Positions 1-56,923 of a stretch of 56,923 nucleotides of DNA are shown here, one piece after another (the first letter of the stretch is position 1; each line of letters starts with the position of its first letter). A program made the position numbers and the translations under genes. Source of the DNA: Armatimonadota bacterium (GTDB lineage Bacteria > Sysuimicrobiota > Sysuimicrobiia > Sysuimicrobiales > Humicultoraceae); the NCBI GenBank assembly GCA_031081715.1, contig JAVHMA010000022.1:1-56923 (forward strand). The letters run 5' to 3'. The notes beneath the pieces are model-generated. The model was given only the letters and a program-made list of their open reading frames with translations. It was not told where the DNA came from and did not search any database.

Positions 1-1509
<1,509 letters not shown>

Positions 1510-1549
1510 TCGGGTCTCATCAGAGCCGGGCCCGTGGCGGGCGAGTCGA

Positions 1550-1578
1550 TTGAATAGGTGCATCACTCGTGCTATCAT
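1550..1578 (+). promoter_or_regulatory. Candidate promoter of the vapBC operon, placed for leaderless transcription
   Basis: A -35-like TTGAAT (1550-1555) and a -10-like TATCAT (1573-1578) are separated by exactly 17 bases. Transcription would start about 7 bases after the -10, at or next to the ATG of the antitoxin at 1585. No Shine-Dalgarno sequence precedes that ATG, which fits a leaderless mRNA. An 8-base palindrome, ATCATGAT, overlaps the -10 and could be an autoregulatory operator. This is inferred from sequence only. Confidence 0.45.
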
Positions 1579-1584
1579 GATGAT

Positions 1585-1809
1585 ATGAATCGCACCACAG
1601 TGTCGCTTCCAGAAGAGCTTCTCACTCGCCTGCGGCTGATGGCTGCGGAGCGGGGGACATCCATGGCCACGCTCATCCGGCAGGCACTGGAGGAGAGCGT
1701 AAGGCGCCATCGGCCCCGCCCGAGGAGTCTCGGCGCCGGCGCCTCGGGTCGTTCCGACACGGCTCGCCGCACAGCAGAGGAGCGTCCTGAGCCGAGGGCG
1801 TGGCGCTAG
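1585..1809 (+). CDS. vapB: Ribbon-helix-helix (CopG/VapB-type) antitoxin
   Basis: This 74-residue protein begins MNRTTVSLPEELLTRLRLMA, the classic ribbon-helix-helix DNA-binding fold: a short beta strand (TTVSLP) followed by two helices. The C-terminal half (about residues 42-74) is Arg/Pro/Gly-rich and presumably wraps the toxin. I chose the ATG at 1585 rather than an in-frame start at 1558, because the fold starts there and the candidate promoter lies directly upstream. The gene overlaps the toxin gene by 10 bases, so the two are translationally coupled. VapB-type antitoxins neutralise the VapC RNase and repress their own operon as a complex. Confidence 0.75.
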   Translation: MNRTTVSLPEELLTRLRLMAAERGTSMATLIRQALEESVRRHRPRPRSLGAGASGRSDTARRTAEERPEPRAWR

Positions 1810-2213
1810 TCCTCGACACCGGACCGCTCTACGCCTCCCTGGACCGCAGCGATGCCGACCACGCGGCGTGTCGTCGCCTCATCGAGGCAGCCGATGAACC
1901 GCTCCTCATCCCGGCGCCGGTGCTGGTGGAAGTGGACTACTGGATTCATGCCCGGCTGCATGCCGGGGTCCTGGTGGCCCTGCTGGACGACGTTGTCTCC
2001 GGAGCCTACCGCGTGGAAGAGCTTCGCACAGAGGACTACCCGCGAATACGCGAGCTGTGCGACCGCTACGCCGATGCGGACATCGGGTTCGTCGATGCGG
2101 CTGTCCTGGCCATCGTCGAGCGCCTCAACGAGCCGAAGCTTGCGTCTCTCGACCACCGACACTTCGGCGTTCTGCGGCCTCGGCACGTAGAGACGCTGAG
2201 ACTCGTGCCCTAG
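1800..2213 (+). CDS. vapC: PIN-domain ribonuclease toxin, VapC family
   Basis: This 137-residue single PIN domain opens with VLDTGPLYASLD. The acidic residues expected to bind Mg2+ are in place: Asp6, Glu44 (in VLVEVDYW), Asp99 (in DIGFVDAAVLA) and Asp118 (in SLDHRHF). VapC toxins cleave tRNA or rRNA when freed from their antitoxin. The start is a GTG at 1800 inside the end of the antitoxin gene, the usual type II toxin-antitoxin arrangement. Length and residues look intact, so the toxin is probably functional. Its RNA target cannot be read from the sequence. Confidence 0.85.
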   Translation: MALVLDTGPLYASLDRSDADHAACRRLIEAADEPLLIPAPVLVEVDYWIHARLHAGVLVALLDDVVSGAYRVEELRTEDYPRIRELCDRYADADIGFVDAAVLAIVERLNEPKLASLDHRHFGVLRPRHVETLRLVP

Positions 2214-2252
2214 CCATCGGAGCAGTCCACGGCCAGACGGTCAGGAGAGCCG

Positions 2253-2870
2253 GTGTCCTTCGCGATGAGGGGACGACTGCCAGGTGTGATCGTGCTGACG
2301 GGGATGCTCTCCTGGACCGCCGCTGCCCCCGGAGGGCCGACCGCGGAAGCGGCACCCGCGCGCACTGTGTGCGCCGGACACACGGTCCACGTCGTGCCGG
2401 CGGGGATGCTGGCGGGCTTCCCGATCCGCCGCGCGGAGATCCGGAGGGGCCGCAGCATCGTCGCGGCCGCCGAGGACGCATAGGTCTCGGACGTCCGTTG
2501 GGAGGATGTCACTGGTGACGGCCGGCCGGAGGTCATCGTCGAACTCTACTCCGGCGGCATGCAGCCTCCCGCTCGTGGCTGCTATCGCGGCAGACGATTC
2601 GTGGACTGCACCGGGGGATTCCCTGCGATTGTCCGGGCGACGGCCAACGACTACGCTGAACACCTTCGGCAGTTGCAGTGTGCGAGGTGTGACAGCGCGT
2701 TCGTGCGCGGTCAGGCGCTCGGCGTCTACGCCGCGTACGTGCTCCTCGGCCGGGACGCCGACGGGCTGGCGGTGGTCCGCCGCGTCGTGCCACAGCCCAC
2801 GGAGATGACCTGGCTCGCGCGCAGCGCGCCGGGGTCATGGCCTGGCAGGCCCGTCGGGCGGGACGGTTGA
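2253..2870 (+). pseudogene. Secreted FG-GAP/VCBS-like protein interrupted by an in-frame TAG
   Basis: From the GTG at 2253 (AGGAGAG at 2243-2249) one frame encodes a signal peptide (MRGRLPGVIVLTGMLSWTAAA, written here from the internal Met) and a short mature part, then hits TAG at 2481-2483. The same frame stays open to 2870 and reads WEDVTGDGRPEVIVELYSGG. This is a typical D-x-[ST]-G-D-G calcium-binding FG-GAP motif, followed by a Cys-containing domain (GCYRGRRFVDC, LQCARC). The two halves look like one secreted protein of about 205 codons split by a nonsense mutation. TAG ends many intact genes here, so genetic-code reassignment is unlikely. A sequencing error is possible. The 3' end overlaps the convergent gene at 2835. 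Confidence 0.55.
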
Positions 2871-4451
2871 CGCCGTCGGTCGCCTTGCCAGGTGCAGGGG
2901 CACAAGCTTGCCCTGCGCCGTGAGCGCCGGGGCGGCGCGCACAACCCGGATCGTTCCCACCTCGGTCCACAGGTTACGGCTCAGTCCTGTCAGGTGCTGC
3001 ACGATCGTGCGGACGACGTCCGCCTCGTCGGCGACGGCGACGCGGGGGTGGATCAGCAGGCGCAGGCGCGTGAACCCGGCGTCGTCCTCCTCCTCGACCA
3101 TCTGGTAGTCGAGCGCGCTGCCACCGAACCGCGCGGGCAGCACCTCCTCGAGCACCCGCACCATGTCGGTGGCGACCACCATCGTGCCCTCGCTGGTCAG
3201 CAGCCCGAAACTGCGGATCTCCCGCAGGTGGGCGGTGAAGCCATGGGCCTCCAGGGGACACCCGCACGCACGCGGCTCGAGGATCGCGTAGTCGCCGTTC
3301 TCGGCGTTCAGGAGGATCTTGCGCGCGGTCGGCGACAGCGAAGAAAAGTACAGCGCGGGCACGGTTGTCGCGGAGGCGCCAATCCGCCGCGGCGCCTGAA
3401 TGATCGCGTGCAGGTCACGGTAGACGTGCACATCGTCGGGGGCCACGGGCCGCGCGCAGCCGAACCCGACGTTGCCGCCCTCGGTGAACGCGTACGCGGG
3501 CACCCAGCGGGCTCCGCTCCGCGCGATACCGGCCGCCTTGGCCGGTGTGATCGGCTCCCCGCCAGCGATCATGGTCACGCCGGCGAGGCTGAGCCCGTGC
3601 TCCTGCGCGGCCAGCGCGACGCGGAGCGCCGTGCTCGCCACGCACCGCAGCACGCAGCCGCCATGGGCGGCCGCGGTTTGCGCCGCCCACCTGGCGACGA
3701 CGTCCGCCCGGTCCAGCGGAACGTACCGCGGCCACGGCAGCCTGACGCCCGACAGCCATCCCACGCCCACGATGCACATCGTCAGCGCCCGAGGTTTCAA
3801 CCGCCGCACCGTCCACGACATCGGCGACGGCGAGAACCACCGCACGTGCCGCTGCCCGATGAACGCACCGCTGCGGAAGAGGTTGTTCACCGCGCTCGTA
3901 TTGGGCAGGATGCCGCGCCACTGCCCCATCGGCAGCCCGCGCAGGCCGTGCGCCTCGAAGGCGAGCAGGGCATTGGGCGCCTCTGCCAGCAGGTTCTCGA
4001 CGCTGACGCCGACCCGAATGACCGGCCCGGTGGTGCCGCCCGTCTCGGCCCCGTAGTCCGCGCGCAGGAGCGGGTTGTCGAAATCGGTGTCGCGCACCGG
4101 GACCACCAGGTCCCCGCGGACGATTGGGGTGCGGCCCTTGGCTTCCTCGGCGGTCACGTAGACGCCGGCGGCGCGCAGGGCCTCGAGCGCGGGCTCGAGC
4201 CCCCGGGCGCGCACGGTTTCCCGGAGGTCGCCGAGCGCACAGCCCGCGCGCGCGAGCAGCGGCAGGTACGGGCTGCGTGGGTTGCCGAAAACCGCGCGCT
4301 CGACGACCTCCAGAAAGTTCGCCTCGCGCGCCTCGAGGCGCCGGCGGACGATGGCGCGGGCCTGTTCGGCCGTGACGGGATGGCGCAGCGACTCGCGCAG
4401 CTTGCGGGCGAACCGGGCGTACTGCCGGGCCTCGGACCACACAGGTCTCAC
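2835..4451 (-). CDS. Phenylacetate-CoA ligase/CapK-like adenylate-forming enzyme
   Basis: A 538-residue member of the PaaK/CapK branch of adenylate-forming enzymes, which activate a carboxylate with ATP, usually for transfer to CoA. Visible signatures are the glycine/threonine-rich AMP loop GAETGGTTGPV, the GVTMIAGGEPIT segment, YAFTEGGNVGFG (the family's Y-x-x-TE motif) and a C-terminal LTAQGKLVPL with a lysine. It has the general length of the family but departs enough from true PaaK that the substrate is unknown. The frame runs open further upstream, but the GTG at 4451 is preceded at 6 bases by GAGGGAG (complement of 4458-4464), so I start there. It is divergent from the molybdoenzyme gene at 4538 and convergent with the broken gene before it. 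Confidence 0.7.
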   Translation of the reverse strand: MRPVWSEARQYARFARKLRESLRHPVTAEQARAIVRRRLEAREANFLEVVERAVFGNPRSPYLPLLARAGCALGDLRETVRARGLEPALEALRAAGVYVTAEEAKGRTPIVRGDLVVPVRDTDFDNPLLRADYGAETGGTTGPVIRVGVSVENLLAEAPNALLAFEAHGLRGLPMGQWRGILPNTSAVNNLFRSGAFIGQRHVRWFSPSPMSWTVRRLKPRALTMCIVGVGWLSGVRLPWPRYVPLDRADVVARWAAQTAAAHGGCVLRCVASTALRVALAAQEHGLSLAGVTMIAGGEPITPAKAAGIARSGARWVPAYAFTEGGNVGFGCARPVAPDDVHVYRDLHAIIQAPRRIGASATTVPALYFSSLSPTARKILLNAENGDYAILEPRACGCPLEAHGFTAHLREIRSFGLLTSEGTMVVATDMVRVLEEVLPARFGGSALDYQMVEEEDDAGFTRLRLLIHPRVAVADEADVVRTIVQHLTGLSRNLWTEVGTIRVVRAAPALTAQGKLVPLHLARRPTASTVPPDGPARP

Positions 4452-4522
4452 TGGCTGCTCCCTCGTGGAGTTCTTCCCCACGGCATCCTGCCACGGACCG
4501 GCTGGCCGGCGCGGTCCCTGAA

Positions 4523-4531
4523 TGATACAAC
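4523..4531 (+). promoter_or_regulatory. Extended -10 promoter candidate for the molybdoenzyme gene, overlapping a divergent -10
   Basis: TGATACAAC is an extended -10 (TG-N-TACAAC) whose last base is 6 bases from the ATG at 4538, again predicting a leaderless transcript. On the complementary strand the overlapping bases 4522-4527 read TATCAT, a -10-like hexamer pointing toward the adenylating enzyme gene with a leader of about 60 bases. Two divergent polymerases could not occupy this site together, so the two genes may be mutually exclusive or coordinately controlled. Neither has a convincing -35. Confidence 0.3.
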
Positions 4532-4537
4532 CTAACC

Positions 4538-6265
4538 ATGGAATCGGCAGCAGGTCCTCCTGGCGCCCGCGCGGGCGCGCTGGCCGGCGCGCTGCTGGCC
4601 CTGGCGCTGCTGGGTGCATTCCACCTGGGGTGGATTCTCGCCGGCCTGCCGTTTGTCCCATTCGACACGTTCGACTGGCTAGTGCGCCGGCTGCCCGGTC
4701 CTGTGGTCACGTTCGCCATCGCGGCGATGGTGCGGATCATCGGCGCGCTCGACCTCGGCGGCACCGCCGAGGTCGCCAAGACCGCGGAGCAGGGGATGGC
4801 GGTCACCAGCCTGTTGCTCGCGGGCGCGGCCGGCGGGGCGCTGTTGTTTGCGGTGCTGGCCGCGCGCCCGGAGGTGGCCGCGCGCCGCGCGGGGCTGGTG
4901 CTCGGCGCCGCGACCGGCGTGCCCGCCGCGCTGATCGGCTACAGCCTTACCGGCACCGCGACGGTCAGCCCGGCCCTCGCCTCAGTATGGACCCTCGCCG
5001 CCTTCCTCGGCTGGGGCGCGGCCTGCGGCTGGACCTTCGAGCGTCTGGCGAGGGCGGAGGGCCCACGCGCGCCGGCGGAGTCGGCCACGGCGGCGGGCGG
5101 TTCGGCGGCGGGGTCGCTGCCCGCGCAGTCCGCGCTGGCGGAGGTCGTGCCCGAAGGCCACGACCTCGCGGCCCCGGCGGCGACCGCGTCGGTGGAACGC
5201 CTCGACCGCCGGCGCTTCCTCATCCGGCTCGGCGGGGCCGCGGCGGCCATTTCGGTGTCCGGCACGGTCGTAGGCGCCCTGGTCGGCCGCGACCGGCGCG
5301 GCCCGGCCGTGGTGTCCGACGGCCGCTGGTCCGCGACCCACCCGCTGCCCAACGCGGGCGCCGCGGTCCAGGCCGCGCCCGGCACGCGGCCCGAGCTCAC
5401 CCCGCTGGAGCGGCACTACCGGATCGACATCAACCTGATCCCGCGCACACTCCAGGAGCAGGACTGGCGCCTGCAGGTGCGCGGGCTGGTGGAGACACCG
5501 CTCGATCTCACGCTCGACGAGTTGCGCGCGCAGCCGCCCCTGCACCAGTTCGTCACGCTGTCCTGCATCTCGAACGAGATCGGCGGCGACCTGATCGGCA
5601 CGACGCGCTGGACCGGCCTGAGCCTGCGACGGCTCCTCCCCCGATTGCGGCTGCGCCCCGAGGCCACCCACCTGCGCGTGCGGGCGGCCGACGGTTTCTT
5701 CGAGATCGTGGCGCTCGACCTGATCCGCGACGACGAGCGGGTGATGCTGGCTTATGCCTGGGACGGCGTGCCGCTGCTGCCGCAGCACGGCTTCCCGCTG
5801 CGCATCTACATCCCGGACCGGTACGGGATGAAGCAGCCGAAGTGGATCACGGCCATCGAGGCCATCGGCGCGTGGGAGCCGGGCTACTGGGTCGTGCGCG
5901 GTTGGGACCGCGAAGCGCGCATGCGGGCGACGTCGGTCATCGACACGGTGGCGGTCCACGCCGCGACGACCGACGGAAGCGGCCGGCGCCTCGTGCCGAT
6001 CGGCGGCATCGCGCACGCCGGCGCGCGCGGGATCTCACGCGTCGAAGTCCAGGTGGACGGCGGCCCCTGGCAGCCGGCGCGGCTGCGCGACCCGCTCTCG
6101 GGCACGACGTGGGTGATCTGGCGCTACGACTGGCCGTTCACGCCGGGGACGCACACCCTGGCGGTGCGGTGCACCGACGGCGAGGGCTTGGGGCAGATCG
6201 TGGAGCCGGCGCCCCCGCAGCCGTCGGGCGCGACGGGGGTGCACCGGCGGCGCGTGCGGCTCTAG
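4538..6265 (+). CDS. Membrane-fused sulfite-oxidase-family molybdopterin oxidoreductase
   Basis: This 575-residue protein has three parts. Residues about 13-165 contain four or five hydrophobic helices. Residues 223-250 carry DRRRFLIRLGG followed by a hydrophobic stretch, which resembles a twin-arginine signal that stays as an anchor. Residues about 290-560 form a sulfite-oxidase-type molybdenum domain with the Mo-liganding cysteine at 343 (VTLSCISNEIGG) and a C-terminal Ig-like dimerisation domain (GGIAHAGARGISRVEVQVDGGPW region). The catalytic domain should fold with cofactor in the cytoplasm and be exported by Tat after Sec inserts the N-terminal helices. The substrate is unknown: family members act on sulfite or other small S/N compounds, or on methionine sulfoxide. 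No c-type cytochrome partner is adjacent. Confidence 0.85.
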   Translation: MESAAGPPGARAGALAGALLALALLGAFHLGWILAGLPFVPFDTFDWLVRRLPGPVVTFAIAAMVRIIGALDLGGTAEVAKTAEQGMAVTSLLLAGAAGGALLFAVLAARPEVAARRAGLVLGAATGVPAALIGYSLTGTATVSPALASVWTLAAFLGWGAACGWTFERLARAEGPRAPAESATAAGGSAAGSLPAQSALAEVVPEGHDLAAPAATASVERLDRRRFLIRLGGAAAAISVSGTVVGALVGRDRRGPAVVSDGRWSATHPLPNAGAAVQAAPGTRPELTPLERHYRIDINLIPRTLQEQDWRLQVRGLVETPLDLTLDELRAQPPLHQFVTLSCISNEIGGDLIGTTRWTGLSLRRLLPRLRLRPEATHLRVRAADGFFEIVALDLIRDDERVMLAYAWDGVPLLPQHGFPLRIYIPDRYGMKQPKWITAIEAIGAWEPGYWVVRGWDREARMRATSVIDTVAVHAATTDGSGRRLVPIGGIAHAGARGISRVEVQVDGGPWQPARLRDPLSGTTWVIWRYDWPFTPGTHTLAVRCTDGEGLGQIVEPAPPQPSGATGVHRRRVRL

Positions 6266-6281
6266 TGTGTTTAGCCTCGTA

Positions 6282-6327
6282 GGAGCGTCGCTGCTCCCAC
6301 TCTCGCTGACAGGCGGGGATTGCCTGT
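6282..6327. other. Two small hairpins in the intergenic region
   Basis: GGAGC/GCTCC (6282-6286 and 6293-6297) and ACAGGC/GCCTGT (6309-6314 and 6322-6327) are perfect short inverted repeats just after the molybdoenzyme stop codon. No T-run follows either, so they are poor rho-independent terminators. They may still terminate or protect the upstream transcript. Confidence 0.3.
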
Positions 6328-6381
6328 TCGCAGGTCGAGAGGGGGCGGCGCCGACGCGTAATCGCAGCGAAATACCCTCGG

Positions 6382-6410
6382 TTGACAATCTTCTGATATA
6401 CGTCTAACAT
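6382..6410 (+). promoter_or_regulatory. Near-consensus sigma70-type promoter of the 6.4-13.4 kb operon
   Basis: A consensus -35 TTGACA (6382-6387) and a -10 TAACAT (6405-6410) are separated by 17 bases in a locally AT-rich stretch that stands out from the GC-rich surroundings. Transcription would begin near 6417, about 30 bases before the first ATG (6447). It is the obvious promoter for the whole catabolic operon. The GntR-type regulator encoded in the operon is the likely repressor, but I see no clear operator palindrome. Confidence 0.65.
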
Positions 6411-6446
6411 ATTACTGAATCGGCTCGGCAGTCTCCCCGGGGGTTC

Positions 6447-7766
6447 ATGCGCACCGTGGCCACGAGCGCGTCCATGAACACTGAGGCCATAGATGACGCG
6501 ATCAAGGCGTATCGCGACGCCTATGTGACGCGGCTCTCAAGTCTCGTCCAAGGAGCCGCAACCGGCGAGGACCACACCGTCCGCGCGATTGCCGAGAGTC
6601 TGGAGTCCCTGGGCTGCCAGGTCGAAGTTGTCGCCCACCGTGCGTCTGATCTGCCCGCCAGCGATGAGTTCGCTCACCCCGAGCTCGTCGACTCCTGCTT
6701 GCGCCAGTCCGTCATCGGCCAGCTACCCGGCCGCAGGGCCGGCCGCAGTCTGTTGCTCTTCTGCCACCATGACACCGAACCCATTGCCGGACTCGAGGCC
6801 TGGCGGCACCCACCGTTTGCGGCGGACGCGAGCGGCGGACGGATGGTTGGCTGGGGCATCGCCGACGATCTGGCGGGCGTGGGCGTCATGTTGTGTGCTC
6901 TCGATGCCGTGCGGCGAATTGGGGCGCCGATCGGCACCATTATCGCAGCAAGCATCTCGAGCAAGCGGCATGCCTGCGGGATCGTCACGGTCCTGCGACG
7001 CGGATACACGGCGGACGGAGCACTCTATCTGCACCCGGCCGAGTCAGGCAACGGCCTCCGCGAGATCAAGGCGGTGACGCCAGGCCTGGCGCGCTTCCGT
7101 GTGACGCTTCATGGCTTTCCCGCCCCGACACAAGAACCCGAGCACACGCCAGTGCACCACGAGGCGGTGAACCCCGTGCTCGTGGCCGCCCGACTGGTAG
7201 GCGCGCTCACCGCGCTCGAAGAGCAACTGTCAGACGAGATGCGGCACCCGCTCATCGAGGCACACGGCAGGTCGGTGAGCATCCACATCGGCCACATTGC
7301 CGCGGGAGAACCCGGCGCCGCGTCCCGCGTCCCGGACACCTGCGTGGTGATCGGGTCTGTCTCATTCCCACCGGGCATTCGGCCCACGACTATGATGACG
7401 CGTGTTGAGCAGGTCGTGACGGCCATCGCAGCGGCCGACCCGCGCCCAGGATCGCGGCCGCCTCGCGTCGAGTGGCTTCTCGCGACTCCTGGCGCGGAAA
7501 TCTCGGCCGATCACCCGCTGTGCGCGACGGCCTCACGGGTCATCGAGCGGACGACCGGGGTCGCGCCATCCATCAATCCCCTCCACCCAGCGAGCGACAT
7601 CAGACATCCCATCCTGGCAGGCATTCCGTGCGTCGGCCTCGGGCCCAGGTGCGGGGACCTCGTGCAGGCTGGCGGGCACGACGAGTGGGTCGACGTGGAA
7701 GACTACCTCCAGGCCATCAACGCGACGGCTCATCTCATCGTGGATTGGTGCGGCGATGGAGTATAG
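6447..7766 (+). CDS. M20/M28-like metallopeptidase homologue lacking the catalytic glutamate pair
   Basis: A 439-residue protein of the M20 (ArgE/DapE/carboxypeptidase G2) fold. It keeps the first zinc-binding stretch (LLLFCHHDTEP, His107-x-Asp109), EAWRHPPF, the bridging-Asp segment GWGIADDLAG (Asp140), an acidic residue in LYLHPAESG (Glu199), SDIRHPILAGIPCVGLGP and the C-terminal histidine in QAGGHDEWVDVEDY. Where active members carry the Asp-Glu-Glu motif (general base and metal-bridging glutamates) it reads ISSKRHACG, with Ser171-Ser172-Lys173. The Lys of the usual DxKGG is Leu. It is therefore probably a non-hydrolytic or mechanistically altered homologue. The ATG at 6474 is an alternative start; neither has a strong ribosome-binding site. 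First gene of the operon, overlapping the next by 11 bases. Confidence 0.7.
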   Translation: MRTVATSASMNTEAIDDAIKAYRDAYVTRLSSLVQGAATGEDHTVRAIAESLESLGCQVEVVAHRASDLPASDEFAHPELVDSCLRQSVIGQLPGRRAGRSLLLFCHHDTEPIAGLEAWRHPPFAADASGGRMVGWGIADDLAGVGVMLCALDAVRRIGAPIGTIIAASISSKRHACGIVTVLRRGYTADGALYLHPAESGNGLREIKAVTPGLARFRVTLHGFPAPTQEPEHTPVHHEAVNPVLVAARLVGALTALEEQLSDEMRHPLIEAHGRSVSIHIGHIAAGEPGAASRVPDTCVVIGSVSFPPGIRPTTMMTRVEQVVTAIAAADPRPGSRPPRVEWLLATPGAEISADHPLCATASRVIERTTGVAPSINPLHPASDIRHPILAGIPCVGLGPRCGDLVQAGGHDEWVDVEDYLQAINATAHLIVDWCGDGV

Positions 7767-8793
7767 ACCGCTGGGCAGCACGGGCGTCAAGGTCTCGGCC
7801 CTCTGTCTGGGCGGCGGCAACTACGGCGACATGACGGCTGAGGAGACGGCCTGGGACATCATGCGGGCGGCCATCGAGGCCGGGGTCAACCTCATCGATA
7901 CCGCCGACAGCTACTGTGGCGGCGAAAGCGAGCGCATCATCGGGCGGTTTCTGAAAAGTACCGGCTTGCGGCACGAGGTGTTGGTTCTCAGCAAGGTCTT
8001 CTATCCGACCGGCGAGGGATTGAACGATCGCGGCCTGAGTCGCTATCACATCATGCGCGCCTGCGAGGCGTCGCTGCGGCGACTGAACACGGACCACATC
8101 GACCTCTACCTGCTGCACCGCTCCGCGGAAGATGTGCCGATCGCAGAGACCCTGGAAGCCTTGAACGACCTGGTGCGTCAGGGCAAGGTCGGCTACATCG
8201 GTTGCTCGACCTACCCGGCCTGGCGGGTGATGGAAGCGCTGGCGATGAGCGAGCGCCGGGGGTTCTCGCGGTTCGTCGTGGAGTCGCCGCCGTACAACCT
8301 GCTCGACCGCCGGGCCGAGAACGAACTCATCCCGTTGTGCCACAAGTACGGGCTGGCGGTCATCCCCTGGTCACCGCTCGCCATGGGCATGCTGGCGGGA
8401 CGCTACCCGGTCGATGCGTCGTTCCCCGAAGGCTCTCGCGCCGCGGCGAATCCACAAGGGATCTATGCGCGCCGCGTCACCCGACGTGGCGCGCAGGTCG
8501 GCGCTCGCGTTGCCGAACTCGCGCGCGCACGCGGTCTGACCGCCGGGCAGCTCGCCCTGCTCTGGATCAAGGACCAGCCGGGTGTGACGTGTCCCATCGT
8601 CGGGCCGCGGACGCGCGCTCAGCTCGCCGAGATGCTCGCGGTCGTGGACCAGCGGGCCGACGACGACCTGCGGGCAGCGTTCGATGCGCTCGTCCCGCCC
8701 GGGATGGCGGTCGCGAACTTCCACAACACCAGCGGATGGATGAAAGCCGACGTCTTCGACGATGCGCCGGAAATGATGCGGACGCCACTGTAG
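7756..8793 (+). CDS. Aldo/keto reductase family oxidoreductase
   Basis: A 345-residue (alpha/beta)8-barrel NADP-dependent oxidoreductase. The catalytic tetrad is visible: Asp48 and Tyr53 (IDTADSY), Lys80 (VLVLSKVF) and His121 (LYLLHRS). The NADP-binding segment near VTCPIVGPRTRAQL is at the expected C-terminal position. It resembles the YajO/Tas/beta-subunit-like bacterial group, which handles aldehydes, ketones or sugar hemiacetals. The gene overlaps the end of the M20-like gene by 11 bases and precedes the transporter genes, so it should act on the imported compound or a product of it. The substrate cannot be read from the sequence. Confidence 0.85.
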   Translation: MEYRPLGSTGVKVSALCLGGGNYGDMTAEETAWDIMRAAIEAGVNLIDTADSYCGGESERIIGRFLKSTGLRHEVLVLSKVFYPTGEGLNDRGLSRYHIMRACEASLRRLNTDHIDLYLLHRSAEDVPIAETLEALNDLVRQGKVGYIGCSTYPAWRVMEALAMSERRGFSRFVVESPPYNLLDRRAENELIPLCHKYGLAVIPWSPLAMGMLAGRYPVDASFPEGSRAAANPQGIYARRVTRRGAQVGARVAELARARGLTAGQLALLWIKDQPGVTCPIVGPRTRAQLAEMLAVVDQRADDDLRAAFDALVPPGMAVANFHNTSGWMKADVFDDAPEMMRTPL

Positions 8794-8805
8794 GGGGTGA
8801 TATAG

Positions 8806-9675
8806 ATGAGAGGACGGACCGTCGTGGTGCTCATGATCGCAACCGCGGTGCTCGCGCTGATGATGGGAAGCCCCGGCAGCCCGAGTCGAGCGGCGCCCGC
8901 GGCCGTGTACCCGACCTCCCCGGTGATCGGCTCACCACCGCTGATCTCGGCCGGCAAACTCATGGCCGCCACGAACGCGACGATTCCACCGTATCAGTTC
9001 GTGGACTCCTCCGGCAAGCTGCAGGGAATGCGGATCGAACTGGGCGAGGAGCTCGCCAAACGCCTGGGGCTCAAGATGGAGTGGTTCAACGTCGGGTTCG
9101 AAACCCACATCCCAGGCCTACAGAGCAGCCGTTGGGACGTTAGTATCACGGGCATGTTCTACACGCCTGAGCGAGCTCGTATTCTGTACATGATTCCCTA
9201 CGAGTTGCAGGCGATCAGCATCTCGGTCGCGCGCGGCAACCCATTGCGCATTGCGTCCACTCGGGACCTGGCTGGTCGCCGGGTCGCCGTGGAGATCGGC
9301 GGATACGAGTTCCGCCAGATCACGCGCATCAACGAGGAGCAGGTCGCCGCAGGGCTGCGGCCGATGGAGATTCGCACGTTCAGCACGTTCGCCGACGCCT
9401 ACCAGGCGCTGCGCGCGGGCCAAGTGGACGCCGTGGTCAGTGTGGACGTCACGGCCAAGTTCTACCAGGATCGGGGCGAGTTCGACCGCGCCGTCTCTGG
9501 ACTCGCCGGCTCGCCGGCCACGCTCGCGTTCCGGTCGAAGGACGTCGCCTTCGCGGTGCTCCGCGTTCTCAACCAGATGCGGCGGGACGGCTTTTATGAC
9601 AGGCTGTTCGACAAGTACGGCGTGGCGAAGATGAGTCCCGGGCAGCTCCTCGAGCTCCGCGGACCCGACCTCTAG
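8806..9675 (+). CDS. Polar amino-acid-type ABC transporter substrate-binding protein
   Basis: A 289-residue protein with a signal peptide (hydrophobic core VVVLMIATAVLALMMG, likely cleavage near SRAAPA) followed by a family 3 solute-binding domain. Typical elements are NATIPPYQFVDSSGKLQGM, DVSITGMFYTPERAR, RDLAGRRVAVEIGG and the C-terminal DGFYDRLFDKYG. Such proteins capture an amino acid, opine or related small zwitterion outside the membrane and deliver it to the permease encoded next. GGGGGTG lies shortly before the ATG. No lipobox cysteine is visible, so it is either free or held by an uncleaved signal. Confidence 0.9.
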   Translation: MRGRTVVVLMIATAVLALMMGSPGSPSRAAPAAVYPTSPVIGSPPLISAGKLMAATNATIPPYQFVDSSGKLQGMRIELGEELAKRLGLKMEWFNVGFETHIPGLQSSRWDVSITGMFYTPERARILYMIPYELQAISISVARGNPLRIASTRDLAGRRVAVEIGGYEFRQITRINEEQVAAGLRPMEIRTFSTFADAYQALRAGQVDAVVSVDVTAKFYQDRGEFDRAVSGLAGSPATLAFRSKDVAFAVLRVLNQMRRDGFYDRLFDKYGVAKMSPGQLLELRGPDL

Positions 9676-9677
9676 CC

Positions 9678-9697
9678 AAAGGCCCGCAAAGGCCCGC
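9678..9697. repeat. Tandem 10-base direct repeat
   Basis: AAAGGCCCGC occurs twice head to tail (9678-9687 and 9688-9697) between the binding-protein and permease genes. It may be a simple slippage duplication. It sits where many ABC operons carry a structure that keeps binding-protein mRNA above permease mRNA, but no hairpin is evident. Confidence 0.6.
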
Positions 9698-9710
9698 GGA
9701 GACCCGACTA

Positions 9711-10487
9711 ATGCCGGGTTGGGATTGGGGCGCCTTCCAACGCTATCTCTTCAACCGGTTTCTCCTGGAGGGCGTCTGGACCACCGTGTGGCTGTCGGTG
9801 GTCGTCATGGCGCTGGGCCTGCTGATCGGCCTGCTGGCGGCGCTCATGAATCTATCCCGGCATCCGGTCCTGCGGACGGCAGCGCGATTCTACTTGTGGC
9901 TAATCCGGGGCACGCCGCTGCTGATCCAGCTCATCATCATCTACACCGGCCTGCCCCAGATCGGCATCCGCTTCAATGTGGTCCAGTCCGCGCTCATCGG
10001 CATGACGCTCAACGAGGGCGCCTACCTGTCGGAAATCATCAGAGCAGGCATTCTGTCCGTGCCTCGGGGCCAGTACGACGCGGCGCGCGCCCTCGGGATG
10101 ACGTACCCGGTACTGATGCGGGTGGTCGTGATGCCACAGGCGGCTCGGGTCATCATTCCGCCGCTCGGCAACAACTTCAATGGATTGCTGAAGACAACGT
10201 CGCTCGTCTCGGTCATCTCCATGGAGGAGTTGCTTCGTCGGAGCCAAATGCTCATCCAGCTCGAGTTCCGCGTGCTGGAGATCTTCCTGGTGGCCGCCCT
10301 GTACTACCTGACCTTGACCACCCTGTGGGGAGTCGCGCAGCGCCGGCTCGAAGCGCACTTCGGCCGATCGGTCGCGGCGGCGCCCGAGGGCCTCGAGCCG
10401 AGACGCGCGCTGACGGCGGAGGGAGAACCGGTACGCGCGGGCGGCGCCCCTGCGGACCGAAGCCTGCTGGAGCAGGACCTCCGATAG
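9711..10487 (+). CDS. Polar amino-acid-type ABC transporter permease
   Basis: A 258-residue inner-membrane protein of the HisM/GlnP type with about five transmembrane helices. FLLEGVWTTVWLSVVVMALG opens the domain, GTPLLIQLIIIYTGLP follows, and the EAA loop that docks the ATPase reads RGQYDAARALGMTYPVLMRVVVMPQAAR. Only one permease gene is present, so the channel is probably a homodimer. The C-terminal tail after about residue 220 (Ala/Glu/Gly/Arg-rich) is not conserved. It lies between the binding protein and the ATPase, whose start follows the stop codon by 8 bases. Confidence 0.9.
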   Translation: MPGWDWGAFQRYLFNRFLLEGVWTTVWLSVVVMALGLLIGLLAALMNLSRHPVLRTAARFYLWLIRGTPLLIQLIIIYTGLPQIGIRFNVVQSALIGMTLNEGAYLSEIIRAGILSVPRGQYDAARALGMTYPVLMRVVVMPQAARVIIPPLGNNFNGLLKTTSLVSVISMEELLRRSQMLIQLEFRVLEIFLVAALYYLTLTTLWGVAQRRLEAHFGRSVAAAPEGLEPRRALTAEGEPVRAGGAPADRSLLEQDLR

Positions 10488-10495
10488 GGAGACCG

Positions 10496-11281
10496 ATGAC
10501 ACACGACCCTGCGCACATTCAGCCCATTGTGGAGCTGGTCGATGTGCACAAGTACTTCGGCGCGCACCATGTGCTGCGCGGGATCGATCTCCGCGTGCAT
10601 CAGGGCGAGGTCGTCGTCATCGTCGGGCCGAGCGGGTCGGGCAAGAGCACGATGCTTCGCTGCATCAACCATCTGGAAAGGATTCAACGCGGCCGGATCC
10701 TGGTCGCCGGGCGCCCGGTCGGGTATCGGGAATCGGGAGGACATCTGGTCGAACTGAGCGACGCCGACGTAGCCAGACATCGCCGTGACGTCGGCATGGT
10801 GTTCCAGCAGTTCAACCTGTTCCCACACATGACCGCGCTGGACAATATCGCCGCCGGCCCGATCCACGTCCTGCGCCTCCCGCCGACCGACGCGCGCGCG
10901 CAGGCCGTCCAGTTGCTCGAACTGGTCGGCCTGCCGGAGAAGGCCGCGGCGTATCCCGCCCAGCTCTCGGGCGGCCAGCAACAGCGTGTTGCCATCGCGC
11001 GCGCGCTGGCGATGAACCCGAAAGTCATGCTCTTCGACGAGCCGACCTCGGCCCTCGATCCGGAGATGATCACCGAGGTCCTGGATGTGATGCTAGCGCT
11101 CTCGAGGCAGGGCAGCACGATGCTGGTGGTCACACACGAGATGGGCTTCGCGCGCGCCGCGGCTAACCGCATTGTGTTCATGGATCAGGGGCGCCTGGTG
11201 GAAGAAGCGCCACCAGAACGGTTCTTCACGGATCCGCAAAACGAGCGGACCCGCCTGTTCTTGAGCAAAATCCTGCATTGA
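10496..11281 (+). CDS. Polar amino-acid-type ABC transporter ATP-binding protein
   Basis: A 261-residue ATPase of the GlnQ/HisP family that powers the transporter. It has Walker A GPSGSGKST, a Q-loop (GMVFQQFNLFPHMT), the ABC signature LSGGQQQR, Walker B VMLFDEPTSALD and the switch histidine in VVTHEMGFA. The ATG at 10496 follows AGGGAG by about 4 bases; the frame is open far upstream, but that part is a shadow of the permease gene. The N-terminal 10 residues before VELVDVHKYFG are slightly longer than in GlnQ. Confidence 0.92.
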   Translation: MTHDPAHIQPIVELVDVHKYFGAHHVLRGIDLRVHQGEVVVIVGPSGSGKSTMLRCINHLERIQRGRILVAGRPVGYRESGGHLVELSDADVARHRRDVGMVFQQFNLFPHMTALDNIAAGPIHVLRLPPTDARAQAVQLLELVGLPEKAAAYPAQLSGGQQQRVAIARALAMNPKVMLFDEPTSALDPEMITEVLDVMLALSRQGSTMLVVTHEMGFARAAANRIVFMDQGRLVEEAPPERFFTDPQNERTRLFLSKILH

Positions 11282-11284
11282 GCG

Positions 11285-12202
11285 GTGAGTGAGGGGCACG
11301 TGCAGACGGTCCGCGGTCCGGTGGCGCCGGAGGCGCTCGGCCCCACGCTCATGCACGAGCACGTGCTGTGCGACTTCTACCGGGTCACGGGACATCTGGA
11401 CCAGATCCTCAACGACGAAGGCCTAGCGGCGGAAGAACTGCTAGCCTACCGACGCGCCGGAGGTGCAGCACTGGTCGAGGTCACGACCCGTGACCTCGGC
11501 AGTAACCCCGCGGGACTGCGCCGGGTCTCGGAGCAGACCGGGCTGCACATCGTCGCGGCCACCGGCTGGTACCGGCAGCCGTACTACCCTCCGGAGATCG
11601 ACCGCACGCCAGTGAATCGACTGGCAGACCTCATGGTCAAGGACCTAACAGAGGGCATTGGCGAAAGCGGAGTGCGCGCGGGGATCATCGGCGAGATCGG
11701 CGCGCACCTCGACTACCTGACGGCCCAGGAAGAGCGCGTGCTGCGGGCCGCGGCCCGCGCGCAGCGCGCCACCGGCGCGCCGCTGACGACGCACGCCTCG
11801 ATGTATCCAGTAGGGCTGGCGCAGCTCGAGGTGCTCCGGGAGGAGAACGTGGATCTTGCGCGCGTGATCGTCGGGCACTGCGACACGTATCTCGACCCGG
11901 CGTACCATCGGGCCGTGTTGCGCACCGGCGCGTACGTGCAGTTCGATACCATAGGCCGCCGGCACATGAATCCAGACGGGCGCCGGGCCGACGCGCTGGT
12001 CGCGCTTGTCCGTGACGGCTGGCAACGACAGTTGCTGCTATCCAGCGACCGGTGCTATCGGTCCGACCTGCACGCGTTCGGCGGTGCCGGCTACGACGTC
12101 GTGATCACGGAGTTCCGAGCACTGGTCCGGGACCGCGGCATGGCCGACGATGCGTGGGAAGCGATGCTGGTCGACAATCCGAGGCGAATCCTCGCATGGT
12201 GA
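11285..12202 (+). CDS. Phosphotriesterase-family metal-dependent hydrolase (PHP/lactonase-like)
   Basis: A 305-residue amidohydrolase-superfamily barrel. Binuclear metal ligands are in place: His24 and His26 (TLMHEHV), Glu137 as the bridging residue (GIIGEIGAH), His170 (LTTHAS), His198 (VGHCD) and Asp255 (SSDRCY). The bridging Glu, rather than a carboxylated Lys, places it with the phosphotriesterase-homology proteins, many of which are lactonases, rather than with true paraoxonases. A GTG at 11285 starts it 3 bases after the ATPase stop. In this operon it probably opens a lactone or hydrolyses an ester or carbamoyl group of the imported compound. Confidence 0.82.
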   Translation: MSEGHVQTVRGPVAPEALGPTLMHEHVLCDFYRVTGHLDQILNDEGLAAEELLAYRRAGGAALVEVTTRDLGSNPAGLRRVSEQTGLHIVAATGWYRQPYYPPEIDRTPVNRLADLMVKDLTEGIGESGVRAGIIGEIGAHLDYLTAQEERVLRAAARAQRATGAPLTTHASMYPVGLAQLEVLREENVDLARVIVGHCDTYLDPAYHRAVLRTGAYVQFDTIGRRHMNPDGRRADALVALVRDGWQRQLLLSSDRCYRSDLHAFGGAGYDVVITEFRALVRDRGMADDAWEAMLVDNPRRILAW

Positions 12203-12879
12203 AACCGCCAAGCGGCATCGTGCTCAAGACAAGACCACGGCGCCCGGCGCGGACGCGGCGCCTGTTTAGCGACGAGGCCTACGAGCGGCTGAAGGAGATG
12301 ATCATCACCGCAGAGCTTCCCCCCGGGACGCTCTTGACTGAGGTCGACCTCGCCGAGCGGCTCGGACTGGGCCGCATGCCGGTCCGGGAAGCCCTCCAAC
12401 GCTTGGCACAGGAGGATCTCGTCAACATCGTGCCGCGCAAGGGGTCGTTCGTCTCACCCATTCGGGTGGAAGACCTCCAGAAGATCTTCGAGCTGCGCCT
12501 GTCGGTGGAAGGCCTCTCGGCCCGCTTGGCCGCCGAGCGCATCCGCGAGGACGAACTGCGATCCCTGGAAGCCCTCATCGAGAAAGCCGGCGATGTCGAT
12601 GAAGGCTCGCGGCGACACGTGCACATCGACCGGACCTTCCACCTCACGATCGCCGCGGCCGCGCGCAACGAGTACTTGGCGAGAGTCGTGGAACGGACCC
12701 TCAACCTGGCGCTGCGTCTGCTCTACCTGTCGGGGAGCCGGATGTCCAAGGTCGCCGAGATTGCCCATGAGTATCGCGCCGTACTGGATGCCCTCAAGCG
12801 TGGCGACGGCGAGGCCGCGTCCGCGGCAATGCAGGCGCACATCGAAGAGTTTCGCAAGAAGGTCCGGACCGCGATCTGA
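12196..12879 (+). CDS. GntR-family transcriptional regulator with FCD ligand domain
   Basis: A 227-residue FadR-subfamily regulator. Residues about 20-85 form the winged helix (YERLKEMIITAELPPGTLLTE..., recognition helix near RMPVREALQRLAQEDLV). The rest is an all-helical FCD domain, whose metal or carboxylate ligands typically include an Asp and three His; HVHIDRTFH is one such segment. The ATG at 12196 overlaps the stop codon of the hydrolase gene. Because it lies inside the operon it is most likely the local repressor, responding to the transported substrate or a breakdown product. Organic acids are typical FCD ligands. Confidence 0.88.
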   Translation: MVKPPSGIVLKTRPRRPARTRRLFSDEAYERLKEMIITAELPPGTLLTEVDLAERLGLGRMPVREALQRLAQEDLVNIVPRKGSFVSPIRVEDLQKIFELRLSVEGLSARLAAERIREDELRSLEALIEKAGDVDEGSRRHVHIDRTFHLTIAAAARNEYLARVVERTLNLALRLLYLSGSRMSKVAEIAHEYRAVLDALKRGDGEAASAAMQAHIEEFRKKVRTAI

Positions 12880-12898
12880 AGCTGAGAGGAGCGCACCC

Positions 12899-13375
12899 GT
12901 GTCGGTGATCAGGATCGAGTTCGAAAGAGGCGGAACGTTCCACGCTCGCCTGCTGGAGGATGCAGCGCCGAAGACTTGCCGCCGTATCAAAGCCCGCCTC
13001 CCCTTTGCCTATCGCTTTCATCACAGCATCGTGTCGGGGCAGGCGTTGGTGACACTGCCGCCCGACCTCACCGTGCCGCGGGAGAACCAACGCGTTGCTG
13101 GAATCCCGCCGGGCACGTTGTCGTTCCTGGTGCGGGATGAACCCGTACTCGTGCCCGACGAGATCTATATCGCCTACGGCATCTTCATCTCGCGCGGTCT
13201 CACGGTGGACACGAAGCAGCCGGTCAACGTCTTCGCGCAAATCGACACCGATCTCGAAGACCTGAAGGTAGTGGGGAACCGCGTACTCATGCAGGGTGCC
13301 GAGACGGTCCGGTTCAGTCTAGCAGGCCCGATGAAACATGTGCGCCGGCCAGGCAGTCGCGCCAGGAACTCGTAG
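12899..13375 (+). CDS. DUF3830-family cyclophilin-like protein
   Basis: A 158-residue protein that I recognise as a DUF3830 member. It is a cyclophilin-like beta-barrel with a characteristic start (IRIEFERGGTFHARLLEDAAPKTC) and GEIYIAYG-like core (DEIYIAYGIFIS). DUF3830 proteins have no established biochemical role; they are often found in amino-acid or amide catabolic operons. A GTG at 12899 preceded by GAGAGGA was chosen; the frame is open upstream but only as a shadow of the regulator gene. It is the last gene of the operon and ends 36 bases before the convergent creatininase-family gene. Confidence 0.65.
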   Translation: MSVIRIEFERGGTFHARLLEDAAPKTCRRIKARLPFAYRFHHSIVSGQALVTLPPDLTVPRENQRVAGIPPGTLSFLVRDEPVLVPDEIYIAYGIFISRGLTVDTKQPVNVFAQIDTDLEDLKVVGNRVLMQGAETVRFSLAGPMKHVRRPGSRARNS

Positions 13376-13410
13376 GACATGCTCGGCATACCCTGCGACA
13401 GGCACACGGC

Positions 13411-14214
13411 TCAGACCCGCGCATAGGAGCCTGGAAGGTCCCGCCCACCTGTCCCTCGCACCAGCTCCCGCATCAGCCCGATCAGCATCTCCGTCAGGCG
13501 CCCGTACGTCTCGCGGCCCTCCGCGGCCGTCGCGTCGGCGGGGCGGCCGTTGTAGGCCTCGCGCAGTCCCATCGCCTTGAAGTCCTTGAGCCCGCGCCCG
13601 ATGACCTCGGCGAGGTTGACCGGCACGTAGGGGAGGGCGCGCATGACCGCGAGGTCGACCAGGTCCGGACGATCCGCCAGGACCAGCGACGTCTCGTACT
13701 GGCCGGCGTGGCACTCGGCCCGCTGGAACTCCTCGGTGAGCGCCGCCGCCCGCTCGCGACGGGTCAGGTCGAGGAAGCCGACGGTGACCCCGGTCTCCGC
13801 CTGAATGGCATCCAGGCTCCGGTGGATCGTGCGGACGTGCTCCGGCTCGAAGTGATTGTTCACGATCATGATCGCGCGCAGGCCCTGCCGGATGAGCGAG
13901 CCGCAGATCTCCACGAGCAGCGCGCGCAGCGTGCCCTCCGAGATGTGGATCGTGCCCGGGAACGCGCTGGCGTAGGTCGTCACGCCGTAGCCGAGCGGCG
14001 GGAGCATCAGCGCCCCCATCTCCGGGTCATCGCGCAGCCGCTCGATCACCCGACGGCACAGCCCGAGCGAGATCAGCAGGTCGGTGGACAGCGGCGCGTG
14101 CGGCCCATGGGGTTCGACCGTGCCCAGCGGCAGCAGCAGGACGGTCGGCCGTTCGGCCCGGCGCATGGCGTCGACTTGTGCCCACGACAGGCTCGCGAAC
14201 TCCATGGGCCGCAT
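13411..14214 (-). CDS. Creatininase-family amidohydrolase
   Basis: A 267-residue protein with the metal-binding pattern LGTVEPHGPHAPLSTD (Glu34, His36, Asp45), a second region NNHFEPEHV replacing the commoner N-G-H-G-G-N, and HAGQYETSLVLA containing a further His/Glu pair. Family members hydrolyse cyclic amides or small amide bonds (creatinine, a mycofactocin peptide, FAPy pyrimidine). The ATG at 14214 has GAGGG at a suitable distance; the frame runs open upstream but that part is not family sequence. It is 20 bases downstream of the RidA gene on the same strand and converges on the DUF3830 operon. Confidence 0.8.
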   Translation of the reverse strand: MRPMEFASLSWAQVDAMRRAERPTVLLLPLGTVEPHGPHAPLSTDLLISLGLCRRVIERLRDDPEMGALMLPPLGYGVTTYASAFPGTIHISEGTLRALLVEICGSLIRQGLRAIMIVNNHFEPEHVRTIHRSLDAIQAETGVTVGFLDLTRRERAAALTEEFQRAECHAGQYETSLVLADRPDLVDLAVMRALPYVPVNLAEVIGRGLKDFKAMGLREAYNGRPADATAAEGRETYGRLTEMLIGLMRELVRGTGGRDLPGSYARV

Positions 14215-14234
14215 GGCTGCCCTCAGGTCCGCCC

Positions 14235-14600
14235 TCACCCCTTCAGGGCGGCGGTGACCACGATCTCGACGAGGAGCGTCGGCGCGCCCAGCCGGGCCTC
14301 CACCGTCGCGCGGGTCGGCAGGTTGTTCTTGTCGACCCACGCCTCCCAGACGGCGTTCATTTCGTCGAAGTAACGGATGTCCGACAGGTACACGGTCGCC
14401 GCGAGCAGCTTCGACTTGTCTGTGCCGGCCGCGGCGAGCAAGGCGTCGATCTTCTCCAGCACGCGTCGCGTCTGCGCCCGGACGTCCGCCGGCGGCTCGG
14501 ACGGCGGGTCGGCCGCGGTTTGCCCGGCCACGTAGACGGTGTCGCCGTGGACGACGACCGCGGAGAATCTCGGCCCCGGGTTGATGCGTGTGATCGCCAT
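14235..14600 (-). CDS. RidA/YjgF-family enamine/imine deaminase
   Basis: A 121-residue RidA-fold protein (INPGPRFSAVVVHGDTVYVAGQTA at the start, here broken by the residue limit after AGQT; then RATVEARLGAPTLLVEIVVTA). The arginine in RATVEA and the glutamate in LLVEIVV correspond to the active-site Arg and Glu of the family. RidA proteins hydrolyse reactive enamines/imines made by PLP enzymes; several relatives work in amide or pyrimidine breakdown. The ATG at 14600 is chosen because GGGAGGG precedes it at 3 bases and the fold starts there. It forms a unit with the creatininase-family gene. Confidence 0.85.
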   Translation of the reverse strand: MAITRINPGPRFSAVVVHGDTVYVAGQTAADPPSEPPADVRAQTRRVLEKIDALLAAAGTDKSKLLAATVYLSDIRYFDEMNAVWEAWVDKNNLPTRATVEARLGAPTLLVEIVVTAALKG

Positions 14601-14721
14601 GGTCCCTCCCTGGGTCATGAGTGCGCGGCAGGACAGCGCCACGCCGCCCACACTTCGTGGCGCCGGAAGCGAGGTCCTGTAGTTCCGTGCAGGGTCGGTG
14701 CAGACGACGGGCAGCGCCCGA

Positions 14722-15030
14722 TCAGTATGCCGGAGGCGCGTAGACGTTGACCGTCACCAACGCCACCCGTCCGGTGTTCCGGATCTCGTGCGACTCGCCG
14801 GCCTCGACGAGGAGCAGCACACCCGCCTCGAGCGTCACGCGCCGGTCCGCCACGATCGCCTCGCCCTCGCCCGAGACGACGTAGAGCCACTGGTCGGACC
14901 CGTGGTGGACGTTGTCCGCGCCACCGGTGGACCGGCCCGGCGCGAGCACCATGGTGGCGGCCTGCGAGCGCGGCGTCTTTGCCACGACGCGGAAAAAGCC
15001 CGAGGCGCGCCCGACGCGCGCGAGCTTCAC
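14722..15030 (-). CDS. Small cupin-domain protein
   Basis: A 102-residue single cupin. The metal-binding first motif is NVHHGSDQWLYVVSGEGE (His pair, then Glu) and the second is EAGESHEIRNTG (His). It could be a small dioxygenase, isomerase or ligand-binding protein; nothing decides among these. Its ATG overlaps the stop of the radical SAM gene by 4 bases (ATGA), so the two are translationally coupled. It is followed by 121 bases before the RidA gene. Confidence 0.8.
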   Translation of the reverse strand: MKLARVGRASGFFRVVAKTPRSQAATMVLAPGRSTGGADNVHHGSDQWLYVVSGEGEAIVADRRVTLEAGVLLLVEAGESHEIRNTGRVALVTVNVYAPPAY

Positions 15031-16046
15031 TCGCCGGCCCGGAGGGCGCCCGGCATGCGCCGCCAGCGGGCGTCAAACCGCCACAGGCCCGCGGCGCGCG
15101 CAAGCGCCAGCGCCTCCTCCACTTCACGCGGGGTGACGCGCCGGTTGATCTCGCGGAACCGCTCTTCGGTCTTCGCGCGCCACGCGGGGAAGTACTGGTC
15201 CATGATGTTGACGTAGGTGTCGGGGGAGAGAGCCGCCAGCCACCGCACGATCTCCCGGGTGTCGTCCAGCATGCCCGGCATGACCAGGTGGCGGACCAGG
15301 ACGCCGCGCCGGGCCAGCCCGTCCTCGTCCACCTTCAGGACGCCGACCTGCTCGTGCATCAGCCGGATGGCGCGCCGCGCGGCCTCCGGGTAGTCGGGCG
15401 CGAGCAGGTAGCGGCGGCTGCGCTCACGATCCCAGAGCTTGAAGTCGGGCATGTAGACGTCCACCACGCCCTCCATCAGGCGGATGCTGTGTTCGCTGTC
15501 GTAGGCGCTGGTGTTGTAGACCAGCGGCAGCCGCAGCCCGCCCGCGACCGCGACCAGCAGGGCCTCGAGAATCTGCGGGACGACATGCTCGGGGGTCACG
15601 AAGTTGATGTTGTGACAGCCCTCGGCCTGCAGGCGCAGCATCACGCGGGCGAGCTCGCGCGGTGTGAGCTCCTCCCCCTCACCGATCTGGCTGGTCTCGA
15701 AGTTCTGGCAAAAGACGCATCGCAGGTTGCACCAGGAGAAGAAGATCGTCCCCGATCCGTTCCATCCGCGCAGGACGTCCTCCTCACCGAAATGGTGGAA
15801 GGCCGACGACACCCGTGCGTGGCGCCCCACCTTGCAGACCGCGAAGCGGTTCTCCAACCGGTTCACGCCGCAGTCGCGCGGGCACAGCCGGCAATCGCGG
15901 AGGGCCTCGATGGCTTCTTCGACCTTGGCGCGCAGGCGGCCGTCCTCGTATGCGCGGAGATAGGCGGGCGAGAAGTCGGCCGCGCGAATCACGAACCGAC
16001 CGTGGCCGTGAAGTTCCGGCGGGATCGTACGGCTGGCCAGCCACAT
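15027..16046 (-). CDS. PflA-like radical SAM protein
   Basis: A 339-residue radical SAM enzyme. The [4Fe-4S]/SAM cluster motif is Cys106-x3-Cys110-x2-Cys113 (FSWCNLRCVFCQN). A second cysteine set lies N-terminal to it: Cys52, Cys55, Cys59 and Cys71 (DCRLCPRDCGVNR...AVCKVG), which may bind an extra cluster. This arrangement is that of the PflX/YgiQ-unrelated 'pyruvate formate-lyase activating enzyme-related' group found in many thermophiles, whose function is not established. It is not a true PflA, as no glycyl-radical enzyme is nearby. It is coupled to the cupin gene through a 4-base overlap. Confidence 0.82.
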   Translation of the reverse strand: MWLASRTIPPELHGHGRFVIRAADFSPAYLRAYEDGRLRAKVEEAIEALRDCRLCPRDCGVNRLENRFAVCKVGRHARVSSAFHHFGEEDVLRGWNGSGTIFFSWCNLRCVFCQNFETSQIGEGEELTPRELARVMLRLQAEGCHNINFVTPEHVVPQILEALLVAVAGGLRLPLVYNTSAYDSEHSIRLMEGVVDVYMPDFKLWDRERSRRYLLAPDYPEAARRAIRLMHEQVGVLKVDEDGLARRGVLVRHLVMPGMLDDTREIVRWLAALSPDTYVNIMDQYFPAWRAKTEERFREINRRVTPREVEEALALARAAGLWRFDARWRRMPGALRAGE

Positions 16047-16075
16047 GCCAGTCCCTCTGGCGGGGTGTCACTCGC

Positions 16076-16081
16076 ATTATA
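16076..16081 (-). promoter_or_regulatory. Candidate -10 element for the radical SAM/cupin unit
   Basis: The minus strand reads TATAAT here, a perfect -10 hexamer in otherwise GC-rich sequence. It would start transcription near 16069, giving a leader of about 23 bases before the ATG at 16046. No good -35 is visible at 16-18 bases, so an activator or extended contact may be needed. Confidence 0.4.
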
Positions 16082-16200
16082 CCGTGCGCAACGGCCCAGG
16101 CTCTGCAGGATGGCGCAGGGGGACCAACGGCAGGGCGCCAGTGCGGTGGCACGGAAGGTTATCAAGGTACCCGCAGCGCCATGTGTGAGGAGGCCGCCGC

Positions 16201-17685
16201 ATGCACCCCGAGGCCATCACCTCGCCTACGGCGTTTCTCGACGCCATGCTCGGCGACGTGCCGCACCGCGACGAGCTGCGCGCCTACGAGGCCTGGTGGG
16301 AAGCCGAGGGCCGGGCCACGTCGGAGGCCATCGACCGCGCGGGCACACCGCCGCTGCGTCTCTTCGACCGGCTGGGCCGGCGCGTCGACGAGGTCCTCTA
16401 CGCGCCTGCCTACCGGGCGCTACTGCGGCGCGGCTACCGCGCGGGCGCGGTCTGGCGCGCCTTCGACGGCTCGCTGGTCCCGGCCTATCTGATCGGCTAC
16501 GTGACGAGCTTCTACGATCCGGGCGTCTACTGCCCGTACACGGTCTCGCTCGCGACCGCGGTCGCCTTGTACAAGTACGGCACCGACGCGCTCAAGGCGT
16601 CGTACCTCGAGCCGCTCCTGCGCCGAGACGACACCGTCTGGCAGGGTGCCACCTGGATGACCGAGGCCGGCGGTGGCTCCGATCTCGGCGCGGCGGTCCG
16701 GACCGAAGCGATCCCCGACGGTGACCGGTGGCGCCTGCGAGGCGAGAAGTACTTCGCCAGCAACGCCGGCGCCGAGGTGGCCGTGGTCGCGGCGCGTCCC
16801 CGCGGGGCATCGGCCGGCGTGCGGGGCCTCGCCCTGTTCCTGGTGCCGCGGTGGCGCCGCGACGGCACACTGAACTACGTCATCCGTCGCCTGAAGGACA
16901 AGTGCGGGACACGGCTGGTCCCCACAGGCGAGGTCGAGCTCCACGACAGCGAGGCACACCTGCTGGGGACACCGGAGCAGGGCGTCTACCTGATCCTGGA
17001 GGTCCTCAATGTGTCGCGCGTGGCCAACAGCGTCGGCAGCGTGGCGCTGGCCCAGCGGGCCCTGGCGGAGGCGTACCGGTTCGGCACCGAGCGCCTGGCC
17101 TTCGGGAGGCCGGTCCTCGACCACCCGCTGCTGCGCGCGCAATTCGCCCAGCGGCTGGACCGCCTCCAGGAGGCCTTCGCCCTGGCCTGGGAAGCGCTGC
17201 GTGCGCTCGACGCCGTCTGGCATGAGACGCCCCGGTACTCGGGCGCCTACCATCGGTTTCGTCTGCTGGCGCACCTGGCCAAGTACTGGACCGCCGAGGT
17301 CGCGGTGCAGGCTGCGGTCTGGAGCATGATCGCACACGGGGGTGCCGGCGTCGTCGCGGACTATCCGGTGGAACGCCTGCTGCGGGAGGCCATGATCCTT
17401 CCGATCTGGGAAGGCACGCCCCAGCGTCAGGTCCTGGACGGCCTGGAGGTCATGCAGCGGCGCGAGGCGCACCACCTGCTGTTCCAGCACCTCGCCGCCG
17501 ACGCGGACCCCGAGGCCCTCGCCGCGCTGCGGACGCGCACCGAAGCCCACCTCGGGCTTGACCCGGCCACACGCGAGGCCCAGGCGGAGGAGCTCTTCGC
17601 CAGCCTCGCGGCATTCACCGCGGCCGTCGCCCGACGGCGACTGCCCGGGAGAAGCACCCTCGACGCGCCGCCCTCCGCGCGGTAG
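16201..17685 (+). CDS. AidB-like acyl-CoA dehydrogenase
   Basis: A 494-residue FAD-dependent acyl-CoA dehydrogenase, longer than the short/medium-chain group and closer to AidB/long members. Family features are WQGATWMTEAGGGSDLGA, LRGEKYFASNAGAE (flavin contact region), RLKDKCGTRLVPTGEVEL and YRFGTERLAFGRP. The glutamate of MILPIWEGTPQRQ matches the catalytic base position of medium-chain acyl-CoA dehydrogenase (YEGT). It removes two hydrogens from an acyl-CoA thioester, or may act on related substrates as AidB-like proteins do. GAGGAGG precedes the ATG. The flavoprotein gene follows by 46 bases and may share the transcript. Confidence 0.88.
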   Translation: MHPEAITSPTAFLDAMLGDVPHRDELRAYEAWWEAEGRATSEAIDRAGTPPLRLFDRLGRRVDEVLYAPAYRALLRRGYRAGAVWRAFDGSLVPAYLIGYVTSFYDPGVYCPYTVSLATAVALYKYGTDALKASYLEPLLRRDDTVWQGATWMTEAGGGSDLGAAVRTEAIPDGDRWRLRGEKYFASNAGAEVAVVAARPRGASAGVRGLALFLVPRWRRDGTLNYVIRRLKDKCGTRLVPTGEVELHDSEAHLLGTPEQGVYLILEVLNVSRVANSVGSVALAQRALAEAYRFGTERLAFGRPVLDHPLLRAQFAQRLDRLQEAFALAWEALRALDAVWHETPRYSGAYHRFRLLAHLAKYWTAEVAVQAAVWSMIAHGGAGVVADYPVERLLREAMILPIWEGTPQRQVLDGLEVMQRREAHHLLFQHLAADADPEALAALRTRTEAHLGLDPATREAQAEELFASLAAFTAAVARRRLPGRSTLDAPPSAR

Positions 17686-17731
17686 GGTACTACTTGTGCG
17701 GGAGGAGTGATCCCGCGACCGGGGGGACGGC

Positions 17732-18877
17732 ATGGCACCGGCACAGGTGGTGATTCTCGGGGGCGGCTTCGGCGGGCTCGCCGCGGCCCACCGGCTGCGC
17801 GACCGCCTCGGCGAGGCCGCCGCGATCACGCTCGTCGACCGCCGCGACTGGTTCATGATGGGGCTGCGCATCCTGTGGACGATCGCCGGCCGCGCGGCTC
17901 GCGCCGGCGGGACCCGATCCCTGGCGACCCTGCGCCGCCGTGGCATCCGGTTCGTCCAGGACCAGGTCGCCGGTATCGACCTCGAGCGCAAGGCCGTGGT
18001 CACCGCCGGCGGCACGCTGCCCTACGACGCGCTCGTCGTGGGCCTGGGCGCCGAACTCCGGCCCGACCTGATCCCCGGCTATCGTCCCGAGGGTTCCAAC
18101 CTCTACGATCCGGAACAGGCCGAAGCGATCGCGGCGCGCGTGGCGTCCATCACCGAGGGCCGCGTCGGGATCGGCATCCTGGGGCTGCCGTACAAGTGCC
18201 CGCCCGCACCCTATGAGGCCGCGTTCCTGATCGACGACGTACTGCGCGCACGGGGCGTGCGCGGGCGCGTCGAGCTCGAGGTGTTCACGCCCCAGCCGTC
18301 GTCCCTGCCGGTCGCCGGGCCCGCGGCCTGCGCCGCGGTGGAAGGCCGGCTGGCGGATCGGGCCATCGCCTTCCTGCCCGGCCGCAAGGCCGTCGCGGTC
18401 GAAGGCACCGAGGTGGTCTTCGAGCGCGACCGCCGGGCCTATGACCTGCTGATCGGCGTGCCCCCGCACCGGGCGCCGACGCCGGTGAAGACGAGCGGGC
18501 TGGCGACCGGCGAGTGGGTTCGGCTGGCAGACCTCGCGATCTGCGAGACCGCGGTCCCGGGTGTGTTCGCGGTGGGCGACGTCACCGAGGTGCCGCTGGC
18601 CAACGGCATGATGTTGCCCAAGGCCGGCGTGTTCGCCGAGGCCCAGGGCCGGGCAGCCGCGGACGCGATCGCCGACCGCCTGGCTCAGCCGGGCCCGGGC
18701 GACCGGTTCGACGGCGTGGGTTACTGTTTCGTCGAGATGGGCGAGGAGATGGCGACCGCGGTGCGCGGACGGTTCCTGGCGACGCCCGAGCCGCTCATCG
18801 AGATCGCGGAGCCGAGCGCACGCACGCTGGAGGAGAAGCGGGCTTTCGAGGCCACGCGGCTGGAGGCGTGGTTGTAG
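17732..18877 (+). CDS. SQR/FCSD-like NAD(P)/FAD-dependent oxidoreductase
   Basis: A 381-residue two-dinucleotide-binding-domain flavoprotein. The FAD motif is VILGGGFGGLAAAHRL at residues 7-22, the second ATG/GG region is PYDALVVGLGAEL, and FAVGDVTEVPLANGMMLPKAG binds the FAD ribityl chain. Cys156 in YKCPPAPYEAAFL matches the conserved redox cysteine of sulfide:quinone oxidoreductase and flavocytochrome c sulfide dehydrogenase. A second cysteine near the C-terminus (GYCFVEMG) sits where SQR has its partner cysteine. It could oxidise sulfide or a persulfide and pass electrons to quinone, but without the full cysteine trio assigned this remains a family-level call. It ends 3 bases before the convergent deacylase gene. 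Confidence 0.75.
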   Translation: MAPAQVVILGGGFGGLAAAHRLRDRLGEAAAITLVDRRDWFMMGLRILWTIAGRAARAGGTRSLATLRRRGIRFVQDQVAGIDLERKAVVTAGGTLPYDALVVGLGAELRPDLIPGYRPEGSNLYDPEQAEAIAARVASITEGRVGIGILGLPYKCPPAPYEAAFLIDDVLRARGVRGRVELEVFTPQPSSLPVAGPAACAAVEGRLADRAIAFLPGRKAVAVEGTEVVFERDRRAYDLLIGVPPHRAPTPVKTSGLATGEWVRLADLAICETAVPGVFAVGDVTEVPLANGMMLPKAGVFAEAQGRAAADAIADRLAQPGPGDRFDGVGYCFVEMGEEMATAVRGRFLATPEPLIEIAEPSARTLEEKRAFEATRLEAWL

Positions 18878-18880
18878 GCG

Positions 18881-19948
18881 CTACGGCATCTCGTTCGCCC
18901 CAAGCCAGCGCGTCCCCGGGTGATCCAGGTCCACCATCAGGTACGCCCAGTCGCCCGGCCGGACCGGGTAGTGGCGACCCACCATGTCGACGAGGCCCCG
19001 GAACGGCGCCCGCAGCTCCTCCAGCACCTCGAACGTGTAGGGGCTCCACACCCGGCCGAGGAGCGCACCCGCAGGCACCTCGCGCCTCATGAGGTCTTCT
19101 GGCGGGAACACGGGCTCCAGCATGCCGCCGCGCGTGGGGTTGATGCGCTGCACGCGCTCGAAGATCATCACCCGGTCCGGCACCGGCGGTTGGCCCGGCA
19201 GAATCCCCAGGTATTGCAGGACGCCGTGCACGCCTCGCACGTTGGTCTGCAGCCACGCCTCCTCGAGCTCGGGGTCGAAGCCGGCGCCACCGACCTCGGA
19301 GGCGATTCCGGGGATGCCCAGCACCTGCCCCGCATAGCCAACCGCGCTGCGCGGACCCGGGAACCGGGTGGCGAAGTCGCTGCGCCGGATGTGCGGGAGG
19401 CCGAAGGCCCGCGCCATCTGGAAGGCGCGCTCGGATACCGTTGGGTCCTTATAGTCGCGGCCACAGGTCACCGAGCCCATGGCCGCACCCCACAGCCCGC
19501 AGTGGAAGTCCACGACCGCATCGGCGTGCGACAGCACGTGCGTCGTCACGGCCAGGGCCAGCTGGTCGGCGATCCACGCCTGCTCGGTCCCGAACGCGCG
19601 GTTCAGGTCAGGGCTGTCGGACTCGTCGCGCACGTTGCGCGTGAGCGTGGCGAGCGCGACCGGGTTGGCCACGGGCACGGCGAGGACGGCCCCGGCCATC
19701 GCTTTCGGATCGAGCGTGTCCACGATCCGGCGGACGATCTCGGCGGACAGCCACTCGCTGCCGTGCTGAGCGGCGAGCAGCGCCAGGACCGGCCCCGGCG
19801 CGGCGCCGACCACGGCGTGGATGTGCAACGCGACCTCGCTCCCATCCAGATCGGTGAGCACAGGCACGGCCACGTGCGTGCGCTCGCCGCGCGGCATCGT
19901 CCGCTCGGCGATGCGGATCTCGCCTTTCGGGTCGCGGGCCCGCGTCAT
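18881..19948 (-). CDS. AstE/AspA-type (M14-like) deacylase, copy 2 of a tandem pair
   Basis: A 355-residue zinc enzyme of the succinylglutamate desuccinylase/aspartoacylase family, which removes an acyl group from an N-acylated small molecule. Metal ligands are His62 and Glu65 (AAQHGSEW) and His149 (VVDFHCG). ESDSPDLNRAFG supplies the substrate-binding Asn-Arg, and IASEVGGAG the general-base Glu. A C-terminal beta domain follows (NPTRGGMLEP..., HYPVRPGDWAY). The ATG overlaps the stop codon of the upstream paralogue by 4 bases, showing translational coupling. No transporter or acylase partner is adjacent. Confidence 0.82.
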   Translation of the reverse strand: MTRARDPKGEIRIAERTMPRGERTHVAVPVLTDLDGSEVALHIHAVVGAAPGPVLALLAAQHGSEWLSAEIVRRIVDTLDPKAMAGAVLAVPVANPVALATLTRNVRDESDSPDLNRAFGTEQAWIADQLALAVTTHVLSHADAVVDFHCGLWGAAMGSVTCGRDYKDPTVSERAFQMARAFGLPHIRRSDFATRFPGPRSAVGYAGQVLGIPGIASEVGGAGFDPELEEAWLQTNVRGVHGVLQYLGILPGQPPVPDRVMIFERVQRINPTRGGMLEPVFPPEDLMRREVPAGALLGRVWSPYTFEVLEELRAPFRGLVDMVGRHYPVRPGDWAYLMVDLDHPGTRWLGANEMP

Positions 19949-21015
19949 CGAGGTGCTCCAATCGTTCGCGCGTTCTCGACCCAGCGCGCGGTCCCGTCCT
20001 CGGTGTTGGCGAGCCCGTAGGCCCAGTCGCCCGGGCGCACCGGGTAGTCGCGCGCCACGTAGAACAGCGCGCCCCTGACCGGCGCCCGCAGCTCCTCGAG
20101 CGTCTCGAAGGTATACGGGCTCACGACCTCACCCAGCAGCGTGCCCTTCTCAACCTCGCGGCCCAGCGCGTCGCCGCCGAAGCGCGAGCGCAGGAACCCG
20201 CCCTTCGTCGGGTTGACCCGGTGCCCGGTCCGGTAGACGAGCTGCCGCGGGGGACGCACGTCCGGGGTGCCGTCCAGCATGCCCAGCGCGCCCATGACCG
20301 CGCGAACGCCGTCCACCGTCATCTGCCGCCAGCGGTCCTCCAGGCGCCGGCCGAACCCCACGCCGCCCACCTCGACGCCCAGGGCCGGAATCCCGAGCAC
20401 GCCGCCGGCGTATCCAATGGACGCGCGCGGGCCGGGAAATCCCCCCACCACGCTGGCGCGCCTGATGATGGGTAAACCGAAGGCCAGCGCCAGACGCTCG
20501 GTCTCGTCCGCGAGACCCGGCCGCGGGAAGTCGTCGCCGACGAGGATGTCGAGGAACGCCGAGCCCCAGGGCCCCATGTGGAAGTCCATCAGGCAGGTCG
20601 CGTGCGCGAGCACCTCGCGCACGATGGTGCCGACGAGCTGGTCGCTCGTCCACGTGTGGACACCGGGAAAGATGCGGTTCATGTCGGGACTGTCGGATTC
20701 GTCCGGCATGTTCCGGGTCTGCAGCCGCAGTGCCGGCGGATTCGCCACGGGCACAGCGAGCACGGCCCCGCGCAGGCCCTCCGGGTCGAGGCCGGTGACG
20801 ACCTGCCGGACGACATCCACGGAGAACCACTCTCCGCCGTGGAGCGTGGACAGCAGGGCCAGGACGGGGCCGGGCGCGCGCCCACGCACCGCGTGTACCC
20901 ACAGCGCGAGCTCGGCGCCGTTCAGCCCGGTCGTCACGGGGAGGCGAATCGCGGCTCGCTCGCCCGGCGCGACGGCGTGCCCACCGATGGTCATCTCCTG
21001 GTTGGTTGACAGCAC
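19945..21015 (-). CDS. AstE/AspA-type (M14-like) deacylase, copy 1 of a tandem pair
   Basis: A 356-residue paralogue of the gene that follows it. Ligands are equally intact: His59 and Glu62 (STLHGGEW), His146 (LMDFHMG), ESDSPDMNRIFPG and VEVGGVGFG. Blocks such as VLAVPVANP, FPGPR...GYAG and YPVRPGDWAY are shared between the two, so they arose by tandem duplication, but they have diverged enough (including the residues after the metal histidine) to suggest different substrates. The start is a GTG at 21015 with GGAGG about 6 bases upstream; an ATG seven codons in lacks room for a ribosome-binding site. Confidence 0.82.
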   Translation of the reverse strand: MLSTNQEMTIGGHAVAPGERAAIRLPVTTGLNGAELALWVHAVRGRAPGPVLALLSTLHGGEWFSVDVVRQVVTGLDPEGLRGAVLAVPVANPPALRLQTRNMPDESDSPDMNRIFPGVHTWTSDQLVGTIVREVLAHATCLMDFHMGPWGSAFLDILVGDDFPRPGLADETERLALAFGLPIIRRASVVGGFPGPRASIGYAGGVLGIPALGVEVGGVGFGRRLEDRWRQMTVDGVRAVMGALGMLDGTPDVRPPRQLVYRTGHRVNPTKGGFLRSRFGGDALGREVEKGTLLGEVVSPYTFETLEELRAPVRGALFYVARDYPVRPGDWAYGLANTEDGTARWVENARTIGAPR

Positions 21016-21209
21016 ACGAACACCTCCGTCGCCCGATCATCGTGCGCGATCTACTGCGGCCGTTCGGGGTGCTAATGGAGTTCGCGAGGGTCGGGTGCGC
21101 CCCCTGGGAGTTGGGATGAGCACACACGAGCAAGTGTCTGGGGCCGGGAGGGAGATTTTGGAGTTACCTCCACGTCGCGCAAAGGTCGCAGAGCGACGAC
21201 GCTGAACCG
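21016..21209. other. Intergenic region without a recognisable gene
   Basis: About 190 bases between two minus-strand genes. I see no open frame with coding character, no tRNA and no strong hairpin with a T-run. A stretch near 21170-21205, reading on the minus strand like CTCTGCGACCTTTGCGCGAC, resembles a low-complexity intergenic motif seen in various bacteria, but only one copy is present. Confidence 0.5.
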
Positions 21210-22529
21210 TCACCTACCCGCCCGTCGGGTCGTTGCGGATGAGCGAGCCCCGGGCGCCGCGGCGCGGCCGCGGCCGGCGGGTCCCGGCTGCTGCCAGTGC
21301 CAGACGCTGGAGATCGGCAGCGCATAGAGGTTTGCGCCGAAGGGCACCGCCTGGGACCCGAGGTAGAGCAACGTGCCACGCAGGAACCGCCGCCCGGCAA
21401 TTTCGGCCAGAATGCGCAGGCCGCGAAAGTCATCCGCATCGACAGAGACGGCCGCTTTGACCTCCACACCGACAATCTCGCCGGACGGTGCCTCCAGCAC
21501 GACGTCCACGTCCTCCCCCTTTGCCGTCCGCAGGTGGTACAGCGTGGGCTGGGTCGTGCTCCAGCCTGCCTGTTTCATCAACTCCATCGCCAGGAACGTC
21601 TCGACGAACGGGCCCCACAGTTCCGGGTGTGTCGGCAGGGCCCGACTGTCCACCCCGGCGAGATGCCCGGCCAGACCCGTATCGACGACCAGAATCTTGG
21701 GAGACCTCAGCAGCCGCTTGCGCACCTTCGCGGTCCATGCTGGCAGCAGGTGCACGAGAAACGTCGCCTGCAGCAGCGCCAGATACCGCTGCAAGGTGGT
21801 CTGCGGAATCCCAAGTGTCCGCGAGAGGTCGGCCACGTTGAGCAGGGTCCCCGTCCTCGCCGCTAGCACGCTCAACAGCCTCGGGATCTCGTGGAGGCGC
21901 TCGATGTCGACGATGTCGCGAACCGTGCGCTGGAGGATGGTCGTGACGTACGCTCGGAACCATGCCGGTCGACGGGCAGTCGAGCGTCGGACCGCCTCCG
22001 GATAGCCACCCGCTGCGATCCTGCCCGCAAGTTCGTCGCGATCGAGGGTGGTGGCGGACGGCAGGACCAGCGCCCGCGCAAACACCCGGTCGATGAACTC
22101 CTCGACCGCTCCAGCGATCTCGCCTTGAGACAGCGGCCACAGCCTCAGGACCTCCATGCGACCGGCGAGCGACTCCGACAGTTTCGGCAGCAGGAGAACG
22201 TTGGCCGATCCGGTGAGCAGGAACCGGCCCGGCCGGCGGTCACGATCGACGGCGGCCTTGATCGGGAGGAACAACTCCGGCACCCGCTGGACCTCATCGA
22301 TCACCGCCGGTCCCTTGAGCCCGCTGATGAAGCCTGCGGGGTCGCTCCGTGCCGCGGCGAGCACCGTGGCGTCATCAAGCGTCAGATAGCGTGCGGGATG
22401 CTGCGCGGAGGTAATCTCCTGTGCCAGTGTGCTCTTGCCGACCTGGCGGGCGCCGTGGAGCAGGACGACAGGCGTGTCGCCGAGCGCGGCAAGGAGCGGT
22501 GTCGTGAGATGTCGCCGAAACACACCCAC
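21210..22529 (-). CDS. AAA+ ATPase with C-terminal DUF4143 domain
   Basis: A 439-residue protein of the widespread 'ATP-binding protein' AAA_14/DUF4143 group. Walker A is HGARQVGKSTL (residues 25-35), Walker B PAVIDEVQRVPEL, and LLTGSANVLLLP is the sensor 1-like stretch. The winged-helix/PD-(D/E)XK-like C-terminal region includes LYHLRTAKGEDVDVVLEAPSGEIVGVEVKAA (longer than shown elsewhere; Glu-x-Asp and Glu-x-Lys are the key residues, given here as positions about 345-375). Function is unknown for the whole group. It starts at a GTG with no strong Shine-Dalgarno, 39 bases from a 15-base palindrome that may control it. Confidence 0.85.
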   Translation of the reverse strand: MGVFRRHLTTPLLAALGDTPVVLLHGARQVGKSTLAQEITSAQHPARYLTLDDATVLAAARSDPAGFISGLKGPAVIDEVQRVPELFLPIKAAVDRDRRPGRFLLTGSANVLLLPKLSESLAGRMEVLRLWPLSQGEIAGAVEEFIDRVFARALVLPSATTLDRDELAGRIAAGGYPEAVRRSTARRPAWFRAYVTTILQRTVRDIVDIERLHEIPRLLSVLAARTGTLLNVADLSRTLGIPQTTLQRYLALLQATFLVHLLPAWTAKVRKRLLRSPKILVVDTGLAGHLAGVDSRALPTHPELWGPFVETFLAMELMKQAGWSTTQPTLYHLRTAKGEDVDVVLEAPSGEIVGVEVKAAVSVDADDFRGLRILAEIAGRRFLRGTLLYLGSQAVPFGANLYALPISSVWHWQQPGPAGRGRAAAPGARSSATTRRAGR

Positions 22530-22545
22530 AGTCTAGGGCGGGCCT

Positions 22546-22582
22546 GGGTGATAATCAAGCGTCTAATGGGTGAATTTCACCC
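22546..22582. promoter_or_regulatory. Candidate operator: 15-base palindrome plus half-site
   Basis: GGGTGAATTTCACCC (22568-22582) is a perfect inverted repeat with 7-base arms around one central T. A related half-site GGGTGATAATCA (22546-22557) begins 22 bases before it, about two helical turns, so a dimeric regulator could bind both on one DNA face. On the minus strand the second site overlaps GATTAT, a plausible -10 for the AAA+ ATPase gene. Binding protein unknown. Confidence 0.4.
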
Positions 22583-22840
22583 GGTATCCGGAGGAATTGC
22601 ACCCCAAAGCCGCTGGGGCTGGAGGCCGACGAGGAAGATCGCGACACCCCGCTGCTCGTTCCCCGTGTTGCGGACCGCAAGGCGACATCTCCGGCTCCCC
22701 GTGCCGGGGACGTACTCATACGTTTTGGCGGTCACAATGGCGGTGGGCCTAAGGTACGGCCACCTGGCGATGAGGGCGAACGTCCCTCCGAGCACAGAGG
22801 CCACATCAACCACATCTCGCCAAGCCACAACCCGCATCAC
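22577..22840 (-). CDS. Hypothetical short protein, possibly a gene remnant
   Basis: An 87-residue frame with G/C-rich third codon positions and a plausible fold: a hydrophobic segment (VASVLGGTFALIARW), then alternating hydrophobic residues with RLAVRNTGNEQRGVAIFLV, the look of a beta-sandwich edge. It matches no family I recognise. Its start is a GTG/ATG pair with only a G-run upstream, and its stop lies inside the palindrome at 22568-22582. The 270 bases further upstream, up to the tRNA, hold nothing I can call. It may be a small membrane-anchored protein or the 5' remnant of a longer gene. Confidence 0.3.
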   Translation of the reverse strand: MMRVVAWRDVVDVASVLGGTFALIARWPYLRPTAIVTAKTYEYVPGTGSRRCRLAVRNTGNEQRGVAIFLVGLQPQRLWGAIPPDTG

Positions 22841-23113
22841 CCCCGTTCCCCAAGGCCTATGACGATGGAAGCTCGCACGCGCCTCGATGGGTGCCGGGAT
22901 GTTGCCGACGCACCGCCGCTGGCGTCGGGCCGTCCGCGCAGTGCCGGCCGCACGCGTCGCCGGTTCGGCAGGGTCGGGTCATCGCGGTCACGCGACGTAT
23001 CATCTTTGGGCGCCCGGCGCAGGTGCAGCCCCGGGTGGAGGCGCTACGGCGGGCGAATCGCTGGAGAGGCCAGATGGAGGGTACCATCGATATGTCAAAG
23101 GGTCACAACTGTT

Positions 23114-23199
23114 TGGTGCCGGGAGGGGGATTTGAACCCCCACGGGAAACCCCACACGCCCCTCAAGCGTGCGCGTCTGCCAAGTTCCGCCATCCCGGC
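23114..23199 (-). tRNA. tRNA-Leu (anticodon GAG), CCA encoded
   Basis: Read on the minus strand the gene folds into a class II tRNA: acceptor GCCGGGA/TCCCGGC with discriminator A, D-stem GCG/CGC, anticodon stem CACGC/GCGTG with loop TTGAGGG (anticodon GAG, reading CUC/CUU), a long variable arm with a GGG/CCC stem, and T-stem GGGGG/CCCCC with loop TTCAAAT. The 3' CCA is encoded (bases 23114-23116). The long variable arm and GAG anticodon identify leucine. Confidence 0.96.
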
Positions 23200-23250
23200 A
23201 GGTCTGCGACTCTGGTGGGCCCGACCGAGGCCGTCGGGGTTAGCGGACCC

Positions 23251-23280
23251 ATTATAGGGACGGACCGGAGAGAGTGTCAA
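23251..23280 (-). promoter_or_regulatory. Consensus promoter of tRNA-Leu
   Basis: On the minus strand TTGACA (complement of 23275-23280) and TATAAT (complement of 23251-23256) are both perfect consensus hexamers, with an 18-base spacer. Transcription would start about 45 bases before the mature tRNA. The leader includes a CCCGAC/GTCGGG inverted repeat that could guide 5' processing. It shows that this genome uses the standard housekeeping promoter, which supports the other promoter calls. Confidence 0.8.
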
Positions 23281-23348
23281 ACCAGCCGCGGCGCGCGCCG
23301 GACCGATGAGGCGGCACCGGGGCGGCCGTCACGAGACGTCCTTTCGCC

Positions 23349-23726
23349 CTACCGCACGCCCCAGATGGTGTAGCGAAACAGCACCGCCACTTCCTGGAAC
23401 CCTCGATTCGTGATCCGGTAGGAGCTCCGCGTCGTCCCGCTCCCCTGACCGGTGGGTCGCAGCACCGCCGGGTGGCACGCCTCCGGCCGCGGGCACTGCT
23501 CGAGGATGACGAAGGTAGGGGCCGGTACGGGCCGGACGATGGTCCACGTGAACGAGAGCGGCCGCTCCTCGGCGCCGAGTGCCGACGGCACGGGAAACGA
23601 CCAGGCGCGCATCGCTCCCCGCGCCACGTTCACCTGGTACGCGCCGGTGTAGAGCACGGCCCAGGTCGTCGTCCGCGTGGGCGCGGGGGCGGCCAGGAGC
23701 AGGACGGCTAGCAGCAGCGGTACCAT
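23349..23726 (-). CDS. Hypothetical secreted protein
   Basis: A 125-residue protein beginning with a signal peptide (MVPLLLAVLLLAAPAPTRTT). The mature part is mostly beta-strand-like (WAVLYTGAYQVNVARGAMRAW, then WTIVRPVPAPTFVILEQCP), with two cysteines in EQCPRPEACHP that may form a disulfide. GAGAGGA precedes the ATG at 23726; the frame stays open upstream but only as a shadow of secG. I recognise no family. It lies after the secG terminator and just upstream of the tRNA-Leu promoter on the same strand. Confidence 0.65.
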   Translation of the reverse strand: MVPLLLAVLLLAAPAPTRTTTWAVLYTGAYQVNVARGAMRAWSFPVPSALGAEERPLSFTWTIVRPVPAPTFVILEQCPRPEACHPAVLRPTGQGSGTTRSSYRITNRGFQEVAVLFRYTIWGVR

Positions 23727-23797
23727 CGCTCGTCCTCTCGATGCCCGAACGGACCTCCCCGAAGACGCGCGGCACCGGGCGTGCCTGGATGCACAAA

Positions 23798-23823
23798 GCC
23801 CCGGCGGCCGGATGCCCCGGGGC
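23798..23823 (-). terminator. Terminator hairpin after secG
   Basis: On the minus strand GCCCCGG (complement of 23817-23823) pairs with CCGGGGC (complement of 23798-23804) across a 12-base loop and is followed by TTTGTG. It sits about 30 bases past the secG stop and likely ends the long energy-metabolism transcript. The T-run is short, as usual in GC-rich genomes. Confidence 0.5.
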
Positions 23824-23851
23824 CTCGCCCGAAGGAGTGACGGCGCGGCGT

Positions 23852-24070
23852 CTAGCGGACGAACACGAGCAGCCCGCCGGTGATCACGAAGAGCACAGCG
23901 ACGCCCGCGGTGACGCGGGTCATCAGCGTCTCGCGCGGCCGCGGGCCGTGGAACATGCGCGCGCTCCCGCCGATGGCCCCGAGGCCCTCGCCCTTCGGCC
24001 CCTGGAGCAGGATGACCCCGATCAGCGCGAGTGAGACGACGATGTGCACGATCAGGACGATCTCGTTCAC
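23852..24070 (-). CDS. secG: Preprotein translocase subunit SecG
   Basis: A 72-residue two-helix membrane protein: helix 1 NEIVLIVHIVVSLALIGVIL, the hallmark loop LLQGPKGEGLGAIGGS, and helix 2 TAGVAVLFVITGGLLVFV. SecG assists SecYEG protein export by easing SecA cycling. The GTG at 24070 is chosen because GGAGGGTG lies 6 bases upstream and known SecG proteins start at this helix. The gap-pgk-tpiA-secG order is common in Terrabacteria; here two ligase-type genes are inserted between tpiA and secG. Confidence 0.92.
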   Translation of the reverse strand: MNEIVLIVHIVVSLALIGVILLQGPKGEGLGAIGGSARMFHGPRPRETLMTRVTAGVAVLFVITGGLLVFVR

Positions 24071-24229
24071 GGCGGCACCCTCCGGAGCGCGTAGCCGGCG
24101 CGGTCGCGCGCCGGCCACGTGACAACATCTAAGGTTAGCACGAAATCTCCGCCGCCGCCAGACACGCTGCGGCGCTGGTGGATCTGTTTCGCCTCGAGCG
24201 GCGCGGTAGGCGGATCCGTTGTAAGCGGA

Positions 24230-25339
24230 CTACTCGACGCCCTCCGCGGTCTCCCGGACGAGCTGGTCCACGACGTCGTGCAGGTTCCCGGTTCGCCGGA
24301 AGGTGTCGAGTTGCCGGTCGGCGCTCGACCCTTCCTCGAGGATGCGCAGCGCGTAGGCCACCTCGCGGCGGCTGCCGAGCTCGTCCACCACGTCGTCTAC
24401 GAACCACTCGACCAGCTCGCGAACCAGGTCGCGGGCGGGCAGCTCCTCGCGCCGGCCGAAGTCGATGAGCCGGCCATCCAGCCCGTAACGCACCGCGCGC
24501 CACTTGTTCTCCTCGATGAGCTCGGCCGGGTAGACGCGGAACGTCAGGTTGTCGCGCCGGAGCTTCCAGCATTTCGCGACGATCGCCTGGAAGAGCGCGG
24601 CCACGCAGACGGCCTCGTCCACCCGCGTGCAGACGTCGCAGATGCGGAACTCAAGCGTCGGGTAGTTCCAGTTGGGCCGCGCGTCCCACCAGATCTTGGT
24701 GCCGTCGGGGATGCTGCGGGTGCGGGCCAGCACCTCCACCATCGAGGCGTAGTCGGCCCACGACTGGAACACACGCGGGATGCCGGTGCGCGGGAAGTTG
24801 CGGAAGATGATGCTCCGGTACGACTTGAGCCCGGTGTTGCGCCCCATCCAGAACGGGCTGCTGGTGGACAGGCAGAGCACGTGCGGCAGCAGGTAGCGGG
24901 CCACGTTCATCGCGTCGATCAGGAACTCGCGGTCCTCGATGCCGATGTGCACGTGGGTGCCGAAGATCAGGAGCTGCTGGGCGAGCTCCTGCATGTCCTC
25001 CTTCACGCCCAGGTAGCGCTCGTAGGGCGTGATCTCCTGGGTGAGCCAGGACGAGAAGGGGTGCGTGCCGGCGGCCGCGATCGCCAGGCCGTTGCGGCTT
25101 GCGGCGCGGCGGATCTCACGGCGCAGCCGCACCAGCTCCCCCCGGGCCTCCGCGGCGGTGCGGCACACGCGCGTGCCGATCTCGACGATCGACTGGTGGA
25201 GTTCGGGCTTCACCTGCTCGCGGAGCGCGATCGAGTCGCCCTGGAGAATCTCGGTGATGTAGCTCCGCAGCTCGCGCGTCTGCGGGTCGATGATCTGGTA
25301 CTCTTCCTCGATGCCGATGGTCAGCGACGGGGGCTCCAC
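24230..25339 (-). CDS. Carboxylate-amine ligase of the GCS2/YbdK family
   Basis: A 369-residue protein of the glutamate-cysteine ligase type 2 family, which joins an amino acid to a carboxylate using ATP. Family motifs are TIGIEEEYQIID at the start, IVEIGTRVCRTA, AAAGTHPFSSW, the metal/substrate stretch FGTHVHIGIEDRE, WDARPNWNYPTLEFRICD and the C-terminal EEGSSADRQLDTFRRTG. Plant/proteobacterial GCS2 makes gamma-glutamylcysteine, whereas YbdK has only weak ligase activity, so the product here is open. It begins at a GTG 4 bases after the stop of the ATP-grasp gene, so the two are clearly one transcript and probably act in sequence. Confidence 0.85.
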   Translation of the reverse strand: MEPPSLTIGIEEEYQIIDPQTRELRSYITEILQGDSIALREQVKPELHQSIVEIGTRVCRTAAEARGELVRLRREIRRAASRNGLAIAAAGTHPFSSWLTQEITPYERYLGVKEDMQELAQQLLIFGTHVHIGIEDREFLIDAMNVARYLLPHVLCLSTSSPFWMGRNTGLKSYRSIIFRNFPRTGIPRVFQSWADYASMVEVLARTRSIPDGTKIWWDARPNWNYPTLEFRICDVCTRVDEAVCVAALFQAIVAKCWKLRRDNLTFRVYPAELIEENKWRAVRYGLDGRLIDFGRREELPARDLVRELVEWFVDDVVDELGSRREVAYALRILEEGSSADRQLDTFRRTGNLHDVVDQLVRETAEGVE

Positions 25340-25343
25340 GGCC

Positions 25344-26693
25344 CTAGCGCGCCTCCACGACGAACGTCGCGGTCGTCGAGCCGCCGCCGGCGGTGACGTT
25401 GAGCAGCGGGGCGGTGGACAGCCGGGTCATGCACCCGTCGACGTACTCGCCGGCGTAGACGTAGGGGTTGGTGTCCAGCATCCGGTCCAGGAGCCGCAGG
25501 CGGCCGTCCACCAGGCTGGGGTAGGGTTCCCGCGGTACGGCCACGCGCTCCTGCACGACGGCCCCTTCGGCCATCGCCGCCAACACCGCCCGCTCCCAGT
25601 CGCCCGGAGCGGTCTCCCATCCGAGCACCACGCCCTTCCCGCCGTACTCGTCATCGGGCTTCACCACGAAGCGCTCGCGCCGCTCCAGCACGAACGGGAT
25701 GAGGTCCACCGGCCGTCCCGCGTACGTGGTCGCGCGCTCCTCCAGCCGCCGGGTCCACGGCACGTGCGCGGCGATGGCGCGGCGCTCCTCCGCGTCGAAC
25801 ACCCCGGCGTTGCGCTCGTCGGAGAGCACGGCCAGGCTCGCCTTCTTGTGGAGGATCTTGCAGCGAAAGGGGTTGACCATGCAGGCGGCGCCGTCGCGGA
25901 CCGCGCGGATCACCGGGTGGTCCGCCCCGCCGCGCTCGACCAGCTCGCCGAGGAGCACGCGCTTGTAGATCAGGTCGGCGGGCCGGCCCTCGACGACGAG
26001 GCGGCCGTCGCGATACTCGGCGGTCCGCGGGTCGCCGATGAAGCTGTCCAGACCCGCTGCGCGGAAGTACTCGTCGAAGAGCACGAACTCGCTGTAGGTG
26101 GGCACCTCGCGCCAGTCGAGGATGACGATGCGGGGCGCGCGGCCCGCTCCGGCCCACCGCCGGTAGGCGTCGAGCAGCGCGTGCAGCAGGTGGGGCCGCC
26201 CGGGCAGCGGCCGCACGTCGAAGCGCCGCAGGAACGCGCGCATGACCGGCAGGGTGTAGAAGATCTCGGCCAGCGCGTCGGCGTAGGCAATCGCGGCCGG
26301 CGTCTCCGCGTTGTACTCGGTGAGCGCCAGCACCCCGTCCGGCGCCAGGAAGCCGTCGAGCCGCGCGGTCGGACTCGGCGCGGGGAAACCCGGGTCGGTG
26401 GCCAGGAGCGCCTCCTCCCACTCACGCAGGCCGAACTGCCGCCGGAACGCCGGGTCGGCCATCGCCGCCTCGTGGGCCCGGGCCAGGGCGCGCAAGAGCG
26501 GGCGCAGCCCGGTGCGCATGGCCCGGTACTGCTCGACCGTGAGGAACCGGGGGCGCAGCACCGTGCACAGCGCGCGCTCGCCGAAGAACAGACCGCGCCG
26601 CCGCAGGGCGTCGTCCAGCGCGGCCTGTGAGGCGGCCGCGAGATCGTCGGTCAGGAGGTCGTGGTAGACCGCGACGGCGTCGCCGGGGGACAC
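25344..26693 (-). CDS. Circularly permuted ATP-grasp family protein
   Basis: A 449-residue protein of the circularly permuted ATP-grasp type. Recognisable parts are ALTEYNAETPAAIAYADALA (substrate/Mg side), YKRVLLGELVE, NPFRCKILHKKASLAVLSD, the ATP-binding strand-loop FVVKPDDEYGGKGVVLGW and the Mg-binding end RLSTAPLLNVTAGGGST. Such enzymes form amide or peptide bonds through an acyl-phosphate. Together with the adjacent GCS2-family ligase it could build a small gamma-glutamyl or similar peptide, perhaps a low-molecular-weight thiol; that is inference. The start is a GTG 15 bases after the tpiA stop. Confidence 0.75.
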   Translation of the reverse strand: MSPGDAVAVYHDLLTDDLAAASQAALDDALRRRGLFFGERALCTVLRPRFLTVEQYRAMRTGLRPLLRALARAHEAAMADPAFRRQFGLREWEEALLATDPGFPAPSPTARLDGFLAPDGVLALTEYNAETPAAIAYADALAEIFYTLPVMRAFLRRFDVRPLPGRPHLLHALLDAYRRWAGAGRAPRIVILDWREVPTYSEFVLFDEYFRAAGLDSFIGDPRTAEYRDGRLVVEGRPADLIYKRVLLGELVERGGADHPVIRAVRDGAACMVNPFRCKILHKKASLAVLSDERNAGVFDAEERRAIAAHVPWTRRLEERATTYAGRPVDLIPFVLERRERFVVKPDDEYGGKGVVLGWETAPGDWERAVLAAMAEGAVVQERVAVPREPYPSLVDGRLRLLDRMLDTNPYVYAGEYVDGCMTRLSTAPLLNVTAGGGSTTATFVVEAR

Positions 26694-26708
26694 GATGCCC
26701 CCGGGATT

Positions 26709-27485
26709 CTAAGGCGCCCCGGAAGAGTCCTTCGTGGCGACCGCCCAGACGATGCGCGCGAACGCGTCGGCGTCGAGGCTGGCGCCGCCCACGAGCGCAC
26801 CGTCCACCTCGGGCTGCGCGGCAAACTCGCCGATCGTCTCTGGGGTCACGCTGCCGCCGTAGAGGATGCGGATCGCCTCGGCCGCCTCGCCGAACCACTC
26901 GCGGAGCCAGCCCCGCAGCAGCCCGGCCACGCGTCCGGCCTCGGCGCCAGTGGCGGGCCTTCCGGTTCCGATGGCCCACACCGGCTCATAGGCGATGACG
27001 AGCTGGCCGGCCTGGTCGGGCGGCACGTCGAGCGTCGCGATACGGACCTGCGTCTGCACGACCCGCTCGGTGCGGCCGCCGTCGCGCTCCTCCAGCGACT
27101 CGCCCACGCACAGGATGGGGATAAGCTCGTGCGCGAGCGCGGCGGCTACCTTGCGGCGCACGGTCTCGTCGTCCTCGCCGAGCAGGTGCCGTCGCTCGGA
27201 GTGGCCCACGATCACGTACGTGCAGCCCAGGTCCCACAGCATGGGCGCGGAGATCTCACCCGTGAACGCGCCGTGGGACTCCCAGTGGACGTCCTGCGCG
27301 CCGAGCTCGATCGGCGAGCCGGCCAGCGTGCGGCCGACCTCGGCCAGCGCGGTGAAGGGCGGGCAGACGACGACGTCGGCACCGTCCGCGGCCGCCAGCC
27401 GGTCGCGCACCCCGGCCGCCAGGTCGTGCGCCTCGCGCACAGTCGTGTGCATCTTCCAGTTCCCGGCCACCAGCCGTGTCCGCAT
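26709..27485 (-). CDS. tpiA: Triosephosphate isomerase
   Basis: A 258-residue TIM barrel that interconverts dihydroxyacetone phosphate and glyceraldehyde 3-phosphate. Catalytic residues are visible: Asn/Lys in VAGNWKMH, His in VIVGHSERR, Glu in AYEPVWAIGTG (with the flexible loop) and the phosphate-binding YGGSV and VGGASL. The ATG at 27485 has GGAGGG upstream; the open frame before it is a shadow of pgk. It lies 20 bases after the pgk stop in the gap-pgk-tpiA operon. Confidence 0.97.
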   Translation of the reverse strand: MRTRLVAGNWKMHTTVREAHDLAAGVRDRLAAADGADVVVCPPFTALAEVGRTLAGSPIELGAQDVHWESHGAFTGEISAPMLWDLGCTYVIVGHSERRHLLGEDDETVRRKVAAALAHELIPILCVGESLEERDGGRTERVVQTQVRIATLDVPPDQAGQLVIAYEPVWAIGTGRPATGAEAGRVAGLLRGWLREWFGEAAEAIRILYGGSVTPETIGEFAAQPEVDGALVGGASLDADAFARIVWAVATKDSSGAP

Positions 27486-27505
27486 GCGCCCTCCGCGCTC
27501 GTCTC

Positions 27506-28690
27506 TCAGACGTCCTGCAGGACCGCCACGCCGGGCAGCTCGCGTCCCTCGAGGAACTCGAGCGACGCGCCGCCCCCGGTGGAGATGTGCGTCATCCGGT
27601 CCGCCAGGCCGAACTCTTCGACGGCCGCGGCGGTGTCTCCGCCACCCACGACCGTGACCGCGGACGACGCCGCCATCGCCTCGGCGACCGCGCGCGTGCC
27701 GGCGGCGAAGGCCGGCACCTCGAAGACCCCCATCGGGCCGTTCCACAGCACGGTGCCCGCGCGCGCGATGACCGCGGCGAACGCGGCGGCGGTCCGGGGA
27801 CCGATGTCCACGCCTCGCATGTGCGCGGGGATCGCATCGGCGGGGACCACCTGCGCGTCCGCGCCCCCGGCGGGGTCGGTCGTGACCACCACGTCGTGGG
27901 GTAGCTCGAACGCCACCCCGCGCGCCGCGGCCGTGGCCAGGAACTCCCCGGCCATCGGCAGGTGCTCTGGGTCCAGGATCGAGCCGCCGATCTCGTAGCC
28001 CCGCGCGCGCAGGAACGTGTAGGCCATGCCGCCGCCGACGAGCAGCGCGTCGGCGCGGGTGAGCAGGTTGCGGATCACCGCGATCTTGTCCGAGACCTTC
28101 TTCCCGCCCAAGATCGCCACGAACGGCCGCGCCGGCGCGTCCAGCGCCCGTCCGAGGTACGCCAGCTCCTTCTCCATCAGGAAGCCGGCCACCGCCGGCA
28201 GGTACGCGGCCACACCCGCGGTCGAGGCGTGCGCGCGGTGGGCCGTGCCGAAGGCGTCGTTCACGTAGAGGTCGGCCAGGCGCGCGAGCCGGCGCGCAAA
28301 AGCCGGGTCGTTCGCCTCCTCCTCCGGGTGGAAGCGCAGGTTCTCGAGCAGCACCACGCTCCCGGGGGCGAGCGCGGCCACCGCCGCCTCCACCTCGGGG
28401 CCCACGCAGTCCGGCAGCAGCGGGACCGGCCGGCCGAGCAGCGCGCCGAGGCGCGCGGCCACCGGCGCCAGGCTCAGCGCCGGGTCGGGCTTCCCGCCCG
28501 GCCGCCCCAGGTGCGAGCAGAGCACGGCGGTGACGCCGTGCTCGAGCAGGTAGCGGATCGTCGGCAGAGCCTCGCGGATGCGGCGGTCGTCGCCGACGGC
28601 GCCGTCCTCCATCGGCACGTTGAAGTCGACGCGCACGAGCGCGCGCCGACCGCGCAGGTCGACGTCCCGGATCGTCTTCTTGGCCCTCAT
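27506..28690 (-). CDS. pgk: Phosphoglycerate kinase
   Basis: A 394-residue two-domain kinase transferring phosphate between 1,3-bisphosphoglycerate and ADP. The N-terminal substrate domain has [21 protein letters not shown] and [10 protein letters not shown]; the C-terminal nucleotide domain has [21 protein letters not shown] and [15 protein letters not shown]. Length is normal. The 82-base gap to gap contains a 17-bp perfect hairpin that probably affects the ratio of the two products. Confidence 0.97.
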
Positions 28691-28723
28691 GCCGTACTCC
28701 TCACCGTCGGGACCGGCCGCTCG

Positions 28724-28761
28724 CGCCGGGGGCCGCGGGCGGACGCCCGCGGCCCCCGGCG
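28724..28761 (-). other. Perfect 17-bp hairpin between gap and pgk
   Basis: Bases 28724-28740 and 28745-28761 are exact reverse complements around a 4-base loop (GGAC). The stem is all G/C, so it is extremely stable in RNA. No T-run follows on the minus strand, which argues against a rho-independent terminator. Intergenic hairpins in gap-pgk operons of other bacteria act as mRNA processing or 3'-stabilising elements that raise gap over pgk; that role is inferred here. Confidence 0.75.
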
Positions 28762-28772
28762 ACGGCGTCGGC

Positions 28773-29780
28773 CTAACCGCGTTCCGCCATGTAGTGCACC
28801 AGATCGGCCACGCGGCACGCGTAACCCCACTCGTTGTCGTACCAGGTCATGACCTTGGCCAGGCCGTCGATCACCTGCGTGAGCGGGCCGTCCACCACAC
28901 CGGACCGCGGATCGCCCTTGAAATCCATCGAGACGAGCGGCGCCTCGCTGTAGCCCAGGTAGCCCTTCATCTCGCCCTCGGCCGCCTCCTTGAAGGCGGC
29001 GTTGAGCTCCTCGGCCGTCGCCGTCTTCTCCAGGTCCACCGTGAGGTCCACGATGGACACCGTGGGGGTCGGCACGCGCAGCGCGATGCCCGTGAGCTTG
29101 CCGCGGAGCTCCGGAAGCACCAGGAAGATGGCGCGCGCGGCGCCGGTGCTGGCCGGGATGATGTTGAGCGCCGCGGCGCGCGCCTCGCGCAGGTCGTCGC
29201 TCACCACGTCGAGGATGCGCTGGGTGTTCGTGTACGAGTGGACGGTCGTCATGTGTCCGCGCCGGATGCCGAACCGCCGGCTCAGCACCTTCGCGGTGAC
29301 CGAGAGACCGTTGGTCGTGCAGGACCCGTTGCTCACGATCACGTGGCGCGCGGGGTCGTAGTGCTCGTGGTTGACCCCCATGTTCAGCGTGATGTCCTCG
29401 CCCTTGGCCGGCGCGCTGATGACGACCTTCTGCGCGCCCCCCTGGAGATGCCCCTTCGCCTTCTCCGCCGCGGTGAACCGGCCGGTGGACTCGACGACGA
29501 TTTCGGCACCGGCCTTCCCCCACGGGATGGCGGCCGGGTCGCGCTCCGCGAACACCATGATCTCGCGCCCGTCCACGACCAGCCGGCCGTCGCTGGTTCC
29601 CACCGTACCGGGATACGCGCCGTAGTTCGAGTCATGGGCGAACAGGTGGGCGTTGGTCTGGAGATCGGCGATGTCGTTGATCGCGGTGACCTCGATCGCC
29701 CCGGGATAGCGCTGGCGCATCGCCCGCAGCGTTAGGCGGCCGATGCGGCCGAACCCGTTGATGCCGACCCGCACGGACAT
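28773..29780 (-). CDS. gap: Glyceraldehyde-3-phosphate dehydrogenase, type I
   Basis: A 335-residue enzyme oxidising glyceraldehyde 3-phosphate to 1,3-bisphosphoglycerate. It has the Rossmann start [30 protein letters not shown] (the Asp after the second strand indicates NAD preference), catalytic Cys154 in [12 protein letters not shown], and the [12 protein letters not shown] end that contacts the nicotinamide. The second cysteine usually found four residues after the catalytic one is glycine here, a tolerated change. It starts 4 bases downstream of the DUF1290 gene and is first of the glycolytic set. Confidence 0.96.
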
Positions 29781-29784
29781 TGAT

Positions 29785-30132
29785 CTACCTCCCGAGCTTC
29801 AGATAGTGCGTCAGCACGTCGCGCCGGATGAAGCCCACGTTGTCGAAGATGCGGATGGAGAAGGCGATGACCGCACCCAGGTAGATGTCGAGGCCCAGCA
29901 GGTCGCCGATCCCGGTCAGCAGCGCGGCGAACGCGGCGTTCACCACGAACCCGGACAAAAAGATACCGAGGTCGAAACGGTCCTCCACCTGCGCGCGCAG
30001 CCCGCCCAAGATCGTATCGATGGCGGCCAGGATCATGATCGCCGTGTACTTGACGTACCCGAGCGGGATCTCGACCGAGAAGAGGAAGCCCAGGGCGACG
30101 CCCAGGAACAGGCCGACGACGGGAAGCCACAT
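29785..30132 (-). CDS. Small basic protein, DUF1290 family
   Basis: A 115-residue protein with three or four membrane helices (VVGLFLGVALGFLF, YTAIMILAAIDTILGG, FLSGFVVNAAFAALL, YLGAVIAFSIRIF) ending RRDVLTHYLKLGR. It is a clear DUF1290/Sbp member. In Firmicutes, Sbp lies with DUF881 proteins near division genes, and its function is unknown. Here it is 6 bases after a DUF881 gene, keeping that partnership, but sits between ATPase and glycolytic genes. Confidence 0.85.
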   Translation of the reverse strand: MWLPVVGLFLGVALGFLFSVEIPLGYVKYTAIMILAAIDTILGGLRAQVEDRFDLGIFLSGFVVNAAFAALLTGIGDLLGLDIYLGAVIAFSIRIFDNVGFIRRDVLTHYLKLGR

Positions 30133-30138
30133 GGCCGT

Positions 30139-30909
30139 CTACTCCTTCTCGCTGACTCCAGCATACTCGAACCGGAAGGTGCCGCGGTAGGGCGGCACCT
30201 CGACCCGGGGGTAGGCGGCCAGCCGGACGGGGAAGTCGAAGGCGGCCAGCAACTCGATAGCGCCGCCGGGCCGGCGCAGGTACGCGGTCAGCCGCGCCCG
30301 GTCGCCGATGGCGGTGATGACATACGGCGGGGCCATGCGCTTGGTGTTGCACAGGATGGTCGTGCCCACGCAGTTGATGCCCGTGCTCGAGATGACGCGC
30401 TCGCCGTTGAGCGCGACCGCCTCGGCGCCGGCGGCCCACAACTCGGCGACCACCGCGGCAATATCGGTGTAGTGCAGGATGGTCTTGTTGGGGTCCTCGC
30501 CGGCCCGGGGCGGGCGCGTGCTGTCGTTCATCGTGACCACGACCCCGGGGCCTTCGAGTTCCGTGAGCCCCACGCGTGCCCGCAGCTCCTGCAGCTGACG
30601 GCTCAGGCGCACCGCGGCGGTCCGCCCCTCGGCGGCGGCGCGCTCGTACTCGGCCAGGCGCACGCGCAGCTCGCCCACCTGGCCCTCGAGCGCGGTCCGG
30701 CGGCGCTCCTGCTCGCGGAGCTCGAACGCCAGCTCCTCCAGCCGGGTGGACGGGATGCGCAGCGCGCGGCGGATCTGCCACTCGGTGCGGATCTGGGTGA
30801 CGGCCAGGAACCCCGCCAGCGCCAGCAGCACGGCCATCGCCGCGCCCCACCGCCCCGGCTGCGCCCGCGACGCGGGCGGCGAGGGGCCGGTGGCGCGGCG
30901 GTCAGGCAT
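30139..30909 (-). CDS. DUF881-family membrane-anchored protein
   Basis: A 256-residue bitopic protein: Pro/Arg-rich cytoplasmic start, one helix (AAMAVLLALAGFLAV), a coiled coil of about residues 55-110 (RLEELAFELREQERRRTALE and on), then the DUF881 domain (GVVVTMNDSTRPP, LHYTDIAAVVAELWAAGAEA, INCVGTTILCN, PPYVITAIGD). It resembles YlxX-type proteins linked to cell division and envelope in Gram-positives; the biochemical role is not known. Its ATG overlaps the end of the ATPase subunit D gene by 8 bases, so it is co-translated with the ATPase operon. Confidence 0.85.
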   Translation of the reverse strand: MPDRRATGPSPPASRAQPGRWGAAMAVLLALAGFLAVTQIRTEWQIRRALRIPSTRLEELAFELREQERRRTALEGQVGELRVRLAEYERAAAEGRTAAVRLSRQLQELRARVGLTELEGPGVVVTMNDSTRPPRAGEDPNKTILHYTDIAAVVAELWAAGAEAVALNGERVISSTGINCVGTTILCNTKRMAPPYVITAIGDRARLTAYLRRPGGAIELLAAFDFPVRLAAYPRVEVPPYRGTFRFEYAGVSEKE

Positions 30910-31543
30910 CCGCGGCCTTCGCCTCGAGCTTCTTCTTGATGCGCTTGAGCCGGAAGACGTCCTCGCGCGCGCGCTGCTCGAGGACCGACGAGATGTACCG
31001 TGTCTCGCCGCGCAGGCGCGGGATGACCACCTGCTCCAGGGCGTTGACGCGCCGGGTGGTCTTCTTGATCTCCTCGCCGATCTTCCGGAGCTTGATCTCG
31101 GTGGCCGCCACGGCCAGGATCGCGGCCACTACCTCTTCGAAGTTGGCGGCGCTCTCGATCGTGCGCGCACTGGTGGCGACGGGGTTCTGGCCCCGCTCGA
31201 GGGCCTGCCGGCGTACCGGCACCACCGCGACCTCGGGGATCTTGGTGCCCCACACGTTGCGCACCTCGATGTCGATGAGCAGGTCGCGCCGGGCAGGGAT
31301 AGCGGCCGCCTCGAGTGCCTCGCGGCCCTCGACCGCTTTCGCCACCGCCAGCAGGACGTAGGCGTCGCGGCACGCCGCCGCGAGCTGGTCGCGGGCCGCC
31401 AGCGACTGCCGGACGATCTTGAAGAAGTCGGCCACCAGCGCGTCCCGCTTGCGCTTGAGCAGATCGACGCCCTGCTGCGCGACGCGCAGCTGGTTGCGCC
31501 GCTGCAGCAGGTTCATGCGGGTCGGGCTGATGACCTCGGCCAT
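30902..31543 (-). CDS. V/A-type ATPase subunit D (central shaft)
   Basis: A 213-residue coiled-coil protein beginning ISPTRMNLLQRRNQLRVAQQ, with GTKIPEV in the middle and a basic helical C-terminus (VFRLKRIKKKLEAK). Subunit D is the rotating shaft inside the A3B3 head and, with F, couples catalysis to the membrane ring. It is the last ATPase gene of the operon, 27 bases after subunit B. Length is normal for bacterial V/A ATPases. Confidence 0.94.
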   Translation of the reverse strand: MAEVISPTRMNLLQRRNQLRVAQQGVDLLKRKRDALVADFFKIVRQSLAARDQLAAACRDAYVLLAVAKAVEGREALEAAAIPARRDLLIDIEVRNVWGTKIPEVAVVPVRRQALERGQNPVATSARTIESAANFEEVVAAILAVAATEIKLRKIGEEIKKTTRRVNALEQVVIPRLRGETRYISSVLEQRAREDVFRLKRIKKKLEAKAADA

Positions 31544-31570
31544 GCGCGTGCTCCTCTCGCCCCCGGGCGC

Positions 31571-32986
31571 CTAGCGGGTCGAGCGATCCTCCCAGAGCTT
31601 CTCCATCTGCTCGCCGAAGTAGTACCGGTCCACGTGGTCCTGCTTGATGCGCTTGAGCTCGCCGCGCGGGAAGTGCGAGAGCAGCCGCCAGCCGGTGGCC
31701 AGGGTCTCCTCGATCGTCCGGTCGGTCTGGCCCTGCCCGATGAACTCGCGCTCGAACTCCTCGGCGAACTTCAGGTAGAGGCGGTCGCGCTCGGTGAGCG
31801 CCTCCTCGCCGATGATCGCGACCAGGCGCCGGAGGTCCACGCCGTTGGCGTAGGAGGCGAAGAGCTGGTCCTTGACATTGGAGTGGTCGGCGCGCGTGCG
31901 CCCCTCGCCGATGCCGTCGTTCATCAGCCGCGACAGGCTGGGCAGCGGGTTGATCGGGGGGTAGATGCCGTTGCGGTGGAGCGCGCGGCTCAGCACGATC
32001 TGCCCCTCGGTGATGTAGCCGGTCAGGTCGGGGATGGGGTGCGTGATGTCGTCGTCGGGCATGGTGAGGATCGGAAGCTGGGTGATCGAGCCCTTGCGGC
32101 CCAGCACGCGGCCAGCGCGCTCGTAGATCGTCGCAAGGTCGGTGTACATGTAGCCGGGGTAGCCGCGCCGGCCCGGGATCTCCTCGCGTGCGGCGCCGAT
32201 CTCACGAAGCGCTTCGCAGTAATTCGTCATGTCCGTGAGGATCACCAGCACCTGCATGTCGAGCTCGAACGCCAGGTACTCCGCGGTCGTCAGGGCCATC
32301 CGCGGCGTCAGCAGCCGCTCGATCGCGGGGTCGTCGGCCAAATTGAGGAACACGACGCTGCGCGCGAGCGCGCCGGTCGCCTCGAACTGCTCGATGAAGT
32401 AGGCGGCCTCGCGCTGCGTGATCCCCATGGCCGCGAACACGACCGAGAACTCCTCCGCGGCGCCGAGCACCTTCGCCTGGCGCGCGATCTGCGCCGCGAT
32501 CTCGTTGTGGGGCAGGCCGGCGCCGGAGAAGATCGGCAGCTTCTGGCCGCGCACGAGCGTGTTGAGCCCGTCGATGGTCGAGATGCCGGTCTGGATGAAC
32601 TCCTTGGGTCGCTCGCGGGCCACCGGGTTGATCGGCGAGCCCACGATCGGCAGCCGCTTCTCGGGGATGATCGGGGGGAGCCCGTCGATGGGCTCGCCCA
32701 GGCCGCTGAACCGCCGGCCGATCATCTCCCGCGAGACGCCGATGCGCGCCACGTCCTCGCGCAGGCTCACCGAGGTCCGCGCCAGGTCCAGCCCGGCGGT
32801 CTCCTCGAACACCTGGATAACCGCGTTCCGCTCGGAGACCTCAATGACCTGGCCGCCGCGCACCCCGCCGTCGGGCAAGTGGATGTTGACGATCGCGCCG
32901 TAGGCCAGGTCCTGCGCGCCCTCGACGAACAGCAGGGGCCCCGAGATGTAGGAAATCGACTGGTACTGCTTGGTGGCCAGCGACAT
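31571..32986 (-). CDS. V/A-type ATPase subunit B
   Basis: A 471-residue non-catalytic nucleotide-binding subunit. It alternates with A in the head hexamer. Key parts are [45 protein letters not shown] (the B-type replacement for a P-loop; cited as positions about 125-150), [29 protein letters not shown] and TDLTG-like [12 protein letters not shown]. The missing canonical GxxxxGKT is expected in B subunits. It starts 4 bases after the stop of subunit A. Confidence 0.96.
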
Positions 32987-32990
32987 GGCC

Positions 32991-34751
32991 CTACGCTCCT
33001 TCCGCCGCGGCCTTCGCGCCGAAGGCCTCCGGCAGCCGCGTCATCCACGCGTCGATGTACGCCTTGAACCGATCGTTGGGCACTTCCTTCATGCGGGCGA
33101 TCTCCTCGAGCTGCGGCAGGTTGAGGATCTCGTCCATGAGCATGCCGCGCCGGAGCGCCGCGGATGCCTCGTCGTAGAACGTCAGGATCGCCCGGAGCAT
33201 CCCGTACGCCTTCTCCAGCGAGCAGTACGCGTCCACCTCGGAGAACGACGACTGCTGGAGGAAGTCCTCGCGCAGCATCTTACCGGCCTCGATGATCAGC
33301 CGTTGATCGTCCTGGAGCGCGTCGGGACCCACGAGCTGCACGATCTCCTGGAGCTCCGCCTCGCGCTGCAACAACGCCGAGGCGCGGTCGCGCAGCACGG
33401 TAAAGTCCTCGGGCATGTTGTCCCGGTACCAGTCGCGGAACAACGGCATGTAGAGGCTATAGGACCGCAGCCAGTGAATCGCCGGGAAGTGGCGACGGTT
33501 CGCCAGGCCGGCGTCCAGGGACCAGAACGTGCCGGTGATGCGCAACGTTGCCTGCGTCACAGGTTCGGAGAGGTCGCCGCCCGGCGGCGAAACCGCGCCG
33601 ATGACCGTGACCGACCCGTTGCGCTCCGGCGCGCCCAGGCAGACGGCGCGGCCGGCGCGCTCGTAGAACGCGGCCAAGCGGCTCGACAGGTAGGGTGGGT
33701 AGCCCTCCTCGGCGGGCATCTCCTCCAGCCGGGAGGAGATCTCCCGCATCGCCTCGGCCCAGCGGCTCGTGGAGTCCGCCATCAGGGCGACCTTGTAGCC
33801 CTGGTCGCGCCAGTACTCGGCCATGGTGATGCCGGTGTAGACCGAGGCCTCGCGCGCGGCCACCGGCATGTTGGACGTGTTGGCGATGATGATCGTCCGC
33901 TCCATCAGCGGCCGGCCGCTGCGCGGGTCCTCCAGCTCCGGGAACTCGTCGAGCACGTGTGTCATCTCATTGCCGCGCTCGCCGCACCCCACGTAGATGA
34001 TCACGTCGGCGTTCGACCACTTGGCCAGCGTCTGCTGCATGACCGTCTTGCCCGATCCGAACGGGCCGGGGATGGCCGCCGCGCCGCCCATGGCCACGGG
34101 GAACAGCACGTCGATGATCCGCTGCCCGGAGATGAACGGCTCGCGCGGATCGAGCTTGCGCGCGACCGGCCGCGCGGTCCGCACCGGCCAGGTATGCGCC
34201 AGGCGCAGCTCGGTCCCGTCGGCGAGCCGCGCGATGACCTCCTCCACGGTGACCTCGCCGGCGCGGATCTCCGCGAGACGGCCGCCGCGGACGTCCGGGG
34301 GTACCATGATCCGGTGCTCGAACCCGAACTCGCGCACCACGCCGAGGGTGTCGCCAGGCCCGAGTGCGGCGCCCTGCTGCACGCGCGGCTCGAATGCCCA
34401 CCGCTTCTCGCGGTCGAGCGCACGGGCCGCGGCCCCGCGCGCGATGAAGTCGCCGGTCTGGCTCCGCACGCTCTGGAGCGGCCGCTGGATGCCGTCGTAG
34501 ATGCCGGTCAGCAGGCCGGGCCCGAGCTCGAGCGAGAGCGGCGCGCCGGTGCTGGTCGCGGGCTCACCCACCCGGAGTCCCGAGGTGTCCTCGTAGACCT
34601 GGATGAACGCATCGGGGCCGTCCAGGCGGATGATCTCGCCCAGCAGGCCCTCGCTCCCGACGCGGACCAGGTCGTACATGCGCGCGCCCGGGATGCCGCG
34701 CGCGATGACCGCCGGCCCCGCGATACGGATGATCGTGCCCTGGCTCGACAT
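32991..34751 (-). CDS. V/A-type ATPase catalytic subunit A
   Basis: A 586-residue catalytic subunit. The P-loop GPFGSGKT is at residues 229-236, followed by [20 protein letters not shown] with the catalytic glutamate. Residues about 115-185 form the extra 'bulge' domain that separates V/A-type A subunits from F-type beta. [15 protein letters not shown] and [13 protein letters not shown] are further nucleotide-site segments. It hydrolyses or makes ATP at the A/B interface; direction in vivo is not decidable from sequence, although bacterial Thermus-type enzymes are ATP synthases. Confidence 0.97.
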
Positions 34752-34770
34752 GCCGGTCCCTCCGATGCCG

Positions 34771-35088
34771 CTACCGCAGCTTCACGTAGAACCCGATGTG
34801 CTCCTTGACCAGCCGGGCGACGTACGCCTCGCCGCTCTCGATCTCGGCCTGCGGCGCCGGGACCGGGACGATGATCGGGAGGTCGCGGCCGCGCAGCAGC
34901 CGGGCCCGCTCGTCCTCCGTGCCCTCGAGCAACCGCTCGTTGATGGCGATCAGGCCGTAGTCGAGCGAGACGAAGTGGCGCAGGTGCTCCAGCGCCTCCT
35001 GCGGGGTGGCGGCCTCGCGGACCTCCACGCCCGCCAGCCGGAAGCCTGTGGCGCTCTCGCTGTCCGTGACGACCGCCAGCCTATACAC
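34771..35088 (-). CDS. V/A-type ATPase subunit F
   Basis: A 105-residue Rossmann-like small subunit: [20 protein letters not shown] at the start, then [18 protein letters not shown] and [10 protein letters not shown]. Subunit F binds the shaft subunit D at the bottom of the head. Its start overlaps the end of subunit C by 8 bases and it is followed by 19 bases before subunit A. Size and motifs are normal. Confidence 0.92.
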
Positions 35089-36106
35089 GGACCATCTCCC
35101 GCCTGACCAGCTCGCGCGGCAGGCCGAGCAGCACCCCGCGCGCGATCAGCCGGAGGTTGGCGACCTCGGCCGACTTCATCGTCAGGTAGCCGGTCACGAT
35201 GTCCAACCCGAGCGGGTCGCCCCGCACGTACCGCTGGGCGAGCGTGGCCGCCATCGCCGCGTCCAGCGTCCGCTCGAACGCCACCAGGTCGCGGGGCAGC
35301 TCCTTCACGGGAAACCCCTGTGCCCGCAGCCGCGCCCACGCCCGCGCCTGGCGGCCCTCGTCGGAGAGGTCCAGGAAGAGTCGGTCGGTGACCAGCGCCC
35401 CGCCCGGGGTGAAGAACCGCAGCCGCTGTTCGTCGGGCAGGCCGGCAGGCGCGAGCTTGAGCGCCGTCTTGACGTTGGCGGCGTCGAGCTCGGCGGTGAG
35501 GATCTCGCGGAGCGCTCGGGCGCCAGCACCGCGCGCCTGGCGGAGCACGTACTCGGCGTACGCCCGCTCCAGGCTGAGCTCGATCGCCAGCGGGTCGTTC
35601 GTGCGCGCGTCCTCGGCGACGCCGGCGGCCAGCGCCGGCGCGAGCGGGTGGTTGACCACCTCCAGCGCGCCGGCGAGCGCGGTCATCGTGGGCGAGCCCG
35701 CCATTTCCCGGAGCACACCTTCCCCGAGCGTCCCGGCCGGAATCACCGCCTCGAGGGTTTCCCCGGCCGACCGGCCGGCGTGTCGGCCGCGGACGATCGC
35801 GCGCAGGTTCGCCAGGTCCCATCGCAGCAGCAGGATGGTGATGAGCCGGTGCGGCGGCCCGTCGGCGAACTCAAGGATGCGCCGCGTGGTGCGCTGGAGG
35901 TTACGCGCCAGCGCGTCATCCACCGCGCGCACGCCCTCGTACCGTGTCAGGGCCTCCTGGAGGTCGTGCCCGTAGGGCGTGGCGGCGAGGGCCTGGATGA
36001 GGGCCGGCAGCGAGGCGGCGGCGAGCAAATCCTCCAGCTGCGTCGGCGCGAGCAGGCGGCCGCGCATCGCGCGCACCCTGGCGTTGATGTACGGAAAGTC
36101 AGGCAC
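35081..36106 (-). CDS. V/A-type ATPase subunit C (rotor funnel)
   Basis: A 341-residue, all-helical protein (FPYINARVRAMRGRLLAPTQ at the start; RWDLANLRAIVRGRHAG, ALEVVNHPLAPALAAGV, DIVTGYLTMKSAEVANLRLI). It is the family that joins the central shaft to the c-ring (yeast subunit d, Thermus subunit C). It is located between E and F in the operon as expected. No unusual changes seen. Confidence 0.9.
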   Translation of the reverse strand: MPDFPYINARVRAMRGRLLAPTQLEDLLAAASLPALIQALAATPYGHDLQEALTRYEGVRAVDDALARNLQRTTRRILEFADGPPHRLITILLLRWDLANLRAIVRGRHAGRSAGETLEAVIPAGTLGEGVLREMAGSPTMTALAGALEVVNHPLAPALAAGVAEDARTNDPLAIELSLERAYAEYVLRQARGAGARALREILTAELDAANVKTALKLAPAGLPDEQRLRFFTPGGALVTDRLFLDLSDEGRQARAWARLRAQGFPVKELPRDLVAFERTLDAAMAATLAQRYVRGDPLGLDIVTGYLTMKSAEVANLRLIARGVLLGLPRELVRREMVRV

Positions 36107-36115
36107 CGCGGCCCT

Positions 36116-36697
36116 CTACTCCCACAGGATGCGCGCCACCTCCGCGGCCAGCATCGGGCGCGCCCGCTCCAGGCGTGAGGCCAGGGTGTTGGTCACGACG
36201 AACCGGCCGTCGGGGGTGGCGACCCGCGCGCCACCGCGCACGGCCGGGTCGGTGCGGACCGTGACCTCCGCCCGGCCGCGCACGACCGCCTCGGCGGCGG
36301 CCGCGTCGTCGGGGTTGACCGTGACCACCGCGGGGCCCCGGACCCCGCGCAGCCCCTCGTCGATGAAGGCCCGCAGCACATCGGGATAGCGCTGCGCGTC
36401 GCCCGCCACGCGGGCCAGCTCCTCCTCGGCCTGCGCGAACACCCGGGCGATCTCCTCTTCCTTCGCCTGGAGAATCAGGGATGCCGCGCGGAGCTGCGCG
36501 GTGCTCTGCGCCTTGACGAGCGCCGCACGGGTCTCCGCCTCGAGGCGCTCCCGCGCCGCCGCGAGGTAGGTCTCCGCCTCGCGCCGAGCGCGGTCGCGGA
36601 TCTCCTCCGCCTGCGCCCGCGCGTCGGCGAGCACCTGCTCACGCTCGGCCGCGGCCTCGCGCTCGAGCAGCGTAATGAGCTCGGAGGACGTCGCCAC
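36116..36697 (-). CDS. V/A-type ATPase subunit E (peripheral stalk)
   Basis: A 193-residue protein whose first 110 residues are a long, charged, Ala/Glu/Arg coiled coil (LLEREAAAEREQVLADARAQ and on), followed by a compact C-terminal domain (AFIDEGLRGVRGPAVVTVNP). E pairs with G to form the peripheral stalks that hold the head still against the membrane subunit I. It lies 7 bases downstream of the K subunit gene. Normal length. Confidence 0.9.
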   Translation of the reverse strand: MATSSELITLLEREAAAEREQVLADARAQAEEIRDRARREAETYLAAARERLEAETRAALVKAQSTAQLRAASLILQAKEEEIARVFAQAEEELARVAGDAQRYPDVLRAFIDEGLRGVRGPAVVTVNPDDAAAAEAVVRGRAEVTVRTDPAVRGGARVATPDGRFVVTNTLASRLERARPMLAAEVARILWE

Positions 36698-36704
36698 CGC
36701 AGCC

Positions 36705-37034
36705 TCAGATCTTGCCGAGGATGAAGAACGCCACCAGGAAGCCGAAGATGATCATCGTCTCGGGCAGGACCAGGAAAATGAGCATCTGGCCACCGATCTC
36801 CGGCCGCTCCGCCATCGCTCCTGCGGCGGCCGCGCCGATGCGCGACATCGCCCACGCGGTGCCCACCGCACCGAACGCTACCGCGAGCGCGGCCGCCAGG
36901 CCGAGCAGGCCGTGCGCCATGGTAATCGTCCGGGCACCCTCGGGCGCCGCCTCCGCGGCGCACGCCGCCGACGCGCCGAGCAGCACCAGGGTCGCCACCG
37001 CGACCACGGATGAGAGCTTCTTCAACCTAGTCAC
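36705..37034 (-). CDS. V/A-type ATPase subunit K (membrane rotor ring), with signal peptide
   Basis: A 109-residue protein: an N-terminal signal peptide (LSSVVAVATLVLLGASAACA, cleavage before AEAAPEG) followed by only two transmembrane helices, the second carrying the ion-binding glutamate Glu92 in FLVLPETMIIFGFLV. The two-helix form with a cleavable leader matches Thermus rather than the four-helix Enterococcus/eukaryotic proteolipid. The Thermus-like LPET context suggests proton rather than sodium coupling, but that is inference. It overlaps the subunit I gene end by 8 bases. Confidence 0.92.
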   Translation of the reverse strand: MTRLKKLSSVVAVATLVLLGASAACAAEAAPEGARTITMAHGLLGLAAALAVAFGAVGTAWAMSRIGAAAAGAMAERPEIGGQMLIFLVLPETMIIFGFLVAFFILGKI

Positions 37035-38976
37035 CTCCTGTTTTCTGGAGCGGGCGGTACGAGTTGCCTGTTTCGTCGTGGTACTTCATCTTCGTTAGGA
37101 ACTCCACCCAGTTGAGACGGGCGGGCTGAATGAGGTGGCCCGGCAACGTGAACAGGAAGAAGATCATCTGTATCAGGATGCCGGCGATGATGCCGACCCA
37201 AACCGGCCCCAGCCGCCCTCCGAGTTCGTTCGACACGTTCGCGAGCACCGCCGCGGCCAGGCCGACCCCGAACAACCGCGCGTAGGACAGGACGTTCCCC
37301 ATGCCGGAGATCGCCTCGAGCAGCCACATGGCCGCGAAGCGGTCCAGGGCGAAACCGGCCAGGAAGAACACGAAGAACGCGATCAGGAGCACCAGCCCGG
37401 GGGCGAAGAAGGTCCGTGGCAGCTCGTTGCCCATCGCGCCGAGCAGGACGACCAAGCCGACCACGCCGCAGATGAGGGCGAGGGATTCGAGCACGCCCAC
37501 CGTGTGCCGGTGCCGCAGGGCGATGAGGAGATGCAGGATGTTGCCCAACGTCACCTGGACGACACCCAGCGCGACCGCGAACTTGAAGAACGCGGTGGCG
37601 AGCTCGATGCGGTGGAAGATGGGATGCCACCCCGTGGCGTGCTCCACCAGATCGCCGAAGATCTCGAGGTAGAGCACCCCGAAGAGCATCGTCCACACCG
37701 CCATCACCCGGATGATCCACGAGACGTCCGCCAGGACCGGCGGCGTCATGCGCAGACGGACTACCGGCACGATCCACGCCGCACCCCCGCGCGCCTTGTT
37801 GCGCAAGAACCACCCGACAGAGAACAGGATCGCCCCGTACGCCACGTCGCCGATGACGATCCCGACGAACAGCGGGAAGAACAGCGCCAGGGCGAGCGTG
37901 GGGTCGAGCGACCCATAACGCGGCGGCTTGAACAGCCCAAGCAGCCGCTGGAAAGGCTTGATCGCGGGCGGGTTGTCCAGCAGCACCGGCACCTCGGCCG
38001 CGCGGTGCGGATCGGCTGGCGCCTCCTCCACCACGACATCGCCGCCGAAGCGCGCGCGCAGCGCCGCGCGCAGGTCGCCGACCTGGGCCGTCGGCGTCCA
38101 GCCGTGCAGGATGAAGACGTAGTGGGACGCGCCGAGCTGGGCCGCCGCGTGGAGCTGCGCGAGCCGGTCGGCGACCAGCGCCCGCAGCCCATCGATCACC
38201 GGGCGGTGGCGGCGCGCGGCCTCGGCGAGCGCGGCCTCGGCCTCGGCCCGCTCGCCCGGGAGCGCGGCGCGGCGTTGCTCCATCAGCCTGATCGCCTCGG
38301 CCGGACCGCCCTCGGCGTACCGCGCGGGCAGCCGCAGCTCGGCGATGCCGGCCCGGGAGAGGAACCCGCGTACCGCGTCTGCGTCCCGCTTGAGGAACGC
38401 GACGACGACCCCGATCTTGCCCTCGTCGATCGCCCGGCTGACGACCTCGACGCGGCCGTCGGTCAGCTCGCGGAGCTGGTTGTGCACCGCGGCCACGACG
38501 GTCAGGTCGCGGCCGCGCAGGATGAAGCCCACGCTCTCGAGCGCGCGGCTGCCCGCCAGGGCGTCCATCAGCGGGGCGAGGGCGCGGACCGCGCCCTCGT
38601 ACGTGCGGATGAGCTCAAACTCCTCGTCCAGCTCCAGCCGGCGGCGGCTCAGCCCGTGGACCTCGGCCTCCACCGCGGCCACGGCGGCTTCCACCGCGTC
38701 CAGGTCGTCGGCGGCCGGCAGCGCCGGGACCGCGGCGGCGGGCTCCCCGCCCGAGGGCGGGAGCAGCCCGGCCAGGCCATCGAGGCGCGCGTGCAGCGCC
38801 TCCAGCCGCGCCTGCTCCGCGCGCGCATGGTCATCGAGGGCCAGGGCGCGGATGGCGTCGTCGTCGGTCTCGATACGGTCGATGTGCACCGCACCCACGC
38901 GCTGCACCTCGTCGATGACCCCGTTGAGCAGCCGCCTGGGGCCGACGATCAGCAGGCGGGACATCTCAACGATCAT
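37027..38976 (-). CDS. V/A-type ATPase subunit I (membrane stator)
   Basis: A 649-residue protein. Residues 1-330 are a soluble, helical/coiled arm (MSRLLIVGPRRLLNGVIDEV at the start), and residues about 350-640 hold seven or eight membrane helices (ALALFFPLFVGIVIGDVAYG, MAVWTMLFGVLYLEIFGD, ISGMGNVLSYARLFGVGLAA). The arginine in LSYARLFGVG lies in the helix facing the K-ring glutamate and is needed for ion passage. It is the largest ATPase gene, between G and K as in Thermus. Confidence 0.95.
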   Translation of the reverse strand: MIVEMSRLLIVGPRRLLNGVIDEVQRVGAVHIDRIETDDDAIRALALDDHARAEQARLEALHARLDGLAGLLPPSGGEPAAAVPALPAADDLDAVEAAVAAVEAEVHGLSRRRLELDEEFELIRTYEGAVRALAPLMDALAGSRALESVGFILRGRDLTVVAAVHNQLRELTDGRVEVVSRAIDEGKIGVVVAFLKRDADAVRGFLSRAGIAELRLPARYAEGGPAEAIRLMEQRRAALPGERAEAEAALAEAARRHRPVIDGLRALVADRLAQLHAAAQLGASHYVFILHGWTPTAQVGDLRAALRARFGGDVVVEEAPADPHRAAEVPVLLDNPPAIKPFQRLLGLFKPPRYGSLDPTLALALFFPLFVGIVIGDVAYGAILFSVGWFLRNKARGGAAWIVPVVRLRMTPPVLADVSWIIRVMAVWTMLFGVLYLEIFGDLVEHATGWHPIFHRIELATAFFKFAVALGVVQVTLGNILHLLIALRHRHTVGVLESLALICGVVGLVVLLGAMGNELPRTFFAPGLVLLIAFFVFFLAGFALDRFAAMWLLEAISGMGNVLSYARLFGVGLAAAVLANVSNELGGRLGPVWVGIIAGILIQMIFFLFTLPGHLIQPARLNWVEFLTKMKYHDETGNSYRPLQKTGGD

Positions 38977-38997
38977 CCGCTCAGCCTCCGCGCACGC

Positions 38998-39354
38998 TCA
39001 ACCGCCAACGACGCGCTCGACGACCGCGCGGACCGCGGCCGCCGTGCGGCCCGCGGCCTGGCGCCGCAGCGCCTCGACCTCCGCGGTCGCCTTCGCTTCG
39101 GCGTCCTGCTGGACGCGCGCGGCTTCGGCCGCGGCGCGTTCGCCGTACTCGGCGGACAGCGCGGCGGCCCGCTCACGGGCCTCGCGGAGCATCCGCTCGG
39201 CGTCCACGCGGGCCTGGGCGATGAGCGCCTCGGCCTCGCGCCGCGCCGCGCCGACCTGGGCCTGGAGTTCACGTTCCTTCTGAGCGATGAGGTGCAGGAG
39301 ATTGTCGTGACTGTGGCGGTCGCCCCCGTGCCCTGCTGGCTTCTGCGCCCCCAT
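38998..39354 (-). CDS. V/A-type ATPase subunit G/H (peripheral stalk)
   Basis: A 118-residue, almost entirely coiled-coil protein (LIAQKERELQAQVGAARREA, then ERMLREARERAAALSAEYGE and on). It is the short partner of subunit E in the peripheral stalk. The ATG at 39354 is preceded at 9 bases by AAGGGGA; the frame is open to 39456, but the extra 34 residues would cover the hairpin and promoter region and are not family-like. It is the first gene of the ATPase operon. The His/Gly-rich N-terminus (KPAGHGGDRHSH) is unusual. Confidence 0.8.
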   Translation of the reverse strand: MGAQKPAGHGGDRHSHDNLLHLIAQKERELQAQVGAARREAEALIAQARVDAERMLREARERAAALSAEYGERAAAEAARVQQDAEAKATAEVEALRRQAAGRTAAAVRAVVERVVGG

Positions 39355-39389
39355 TTGTGACGGTCCCCTTGGGAAAGCCTCACACGAAA

Positions 39390-39413
39390 CCCCCAGGACA
39401 GGCGCCCTGGGGG
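39390..39413 (-). terminator. Leader hairpin: nuo terminator or ATPase-operon attenuator
   Basis: On the minus strand CCCCCAGG and CCTGGGGG form a perfect 8-bp stem around an 8-base loop (GCGCCTGT), followed by TTTCGTG. It is about 110 bases past the nuoN stop and could terminate nuo transcription. However, it lies downstream of the ATPase promoter candidate, inside the ATPase leader, so it may also attenuate that operon. The GCCCCCA of its first arm could instead pair with TGGGGGC spanning the subunit G start codon. Confidence 0.5.
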
Positions 39414-39427
39414 CCCACTGCAGGTCG

Positions 39428-39456
39428 AGGATAGCAGAGGGTCCCCTGACCGTCAA
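39428..39456 (-). promoter_or_regulatory. Promoter of the V/A-ATPase operon
   Basis: On the minus strand TTGACG (complement of 39451-39456) and TATCCT (complement of 39428-39433) are separated by 17 bases. Transcription would begin near 39421, leaving a leader of about 67 bases that includes the hairpin at 39390-39413. The ATPase genes can therefore be expressed independently of nuo. Confidence 0.55.
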
Positions 39457-39524
39457 GGCAAGGCGGATGCGGTGCGGCGCGGGTTTCCACGCACGGACGG
39501 GGCGCCGCGCACGGGCGCGGGCGC

Positions 39525-40964
39525 CTAGAACCGAAGCAGCAGCGACGCCGCGGACACCAGGGTGACGAACGGCTGGGGAAACAGGCCGGCGGCGAGCGTG
39601 CCCAAGCCGGTGATGCCGAGCGCGAGCTGCAGCGCTGCGGGCTGGCCCACCGGCCCCGCGGAGGCCGGTGGCATCAGGAACATCGCCCGGATGACCCCCA
39701 CGTAGTAGTACAGCGCGATCACACTGTTGACCACACCGATTGCCGCCAGCCAGATGAGCCCGTTCTGGACCGCCGCCCCGAAGATGTAGAACTTCCCGAC
39801 GAACCCCGCCGTCGGCGGGATGCCGGTGAGCGAGAGCATGAACAGCGCCATCAGCCAGGCCAGCGCGGGGGCGCGCTCGCCCAGCCCGGCATAGGCCGGA
39901 ATGTCGTCGGTGCCCAGGCGCTGGCCCACCGTCACCGCGACGAAGAACGCGCCCAGATTGGTGAACGCGTACGCCAGGATGTAGTACAGCAGCCCCTGGG
40001 CGAACTCACCGGCGTAGGCGGCCACGCCCATGAGCAGGAAGCCGGCGTGCGAGATGCTGGAGTAGGCCAGCATGCGCTTGATGTTGCGCTGCGGCAGCGC
40101 CAGCAGGTTCCCGACCGTCATGGTGACCGCGGACAGTCCCGCGATCAGCGTGATCCAGTCCACCGGCGCCGAGGCGAACGCCACGGCCAGCAGCCGCAGG
40201 AGCACCGCGAAGCCGGCGGCCTTGGAGGCGACCGACAGGAACGCCGCGACCGGGGTGGGCGCGCCCTCGTAAACATCGGGGGTCCACTGGTGGAAGGGGA
40301 CCATCGAGACCTTGAACCCGATGCCGGCCAGGGCCATCACCAGCGCCACCACCACCGCCGGCCGGGGTGCGCCGCTGAGCGCGGAGGCGATCGCGTAGAG
40401 GCTCGTCTGCCCGGTGAGGCCGTAGAGGATCGAGAAGCCATAGATCATCACCGCCGAGGCCCCGGCGCCGAACAGGAAGTACTTGAGCCCGGCCTCGTTG
40501 CCCCGGCGGTCCGCCTTGAAGTACCCCGCCATGACGTACGAGCACAGGCTCACGAACTCGATCGACAGCACGACCATGATCAGGTCGGCGCTCCCGGCCA
40601 TCAGGCTGAGGCCCAGCGCGGTGAAGGTGAGCAGGATGTACATCTCGCCTTCGAACTGCGTCTGCCCCCGCAGCACGTCCATCGCCGAAAGGATCACCAG
40701 CACCGTGGACGCGACCGCGACGATCTTGAAGAAGATGGCGAACCCGTCCACGACGTAGGTGCCGAAGAAGACCGTCCGCGGCGTGACCCCGACCAGGCCC
40801 AGGATGGGCACCAGGCCGAGGGTGAGTCCCGCCGCCGCCGCCCAGCCCACGATCGCCTTGCGGCCGCTGGGGACGAACAGGTCCAGCACGAGCAGCAGCA
40901 GGCCGAGCCCCGCGAGCCAGATCTCGGGGCTGACGGCCCAGAGGTCCTCAATCGGCAGCGGCAT
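39525..40964 (-). CDS. nuoN: NADH-quinone oxidoreductase subunit N
   Basis: A 479-residue Mrp-antiporter-like membrane subunit with about 14 helices, a proton channel of complex I. Conserved segments include SIEFVSLCSYVMAGYFK (with the key Glu), MALAGIGFKVSMVPFHQWTP (Lys in the channel) and the discontinuous helix QRNIKRMLAYSSISHAGFLL. It is the last nuo gene; its stop is followed by the ATPase promoter region. Length is normal. Confidence 0.96.
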   Translation of the reverse strand: MPLPIEDLWAVSPEIWLAGLGLLLLVLDLFVPSGRKAIVGWAAAAGLTLGLVPILGLVGVTPRTVFFGTYVVDGFAIFFKIVAVASTVLVILSAMDVLRGQTQFEGEMYILLTFTALGLSLMAGSADLIMVVLSIEFVSLCSYVMAGYFKADRRGNEAGLKYFLFGAGASAVMIYGFSILYGLTGQTSLYAIASALSGAPRPAVVVALVMALAGIGFKVSMVPFHQWTPDVYEGAPTPVAAFLSVASKAAGFAVLLRLLAVAFASAPVDWITLIAGLSAVTMTVGNLLALPQRNIKRMLAYSSISHAGFLLMGVAAYAGEFAQGLLYYILAYAFTNLGAFFVAVTVGQRLGTDDIPAYAGLGERAPALAWLMALFMLSLTGIPPTAGFVGKFYIFGAAVQNGLIWLAAIGVVNSVIALYYYVGVIRAMFLMPPASAGPVGQPAALQLALGITGLGTLAAGLFPQPFVTLVSAASLLLRF

Positions 40965-40973
40965 CGGTGGCGC

Positions 40974-42482
40974 CTACCGCAGGACCGTGACCAGGCTGGC
41001 CATGGCGGCGTTGATGACCTCGAGCAGCGGCCGCGGGTAGACACCGAAGACGAGCATGATGGCCGCGAGCGGCACGAGCGAGACCGCTTCGCGGCCGTCC
41101 AGGTCGGGCAGCGCGGCCCACCGTGGGTTCTTCGGGCCGAGGAAGATGCGCTGGATGGTCCACAGGAACATGGCCGCGGAGAACACGACCCCGGTCACCG
41201 CGATCACCGTGAGCTCGGGGAAGATCCCGAACGACCCGACGAAGATCAAAAACTCCGCCACGAACCCCATGAGCCCGGGCAGGCCCAGCGAGGCCAGCAT
41301 CGCCATCATGGTGATCCCGCTGTACCTCGGGAGCACCGCGCCGAGCCCGCCGAAGTCGTCCACGCCCCGCGTGTGCGCCCGGTAGTCGTAGATGACACCC
41401 ACGATGAGGAACAGCGCGCCCGTGATGATGCCGTGCGCCACCATCTCGAAGACCGCGCCGTTCAGCGCCAGGGTGGCCGCGCCGGCCCGCTCCGGGGCAC
41501 CCACCGCGCCAGCGGCTGCGGCCACGCCCAGCATCACGTAACCCATGTGGTTCACGCTGGAGTAGGCGACCAGCTTCTTGAGGTCGGGCTGGGCCATCGC
41601 GACAAGGGCGCCGTAGACCACGCCGATGACCGCCAGGATCGCCACGACGGGCGCGTACTCCCGGAACGTCTCGGGGAGCATCGGGAGGCTGATCCGCACG
41701 AACCCGTAGGTGCCCAGCTTCAGCAGCACCCCGGCCAGGATGACGCTGCCCGCGGTGGGGGCCTCGACGTGCGCGTCGGGGAGCCAGGTGTGGAACGGCC
41801 ACATCGGCACCTTGATCGCGAACGCCAGGAAGAACCCCCAGAACGCCAGCGACGCCAACAACGGCGCGCGCGCCAGCGGCTGCTGCCCGATCAACTCCAG
41901 GATGCCGAACGTCCGCGGCTCCGCGTTGAAGTAGAGCAGCAAGATGGCCAGCAACATCGCGAGCGAGCCCACCAGGGTATAGAGGAAGAACTTGATGGCC
42001 GCGTACTCCTTGCGCGGGCCGCCCCAGATGCCGATCAGGAAGTACATCGGGACGATCGACACTTCCCAGAACACGAAGAACAGGAAGAAGTCCAGGGCGG
42101 CGAACACGCCGACCATCGCGGTCTCGAGCAGGAGGAAGAGGAACAGGTACTCCTTGACGCGCACGTCCACGCGCCAGGAGTAGACGATCGAGAGCACCGT
42201 GAGGAGCGTGGTCAGGATGACCAGCGGCAGGCTCAGCCCGTCGATGCCGACGTGGTAGTGGACACCGATCGCCGGGATCCAGGCGTAGCGCTCCTGGAGC
42301 TGCATCTCCGCGCCGCCGACCTGGAAGGGCCCCAGCAGCCACAGGGAGACCAGGAACGCGAGCGCCGCGGTCGCCAGCGCGACCTGCCGCATCAGGCGCT
42401 CCTGGCCCTTGGGGATCAGCAGGACGATCAACCCGCCCACCAGCGGCAGGAAGATCGTGATGCTCAACAGGTACCGGTCCAT
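40974..42482 (-). CDS. nuoM: NADH-quinone oxidoreductase subunit M
   Basis: A 502-residue antiporter-like subunit. Typical pieces are HVGIDGLSLPLVILTTLLT, FVFWEVSIVPMYFLIGIWGG (Glu of the channel), AFAIKVPMWPFHTWLPDAHV (Lys) and QPDLKKLVAYSSVNHMGYVM. The ATG at 42482 is chosen; the frame runs open a further 33 codons but that part is a shadow of nuoL. It starts 28 bases after nuoL ends. Confidence 0.96.
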   Translation of the reverse strand: MDRYLLSITIFLPLVGGLIVLLIPKGQERLMRQVALATAALAFLVSLWLLGPFQVGGAEMQLQERYAWIPAIGVHYHVGIDGLSLPLVILTTLLTVLSIVYSWRVDVRVKEYLFLFLLLETAMVGVFAALDFFLFFVFWEVSIVPMYFLIGIWGGPRKEYAAIKFFLYTLVGSLAMLLAILLLYFNAEPRTFGILELIGQQPLARAPLLASLAFWGFFLAFAIKVPMWPFHTWLPDAHVEAPTAGSVILAGVLLKLGTYGFVRISLPMLPETFREYAPVVAILAVIGVVYGALVAMAQPDLKKLVAYSSVNHMGYVMLGVAAAAGAVGAPERAGAATLALNGAVFEMVAHGIITGALFLIVGVIYDYRAHTRGVDDFGGLGAVLPRYSGITMMAMLASLGLPGLMGFVAEFLIFVGSFGIFPELTVIAVTGVVFSAAMFLWTIQRIFLGPKNPRWAALPDLDGREAVSLVPLAAIMLVFGVYPRPLLEVINAAMASLVTVLR

Positions 42483-42510
42483 CCGCCTCCCGTCCCCCTC
42501 CGCCCGGCCG

Positions 42511-44454
42511 CTACCGGAACAGGCCCGCGGCGAGCAGCACGATGACCCCGAGCGCGATCGCCAGCAGGTAGTTCTGCGCACGGCCGGTCTGCACGTACCG
42601 GAGCACGCCGCCGGCGGTCTGCGCGATCCAGCCCAGTAGGTTCACGGCTCCGTCCACGACGTACAGGTCGAAGACCCGGTACAGTCGCGCCAGACCCAGG
42701 CCGGCGAAGCCGAACAGGTTCACGATCAGGTCGATCACGTAGACGTCGAAGGTCCTTAGCGCCCGGGCGACCGCGAGCGTCGGCCGGACGACCGCCGCCG
42801 CGTAGAGTTCGTCGAAGTAGTACTTGTGGGCCACCAGGGTGAACAGCGGGCCCGCGGCGCGCCGCAGGGCCCCCGACGGCACGACCTTCCAGTGGTAGAC
42901 CGCCGCGGCGGCGGCGATGCCCGCGCCGGAGGCGCCCACGCCCGCGAGCGCCACGCCCCAGCTGAACGCCGGGGCCTTGAGGCCCTCGAAGTGCAGGTAG
43001 TGGTGGAACGGGTTCCCCAGAAACGGCGCGCCGACCAGGCCGATGCCCGCCGAGAAGACCGCCAGCACCCACAGGGGCCGGGTCATGACCGCCGGGCTCT
43101 CGTGCGGGTGGGCGTGGTGCGACCGCGTCGTGCCGGCGAAGGTGTAGAAGATCACCCGGAACATGTAGAACGCCGTCAGGAACGCCGCCGCCAGGGCCAT
43201 CGCGTACAGCCCCCGGTGGTGGTGGAACGCCTCGAGCAGGATCTCGTCCTTACTCCAGAAGCCGGCGAACGGCGGCACGCCGGCCAGCGCCAGCGTGCCG
43301 ATCAAGAACGTCCAGTAGGTGGACGGCATGGCGCGCGCCAGGCCGCCCATCGCCTTGATGTCGTTGGTGTGCATCGCGTGGATCACGCTGCCGGCGCCCA
43401 GGAACAGCAAGGCCTTGAAGAAGGCGTGCGTCATCAGGTGGAACATGCCGGCCGCGTACCCGAGCATGCCCAGGCCGAGCATCATGTACCCGAGCTGGCT
43501 GATCGTCGAGTAGGCGAGCACGCGCTTGATGTCGTCCTGCACGACGGCGATCGTGGCCGCCATGAGCGCGGTGACCGCGCCGATCCACGCGACCACCGTG
43601 AGCGCCCCGTGCCCCGGTGACTCGAAGAACAGCAGGTAGGTCCGCGCGACCATGTACACGCCGGCGGCCACCATGGTCGCGGCGTGGATGAGCGCGGACA
43701 CCGGCGTCGGGCCCTCCATGGCATCGGGCAACCAGGTGTGCAGCGGCACCTGGGCCGATTTACCGATCGCCCCGCCGAAGAGGAGCACCGCGACCACGGT
43801 GAGCAGCGGCAGCCCGCCCACCATCATCCCCTCGAGCGCCCCGGCGTGCACCTTCGCGAAGATCTCCTCGAACCGGAACGTGCCCAGGGTGAAGAAGACC
43901 AGCAGGATGCCCAGGAACATGAAGAGGTCGCCGACGCGCGTCGTGACGAACGCCTTCATCGATGCGCGCGCGGCCGACGGCTTCTCGAAGTAGAACCCGA
44001 TGAGCAGGTAGGAGCACAGCCCCACCAGCTCCCACCCGGCGTAGAGGAACAGCAGGTTGTTCGCGAGCACGAGCAGCAGCATCGACGCCGCGAAAAGCGA
44101 CAGGTAGGCGAAGAAGCGGGAGAACCGCGGGTCGTCGTGCATGTAGCCGACGGAGTAGACGAAGATCATCGACCCGACGATCGTGACCACGAGCAGCATG
44201 ACGGTGGTCAGGTTGTCCACCCGCAGGCCCAGGTCGAGCGCCGTCTGACCGTAGGGCACCCAGCGCACGTTGAGCTCGTGGGCCTTTGCGCCCCCCAGCC
44301 CCTCGACGAAGATGCCGATCGACAGCAGCGCGGCCAGCCCGATGCCGGCGATGGCCACGTAGGCGCCCCGGCCCGGCAGCCTCGGCCCGAAGGCGAAGAT
44401 GAGGGCGCAGGCGACCAGCGGCAGGACCGGGATCAGCCAGGCCAGCTCACGCAT
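42511..44454 (-). CDS. nuoL: NADH-quinone oxidoreductase subunit L
   Basis: A 647-residue antiporter-like subunit with the long lateral helix expected at its C-terminus. Conserved parts are LDLGLRVDNLTTVMLLVVTI, FLYAGWELVGLCSYLLIGFY (channel Glu), GKSAQVPLHTWLPDAMEGPT (Lys) and QDDIKRVLAYSTISQLGYMM. It is the distal proton pump of complex I. Normal length and no broken segments. It starts 3 bases after nuoK ends. Confidence 0.97.
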   Translation of the reverse strand: MRELAWLIPVLPLVACALIFAFGPRLPGRGAYVAIAGIGLAALLSIGIFVEGLGGAKAHELNVRWVPYGQTALDLGLRVDNLTTVMLLVVTIVGSMIFVYSVGYMHDDPRFSRFFAYLSLFAASMLLLVLANNLLFLYAGWELVGLCSYLLIGFYFEKPSAARASMKAFVTTRVGDLFMFLGILLVFFTLGTFRFEEIFAKVHAGALEGMMVGGLPLLTVVAVLLFGGAIGKSAQVPLHTWLPDAMEGPTPVSALIHAATMVAAGVYMVARTYLLFFESPGHGALTVVAWIGAVTALMAATIAVVQDDIKRVLAYSTISQLGYMMLGLGMLGYAAGMFHLMTHAFFKALLFLGAGSVIHAMHTNDIKAMGGLARAMPSTYWTFLIGTLALAGVPPFAGFWSKDEILLEAFHHHRGLYAMALAAAFLTAFYMFRVIFYTFAGTTRSHHAHPHESPAVMTRPLWVLAVFSAGIGLVGAPFLGNPFHHYLHFEGLKAPAFSWGVALAGVGASGAGIAAAAAVYHWKVVPSGALRRAAGPLFTLVAHKYYFDELYAAAVVRPTLAVARALRTFDVYVIDLIVNLFGFAGLGLARLYRVFDLYVVDGAVNLLGWIAQTAGGVLRYVQTGRAQNYLLAIALGVIVLLAAGLFR

Positions 44455-44457
44455 CGG

Positions 44458-44769
44458 CTACCACTTCATGACGTTGATCTCGTCGACGTGGACGGTCTCC
44501 AGGTTCCGGTAGGCCGACATGACCAGCGCGAGACCCACGCCCGCCTCGCAGGCGGCCAGCGTGATGACCACCAGCGCGAACACCTGCCCGTTGAGCGCCC
44601 CGGGGGCGACGTACTTGTTGAACGCCACGAGGTTGATGTTCGCGGCGTTGAGCATGAGCTCGACACCCATCAGGATCGCCACCGCGTTCCGCCGGGTGAG
44701 CATGGCGAACAGCCCCAGGCAGAACAGCAGCGTCGAGAGGACCAGGAAGTGCGTCAGGCCCAGCGTCAC
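44458..44769 (-). CDS. nuoK: NADH-quinone oxidoreductase subunit K
   Basis: A 103-residue, three-helix subunit (HFLVLSTLLFCLGLFAML, NAVAILMGVELMLNAANINL, FALVVITLAACEAGVGLALV). The two glutamates on the central proton path are visible in MGVELML and ACEAGVG. It joins J, H and A at the quinone-end of the membrane arm. Located between J and L as usual. Confidence 0.96.
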   Translation of the reverse strand: MTLGLTHFLVLSTLLFCLGLFAMLTRRNAVAILMGVELMLNAANINLVAFNKYVAPGALNGQVFALVVITLAACEAGVGLALVMSAYRNLETVHVDEINVMKW

Positions 44770-44779
44770 GGACGCCTCC

Positions 44780-45271
44780 CTACCGCTCCCGCCGCGCGAT
44801 AACGATCGCGCCCATCAGCGCGACCAGCAGGACGAAGCTGGTCACGATGAAGACCAGGATGGCGCTGGTCAGGAACGTCGTGCCGATGGACGTGGCGGTG
44901 TACTGGGGCAGCGTCCCCGCCGCGCGCGGCCACGCGGTCCCGAAGAACACGGCCATCAGCAGGGCAGCCAGCACCGCCACCGCGATCGTGCCGGGCAGCA
45001 CCTGCTCGTTGACCTGCCGGAACCGCGCGCCCGTGCCGTGCTCGGTGAGCATGATGACGAACAGGATGAGGACGGTGATGGCGCCCGCGTAGATCAAGAC
45101 CTGGATGCCCGCCACGTACTCGGCCTGCAGCAGGATGTAGACCCCCGCGATCCCCAGCAGCGTCGGGATGAGCGACAGGGCGCTGCGGACGATGTTCTGC
45201 GAGGCGACCACGACGACCGCCGAGACGAGGGTCACCACCGACAGGATGATGAACGCGGCGAGCTGTCCCAT
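44780..45271 (-). CDS. nuoJ: NADH-quinone oxidoreductase subunit J
   Basis: A 163-residue five-helix subunit beginning GQLAAFIILSVVTLVSAVVV. The conserved stretch LLQAEYVAGIQVLIYAGAIT (Glu-Tyr, with the pi-bulge that couples quinone chemistry to pumping) is present, then VLILFVIMLTE. The ATG at 45271 lies 2 bases after nuoH; a longer frame upstream is a shadow of nuoH and nuoA. Size is typical. Confidence 0.94.
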   Translation of the reverse strand: MGQLAAFIILSVVTLVSAVVVVASQNIVRSALSLIPTLLGIAGVYILLQAEYVAGIQVLIYAGAITVLILFVIMLTEHGTGARFRQVNEQVLPGTIAVAVLAALLMAVFFGTAWPRAAGTLPQYTATSIGTTFLTSAILVFIVTSFVLLVALMGAIVIARRER

Positions 45272-45273
45272 GG

Positions 45274-46254
45274 CTAGAAGGTGACCCGGTACCCCGTAAT
45301 GAGGATCCAGACCAGACCCGCGGGAAGCAGGACCTTCCACGACAGGTTGAGGAGCTGGTCGAGCCGGTAGCGCGGGTAGGTCCAGCGTACCCACATCAGC
45401 AGGAACACGATCAGGTACATCTTGAGGAGGAACCAGACGACCCCCGGCAGCACCGGGCCCTTCCACCCGCCCAGGAACAGCGTGGTCGCCATGGCCGCCA
45501 TGGCGAACATCTCGCCGTACTCGCCGAGCTGGAAGAGCGCGAAGCGCATGCCGGTATACTCGGAGAAGTACCCCGCCACCAACTCGGACTCGGCCTCGGG
45601 CAGGTCGAAGGGCACGCGGTTCACCTCGGCGGTGGCCGCGATCAGGAAGATCACGAAGGCCGGGAACTGCCGGAAGGCGAACGAACCGAACCACCCCGCC
45701 TGCGCCTCCACGATGCCGACCGTCGAGAGCGTGCCCGCCTCCATCGCGACGGCGATCAGGGCCATCGCCAGCGGCAGCTCGTAGCTGATCATCTGCGAGG
45801 CCGACCGCAACCCGCCGAGCAGGGCGTACTTGTTGTTGGACGCGAAGCCGCCGGCCAGGATGCCGACGACCGTGAGCGAGGCCATGGCGGCGAAGAAGAC
45901 GACGCCGATGTTGAGGTCGCGCACCACCAGCACGCGGTCGCCGAGCGTCCCGAAGGGGATCACCACCCAGCTCATCAACCCCGCCACCGCCACCACCAGC
46001 GGCGCGGTGTTGAAGATGGCGCGGTCGGCCGCGCGGGGCTCGATGTGCTCCTTCTGGAGGAGCTTGATCGTGTCCGCCACAGTCTGCAGGAGCCCCTGCG
46101 GCCCGACGTGCTTGGGCCCCAGGCGCGACTGGATCCAGCCGCCGACCTTCCGCTCGAGCAGCACGCCGAACATGGCCGCCACCACGGCCATGAAGGTGAA
46201 GACCGCCGCGGTCAGCAGCACGGCGCGAACGATCTCGAGCGGCCAGTTCACCAT
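45274..46254 (-). CDS. nuoH: NADH-quinone oxidoreductase subunit H
   Basis: A 326-residue eight-helix subunit that forms most of the quinone-binding cavity. Markers are LLERKVGGWIQSRLGPKHVGPQ (residue limit reached; positions about 30-52), QTVADTIKLLQKE, RVPFDLPEAESELVAGYFSE (the charged loop at the E-channel) and WVRWTYPRYRLDQLL. In most bacteria nuoH follows nuoG or nuoD; here it follows nuoA directly, 12 bases away. Confidence 0.96.
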   Translation of the reverse strand: MVNWPLEIVRAVLLTAAVFTFMAVVAAMFGVLLERKVGGWIQSRLGPKHVGPQGLLQTVADTIKLLQKEHIEPRAADRAIFNTAPLVVAVAGLMSWVVIPFGTLGDRVLVVRDLNIGVVFFAAMASLTVVGILAGGFASNNKYALLGGLRSASQMISYELPLAMALIAVAMEAGTLSTVGIVEAQAGWFGSFAFRQFPAFVIFLIAATAEVNRVPFDLPEAESELVAGYFSEYTGMRFALFQLGEYGEMFAMAAMATTLFLGGWKGPVLPGVVWFLLKMYLIVFLLMWVRWTYPRYRLDQLLNLSWKVLLPAGLVWILITGYRVTF

Positions 46255-46266
46255 GCGCGGCCGGCC

Positions 46267-46626
46267 CTACGTCCACTCCAGGGCGCCCTTGCGCCAGGCG
46301 TGGATCAGCCCCAGCAGCAGGATGCCCACGAAGATCAGCATGACGAAGAAGGCATAGCGGCCGTACTGTCGGAACACGATCGACCAGGGGTAGAGGTAGA
46401 TCACCTCGACGTCGAAGATGACGAAGACCAGCGAGAACAGGTAGTAGCGCACGTTGAACTGCGCCCACGCCTGCCCGAACGGCACGACCCCGGACTCGTA
46501 GGTGGTGCGCTTCTGCGGCTGCGCCAGGCGCGGCGCCAGGGCCCAGACGACGGCCAGCGGCAGGGCGGCCATCGCCAGACCCACGACGAGGAACACGCCC
46601 ACGTAGAGCCAGTCAACCAGCAGCAT
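46267..46626 (-). CDS. nuoA: NADH-quinone oxidoreductase subunit A
   Basis: A 119-residue three-helix subunit. TTYESGVVPFGQAWAQFNVR is the conserved first loop and YLFSLVFVIFDVEVIYLYPW contains the Asp/Glu pair of helix 2. It is the first gene of the membrane-arm operon. The 153 bases upstream, up to the yvcK stop, hold no clear promoter hexamers; transcription may come from there or from read-through. The usual next genes nuoB, nuoC and nuoD are missing. Confidence 0.95.
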   Translation of the reverse strand: MLLVDWLYVGVFLVVGLAMAALPLAVVWALAPRLAQPQKRTTYESGVVPFGQAWAQFNVRYYLFSLVFVIFDVEVIYLYPWSIVFRQYGRYAFFVMLIFVGILLLGLIHAWRKGALEWT

Positions 46627-46779
46627 GCCCGTCCCTCGCGCATGTCCGCCGGGGCGTGGGGTCCACGGTGGGGATCAACGCCCGGCTCGCTCGCACCTGT
46701 GCTCCCGGCGGTCGGGATGTTCGAATGGATGGCTCTGCACGAACCGACGCTGAGTGTTCGGCGCCGGCGACCCGGACTC

Positions 46780-48126
46780 CTACGGCCGACCGGCCACCGG
46801 CATGCGGCGGTCGGGCGCCGGCCGCCCGGCGGCACCCATCACCCGGAGCACGGCGGCGGCCAGGCGGAGCGGGTCGTGGCGGAGCAGCTCCGCCTCGCTC
46901 ATCAGGCCGGCGCCCAGCGGCGCCAGGCCCATCGCCTCCAGCTCCTCCAGCGCCGGATCCACGGGGCGGCTTCCCTGGTCGGCGTACCGATCCAGCAGGG
47001 CGCGGTTCCGCGGCGGCGTGGTGTTGACCAGCACATGGCCGAAGAGCGCCGCGCCGGCGTGCGCGTGGATGGCGCGTACGTGGTCGGCCGCGGTGTAACC
47101 GTCGGTCTCGCCCGGCTGGGTCATGACGTTGCAGACATAGACGCAGGGCACCTGCGCCTCGCGGATCGCCTCCGCGATGCCGCGGACCAGCAGGGTGGGA
47201 ATCACGCTGGTGTACAGGCTGCCCGGGCCGATGACGATCAGGTCGGCCTCGGCGATGGCCTCCAGCACCTCGGGGAGCGGGTAGACTTCATCCGGCCGCA
47301 GGAACACGCGCCGGATGCGCCGCCGGGCCGCGGTGATGTTCGACTCGCCCTCCACCACCCCGCCGTCCTCGAACTGGGCCACCAGCACGACGTCGTGGCC
47401 CGTGGCCGGCAGCACGCGGCCGCGGATGTTGAGGACCTTGCTCGTCTCCTTGACGGCCATCTCCACATCGCCCGTGACGCCGGTCAGGCTGGCGATGAAG
47501 AGGTTGCCGAAGGCGTGGCCGTCGAGCGCGCCGCCCTTGAAGCGATACTCGAACAGCCGGGTCATCAGCGGCTCGGACTCGGCGAGCGCCACCAGGCAGT
47601 GCCGGATATCGCCCGGCGGCAGGATGCCGAGTTCGCGGCGCAGCCGGCCCGAGGAGCCGCCGTCGTCGAAGACGGTGACCACCGCGGTGATGTTCGAGGT
47701 GTGGTGCTTCAGCCCGCGCAGCAGCGTGGCCAGCCCGGTCCCGCCGCCGAGCGCGACGACATGCAGGCCGCGTCGCCGCCGGCGGCGCTCGCGCAGCTCC
47801 TCGACGATCGTGGTGCTGCCGGAGGGGAAGAGCACGCGGTCGATGGACCGCAACACGCCGCGCAGTCCCAGCGCCACCAGCGCCAGCCCGGCCCCGAGCC
47901 CGAGTGTGCCGAGCCACAGCGGCGTCAGGCGCCCGCCCGTGGCCTCGCCCGCCCGGCCGGCCAGCCGCTCCACCGCCGCCTCGTAGGCGGCGAGCACGCC
48001 GACCTCGGCGAGCAAGGAGAACCCCGCGCCGAATAGGAGCAACCCGAGCCCGATGAGCAGGCCCCAGCGCTTGATGCCGATGCCCGGCGTCAACCAGCGC
48101 AGCCAGCGTCGGAGCTGATCGCTCAC
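46780..48126 (-). CDS. yvcK: Gluconeogenesis factor YvcK/CofD-like protein with N-terminal membrane domain
   Basis: A 448-residue protein. Two N-terminal helices (WGLLIGLGLLLFGAGFSLLA and LGTLGLGAGLALVALGLRGV) precede a CofD/YvcK domain: HVVALGGGTGLATLLRGLK, TVFDDGGSSGRLRRELGILP, PGDIRHCLVAL, FGNLFIASLTG and GPGSLYTSVIPTLLV. YvcK binds UDP-sugars and supports cell-wall synthesis and growth on gluconeogenic carbon in Firmicutes. The ATG overlaps the rapZ stop by 4 bases. The usual third partner, whiA, does not follow. Confidence 0.9.
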   Translation of the reverse strand: MSDQLRRWLRWLTPGIGIKRWGLLIGLGLLLFGAGFSLLAEVGVLAAYEAAVERLAGRAGEATGGRLTPLWLGTLGLGAGLALVALGLRGVLRSIDRVLFPSGSTTIVEELRERRRRRRGLHVVALGGGTGLATLLRGLKHHTSNITAVVTVFDDGGSSGRLRRELGILPPGDIRHCLVALAESEPLMTRLFEYRFKGGALDGHAFGNLFIASLTGVTGDVEMAVKETSKVLNIRGRVLPATGHDVVLVAQFEDGGVVEGESNITAARRRIRRVFLRPDEVYPLPEVLEAIAEADLIVIGPGSLYTSVIPTLLVRGIAEAIREAQVPCVYVCNVMTQPGETDGYTAADHVRAIHAHAGAALFGHVLVNTTPPRNRALLDRYADQGSRPVDPALEELEAMGLAPLGAGLMSEAELLRHDPLRLAAAVLRVMGAAGRPAPDRRMPVAGRP

Positions 48127-48995
48127 GACGCCGCCTCCGCCTCGCCGTTGCGGCGCAGGTCGCGGTGCCGCACCCGCACGCGGTACCCCAGGCGCCTGAG
48201 CTGCCGGCCGAGCAGGTCGCCGAGGACCACCGAGCGATGACGGCCGCCGGTGCAGCCCACGCCGATGGTGAGGTGGGTCTTGCCCTCCTGCACGAACCGC
48301 GGGAGCAGGTAAGCGGCGAACTCACGGAGCCGGCCCACGAACTCGCGCGTCTCGGGCTGGCCCAGCACGAATCGCCGCACCCGCGGGTGCGTGCCGGGCA
48401 GCGGCCGCAGCGCCTCGTGGTAGTGCGGGTTCGGGAGGAACCGGACGTCGAACAGCAGGTCGGCGTCGATCGGGATGCCGTACTTGTACCCGAAGGTAAC
48501 GATGCTGACCGTAAGCGGCGGCGCGGCGCCCCGGCCGGTCGGGTAGGCGCCGGCGATCTCGCCGCGGAGGTCCTGCACACTCAGCCGCGTCGTGTCGATG
48601 ATGCGCTGGGCGCGGCCCTTCACGGCCTCGAGCCGGCGGCGCTCCGCCCGGATGCCGGCCAGTACGCTGCCGGTCTGGGCGAGCGGGTGCTTCCGGCGCG
48701 TCTCCTTGAAGCGCCGCACCAGCACCTCGTCCGCCGCGTCGAGGAAAAGGATGCTGGCCGCCAGCCCCCGCCGGCGCACGTCCTCCACGGCCGAGAGGAG
48801 TTCGTCGAAGAACTCGCCGCCGCGGATGTCGATGCCGAGCGCCACCCGTCGGATGCGTCCTCCCGAGTGCAGACAGAGGTCGGCGAACTTGGGCAACAGC
48901 GCCGGCGGCAGGTTGTCCACGCAGAAGAACCCGAGATCCTCGAAGACGCGCAGCGCGGTGGACTTGCCGGCGCCCGAGAGCCCGGTGACGATCAC
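48123..48995 (-). CDS. rapZ: RapZ/YvcJ-family nucleotide-binding protein
   Basis: About 290 residues. The P-loop VTGLSGAGKSTALRVFEDLG is at the very start, followed by CVDNLPPALLPKFADL, LFLDAADEVLVRRFKETRRKHPLA, and the C-terminal GYKYGIPIDADLLFDVRFLPNP, GCTGGRHRSVVL. RapZ-type proteins bind GTP/ATP and sense or regulate sugar precursors; E. coli RapZ controls glmS mRNA decay. The start is uncertain: no ATG exists, the GTG at 48995 trims the first strand slightly (QF upstream), and the only longer canonical start, TTG at 49103, would overlap the previous gene by 44 bases. It is co-translated with yvcK. Confidence 0.88.
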   Translation of the reverse strand: MIVTGLSGAGKSTALRVFEDLGFFCVDNLPPALLPKFADLCLHSGGRIRRVALGIDIRGGEFFDELLSAVEDVRRRGLAASILFLDAADEVLVRRFKETRRKHPLAQTGSVLAGIRAERRRLEAVKGRAQRIIDTTRLSVQDLRGEIAGAYPTGRGAAPPLTVSIVTFGYKYGIPIDADLLFDVRFLPNPHYHEALRPLPGTHPRVRRFVLGQPETREFVGRLREFAAYLLPRFVQEGKTHLTIGVGCTGGRHRSVVLGDLLGRQLRRLGYRVRVRHRDLRRNGEAEAAS

Positions 48996-49059
48996 GAACT
49001 GGACCCGGTCGCCCCGACCGCGGCGGACCTGGGGGCGCCGGAGCCGGGTCGGCAGCCGT

Positions 49060-49407
49060 CTACCGCCCGATGAGGTGGCTGAGCCCCGTGCTGATGATCG
49101 CAATGAGCAGCGCCCCCCAGAAGGCTGCGGCGAACGACGAGATCTGGAGCGATCCGGGCGCGAGCCAGGCGACGATGTACAGCATGAGCGCGTTGATCAC
49201 CAGCGTGAACAGCCCGAGCGTGAGGATGTTGATGGGCAGCGTGAGGATCAGGAAGACCCAGCGGATGGACGCGTTGACCAGCCCCAGGATCAGCGCAGCG
49301 ACGATCACCCCGGTCGTGCCGGGCACCGTCAGCCCGGGCACAACGCGGGACGTGACGTAGATCGCGATGCCGTTGAACAGCCACCGGAGCAGGAATCCGC
49401 CGAGCAT
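49060..49407 (-). CDS. Phage-holin-4-like (YvlD-type) membrane protein
   Basis: A 115-residue protein with four hydrophobic helices (FLLRWLFNGIAIYVTSRVVP, VIVAALILGLVNASIRWVFL, LTLGLFTLVINALMLYIVAW, AAFWGALLIAIISTGLSHLI). It fits the PF04020 group named after phage holins but widespread on bacterial chromosomes with no proven lytic role. There are no phage genes around, so it is an ordinary membrane protein here. It precedes rapZ on the same strand. Confidence 0.8.
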   Translation of the reverse strand: MLGGFLLRWLFNGIAIYVTSRVVPGLTVPGTTGVIVAALILGLVNASIRWVFLILTLPINILTLGLFTLVINALMLYIVAWLAPGSLQISSFAAAFWGALLIAIISTGLSHLIGR

Positions 49408-49442
49408 GGGCGCCTCCCCGAACGATGAGGACGTTGACTCCC

Positions 49443-49451
49443 AGTATAGCA
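49443..49451 (-). promoter_or_regulatory. Extended -10 promoter for the holin-like/rapZ/yvcK unit
   Basis: On the minus strand TGCTATACT is an extended -10 (TG-N-TATACT). It would start transcription near 49436 and leave a leader of about 29 bases before the ATG at 49407. No -35 is evident, as is common for extended -10 promoters. It lies just past the sucD stop codon. Confidence 0.5.
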
Positions 49452-49459
49452 GCCGGGGG

Positions 49460-50326
49460 CTAGAGCAGCCGGCGCACCACCTCGGCCACCCGGGACGGCA
49501 GGTCCACCACCGTGATGCCCGCGGCGGCCATGGCGGCCATCTTCGCCTGAGCGGTCCCCTCGGTGCCCGAGATCACCGCGCCCGCGTGCCCCATGCGCTT
49601 ACCCGGTGGCGCGGTCACGCCGGCGATGTAGCCCACCACCGGTTTGCGGACCGACGCCCCGACGTAGCGCGCGGCCTCCTCCTCGGCGCCGCCGCCGATC
49701 TCGCCGACCATGACGATGGCCCGCGTCTGCGGGTCGGCCGCGAACAGCTCGATCGCCTCCTGGAAGGACAGCCCGACCACCGGGTCGCCGCCCAGGCCGA
49801 GCGCGGTGCTCTGCCCCAGGCCGGCGGCGGTCAGCCCCGCGACGATCTCGTAGGTCAGCGTGCCGCTGCGCGAGACGAGCCCGACCGGCCCCGGGGTGAA
49901 CAGGTGGTTCGGCATGATGCCGATCTTGCACTGACCGGGAGAGGTGACGCCCGGCCCGTTGGGACCGATGACCCGTACACCGGCCGCGCGCGCCGCGGCC
50001 ACCACGGCGATCGCGTCGTGCACCGGGATATGCTCGGTGATGATGACCACGGGGTCGAGCCGGGACGCGATCGCCTCCAGCGCCGCGTCCTTCGCCGCGC
50101 GTGCCGGCACGAAGATGCACGCCGCGTTCGCGCCGGTAGCGGCCACGGCCTCGGCGACCGTGTCGAAGACCGGCACGCCCGCGACCTCGGCGCCGCCCTT
50201 GCCGGGCGTGACCCCGGCGGCCACCGCGGTCCCGAACTCGAGCATGCGGCGCGTGTGGAACTCGCCCTGGTAGCCGGTGATGCCCTGGACCAGGACGCGG
50301 GTGGATGCGTTGACGAGAATGGCCAT
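49460..50326 (-). CDS. sucD: Succinate-CoA ligase subunit alpha
   Basis: A 288-residue CoA-binding subunit. It has RVLVQGITGYQGEFHTRRML, GVTPGKGG, the CoA-side stretch VIGPNGPGVTSPGQCKIGIMP, SRSGTLTYEIV, VGLSFQEAIELF and the phospho-histidine His247 in KRMGHAGAVISG. It converts succinyl-CoA to succinate with substrate-level phosphorylation. The ATG at 50326 has GGAGG 5 bases upstream. It follows sucC by 17 bases. Confidence 0.96.
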   Translation of the reverse strand: MAILVNASTRVLVQGITGYQGEFHTRRMLEFGTAVAAGVTPGKGGAEVAGVPVFDTVAEAVAATGANAACIFVPARAAKDAALEAIASRLDPVVIITEHIPVHDAIAVVAAARAAGVRVIGPNGPGVTSPGQCKIGIMPNHLFTPGPVGLVSRSGTLTYEIVAGLTAAGLGQSTALGLGGDPVVGLSFQEAIELFAADPQTRAIVMVGEIGGGAEEEAARYVGASVRKPVVGYIAGVTAPPGKRMGHAGAVISGTEGTAQAKMAAMAAAGITVVDLPSRVAEVVRRLL

Positions 50327-50343
50327 GGACGCCTCCGCTGGGT

Positions 50344-51453
50344 CTACGCGCGGGCCAGCCTGACGGCTTCCCGCGCCGCGGGCTCGGGCTCGACGTACGC
50401 GTGGATCTTCGCCGCCTCCAGGATCGCGCGGCCCTCGGCCTCGTTGGTGCCGGTCAGGCGCACCACCATCGGCACCCTCGGCGGCTGCGCGGCGATCGCC
50501 CGGGCGATGTCGTCGCAGCGAGTGATGCCCCCAAAGATGTTGATGAAGAGCGCCCTCACCCCCGGCTTGCGGAGCACGATCTCCATCGCCTGCGCCATGT
50601 TCTCCGTGGTCGCCCCGCCCCCGACGTCGAGGAAGTTCGCCGGCCGCCCCCCGAAGTGGGCGATCATGTCCAGCGTGGACATCACCAGGCCGGCCCCGTT
50701 GCCGATGATCGCGACGTCGCCGTCCAGCTCGACGTAGGATAGGTCGGCCGCCCTGGCGGCGGCCTCGAGCGCGGTGAGCTCCTCGTTGCGCGGCAGGCCC
50801 TCGTGCCGGAACGTGGCGTTGTCGTCGATGATGAGCTTGGCGTCGATGGCGAGCAGCGTCCCGTCGCCGGCCGCCGCCGCCAGCGGGTTGATCTCGGCCA
50901 GCTCGGCGTCCATCTCCGCGCACAGGCGCGCCAGCGCGCTGGCGATGCCCGCGAACTGGAGCAGCGCCTTCCCCCCAAACCCCAGCCGCTTTGCGATCCC
51001 GCGCCCGTGGAACGGCTGGAAGCCCGTACACGGATCGACGTGAAGCTTGACGATCTTCTCGGGCGCCGTGCGCGCGACGTCCTCGATATCGATCCCACCG
51101 GCGGCCGACGCGACGCACACGAGCCGCCGGGCGGCGCGGTCCACGGTGAAGGCCAGGTAGTACTCGACGCCGATGTCGGCCGCCTGCACGACCAGCAGGC
51201 GACGCACGCGCTCGCCCTTGATGTCCATGCCCAGGATCTGGGCGGCCTTGGCCTTCGCTTCGACCGGATCGGCCGCGAGCTTGATGCCGCCGGCCTTGCC
51301 GCGGCCGCCGACGAGGACCTGCGCCTTGAGGACCACGGGGTAGGGGATCTCCAGACGGTCGATCTCCTCGGGCCGCTCGATGACCACGCCTGGCTGGACG
51401 GGAATGCCGTAACGCGCGAAGATCTCCTTGGCCTGGAACTCGTGGAGTTTCAT
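50344..51453 (-). CDS. sucC: Succinate-CoA ligase subunit beta
   Basis: A 369-residue ATP-grasp subunit, slightly shorter than the usual 385-390. Landmarks: KLHEFQAKEIFARYGIPVQP, VLKAQVLVGGRGKAGGIKLA, AEINPLAAAAGDGTLLAIDA, IGNGAGLVMSTLDMIAHFGG, NIFGGITRCDDIARAI and RLTGTNEAEGRAIL. These include the subunit interface and phosphate loop. It combines with SucD and lies 70 bases after mdh; mdh-sucC-sucD may be one transcript. Confidence 0.95.
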   Translation of the reverse strand: MKLHEFQAKEIFARYGIPVQPGVVIERPEEIDRLEIPYPVVLKAQVLVGGRGKAGGIKLAADPVEAKAKAAQILGMDIKGERVRRLLVVQAADIGVEYYLAFTVDRAARRLVCVASAAGGIDIEDVARTAPEKIVKLHVDPCTGFQPFHGRGIAKRLGFGGKALLQFAGIASALARLCAEMDAELAEINPLAAAAGDGTLLAIDAKLIIDDNATFRHEGLPRNEELTALEAAARAADLSYVELDGDVAIIGNGAGLVMSTLDMIAHFGGRPANFLDVGGGATTENMAQAMEIVLRKPGVRALFINIFGGITRCDDIARAIAAQPPRVPMVVRLTGTNEAEGRAILEAAKIHAYVEPEPAAREAVRLARA

Positions 51454-51523
51454 GCATCACTCCTCGGTGTGAGACGGTATGCCTGCCCTTGGGGCGCATG
51501 GCCGCGGGCAGGAGGCGTGGTGG

Positions 51524-52456
51524 CTAGAGTTTCAGCGCCGGCAGCATCTCGCGGACCGCGGCCACCGACGCGGCGAACGCCGCCTGCTCCGAGGCGTCCA
51601 GCGGGATCTCGATGATCCGCTCCAAGCCGCCCGCCCCGAGCACCGCCGGCACGCCCACGCAGACGTCGCGTTCGCCGTACTCGCCCTCGAGGTAGACGCA
51701 GGTGGGGATGACGCGCTTCTTGTCCTTGAGGATGGCCTCGACCATCTCGCACAGCGCTGCGCCGGCCGCGGTGAACCCGCTCGCCTTCATCAGCTCGGTG
51801 ATCTCGGCCCCGCCCCGGCGGGTGCGCGCCACGACGGCGTCGAGCCGCTCCTGCGACAGGAAGTGGGAGACCGGGATGCCCCGCACCGTCGCCAACCGCG
51901 GCAGCGGGACCATGTCCTTGTCGGTGTGCGCGCCGATCACCAGCCCGTGCACGTCCTCGACCGAGAGGCCCAGCTCCATCGCCAGGAACGTGCGGAACCG
52001 GGTCGAGTCGAGGGCCCCGGACTGGCCGATGACGCGCGCGCGCGGCAACCCGGCAACGCGGTAGGCCAGGTAGGTCATGGCATCCAGGGGGTTGGTGAGC
52101 ATCAGCAGGATGGCGCGCGGAGACGCCCGGACCACCTCGGCCACGACCGCGCGCACGATCCCGGCGTTGGTGTCAATGAGCTGCTCGCGGGTCATGCCCG
52201 GCTTCCGGGCGATGCCGGCGGTGACGATGACGACATCCGAGTCGGCGGTCGCGGCGTAGTCGTTGCTGCCGGCCAGCCGCACGTCGAAGCCCGCGATCGG
52301 GCCGGCCTGCAGGATGTCGAGGGCCTTGCCCTGCGGCAGCCCCTCGATGATGTCGGTCAGCACCACGTCGGCGAGCTCGAGACTGGCGATCCAGTGCGCG
52401 GCGGCCGTACCGACGGTACCGGCGCCGATAATCGACACCTTCGGGCGCGTGGGCAT
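51524..52456 (-). CDS. mdh: Malate dehydrogenase (LDH-like) with an altered catalytic loop
   Basis: A 310-residue NAD-dependent enzyme interconverting malate and oxaloacetate. The Rossmann start is VSIIGAGTVGTAAAHW, with an Asp (LTDIIEG) for NAD. Substrate arginines Arg84 and Arg90 (ARKPGMTRE) give malate rather than lactate specificity. The catalytic histidine is His177, but its loop reads GAHTDKDMVPLPR instead of the usual G-G-H-G-D-x-M-V-P: Thr replaces the Gly after His, and one residue is inserted before Met. The rest aligns closely with Chloroflexus-type MDH, so it is probably active. It has its own promoter and is divergent from sdh. Confidence 0.93.
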   Translation of the reverse strand: MPTRPKVSIIGAGTVGTAAAHWIASLELADVVLTDIIEGLPQGKALDILQAGPIAGFDVRLAGSNDYAATADSDVVIVTAGIARKPGMTREQLIDTNAGIVRAVVAEVVRASPRAILLMLTNPLDAMTYLAYRVAGLPRARVIGQSGALDSTRFRTFLAMELGLSVEDVHGLVIGAHTDKDMVPLPRLATVRGIPVSHFLSQERLDAVVARTRRGGAEITELMKASGFTAAGAALCEMVEAILKDKKRVIPTCVYLEGEYGERDVCVGVPAVLGAGGLERIIEIPLDASEQAAFAASVAAVREMLPALKL

Positions 52457-52500
52457 ATCCGGTCCTCTCTGCCGGGGAATGCGGGACGTCGTCCGAGACC

Positions 52501-52529
52501 ACTCTAGCGTAGCCCCTGTGAGCGTTCAA
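52501..52529 (-). promoter_or_regulatory. Promoter of mdh (and probably sucCD)
   Basis: On the minus strand TTGAAC (complement of 52524-52529) and TAGAGT (complement of 52501-52506) are spaced by 17 bases. Transcription would begin near 52494, with a leader of about 38 bases before the ATG at 52456. No equally good promoter is seen for the divergent sdh operon in the remaining 100 bases. Confidence 0.45.
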
Positions 52530-52626
52530 GGACGGGTCGTGGCGACCTCCGGGAACAGGAGCGGCGCGCGCGCACACCGAAATCCGACACCGGGAGAAGC
52601 GCGAGATACCCGTCGGGAGGTCTCCA

Positions 52627-52983
52627 GTGTACCGCGGCCATCCGGGCATGTTGGCCTGGGTCTTGCACCGCATCACCGGTCTGGCAGTGCTCCTCTTCCT
52701 GTTCGCCCACATCGTCGAGACCTCGATGATCCTGGTCAGCCCCGAGGCGTACAACAAGGCGATCGAGCTCTACCGGCAACCGTGGTTCAAGCCGCTGGAG
52801 TTCCTGCTCGTCGCCGCGGTGCTCTTCCATGCGGGCAACGGCCTCATGGTGATGATCATCGACTTCATCCCCACGCCGTCGCGGACGTACCGACGCATGT
52901 TCTGGATCGGTGCCGGGGTCTACGCCGTGCTGCTCGTCCCGGTGGCGTACTTCATGCTCGGCGGCCTGGTGGGGCTGCGATGA
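52627..52983 (+). CDS. sdhC: Succinate dehydrogenase cytochrome b subunit SdhC
   Basis: A 118-residue three-helix membrane anchor. LAWVLHRITGLAVLLFLFAH is the SdhC signature (Ser/Arg quinone-site region is HRITG), and the histidines in LFAHIVETS and AAVLFHAGNGL are candidate heme b ligands. It starts at a GTG with GGGAGG 7 bases upstream and overlaps sdhD by 4 bases. It anchors SdhAB and reduces quinone. Confidence 0.92.
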   Translation: MYRGHPGMLAWVLHRITGLAVLLFLFAHIVETSMILVSPEAYNKAIELYRQPWFKPLEFLLVAAVLFHAGNGLMVMIIDFIPTPSRTYRRMFWIGAGVYAVLLVPVAYFMLGGLVGLR

Positions 52984-53372
52984 GGGCGGTGCGCCCCGGC
53001 TACCGCGAACGGCCGTCGGGCGGGGTGCCGCTCTTCCTGTGGTTCTACATGCGGGTCTCGGCAATCGGCATGATCGGGCTGGTCATCGGCCACCTCTACA
53101 TCATGCACATCCTCAACTCGACCGACACGATCGACTTCGCGTTCGTCGCCGAGCGGTTCCGGGGCCCGCTGTGGCGCACCTACGACCTGGTCATCCTGAT
53201 CTTCGCGCTGTCGCACGGGCTGGTGGGCCTGCGCGGCATCTTCGACGACTACATCCACCACCGCGGCTGGCGCGTGGCCGCGGAGGTCGCGATGTGGGTG
53301 GTCGGGGTCGTGTTCCTGGCGTTCGGGGCGCTGGTCCTGTTCACGTTCCAGCCCCCGGCCGCGGGACGGTGA
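52980..53372 (+). CDS. sdhD: Succinate dehydrogenase membrane anchor subunit SdhD
   Basis: A 130-residue second anchor with three helices (FLWFYMRVSAIGMIGLVIGH, YDLVILIFALSHGLVGLRGI, MWVVGVVFLAFGALVLFTF). Histidines in IGHLYIMH and ALSHGLVG are candidate heme b ligands, and RGIFDDYIHHRGWR follows the second helix, as is typical. The ATG overlaps the sdhC stop (ATGA). The frame is open upstream, but only as a shadow. Confidence 0.9.
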   Translation: MRAVRPGYRERPSGGVPLFLWFYMRVSAIGMIGLVIGHLYIMHILNSTDTIDFAFVAERFRGPLWRTYDLVILIFALSHGLVGLRGIFDDYIHHRGWRVAAEVAMWVVGVVFLAFGALVLFTFQPPAAGR

Positions 53373-53421
53373 CCCCCGCCGCCGCGCCGCGCCCCGCCCC
53401 CGCCGGCGAGGAGGCCCGACC

Positions 53422-54843
53422 GTGAAGTCCGTGGAGTCCGTCCGGACCGAGAAGGACTCGCTGGGTCCGATGGAGGTGCCGGCCGATGCGTACTACGGCG
53501 CGTCGACCGCCCGCGCCATCGGCAACTTCCCCATCAGCAAGGAGCGGTTCCCCCGCGCCTTCATCCGCGCGCTGGGCCTGATCAAGGCCGCGGCCGCCGA
53601 GGTGAACGCCGAGCTCGGCCTGCTCGACCGCCGGCGCGCCGATGCGATCATCGCGGCCGCCGGCGAGGTCGCCGCGGGCGCGCTGGACGCCCACTTTCCG
53701 CTGGACATCTACCAAACCGGCTCGGGCACCTCCACGAACATGAACGCGAACGAGGTGATCGCAAACCGGGCCGACGAGCTGTTGGGCGCCGCCCGAGGCT
53801 CCAAGATCGTGCACCCCAACGACCATGTGAACCTCTGCCAGTCGAGCAACGACGTGATCCCCACTGCGATCCACCTGGCGGCGTTGCTCGTCATCGCCGA
53901 GGACCTGCGCCCGGCGCTGGTCGAGCTGGAGGCCGAGCTGCGCGCCAAGGCCCGGGCCTGGTGGGGGATCATCAAGACGGGTCGCACGCACCTGATGGAT
54001 GCCACCCCGGTGCGGCTGGGCCAGGAGGTCGGGGGCTACGCCGACCAGGTGGCCGGGACGCTGCGCCGGCTGGCCTACGCGGAGCAGGAGCTGGGCGAGG
54101 TCGCGCTCGGCGGGACCGCGGTCGGTTCGGGCATCAACGCCCACCCCGAGTTCGCGGCACGGGTGTGTGCGAAGCTCTCCGAGCGGACGGGCGTGAAGGT
54201 GTGGGAGACGCCGGCGCACTTCCAGGCGCAGGCGTGCCTGGACGCGGTGACCTTCACCTCCGGCGTGCTGCGGACCTACGCCACCTCCCTGCACAAGATC
54301 GCCAACGACATCCGGTGGATGGGATCCGGGCCGCGCGCGGGCCTGGCGGAGCTGCTGCTGCCTGCCGTGCAGCCGGGGTCGTCGATCATGCCGGGCAAGG
54401 TGAACCCGGTGATCGCGGAGTCGGTCATCCAGGCCTGCGCGCAGGTGATCGGTAACGACGTCGTGGTGGCACTGGGGAACGAGGGCGGCAACTTCGAGCT
54501 CAACACGATGATGCCGGTGATGGCCCACAACCTGCTGAACGCGATCTCGCTGCTCGCCGCGGTCTCGCGCAACTTCGCGCGGCAGTGCGTCCGTGGCCTG
54601 GAGGCCACCTCGCGCGGGCCCGAGTCGGTCGAGCGAGGATTGATGCTGGCCACGGCGCTCGCCCCGGCCATCGGCTACGACGCGGCGGCGGAGATCGCCA
54701 AGGAGGCGGCGAAGACGGGGCAGAGCATCCGCGAGGTCGCGCTGGCCAGGGGGGTGCTCTCCGCGGAGCGGCTGGCGGAGCTGCTTGACCCCGAGTCGAT
54801 GACCGCCCCGGGCGTGCGCGGCATCCCCGGCGGCGGCCTGTGA
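53422..54843 (+). CDS. fumC: Class II fumarate hydratase
   Basis: A 473-residue enzyme hydrating fumarate to malate. It has the superfamily segments GSGTSTNMNANEVIANRADE, the His-containing GRTHLMDATPVRLGQEVGGY and the signature loop GSSIMPGKVNPVIAESV near residues 318-335. The family is shared with aspartase, but the overall sequence and its place among succinate dehydrogenase genes favour fumarase. It begins at a GTG with GAGGAGG upstream and lies between sdhD and sdhA, an uncommon location that would give equal expression with the complex making its substrate. Confidence 0.94.
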   Translation: MKSVESVRTEKDSLGPMEVPADAYYGASTARAIGNFPISKERFPRAFIRALGLIKAAAAEVNAELGLLDRRRADAIIAAAGEVAAGALDAHFPLDIYQTGSGTSTNMNANEVIANRADELLGAARGSKIVHPNDHVNLCQSSNDVIPTAIHLAALLVIAEDLRPALVELEAELRAKARAWWGIIKTGRTHLMDATPVRLGQEVGGYADQVAGTLRRLAYAEQELGEVALGGTAVGSGINAHPEFAARVCAKLSERTGVKVWETPAHFQAQACLDAVTFTSGVLRTYATSLHKIANDIRWMGSGPRAGLAELLLPAVQPGSSIMPGKVNPVIAESVIQACAQVIGNDVVVALGNEGGNFELNTMMPVMAHNLLNAISLLAAVSRNFARQCVRGLEATSRGPESVERGLMLATALAPAIGYDAAAEIAKEAAKTGQSIREVALARGVLSAERLAELLDPESMTAPGVRGIPGGGL

Positions 54844-54859
54844 GGAGCGCGCGAGAGGC

Positions 54860-56593
54860 ATGATCACCCACACCTACGACGCGGTCATCGTCGGCGCGGG
54901 CGGCGCCGGTCTGCGGGCCGCGATTGAGCTCGCCGGCCACAAGGTGGCCGTCATCACGAAGCTCTACCCCACCCGCTCGCACACCGGCACGGCGCAGGGC
55001 GGCATCGCCGCGCCGCTCGGCAACATGGAGGAGGACCACTGGGAGTGGTACATGTTCGACACGGTGAAGGGCGGCGACTACCTGGTGGACCAGGACGCGG
55101 CTGAGGTCATGTGCCGCGAGTCGGTGGAGATCGTCTACGAGCTGGAGCACTGGGGTCTGCCCTTCGATCGCACGCCCGACGGCAAGATCGCGCAGCGCCG
55201 CTTCGGCGGGCACACCCACCACTTCGGCCAGGGCCCGGTGATGCGCGCGTGCCACTCGGCGGACCGCACCGGGCACATGATCCTCCAGACGCTCTACCAG
55301 CAGTGCATCAAGCACGACGTCACATTCTTCAACGAGTTCCAGGTCCTCGATCTCCTCGTCGAGGATGGCGCCTGTGCCGGGGTGGTCGCCTACCACATCG
55401 ACAGCGGCGAGCTCCACACGTTTCACGCGAAGGCGGTCCTGCTGGCCGTGGGCGGGTTCGGACGCATCTACAAGGTCACCAGCAACGCCCACGCGCTCAC
55501 CGGCGAGGGCGTCGCGGCCGCGTGGCGACGTGGCCTGCCGCTGATGGACATGGAGTTTTTCCAGTTCCACCCGACCGGCATCTACAAGCTGGGCATCCTG
55601 CTCTCCGAGGCGGCGCGCGGCGAGGGCGCGGTCTTCCTCAACGACCGCGGCGAGCGCTTCATGGAACGCTACTCCCCCACGCTCAAGGACCTGGCGCCGC
55701 GCGACATCTGCTCCCGGTGCATCTATCAGGAGATCCGCGAGGGCCGCGGCATCGGCGGGAAGGACTACGTCTACCTGGACTTCCGGCACCTCGGGCCCGA
55801 GGTCCTCGAGAAGAAGCTACCCGACATCACCGAGTTCGTGCGGGTCTACCAGGGGCTGGACCCCGCCCGGGAACCCGTGCCGATCCAGCCCACCGCTCAC
55901 TACGCCATGGGCGGCGTGCCCACCACCGTGGACGCCGAGGTGATCGCCGACGAGCGCAACACGCCGGTCCGGGGGCTCTACGCCGCGGGCGAGTGCGCAT
56001 GCGTCTCGGTGCACGGCGCCAACCGGCTGGGCACCAACTCGTTGATGGACATCCTGGTCTTCGGCCGCCGGGCGGGCCGGCACATGGCGCAGACCATCGC
56101 CGCGGCGGGCCGCGTCCCGGCGCTGGTCGGACACAACCCCGACTCGGAGGTGCGCGAGCGCATCGAGCGGCTGCTGGCGCGGACGGCGGGCGAGCCGGCC
56201 GCGGCCGTGCGCGCCGACCTCCAGACGATGATGATGGAGAAGGTGGGCGTCTTTCGCACCGCCGGTGGGCTCGAGGAGGCGGCCGCCGAGCTGCGGGCGC
56301 TCCGCGAGCGCTACGCCCGCGTCAAGATCGACGATCACGGCCGCCGCTTCAACACCGATCTGCTCGAGGCCCTCGAGCTCGGGGCGCTGCTCGACCTGGC
56401 CGAGGCCACCATCGCCTCCTGCCTGCACCGCACCGAGAGCCGCGGCGGGCACTTCCGCGAGGACTACCCGGCGCGCGACGACGCCAACTGGCTCAAGCAC
56501 GCCCTCATCTATCGCCGCGAGGACGGCCGGCACGAGTTCCGCCACAAGCCGGTGGTCATCACGCGATTCCAGCCCCAGGAGAGGACGTACTAG
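54860..56593 (+). CDS. sdhA: Succinate dehydrogenase flavoprotein subunit
   Basis: A 577-residue subunit that oxidises succinate to fumarate with covalent FAD. The FAD-binding start is AVIVGAGGAGLRAAIELA; the FAD-linked His41 is in PTRSHTGTAQGG. Active-site residues lie in FQFHPTGIYKLGILLSEAARGEGA (given as positions about 234-257; His and Arg are key) and QPTAHYAMGGVPT, and HGANRLGTNSLMD closes the fold. Length is normal for the SdhABCD type. It is 16 bases downstream of fumC and 2 bases upstream of sdhB. Confidence 0.97.
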   Translation: MITHTYDAVIVGAGGAGLRAAIELAGHKVAVITKLYPTRSHTGTAQGGIAAPLGNMEEDHWEWYMFDTVKGGDYLVDQDAAEVMCRESVEIVYELEHWGLPFDRTPDGKIAQRRFGGHTHHFGQGPVMRACHSADRTGHMILQTLYQQCIKHDVTFFNEFQVLDLLVEDGACAGVVAYHIDSGELHTFHAKAVLLAVGGFGRIYKVTSNAHALTGEGVAAAWRRGLPLMDMEFFQFHPTGIYKLGILLSEAARGEGAVFLNDRGERFMERYSPTLKDLAPRDICSRCIYQEIREGRGIGGKDYVYLDFRHLGPEVLEKKLPDITEFVRVYQGLDPAREPVPIQPTAHYAMGGVPTTVDAEVIADERNTPVRGLYAAGECACVSVHGANRLGTNSLMDILVFGRRAGRHMAQTIAAAGRVPALVGHNPDSEVRERIERLLARTAGEPAAAVRADLQTMMMEKVGVFRTAGGLEEAAAELRALRERYARVKIDDHGRRFNTDLLEALELGALLDLAEATIASCLHRTESRGGHFREDYPARDDANWLKHALIYRREDGRHEFRHKPVVITRFQPQERTY

Positions 56594-56595
56594 GG

Positions 56596-56923
56596 ATGGC
56601 GACGCGATTCCGGGTCAAGCGGTTCAACCCCGAGCGGGACCAGGCGCCGCACTGGGAGACCTACGACGTGCCGGCCGAGCCGACCGACCGCGTGCTGGAC
56701 GGCCTGCACTACATCAAGTGGTACCTGGACGGGACGCTGGCGCTGCGACGGTCGTGCGCGCACGGCATCTGCGGCTCGGATGCGATGCTGATCAACGGCC
56801 GCAACCAGCTCGCCTGCAAGGTGCTGGTCAAGGACGCGGGCGAGGTGATCAGCGTGGAGCCGATCCGCGGCATGCGGGTCATCAAGGACCTGGTCGTGGA
56901 CATGGAGCCGTTCTTCGACAAGT
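56596..56923 (+). CDS. sdhB: Succinate dehydrogenase iron-sulfur subunit (3' truncated by the window)
   Basis: The first 109 residues are present: FRVKRFNPERDQAPHWETYD, then RVLDGLHYIKWYLDGTLALR, and the [2Fe-2S] plant-type ferredoxin motif SCAHGICGSDAMLINGRNQL followed by AC. The C-terminal domain with the [4Fe-4S] and [3Fe-4S] clusters lies beyond the window. It passes electrons from SdhA to the membrane quinone. The ATG follows the sdhA stop by 2 bases, so the two are coupled. Confidence 0.94.
   Translation, partial: MATRFRVKRFNPERDQAPHWETYDVPAEPTDRVLDGLHYIKWYLDGTLALRRSCAHGICGSDAMLINGRNQLACKVLVKDAGEVISVEPIRGMRVIKDLVVDMEPFFDK

Follow-up and report, generated by a model that had tools for sequence, protein, structure and literature searches.

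Few kinds of metallohydrolase are as common in bacteria as the M20 proteins, which routinely receive the name 'ArgE/DapE family deacylase'. What, then, is a gene product that matches this family and carries Ser-Ser-Lys where its catalytic Asp-Glu-Glu is expected? Such a gene (Table 1) is found in the window, that is, the whole stretch of 56,923 nucleotides of DNA analyzed here, and a sequence-only reading had proposed that it may encode a binding protein, a regulator, or an enzyme with a different mechanism. The answer depends on how much of the metal site is left, on whether the replacement is shared by relatives, and on the genes that accompany it.

Fold assignment and active-site residues

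The window protein had been assigned to the M20 family, and this assignment is well borne out: PF01546 (Peptidase_M20) scores 60.1 bits against a cut-off of 24.6, PF07687 (M20_dimer) scores 24 bits against a cut-off of 21, both cut-offs being curated, and the two-domain M20 fold is matched as well. Among the 22 members of profile A1, which comprises the window protein and the 21 loci of a GTDB genome scan, the two domains are detected at E 0.001 in 22/22 and 18/22 cases, respectively. An AlphaFold model computed from a 22-row alignment (mean pLDDT 85.2, pTM 0.86; mean confidence 71 at residues 171-180 and <50 at residues 407-409) finds 3PFO as its best Foldseek match (E 3.2e-31), and VIA likewise ranks 3PFO first (Z-score 38.1; r.m.s.d. 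4.2 Å, 412 residues aligned), followed by 5-nitroanthranilate aminohydrolase (Z-score 35.3) and then DapE. The best-scoring NCBIfam model is NF005306 (ArgE/DapE family deacylase), which matches 22/22 A1 members with a best E-value of 1.8e-58; the window protein scores 154.7 bits and thus remains below the cut-off of 376.

Table 1. The M20-fold gene, its active-site motifs and its neighbors in the window (fractions refer to 43 aligned clade rows)
Feature	Position	Strand	Remarks
Sigma-70-like promoter match, TTGACA-17-TAACAT	6382..6410	+	upstream of M20-fold gene; consensus match only
M20-fold gene	6447..7766	+	439 aa, open frame
Possible alternative start (ATG) of M20-fold gene	6474	+	several relatives begin near there
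His107-His108-Asp109, HxD motif	6765..6773	+	H and D 43/43; relatives read H-P-D; His107 is the first-metal His
Asp140-Asp141-Leu142	6864..6872	+	bridging Asp140 43/43; Asp141 43/43
Ser171-Ser172-Lys173-Arg174	6957..6968	+	replaces the catalytic and metal-binding Glu pair
His196-Pro-Ala-Glu199-Ser200	7032..7046	+	His at EPT-Glu column; HPAES 43/43
Lid stretch with clade-specific insertion	7128..7160	+	Thr228, Glu230, His238 43/43
Gly409-Gly410-His411-Asp412-Glu413	7671..7685	+	canonical second-metal His column is Gly409
Aldo/keto reductase (AKR)	7756..8793	+	overlaps M20-fold gene by 11 bases
Family-3 solute-binding protein (SBP), polar amino acid type	8806..9675	+	
ABC permease	9711..10487	+	
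ABC ATPase	10496..11281	+	start approximate
Phosphotriesterase-family protein (PTE)	11285..12202	+	
GntR-FCD regulator	12052..12879	+	start approximate
DUF3830 protein	12899..13375	+	start approximate; hidden in longer mechanical ORF 12593-13375

Residue conservation was counted in 43 clade rows (the window protein, 21 proteins from the GTDB scan and 21 from Hyphomicrobiales) that were aligned with canonical M20 rows. L052, which is the same as L038 (Devosia), was dropped before these counts, and canonical fragments of <370 residues were dropped before the canonical counts and the tree, so that the canonical comparison comprises 14 full-length rows of >370 residues.

Translation of the window yields Ser171-Ser172-Lys173 for the codons at 6957-6965, followed by Arg174, and it is this stretch that aligns at the (D/E)EE motif, as had been recognized from the sequence. 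The lysine is present in 43/43 clade rows, and Ser172 and Arg174 in 41/43 each; the residue following the lysine in the 42 relatives is Arg in 40, Lys in one and Ser in one. A check suggested along with the sequence-only reading was whether orthologues keep Ser-Ser-Lys; most relatives read P-S-K-R-H-A-R-G at this place. The lysine of the DxKGG motif is lost as claimed, its column being occupied by Leu142 (Leu in 42/43 and Phe in 1/43 clade rows, versus Lys in 14/14 canonical rows).

At the motif, the loop of the clade lacks one residue relative to the canonical one, and the alignments place the resulting gap differently. Comparison by hhalign with two of three canonical sets puts the gap before the motif and equates DEE with SSK (S172 and K173 opposite the two Glu), whereas hhalign with the third set, MAFFT and phmmer put it after the motif and equate DEE with SKR (K173 and R174 opposite the two Glu). 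In these alignments the register is ambiguous by one residue, and on it depends whether Lys173 or Arg174 is the residue facing the metal; the loss of both carboxylates holds either way. A misalignment hiding a conserved Glu pair nearby, which had been named as the observation that would speak against the loss, is rejected: no equivalent pair is present in residues 150-205 of the 43 rows, and the sole EE in this range is located, out of register, in the upstream helix of three of them (L059, L068, L069).

The zinc site had been described as intact apart from the Glu pair, and this description has to be revised. Of the residues then listed, His107, Asp109 and Asp140 are indeed found in 43/43 rows each, but Glu199 and the final His did not withstand alignment. 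The glutamate of the EPT motif aligns with His196 (His in 43/43 clade rows; E 11, D 2, S 1 of the 14 canonical rows), and Glu199 lies three residues further on; being invariant in the clade, the latter may nevertheless be of importance. Likewise, the column of the canonical second-metal His (His in 11/14 canonical rows) is that of Gly409 (G 35, D 6, S 1, R 1 of 43, never His), while His411, two residues past it and previously taken as the zinc ligand, is His in only 29/43 rows. Among the five di-zinc ligands, H107 and D140 are therefore kept, the metal-binding Glu of the pair is Lys or Arg by register, the EPT Glu is H196 and the final His is G409; the general-base Glu column is S172 or K173 by register, with Glu in neither. 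With the exchanges at the Glu pair and at Gly409, the second zinc site is left devoid of both its private ligands and of the general base. The first site, in turn, survives by alignment as His107, Asp140 and His196, with a Glu-to-His swap.

Conservation extends to residues with no fixed counterpart in the canonical family. Positions invariant in 43/43 rows include H107, D109, D140, D141, K173, H196, E199, S200, K208, E230, H238, H380, R386 and E413, of which H107, D109, D140, R386 and E413 are retained from the canonical family, and those fixed in the clade and not so in the canonical rows comprise Asp141, Tyr194, Glu199, Ser200, Lys208, Thr228, Glu230, His238, His380 and Trp414. The window protein is a homologue of M20 proteins by fold and sequence, yet does not have the active site of a di-zinc M20 hydrolase, and it should be named an M20-fold protein of unknown reaction instead of a peptidase or a deacylase.

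Distribution and selection

The GTDB genome scan yielded 21 loci with 40-49% identity, including loci from Rhodospirillales, Roseomonas, Reyranella, Ramlibacter, Devosia and Gemmatimonadota. Members of profile A1 occur in 22 of 397 genomes in Devosia's order (Hyphomicrobiales), in 2 of 298 Gemmatimonadota genomes, in 1 of 399 genomes in Ramlibacter's order (Burkholderiales), there in two copies, and in 1 of 43 genomes in the window's phylum, which is that of the window itself. The subfamily is sparse and scattered across phyla. In the window's phylum, the proteins that rank next (≤211 bits) are canonical, with an ordinary D-E-E, and no intermediate forms were detected in Gemmatimonadota and Burkholderiales between the clade (at least 489 bits) and the 1e-60 limit. 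A plasmid search with the Devosia relative gave 16 matches, the best at <30% identity, which are probably ordinary M20 relatives, and a phage search gave no match at 1e-20.

The window genome (G000; 2.98 Mb) contains 18 Peptidase_M20 matches over the curated cut-off and 19 at E 0.001, which seems many. Outside the window it also encodes an atypical M20 paralogue, L011 (G000:C46:44232-45245). In its sequence, AANMK stands at the bridging-Asp motif and GELQ at the Glu pair; the final His is missing and EPT is kept, and by these motifs it is similar to 5-nitroanthranilate aminohydrolase.

In a tree of 57 rows, all 43 clade rows, that is, the window protein and its 42 relatives from Pseudomonadota and Gemmatimonadota, fall on one side of a 100/100 branch. 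Within the clade the window protein branches off deepest and has a long branch (0.99); the tree program flags long-branch joins both there and among the canonical rows. The window protein keeps 57 of the 68 columns that are invariant in 41 other rows and differs at 11, including Arg177, which is replaced by Cys; hence we regard it as a divergent member that retains K173, R174 and H196. Close relatives show dN/dS values of 0.03-0.18 in 11 of 12 pairs, the twelfth having a saturated dS that made the ratio not computable. The earlier view that the gene is unlikely to be decaying, which had been based on its place in an operon, is thereby placed on firmer ground, and for the clade the support is strong: the proteins form a single group, the replacement motif is invariant, selection is purifying and the neighbors are conserved.

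The operon and its counterparts in other genomes

The M20-fold gene was correctly described as the first of an operon, since it opens a same-strand run and its 3' end overlaps the next ATG (7756). For the promoter-like match upstream, one such match was found versus a mean of 0.1 in shuffled sequences. A gene for a creatininase-family protein (13411-14340) adjoins the operon on the opposite strand, and a 608-residue open frame on the minus strand (2835-4661), with ends that overlap other frames, has no Pfam match at 0.001.

We surveyed the neighbors in 42 loci (the window, the 21 loci of the GTDB scan and 20 further stretches, several of them cut by contig ends), accepting matches of at least 33% identity. 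Of the 22 Hyphomicrobiales hits, 19 were surveyed in addition to Devosia, which is represented as L038, and G152 and G367 were left out. Most frequent are an FAD oxidoreductase (35 loci), a DHDPS-family protein (34), the SBP and the permease (33 each), followed by the ATPase (23), GntR (19), PTE (18), TctC (15), AspDH (14) and AKR (2); DUF3830 was found in five loci with one query and in two more with that of the window. In a locus from Gemmatimonadota (L026), the M20-like gene is accompanied by a TRAP transporter, an AKR and DUF3830. Its AKR is 57% identical to that of the window, and its DUF3830 protein is ∼75% identical, far above the 42% of the M20-like proteins. Across loci, the importer is of varying type (ABC, TctC, TRAP), whereas the M20-like gene is retained, as would fit a part in the catabolism of some small molecule taken up by the cell.

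A search of the window's genome at 1e-20 gave no match to the FAD oxidoreductase that is common among the relatives, so that the window's pathway may differ from theirs; DHDPS-family proteins are present elsewhere in that genome. Within loci L019-L039 and L074-L093, the FAD oxidoreductase is a fused protein of 850-1080 residues, one scanned example of which combines DAO, Fer2_4, Pyr_redox_2 and Fer2_BFD, and the member searched had no PDB match at 1e-30. Among the FAD oxidoreductase, DHDPS, PTE, AKR and SBP proteins, no NCBIfam equivalog scored above its cut-off; a subfamily cut-off was exceeded by the AspDH representative only (180.3 versus 177). The SBP matches general amino-acid binders, by which its ligand is not fixed. 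The combination of an FAD oxidoreductase with a DHDPS-family protein resembles hydroxyproline catabolism; neither a hydroxyproline epimerase nor an aldehyde dehydrogenase was found among the scanned neighbor clusters, which cover part of the neighbors, and the one candidate, in locus L080, proved to be a GFO/IDH/MocA protein. The conserved operon, with its importer, FAD oxidoreductase, DHDPS-family and phosphotriesterase-family proteins, points to a catabolic pathway. Since relatives in other phyla keep the replacement residues and lie in operons for import and breakdown, the window gene probably encodes a functional protein whose site has been redesigned, and is not a dying gene.

Proposed function and comparison with known M20 proteins

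Retention of the first-site positions, together with the fixation of many new polar residues, leads us to favor an enzyme with a different mechanism among the roles initially considered. The same pattern would be expected of a conserved binding protein, and for this reason it is with moderate confidence, and from sequence, that we take the window protein to be a member of an M20 subfamily with a rebuilt active site, which would still be a catabolic enzyme and use one metal along with a Lys-Arg pair. The metal would be held by His107, Asp140 and His196, while the side chains of Lys173 and Arg174 would take the place of the second metal with its ligands and serve to activate the substrate or to orient it; the base might be any one of the conserved residues Glu111, Glu199 and Glu230, or a His. 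The substrate could be a small amino-acid-like compound supplied by the neighboring importer, and breakage of a C-N bond would most likely still be the reaction. Several observations count against this proposal: 13 of the 43 rows have Gln in the column of the dimer-domain His (His233; His in 30), a residue that M20 enzymes use in trans; the window protein, deepest in the clade and on a long branch, departs from 11 of the 68 otherwise invariant columns; its genome gave no match to the FAD oxidoreductase of the relatives; and confidence in the model is moderate at the motif and low at residues 407-409. The subfamily of the M20 fold is uncharacterized so far, and a literature search gave no paper on it by title, by which absence from print is not shown. 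Should the protein be an enzyme, it would illustrate how two-metal sites can be converted into one-metal sites with a fixed Lys-Arg pair. The name 'ArgE/DapE family deacylase' would in any case be a misnomer for proteins without the catalytic machinery that it implies.

As a sub-case of this proposal, the protein may hydrolyze amides in the ordinary way, using one metal in the first site and a different residue as base, which we regard as possible, if rather doubtful. Precedent is provided by 5-nitroanthranilate aminohydrolase, an M20-fold hydrolase and the second VIA match, which has GEID, and hence no second Glu, and holds one metal. A mono-zinc structure of ArgE also exists (PMC11270798). 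5-Nitroanthranilate aminohydrolase keeps one motif Glu, however, and the clade none; the lysine present in the motif of all rows, with Arg after it in 41, likewise counts against this sub-case.

Somewhat more tentatively, one may think of the same one-metal site, with its two histidines and one carboxylate, and Lys-Arg pair serving non-hydrolytic catalysis, for example that of a lyase, an isomerase or an enzyme acting via a Schiff base. The substrate might then be, e.g., a cyclic or N-substituted amino acid, in operons with FAD oxidoreductase and DHDPS-family protein. Apart from the reversal of hydrolysis, M20-fold proteins are not known to act naturally in any other than a hydrolytic way.

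That the protein is a catalytically dead M20 homologue which binds the imported compound or an intermediate, be it as a sensor, a chaperone or a partner subunit of enzymes encoded in the operon, is in our view unlikely. Such a role would agree with the absence of both the general base and the second site, and with a location among importer genes, with a GntR-FCD regulator nearby in 19/42 loci with the query used. It is less easily reconciled with the many non-canonical polar residues fixed at the active-site motifs, or with first-site ligand positions that are kept or exchanged for another type of ligand and show no drift; as for a regulator, the window already has one of the GntR type. Finally, decay of the gene, or a motif created by sequencing or alignment error, is suggested by the long branch and 11 unusual residues of the window protein and is rejected as very improbable, given the open frame of 439 codons, the single 100/100 clade, the lysine at the same place in 42/42 relatives, their low dN/dS and the lack of any EE pair in register.

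The enzyme with a rebuilt one-metal site that we favor can be compared with three known M20 proteins. Closest by sequence (1.9e-20 with a single sequence, 1e-37 with a profile) is 3PFO, a putative acetylornithine deacetylase of the ArgE/DapE branch, which shares the two-domain architecture over its full length; it has E-E-E, E-P-T and H-A-F-D-E where the clade has S-K-R, H-P-A-E-S and G-x-x-D-E. 5-Nitroanthranilate aminohydrolase (5K8M, 5K8N, 5K8O, 5K8P) is more distant (2.3e-13) and, like the clade, has neither the second Glu nor an aligned final His. It differs in keeping the one Glu of GEID, in place of which the clade has its invariant K173, and in having N-x-K where the clade has D-D-L.

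The third comparison is with E. coli ArgE and DapE. For ArgE, PMC11270798 gives H80, D112 and E169 as ligands of the first zinc and D112, E145 and H355 as those of the second, lists E144 among the substrate-binding residues, and describes a mono-zinc structure with only the first site filled; in M20A enzymes, the catalytic glutamate serves as general base according to a review (PMC11511702). For E144, E145 and H355 of ArgE as described there, the clade has no equivalent carboxylate or His. H80, D112 and E169 correspond to H107, D140 and H196 in the clade, so that the positions kept are exactly those of the first site.
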